From contig DAOVHI010000101.1 of NCBI GenBank assembly GCA_030671985.1, forward strand, positions 1 through 5,076: a DNA stretch of 5,076 nucleotides. The letters run 5' to 3'. The position numbers and the translations under genes were made by a program. Origin of the DNA: JAHJDO01 sp030671985 [NCBI: bacterium]. GTDB lineage: Bacteria; JAHJDO01. The stretch's first letter is position 1, and each line of letters opens with the position of its first letter. Below, piece by piece: positions 1 to 5,076 of this stretch. A model generated the notes under the pieces. It made no database searches and was not told where the DNA came from. It worked only from the letters and a program-made list of their open reading frames with translations.

Positions 1-1007
1 ACACTGATATTACTGTACTCAAACATGAGACCAATCTTGGCAAAGGCAAAGCAATTCTTACTGCGTTAAAGTATATTAAAGCTCAGGGCGGGTGCTTTAT
101 GATCACGATTGATGCAGATGGACAGCACTATCCGCGGGATTTAGAGAAGTTCATACCTTTACTTCAAAAAGATCAGACGAATATTGTTATTGGATGCCGA
201 AGACTTCATGGGAAACATGTTCCACGCAGGAGCCATTTTGGAAAAAAGGTTGCTAATTTCTGGTTGCGTGTAGAAACAGGAGTTTCAATTGAGGATTATC
301 AGAGCGGATTTCGCGCATATCCGGTGCAGTACCTTTCGCAAATGAAGTTGACAGGTTCTCATTACGATTTTGAAACTGAAGTTCTGGCAAGGGCAGTATG
401 GGCGGGCTTGCATTTAAAGATGATTGAGATTGATGCATGGTATCCCTCACCTCAATCCCGCATCTCGCATTTTAAACCGTTTGTGGACAATGTGCGCATT
501 TCCCTTATGCACACCAGATTAGTTGGCAGATGTCTTTTGCCAATTCCGCATCGAAAACTGGTTCATGAAGCCGCAGAAAAAATTGATCTGAGTATGCTTT
601 GCCATCCTGTTAAATTAGTAAAGATGCTGCTGAAAGAAAATACAAATCCCACCGGATTGGCTATATCGGCAGGTGTTGGGATTTTTATTGCTGTACTGCC
701 GATTCTCTCAATTCATACACTGGTGATTATTTATGTGACGTCCCGCTTGCATTTAAACAAGGTGATGGCTGTAACCATACAGAATTTATGCGTGCCGCCT
801 TTCGTTCCTGCACTCTGCATTGGACTGGGATATTATATGCGTCACGGTTACCCGTTAACAGATTTTTCTATGAATATTGTGTTTAAGCAATTCCGTGAGA
901 GGTTGTTTGAGTGGCTGCTTGGCTCTCTTATTGTTGCGCCTGTATTGGCAGTCATTGTTGGAATAAGCGTATTTTTTACCGCAAAAGCGTTACAAAATAG
1001 AAACTGA
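1..1007 (+). CDS. Family 2 glycosyltransferase (DPM1-like) fused to a DUF2062 membrane domain, 5' partial
   Basis: The reading frame is open from base 3 with no stop, so the gene begins upstream. The ATG at 99 is internal, because the codons before it already encode conserved GT2 sequence (HETNLGKGKAILTAL). About 334 residues are visible. Next comes TIDADGQHYP, which carries the DxD-type motif that binds the metal and nucleotide-sugar in GT-A folds. The block YDFETEVLARAVWAGL and the SRISHFKPFVDNVRISL segment are typical of DPM1/DPG-synthase-like transferases. From about visible residue 190 the protein changes to a DUF2062-like domain (HPVKLVKMLL, GVGIFIAVLPILSIHTL, NLCVPPFVPAL) with about three hydrophobic helices, ending in a basic tail. 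It probably moves a sugar from a nucleotide or polyprenyl donor onto a lipid or envelope acceptor at the inner membrane; the substrate is not readable. Roughly 60-90 N-terminal residues are missing compared with the family. The remnant of an AMP ligase downstream hints at a former lipid or polyene biosynthesis cluster (inference). Confidence 0.9.
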   Translation, partial: TDITVLKHETNLGKGKAILTALKYIKAQGGCFMITIDADGQHYPRDLEKFIPLLQKDQTNIVIGCRRLHGKHVPRRSHFGKKVANFWLRVETGVSIEDYQSGFRAYPVQYLSQMKLTGSHYDFETEVLARAVWAGLHLKMIEIDAWYPSPQSRISHFKPFVDNVRISLMHTRLVGRCLLPIPHRKLVHEAAEKIDLSMLCHPVKLVKMLLKENTNPTGLAISAGVGIFIAVLPILSIHTLVIIYVTSRLHLNKVMAVTIQNLCVPPFVPALCIGLGYYMRHGYPLTDFSMNIVFKQFRERLFEWLLGSLIVAPVLAVIVGISVFFTAKALQNRN

Positions 1008-1087
1008 TAACGCGATTCCGCGCGCTAAGCATCTTATCTTTGAAAATATTACGTATCATCTTCCCGTACCTGTTTTAACAATACCAT

Positions 1088-1152
1088 AACATATACCATT
1101 GAACCGCTACCTTCATTTTGATACGGTAGCAGACAATTGTGTAAACTGTCAA
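1088..1152 (+). repeat. Dispersed repeat A, copy 1 (inverted partner at 2908-2972)
   Basis: These 65 bases match the reverse complement of 2908-2972 at 60 positions with no gaps (mismatches at 1096, 1115, 1139, 1146 and 1147). An internal hairpin, GCTACC (1106-1111) with GGTAGC (1125-1130), is kept in both copies. It does not code for anything recognisable. The ACAATTGTGTAAACTGTC side faintly resembles ends of IS256-type elements, but that is only an impression. It lies 5' of short motif B (1174-1200), and the same order and relative orientation recurs in copy 2. Confidence 0.85.
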
Positions 1153-1173
1153 TCAATTGAATGGGTAAAAGCT

Positions 1174-1200
1174 AAAAGGGAAAGGTGTCTGTCCCCTTTT
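1174..1200 (+). repeat. Short palindromic motif B, copy 1 (GGGGACAG-type)
   Basis: AAAAGGG (1174-1180) pairs with CCCTTTT (1194-1200) around a 13-base loop. The core AAAGGTGTCTGTCCCCTTTT, read on the other strand, begins AAAAGGGGACAG, the same 12 bases that start motif B copy 2 at 2778. Motifs of this type recur in many bacterial genomes, often near REP-associated (IS200/IS605-like) transposases. That association is recalled knowledge; no transposase lies in this window. The motif sits directly before the acyl-CoA synthetase remnant and probably marks the join that replaced the rest of that gene. Confidence 0.6.
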
Positions 1201-1290
1201 TATCAAAGATTAGCTTCATATAAGGTTCCAAAAGAATTTTTATGCGTAGTCAAATTGGATAAAACAGCAAGTGGCAAACTCAAGCGTTAG
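1201..1290 (+). pseudogene. C-terminal remnant of an acyl-CoA synthetase / AMP ligase
   Basis: Twenty-nine codons followed by TAG encode a peptide containing YQRLASYKVPKEF and LDKTASGKLKR. This is the classic end of the AMP-binding enzyme C-terminal domain (family pattern roughly LASYKVP, then PKTASGKILR), including the lysine of the SGK motif that catalyses adenylation. Full enzymes have about 500 residues; the large N-terminal domain is absent. The frame can be extended upstream to a TTG at 1099, but that part translates repeat A and motif B and shows no family similarity. I therefore read it as a gene relic truncated by a repeat-mediated rearrangement, not a 63-residue gene. Strand and frame agree with the upstream glycosyltransferase, so the two may once have been one cluster (inference). 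Confidence 0.8.
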
Positions 1291-1310
1291 ATATTATATT
1301 GATTTTTTAT

Positions 1311-1340
1311 TTGCATTTTGTGAAAACTTAGGATTATAAT
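1311..1340 (+). promoter_or_regulatory. Promoter of the MC1-like gene
   Basis: TTGCAT (1311-1316) and a perfect TATAAT (1335-1340) are separated by 18 bases in a very AT-rich stretch. Transcription would start near 1347, leaving a leader of about 25 bases that contains the ribosome binding site. The sigma-70-like form argues that this gene is expressed as a bacterial gene. Confidence 0.75.
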
Positions 1341-1358
1341 GTGAAAAATGGTAGAAAC

Positions 1359-1369
1359 AAGGAGGTGAT
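1359..1369 (+). promoter_or_regulatory. Exceptionally strong Shine-Dalgarno sequence
   Basis: AAGGAGGTGAT is an 11-base perfect complement of the usual 16S rRNA 3' tail. Its GGAGG core ends 7 bases before the ATG at 1373. It fixes the start codon and predicts high translation, as expected for an abundant chromatin protein. Confidence 0.85.
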
Positions 1370-1372
1370 ACA

Positions 1373-1678
1373 ATGGCAAAGAAAGCAGAAGCTAAGCTCT
1401 ATTCGTTAAGAGTTGGCAAAAAGGAAGATAATGTATTCAAAGGAAAAGGAGCGAGACAGGCTGCTCTAAAGGCTGCCTCCAGAGGATTGAAAGATAGCGA
1501 TGGTCTGATCAAGCTCAGAGAACATGGGCAAAAGAAAGACGGCAAATGGAGACTGCATATATTTAAAGGTTCAGTACAGAAAGTTACTAAACCTGCTAAT
1601 GCACCTGATTGGATGCCGGACAAAATTAACAAACCCATGGTAAAGAAACTTCGTGTTGAAAAATTAGACAAAATATAA
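1373..1678 (+). CDS. MC1-family (archaeal-type) chromosomal DNA-binding protein
   Basis: This 101-residue, strongly basic protein (22 Lys, 6 Arg against 7 Asp, 4 Glu) follows the layout of Methanosarcina/haloarchaeal chromosomal protein MC1 (usually about 90-100 residues). It has an N-terminal strand, then F-x-GKGARQAALKAASRG (residues 22-38, like the archaeal F-x-GKxPRQAALKAANRG). These are followed by IKLREHGQKK (46-55), WRLHIFKG (59-66), and the C-terminal block PANAPDWMPDKINKPMVKK with VEKL (74-98). The archaeal counterpart of that block is approximately P-x-WMPEKISKPFVKK. Two tryptophans (59 and 80) are present; Trp in this region contacts DNA in the archaeal proteins. Known MC1 is monomeric and sharply bends DNA, so a nucleoid-organising role is expected. 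The gene is monocistronic, with its own promoter, optimal ribosome site and terminator. Family identity rests on recalled sequence features. Confidence 0.88.
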   Translation: MAKKAEAKLYSLRVGKKEDNVFKGKGARQAALKAASRGLKDSDGLIKLREHGQKKDGKWRLHIFKGSVQKVTKPANAPDWMPDKINKPMVKKLRVEKLDKI

Positions 1679-1700
1679 TAGGTTGTTTCTTGTGAAACAG
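1674..1700 (+). promoter_or_regulatory. Possible internal -10 element and leader hairpin before comF
   Basis: A perfect TATAAT (1674-1679) overlaps the MC1 stop codon, but the best -35 at suitable spacing (TTCGTG, 1650-1655) is poor. Just downstream, TGTTTC (1684-1689) and GAAACA (1694-1699) can form a six-pair hairpin with loop TTGT. If this promoter is used, its RNA would pass through the terminator hairpin before reaching comF. Confidence 0.25.
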
Positions 1701-1701
1701 T

Positions 1702-1740
1702 AAGAAGCCTGCTGTCCTTGGTGACAGCGGGCTTCTTTGT
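1702..1740 (+). terminator. Intrinsic terminator of the MC1-like gene
   Basis: AAGAAGCCTGCTGTC (1702-1716) pairs with GACAGCGGGCTTCTT (1723-1737). The stem has 15 pairs with a single G-U (1710/1729) around the six-base loop CTTGGT. A short U-rich run follows (TTCTTTGTT). It lies 24 bases after the MC1 stop and ends only 4 bases before the comF ribosome site, so comF must depend on read-through or a promoter not evident here. Confidence 0.85.
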
Positions 1741-1751
1741 TAAGGATTAAA

Positions 1752-2474
1752 ATGAGGTCTTCTATAAAAAAATTAAACAAATCGTTCAAATTTGTTATTA
1801 ACCTTATTTTTCCTGTTTATTGTTTAGTATGTAAAAAAGAGCTCTCATATCAAACAAATACCTATCTTTGTGACGCATGCAGAAAAAGCATGATACCTAT
1901 TACTGGAAAAAGTTGTAATAAATGCGGCAGACCTTTTATAAATGGTATTTGTGGAATATGCAGAGAGGAACAGTTTTGCTTCTCAAAAGCGCGCGCCAGT
2001 GTGATATATGAAGGCTCAGCAAGGGAGTGCATACGTTTTTTTAAATATAAGAAAAAGACATATCTTTTAAACACGTTGTTTGAGGTGCTTTTACTGCCGG
2101 ATAGTCTGGATTTTCTTGGCTGTGATTTAATTATTCCCGTACCGCTTCATTGGATAAGACAATATTCCAGAGGATTTAATCAGGCTGAACTAATAGGGAG
2201 AAAGATTAGTAAGAGATTCAATATAAAATTATCAAGAACCAGTTTAAAGAGAACGCGGGCAACTCCTTCTCAAACAGGTCTTTCTCTGAAGGAACGCACC
2301 AAGAATATTAAAGGGGCGTTTTCAGTAAAGAGTTCACAAAAGCTAAATGGAAAAAGAATCTTATTAGTTGACGATGTTATGACAACAGGCGCTACTGTTA
2401 ATGAATGTTCCAGAGTCTTATTGCAGGCTGGAGCAGGAGAAATTCTTGTATACACATTAGCTAGGGGAGCGTAG
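1752..2474 (+). CDS. comF: ComF family phosphoribosyltransferase-like protein
   Basis: The 240-residue protein has the two-part ComF plan. The N-terminus carries four CxxC pairs (Cys24/27, 40/43, 55/58, 67/70), expected to bind zinc. The C-terminal PRTase-type domain has IIPVPLHWIRQYSRGFNQAELI (127-148, the P-x-P and RGFNQ signature) and RATPSQTGLSLKERTKNIKGAF (169-190). It ends with the PRPP loop ILLVDDVMTTGAT (203-215). Members act in the cytoplasm; in competent bacteria ComF helps bring single-stranded DNA in with ComFA and the ComEC channel. Many non-competent bacteria also keep it, and no other competence gene is visible here. I chose ATG 1752 because AAGG (1742-1745) lies six bases upstream. 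The TTG at 1737 falls inside the terminator stem and adds only MLRIK. All key residues are intact. Confidence 0.93.
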   Translation: MRSSIKKLNKSFKFVINLIFPVYCLVCKKELSYQTNTYLCDACRKSMIPITGKSCNKCGRPFINGICGICREEQFCFSKARASVIYEGSARECIRFFKYKKKTYLLNTLFEVLLLPDSLDFLGCDLIIPVPLHWIRQYSRGFNQAELIGRKISKRFNIKLSRTSLKRTRATPSQTGLSLKERTKNIKGAFSVKSSQKLNGKRILLVDDVMTTGATVNECSRVLLQAGAGEILVYTLARGA

Positions 2475-2485
2475 AGAGTTAAATC

Positions 2486-2513
2486 TTGACTTTCCTTAAT
2501 GTTCTTTTATAAT
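2486..2513 (+). promoter_or_regulatory. Promoter of the tRNA-Gln/tRNA-Glu pair
   Basis: TTGACT (2486-2491) and TATAAT (2508-2513) are separated by 16 bases, one of the best consensus matches in the window. The predicted start near 2520 gives a leader of about 7 bases before tRNA-Gln, as expected for stable RNA genes. Confidence 0.8.
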
Positions 2514-2526
2514 TAGCGCAATGTTT

Positions 2527-2597
2527 TGCCCCGTCGTCTAATGGTAGGACGGATGATTCTGGTTCATCTAGTCGAGGTTCGAGTCCTTGCGGGGCAG
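2527..2597 (+). tRNA. tRNA-Gln, anticodon CTG
   Basis: The 71-base sequence folds completely. The acceptor stem is TGCCCCG (2527-2533) with CGGGGCA (2590-2596), and G2597 is the discriminator. The D stem is GTCT/GGAC (2536-2539, 2547-2550). The anticodon stem GATGA/TCATC (2552-2556, 2564-2568) holds loop TTCTGGT with CTG at 2559-2561. The T arm is CGAGG-TTCGAGT-CCTTG (2573-2589). The weak U1-A72 pair is typical of bacterial tRNA-Gln. CCA is not encoded, so a CCA-adding enzyme is needed. Only four bases separate it from tRNA-Glu. Confidence 0.93.
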
Positions 2598-2601
2598 CTC
2601 C

Positions 2602-2674
2602 GGCCCCATCGTCTAGTGGACCAGGACACGTGGTTCTCAGCCATGGAACAGGGGTTCAATTCCCCTTGGGGCTA
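2602..2674 (+). tRNA. tRNA-Glu, anticodon CTC; integration target
   Basis: The 73-base sequence folds completely. The acceptor stem is GGCCCCA (2602-2608) with TGGGGCT (2667-2673; the first pair is G-U), and A2674 is the discriminator. The D stem is GTCT/GGAC (2611-2614, 2624-2627). The anticodon stem CGTGG/CCATG (2629-2633, 2641-2645) encloses TTCTCAG with CTC at 2636-2638. The T arm is AGGGG-TTCAATT-CCCCT (2650-2666). No CCA is encoded. It shares the promoter of tRNA-Gln. Its 3' half, from the end of the 5' anticodon strand onwards, is repeated at 3602-3652, so the gene looks like an integrated and restored att target. Confidence 0.94.
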
Positions 2675-2683
2675 CTAAAGTTA
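2633..2683 (+). repeat. Left att-like repeat within tRNA-Glu (attL candidate)
   Basis: Bases 2633-2675 are identical to 3602-3644. After one mismatch (2676), AAAGTTA (2677-2683) matches 3646-3652, giving 50 of 51. Identity begins at the last base of the 5' anticodon stem and covers the anticodon loop, T arm and acceptor 3' strand, the usual crossover zone for tRNA-targeting integrases. Confidence 0.85.
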
Positions 2684-2692
2684 TGAAGATTG

Positions 2693-2726
2693 CCTGTCTC
2701 GGGTGTAAAGATAGTGTAAAGACAGG
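2693..2726 (+). repeat. Stem with two tandem GTGTAAAGA repeats beside the left att site
   Basis: CCTGTCT (2693-2699) can pair with AGACAGG (2720-2726). The loop and stem edge hold two direct copies of GTGTAAAGA (2703-2711 and 2714-2722) at an 11-base period. Being about one helical turn apart and 20 bases inside the left repeat, they could be protein-binding sites such as integrase arm or excisionase sites. The function is inferred only from position. Confidence 0.35.
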
Positions 2727-2777
2727 TACTAACTTTCCCTTCCATGCCAATACGGACGTAATGGGTATAACAAGGAC

Positions 2778-2799
2778 AAAAGGGGACAGCGACCTCTTT
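2778..2799 (-). repeat. Short motif B, copy 2 (GGGGACAG-type)
   Basis: AAAAGGGGACAG (2778-2789) equals the reverse complement of the end of motif B copy 1, and CGACCTCTTT follows. It has the same position relative to repeat A as in copy 1, though the distance is greater (108 bases against 21 to the start of the 1174 hairpin). The copy is inverted with respect to 1174-1200. Confidence 0.5.
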
Positions 2800-2813
2800 C
2801 ATTAAATCCCCGA

Positions 2814-2868
2814 AATAATAAAACTTATTATTATACAGCTATCAACTTAATAATAGGCATAGCTATGC
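2814..2868. repeat. AT-rich hairpin and 12-bp palindrome
   Basis: AATAATAA (2814-2821) can pair with TTATTATT (2825-2832) around a three-base loop. GCATAGCTATGC (2857-2868) is a perfect palindrome. Both fall in the spacer between motif B copy 2 and repeat A copy 2, which has no coding signal. The palindrome could be a dimeric regulator site, with no supporting context. Confidence 0.35.
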
Positions 2869-2907
2869 AAACCGGAAAAGTAAAGCTCGTTTTTCTGAAT
2901 ATATTTC

Positions 2908-2972
2908 TTGACGTTTTACATAATTGTCTGCTACCGTATCAAAAAGAAGGTAGCGGTTCAATGATATATGTT
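2908..2972 (-). repeat. Dispersed repeat A, copy 2
   Basis: This is the inverted partner of 1088-1152 (60 of 65 identical, ungapped), about 1.76 kb away. It abuts the GC-rich hairpin element starting at 2971, so the edge of repeat A coincides with the edge of another element. It shows that a repeat family of the surrounding chromosome is also present inside the tRNA-bounded segment. Confidence 0.85.
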
Positions 2973-3163
2973 CCCGCCGCTAACGCGGCGGGAATGACGG
3001 AATTGCGTGTTATCTCTCGTGACTTGCTCCGCCGCGTGGGGCTGGAACAAGTCATTCGAGACGGACACTCCGCTGAAGCGGACTGCCGCCTTGCCGTCGC
3101 TGATGAACGAATGCAAACATTCGCTTGACGCGTCGTCTGCGGTTGCCACTCAATTCCGTCATT
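2971..3163. repeat. GC-rich multi-hairpin element with inverted terminal repeats (REP/MITE-like)
   Basis: These 193 bases are 59% G+C, far above the AT-rich surroundings. TTCCCGCCGC (2971-2980) and GCGGCGGGAA (2985-2994) make a perfect 10-pair hairpin with loop TAAC. AATGACGGAATTG-C-GTG (2993-3009) is the inverted partner of 3147-3163 at 16 of 17 positions. Inside are GACTTGCTCC/GGAACAAGTC (3021-3030/3044-3053, one mismatch), TCCGC/GCGGA (3069-3073/3078-3082), CGAATG/CATTCG (3108-3113/3118-3123) and GACGCGTC (3127-3134). CATTCCCGC...GCGGGAATGACGG-type hairpins are a known widespread REP style. Open frames crossing it show no family likeness. It could be a non-autonomous transposable element or a structured RNA. 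Confidence 0.7.
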
Positions 3164-3569
3164 AGGTAGATAAAAGATATGAAAGTTTTATTAAAAATAT
3201 TAGTGATTGGAATAATTTATGGGTTTTTTGGTTATTTTCTGTATCGTGGGAGAGTTCTCACCGAAAATAAACTGTTAGAATATGATTTCATAGTATTTTT
3301 TGCACCAGCCATATTGGCGACATTGGCTAATATGTTTGCTTTGTGGAGCATTTTATCTGATAAAATCAACAGTTTTGCACGTTTTGGTTTGGTTTTTGTG
3401 CTTTCGCTAGGACTCGCAGTACTTGTTGCTATGATATATTTTACTGTAGCATTTAATTTGTACGGGACATGAAATTATCTGCTTAACAATCCACTGAAGC
3501 CGACGTGGAATAAGCGCTTGTGGCAGCAAAGCTGATTTATGTTATTTCCCACGCGGCTTAGTTCAACCG
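3162..3569 (+). mobile_element. Complete integron-type gene cassette (one ORF plus attC)
   Basis: The order matches a textbook cassette: TTAGGT at 3162-3167 (fits the TTRRRY cassette 5' end), a 17-base leader, one ORF (3179-3472), eight bases, then an attC site ending at G3569. Circularising the segment would join G3569 to TTAGGT, making GTTAGGT, a perfect GTTRRRY core. That core can pair at all seven positions, two of them wobbles, with the R'' box GCTTAAC (3481-3487). The junction now present, GTTAGAA, pairs less well. No integron integrase, attI or second attC is visible, so it is a lone cassette or the single visible member of an integrase-less array. Confidence 0.75.
3179..3472 (+). CDS. 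Small three-helix membrane protein carried by the cassette, function unknown
   Basis: The 97-residue protein is not recognised. Three hydrophobic segments are clear: about residues 3-22, 36-59 (with Pro43) and 69-93. They are joined by short charged loops (RGRVLTENK and DKINSFAR), with lysines 2 and 6 near the N-terminus, so it should be an inner-membrane protein. There is no Cys or His cluster or enzyme motif. The ATG at 3179 has only a weak upstream AGG (3164-3166, too far), so translation may be poor or leaderless. Such weak sites are common for cassette genes, which usually borrow a promoter from the integron. The stop lies eight bases before the attC R'' box. Its AT-rich composition contrasts with the GC-rich element just upstream. 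Cassettes often carry small membrane proteins of unknown role. Confidence 0.7.
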   Translation: MKVLLKILVIGIIYGFFGYFLYRGRVLTENKLLEYDFIVFFAPAILATLANMFALWSILSDKINSFARFGLVFVLSLGLAVLVAMIYFTVAFNLYGT

Positions 3570-3575
3570 TTAGAA
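3481..3575 (+). other. attC recombination site
   Basis: R'' is GCTTAAC (3481-3487, an exact RYYYAAC). R' is GTTAGAA (3569-3575, GTTRRR then A). Between them, the left arm at 3493-3508 pairs with the right arm at 3549-3562: ACT/AGT, AAGCCG/CGGCTT and CGTGG/CCACG. Exactly two bases of the left arm, G3496 and A3503, are left extrahelical. This is the landmark that integron integrases use to choose the bottom strand. AATCC and TCAACC form the unpaired central spacer. AATAA/TTATT (3509-3513/3542-3546) extends the stem into the variable terminal region. The length (95 bases) is normal for attC. Consensus rules are recalled; the pairings were read directly. Confidence 0.82.
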
Positions 3576-3601
3576 GGGAAAAAGAAAGTTGAGAATAAAT
3601 A

Positions 3602-3652
3602 GTTCTCAGCCATGGAACAGGGGTTCAATTCCCCTTGGGGCTACCAAAGTTA
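3602..3652 (+). repeat. Right att-like repeat: orphan 3' half of tRNA-Glu (attR candidate)
   Basis: This copy starts at the final base of the 5' anticodon stem and runs through the anticodon loop (CTC kept), T arm and acceptor 3' strand. It has no D arm or acceptor 5' strand, so it cannot make a tRNA. It is identical to 2633-2675 and continues to 3652 with one mismatch (C3645). It ends five bases before the accA stop codon on the other strand. The lack of decay over 43 bases suggests recent integration or continuing selection as a recombination site. Confidence 0.85.
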
Positions 3653-3656
3653 GTTA

Positions 3657-4616
3657 CTATTTCTCTAAGAATTTGCCCATTTTTCTGTATTTTTCGTATC
3701 TTTGATTAATAATTTCTTCGGGAGAAAGTTTAGCTAGTTCGATTAAACAGGTTTTTAGTGTATTCTTAATATTCTCGGCTGTTTTGTTCGGATTTCTATG
3801 CGCTCCGCCAACCGGTTCAGGTATTATTGTATCAATAATTTCAAATTTTTTCAAATCCGACGCTGTTATACAAAGCGCTTTGGCGGCTTCAGGAGCTTTG
3901 GTTCGGTCTTTCCAGAGGATTGCTCCGCATGCTTCAGGAGTACACACAAAGTAAACAGCATTCTCCAGCATAAAAACTTTATTTCCTAATCCGATTGCCA
4001 GCGCTCCTCCACTGCCGCCTTCACCCGTAATTACAACGATCATAGGTACCTGAAGATGAGCCATTTCTTTTAAATTGCGCGCAATCGCCTCTGCCTGTCC
4101 TCTTTCCTCCGCTCCAATGCCCGGATAAGCGCCTGGAGTGTCAATAAAAGCGATGACAGGAATGGAAAATTTCTCAGCCATTTTCATCAATCTTAACATT
4201 TTTCTATAACCTTCAGGGTGAGGCATACCAAAGTTTCTGGTAATGTTTTCTTTTGTGTTTCTGCCTTTCTGATGGCCAATTACCATAACCGTCTTATCTT
4301 GGAAACTGGCAAATCCTCCTATTATTGCCTGATCATCAGCAAATGCTCTATCGCCACGAAGTTCAATGAAGTTTTTCGTAAGGGCATTAATATAGTCCAG
4401 AGTGTATGGCCTGTCAGGATGACGTGCAATCTGCATTCTTTGCCATGCTGTAAGATTCCTATGTGCTCTTTTTTTGCTTTCAACAACTTTTTTCTCGAGT
4501 ATTTTTATCTCGTCTGAAAAATCTATGTTTTCTGTAGAAGCAAAGGCTTTTAACTCTTTTATCCTTTTCTCCAGCTCTATGATAGGCTTTTCGAATTCAA
4601 GACCGTTTACCGCCAC
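3657..4616 (-). CDS. accA: Acetyl-CoA carboxylase carboxyltransferase subunit alpha
   Basis: The 319 residues equal the length of E. coli AccA. With AccD it forms the carboxyltransferase that moves CO2 from biotin on AccB to acetyl-CoA, giving malonyl-CoA for fatty acid synthesis in the cytoplasm. An N-terminal charged helical region (about 1-55) precedes the crotonase-like core. In the core are [20 protein letters not shown] (57-76), [13 protein letters not shown] (83-95), [18 protein letters not shown] (157-174) and [14 protein letters not shown] (196-209). The last includes the glycine-rich oxyanion-hole region. [20 protein letters not shown] (216-235) differs from the more usual SVISPEGCASILW form, but the key glycines are present. 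The start is GTG at 4616, preceded by AGGAG (4628-4624) at seven bases. It is 20 bases downstream of the transpeptidase gene, so the two are probably co-transcribed. No accD is visible, and no terminator follows the stop; the tRNA fragment lies there. Confidence 0.96.
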
Positions 4617-4623
4617 TTTTTGT

Positions 4624-4628
4624 CTCCT
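4624..4628 (-). promoter_or_regulatory. Ribosome binding site fixing the accA GTG start
   Basis: On the minus strand AGGAG lies seven bases before GTG (4616-4614) in the 20-base gap after the transpeptidase stop. No ATG is available in a comparable position, so this site supports the GTG start. Confidence 0.8.
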
Positions 4629-4636
4629 ATAAATTA

Positions 4637-5076
4637 TTATTTATCATTTTGTGTTTTAGTTATGGTTACGGATATCCCAACCGGTACAAGATCAAATAAT
4701 TCTTCTACGTCTTTGTTATACATTCTTATGCAACCCTCTGTGGATTGCTTGCCAATACTTTCAGGTTTTATTGTTCCGTGTATTCCATAGCCTTTTTCTG
4801 TTATTCCCATCCAACGTGTTCCAAGTACATTCTCAGGGCTATCCGCAGAAACAACAGCGCCTGCAGTATACCATGGAGGATTTTTTAATTTATTTATTAT
4901 TTTAAAATTTCCCAGAGGTGTGCAGTCATGAGCTCCGCTAGCTATTGTATAAGTTTTTACAAGTTCTCCATTATTTTTCAAGACGAGCTTATTGAACTTT
5001 GTATCCACTTCAATAGAGAAGCCGGATCCCGAAGTTATTTTTAATCTCTTACCGGGCCTTATTGCATCGGTTTTCA
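4637..5076 (-). CDS. L,D-transpeptidase (YkuD domain) with upstream LysM-like segment, 5' partial
   Basis: The frame stays open to the window edge, so the gene starts beyond 5076. A GTG at 5008 is internal, because the 22 codons before it encode [20 protein letters not shown]. This matches the end of a LysM domain (D-x-I-x-PG-x-x-L-x-I) and the linker usual before YkuD. The YkuD domain follows: [43 protein letters not shown] and the catalytic block [16 protein letters not shown]. His of HGT and Cys of GCIRM are both present, so it should be active. Such enzymes act outside the inner membrane, making 3-3 peptidoglycan cross-links or attaching proteins; LysM helps bind glycan. The protein ends soon after the domain ([11 protein letters not shown]). 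The stop lies 20 bases before accA. Confidence 0.92.

What the first reader, a model, noticed from the sequence alone, without database searches (positions are those of the whole stretch)
3162..3569. A lone integron gene cassette with a well-formed attC site
The sequence shows R'' GCTTAAC, R' GTTAGAA, complementary L boxes with two extrahelical bases on the left arm (G3496, A3503), an unpaired central spacer, and an ORF tightly fitted between a TTAGGT boundary and attC. Predicted circularisation produces GTTAGGT, which pairs with R'' at all seven positions (two wobbles), better than the present junction. The attC rules are established knowledge. Calling this a cassette in a probable candidate-phylum genome without a nearby integrase is inference.
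Basis: partly seen in the sequence, partly recalled or inferred. Interest (0 to 1): 0.85.

Follow-up and report, generated by a model that had tools for sequence, protein, structure and literature searches.

The report
Single integron cassette without its integrase
A small gene with the folding recombination site of an integron cassette sits in an uncultured bacterium in which no integron enzyme was found; the same cassette occurs in a distant bacterium that does have the enzyme, so it has probably moved between lineages, but it is one more example of a known kind.

Summary
An attC model built from 26 external sites scores 3481-3575 (+) at 38.7 bits, E 2e-9; the next match in the window has 10 bits. 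The ORF 3179-3472 encodes a 97-aa protein of no known family. A pattern-based scan of 84,980 species genomes found one relative, 81% identical, in a Deltaproteobacteria MAG. There the similarity also starts at TTAGG, 17 nt before ATG, and runs into a different attC, with unrelated flanks. That genome has two IntI over the family cut-off; the window's genome and four congeners have none. So 3162-3569 is a genuine cassette, a SALIN (single attC lacking an integrase). It is not the genome's only one: the own genome has 5 attC matches, and 4 of 5 genomes of the genus have some. Two species carry different cassettes at the same base beside mutS. The window cassette lies in a 969-bp insertion at tRNA-Glu, bounded by a 51-bp repeat, absent from 4 of 4 congeners. 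Most likely an IntI from elsewhere inserted it. New member of a known kind.

The parts
3162..3569 (+). predicted integron gene cassette (TTAGGT start to the G of R')
   Evidence: boundary shared with L015 at -17 from ATG: 13 of 17 identical inside, 3 of 20 just outside; attC at its end
3179..3472 (+). cassette ORF, 97 aa, three predicted helices, no Pfam, NCBIfam or PADLOC match
   Evidence: relative 81% identical in L015, dN/dS 0.17
3481..3575 (+). attC site (R'' 3481-3487, L'' about 3495-3502, L' about 3554-3560, R' 3569-3575)
   Evidence: 38.7 bits, E 2e-9 with model R1
2602..2675 (+). tRNA-Glu(CTC), intact
2633..2683 (+). left copy of the 51-bp direct repeat (3' part of tRNA-Glu plus 8 nt)
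3602..3652 (+). right copy of the 51-bp direct repeat, 98% identical, joined to the native downstream flank
2684..3652 (.). 969-bp insertion at tRNA-Glu that contains the cassette; absent from 4 of 4 congeners
2778..2972 (.). repeat shared wholly or in part with four other places in the own genome
2993..3163 (.). 171-bp imperfect palindrome ending at the cassette's left boundary
   Evidence: 17-nt arms 94% complementary; fold of 2985-3170 z -6.28

Best explanation
3162-3569 is a real integron gene cassette. An integron integrase acting from outside this lineage (in trans, or from a helper element since lost) recombined the bottom strand of the folded attC of the circular cassette into a non-integron chromosomal site, inside a tRNA-Glu-bounded island. 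The cassette now looks stranded: its attC looks intact, but no IntI was found to move it. Shown here: the attC, the cassette boundaries by comparison with one relative, no IntI over cut-off, further attC matches at scattered sites in the genus. Inferred: that IntI did it, the strand, the insertion into a secondary (attG-type) site, present mobility.
For: External attC model: 38.7 bits. Same cassette gene in a Deltaproteobacteria MAG with the same 5' boundary, its own attC (25.2 bits) and unrelated flanks; that genome has two IntI over cut-off, 418 and 410 bits, and belongs to another phylum, since the window's phylum as held is five genomes of one genus and the MAG's is much larger. Closing each cassette on itself improves R-box pairing in both copies: window 5 to 7 of 7, L015 5 to 6 of 7. 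No IntI over cut-off in 5 of 5 genomes of the genus. The best own-genome matches skip the middle of the profile (184-241 at C136, 181-236 at C83), where IntI carries its extra domain (position recalled). attC matches in 4 of 5 genus genomes, 15 at E <= 0.1, the window's included. Three attC-bearing inserts have a matching place without the insert in a congener: G000:C133 vs G003:C83, G002:C96 vs G003:C32, G003:C34 vs G004:C90.
Against: The left junction has A, not G, before TTAGGT. No empty version of this exact insertion point is held, because the whole island is absent from the congeners. None of the three inserts with an empty relative ends at the R' box: 43, 115 and about 900 bp lie beyond it, so other changes are mixed in. 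Cargo of a tRNA element is an alternative route. Folding energy alone is ordinary. Only one relative of the cassette was found. Drafts of 92% (own) and 62% to 96% completeness could hide an IntI.
Confidence: 0.85

Rival explanations
1. Remnant of an ancestral integron or cassette cluster of this lineage, degraded in place after loss of intI.
For: [quoted passage not shown] G000:C92 has two attC matches in a row (13.2 and 26.6 bits).
Against: The 15 matches lie on 15 different contigs, beside different genes as far as looked at, except that two species share the mutS site; four attC-bearing insertions are absent from at least one congener. No IntI over cut-off in 5 genomes, though short below-cut-off recombinase fragments exist (for example G000:C54, G000:C42) and were not examined.
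Confidence: 0.15
2. The cassette arrived as cargo of an element that used a tyrosine recombinase to integrate at tRNA-Glu; IntI acted in the donor, not here.
For: 51-bp direct repeat of the tRNA-Glu 3' part around a 969-bp insertion with the cassette inside, absent from 4 of 4 congeners.
Against: No ORF longer than the 97-aa cassette ORF lies in the 969 bp, so no integrase; the island also holds a repeat found at four other places of the own genome. I did not test whether the genus's other attC sites lie at tRNA repeats.
Confidence: 0.35
3. Chance palindrome with an unrelated short ORF.
For: Crude stem score 30.8 is common in random sequence; fold energy z -1.41.
Against: Model score 38.7 bits, E 2e-9; a copy in another phylum ending in another attC, with a sharp left boundary.
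Confidence: 0.02
4. Misbinned contig: the window does not belong to this organism.
For: Short contig (5076 bp) of a 152-contig draft.
Against: MC1, ComF, tRNA-Gln, tRNA-Glu, accA, YkuD stand in the same order in congeners at 80-96% protein identity; MC1, ComF and both tRNAs seen in 4 of 4, accA and YkuD in 3 of 4, because L010 ends first.
Confidence: 0.02

Closest known systems
SALIN / CALIN (single attC, or cluster of attC sites, lacking an integron integrase; IntegronFinder usage, PMC12690207 passages)
   Same: attC with a tightly fitted ORF, no IntI nearby, none over cut-off in the genome
   Different: member of a phylum of which only one genus is held here; nested in a tRNA-Glu-bounded insertion; further scattered attC matches in the genus
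Cassettes inserted at genomic attG sites (Loot et al. 2024, Nat Microbiol; not held, known here from citing papers)
   Same: cassettes at chromosomal sites outside any integron
   Different: base left of the junction is A; no IntI source found in the genome; exact empty site not available for the window copy
aadA-type attC sites of class 1 integron cassettes
   Same: TAACAA of R'', L'' AAGCCGA, L' CGGCTTA, CGTTAG (type name recalled; the motif agrees with alignment A2)
   Different: 95 nt with a longer middle; R' ends in AA

Membership tests
integron gene cassette | attC: R''/R', L''/L', extrahelical bases, conserved AAC/GTT | tested here: met
integron gene cassette | ORF fitted between a TTRRRY start and attC | tested here: met
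integron gene cassette | same unit found elsewhere with different flanks | tested here: met
   (one relative only)
integron gene cassette | G before the crossover at the left junction | tested here: not met
   A3161. The expected G is a rule for attC/attI junctions (recalled); this base belongs to the target, not to the cassette, and may differ at a secondary site. The L015 copy does have G there
integron gene cassette | excision as a circle and integration by IntI | not testable with these tools
   needs a recombination assay or reads
complete integron | intI gene with adjacent attI | tested here: not met
   no match over the TIGR02249 cut-off in the own genome; best 73 vs 265 bits
SALIN | a single attC with no IntI nearby | tested here: met
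   the only match on its contig above 10 bits; the contig is 5 kb long
attG insertion | chromosomal empty site with attG features | tested here: inconclusive
   island absent from congeners, so no empty site for this insertion
tRNA-targeted integrative element | direct repeat of the tRNA 3' end flanking an insert absent from relatives | tested here: met
tRNA-targeted integrative element | own integrase gene | tested here: not met
   no ORF longer than 97 aa in 2684-3652

The most novel reading that the evidence does not exclude
A phylum-level bacterial lineage with no integron integrase of its own repeatedly receives integron cassettes from neighbours through IntI acting in trans, and stores them one by one at dispersed but partly repeatable chromosomal sites (for example the mutS stop codon, where two species hold different cassettes at the same base): an integron without an integron.
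Probability: 0.3. Interest if true: 0.7.

Novelty: new member of a known kind. Interest (0 to 1): 0.45.

Why it matters
It documents one cassette shared between a candidate-phylum lineage and an IntI-bearing Deltaproteobacteria MAG, and a genus in which attC sites sit scattered with no IntI found. Because congeners offer some places without the insert, this genus could be used to map natural non-integron insertion sites of cassettes outside laboratory strains.

Tried and rejected
Plain blastn of the attC against plasmids gave only weak hits: 6 records, none covering 80% of the query, best E 3. tblastn of the ORF found nothing in plasmids; blastn of the cassette against phages gave one 30-base match at E 0.1; 352 stretches of viral contigs matched a peptide pattern and none was a relative; of 395 genomes of the relative's phylum, drawn from a larger group, only that MAG itself matched. 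Pfam, NCBIfam and PADLOC gave no family for the ORF. AlphaFold on a two-row alignment gave three helices at mean pLDDT 69.9, pTM 0.43; I ran no fold search on it. The second-best model match in the window, 3040-3167, would be an attC directly before the cassette; at 10 bits, E 0.33, I do not claim it. A remnant attC beside mutS in G000:C75 was suspected by eye but the model did not score it there. The contig start of L015 looks like the tail of a further attC (hairpin) but the model did not score it. A call for the source of the MAG found no paper on it in the titles and abstracts listed.

Considered and rejected: chance palindrome, and misbinning (see rivals). Some flank gene names in my notes (ppdK, mcsA, rdgB) are by eye; Pfam domains for the flank proteins I checked are.

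Full report
What the window is. The window is contig C143 of a 1.25-Mb draft genome, 152 contigs, 92% complete. Only four congeners are held; the phylum as held has five genomes in one genus. Genes: a glycosyltransferase/DUF2062 protein, MC1, a ComF-like protein (name by eye; Pfam DZR_2 and Pribosyltran), tRNA-Gln, tRNA-Glu(CTC), then accA and a YkuD protein on the other strand.

The attC. To test it I gathered 26 attC sites from four viral-collection contigs and three plasmid regions, none from this genome, aligned them, wrote the R and L helices by hand and built model R1. In these 26, 90% of cells pair and no shuffle of 500 reaches the covariation score. R1 finds 3481-3575 at 38.7 bits, E 2e-9; the seven other matches listed in the window have 10 bits or less. 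E-values of this tool are rough. Against it: fold energy alone is ordinary (z -1.41 and -1.44), and my crude stem scorer is not selective.

The cassette. A scan of 84,980 species genomes for the 97-aa product, which works from six short peptide patterns and finds close relatives only, gave one locus: bases 99-389 of contig JAFGNJ010000028.1, a Deltaproteobacteria MAG (isolate Zod_Metabat.542). The proteins share 79 of 97 residues, dN/dS 0.17, as under purifying selection. Aligned on the ATG, the two DNAs share 13 of 17 bases from TTAGG to ATG, then 3 of 20, and 21 of 81 upstream in all, the chance level. Downstream each copy runs into an attC of its own length, 95 and 72 nt, the second at 25.2 bits. 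Flanks are unrelated. Both units, closed into a circle, would have better paired R boxes than now. One relative is a small sample.

The integrase. No match in the own genome or in four congeners reaches the IntI family cut-off; the best own match has 73 of 265 bits and leaves out the middle of the profile. The MAG with the relative has two IntI at 418 and 410 bits, on contigs C29 and C30, while the cassette is on C3, so I cannot say they move it. G000 is 92% and G001 62% complete, so an unassembled IntI is possible.

Not alone. R1 on the five genomes gave 15 matches at E <= 0.1, the window's included: 5 in G000, 3 in G002, 5 in G003, 2 in G004, 0 in G001. Scores run from 42.9 to 20.8 bits, so the weakest may be chance. 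I listed ORFs at 13 of these 15 sites; its output was cut, and of the 10 sites whose ORF list I could read, 7 (the window's among them) have an ORF ending 3 to 40 bases before R'', 2 have an ORF running into the attC, and 1 (G003:C48) has no clear one. Genes before an attC include a PtuA/PtuB pair of the Septu kind in G004:C14, a dienelactone-hydrolase-like protein in G003:C49, and in G000:C92 a weak Ysc84 match below its Pfam cut-off. Their left cassette boundaries were not established. G000:C92 has a second match upstream, at only 13.2 bits.

Background. With one set of filters for all 144 genomes, 25 of 139 outside the genus have an R1 match at E <= 0.1 and 4 of 5 inside; 18 of 139 have IntI over cut-off and 0 of 5 inside. 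Comparing the lists, 8 outsiders have both. So 17 of 121 outsiders without IntI over cut-off carry an attC match against 4 of 5 here, Fisher p 0.003. The five are related, so this is a hint; it also shows that attC without IntI is not rare.

Insertions. In G000:C133 about 922 bp with an attC lie between a PEP-utilising enzyme and a UVR-motif protein that are adjacent in G003:C83. G002:C96 has 2.15 kb and G003:C34 2.19 kb not present at the matching places in G003:C32 and G004:C90. In none of the three does the insert end at R' (115, 43 and about 900 bp remain). Next to the 3' end of a MutS gene, G002:C81 and G003:C49 carry different genes and different attCs with the same R' box GTTATTT followed by shared flank; G004:C38 and G000:C75 show no attC match there, and in G001 that end was not reached. 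This fits two insertions at one site or exchange of cassettes at one site. For two more G000 sites (C69, C120) the right flank is found in congeners with other sequence in place of the cassette, but I could not define an empty site.

The island. The window cassette lies inside a 969-bp stretch whose ends are a 51-bp direct repeat of the tRNA-Glu 3' part. In 4 of 4 congeners tRNA-Glu runs straight into the accA-side flank (in G001 the contig ends within it). The left copy completes the tRNA and the right copy joins the native flank. This is the usual mark of a tyrosine-recombinase element at a tRNA gene (established knowledge), but no integrase is inside. So the cassette may have been inserted here, or have come as cargo.

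What is known. SALIN is defined in PMC12690207 (passages seen). IntegronFinder 2.0 reports clusters from two attCs up and says single ones can be true (PMC9024848, passages). PMC9668308 (passages) says that cassettes without IntI can still be excised or captured by exogenous IntI, and that eight of nine archaeal attCs recombined with attI1 as often as the control. attG sites are described in PMC12901181 (passages), citing Loot et al. 2024, which I could not read. Four searches on attG, SALIN, CALIN in candidate phyla, and cassettes with tRNA islands (titles and abstract starts seen) listed nothing on this lineage, but the lineage is unnamed here, so that is weak. Verdict: a real cassette, a new member of a known kind, with an interesting genus-wide setting.

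Noticed in passing
window 2633-2683 and 3602-3652: 51-bp direct repeat of the tRNA-Glu 3' part around a 969-bp insertion lacking an integrase; absent in 4 of 4 congeners.
   Followed up: partly
window 2993-3163: 171-bp imperfect palindrome, fold z -6.28, no second copy in the genome at E <= 0.001, whose right arm ends at the cassette's left boundary.
   Followed up: partly
window 2778-2972 and 1088-1170: Repeat found wholly or in part at C29, C30, C100 and inverted at 1088-1152 of the window; unexplained, perhaps a MITE-like element.
   Followed up: partly
L059:17321-17396 and L064:9246-9304: Different cassettes in two congeners at the same base beside the 3' end of a MutS gene.
   Followed up: partly
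L034 (G004:C14): PtuA/PtuB (Septu-like) defence genes directly before an attC of 41.2 bits in a genome without IntI over cut-off.
   Followed up: partly
L045:1501-1561 (G003:C80): attC match (25.1 bits) with a degenerate R'' at the 3' end of a Ham1-family gene, whose frame reads into it.
   Followed up: no
L033:455-1489 (G000:C69): 344-aa protein with no Pfam or PADLOC match before the best-scoring attC of the genome, 42.9 bits.
   Followed up: no
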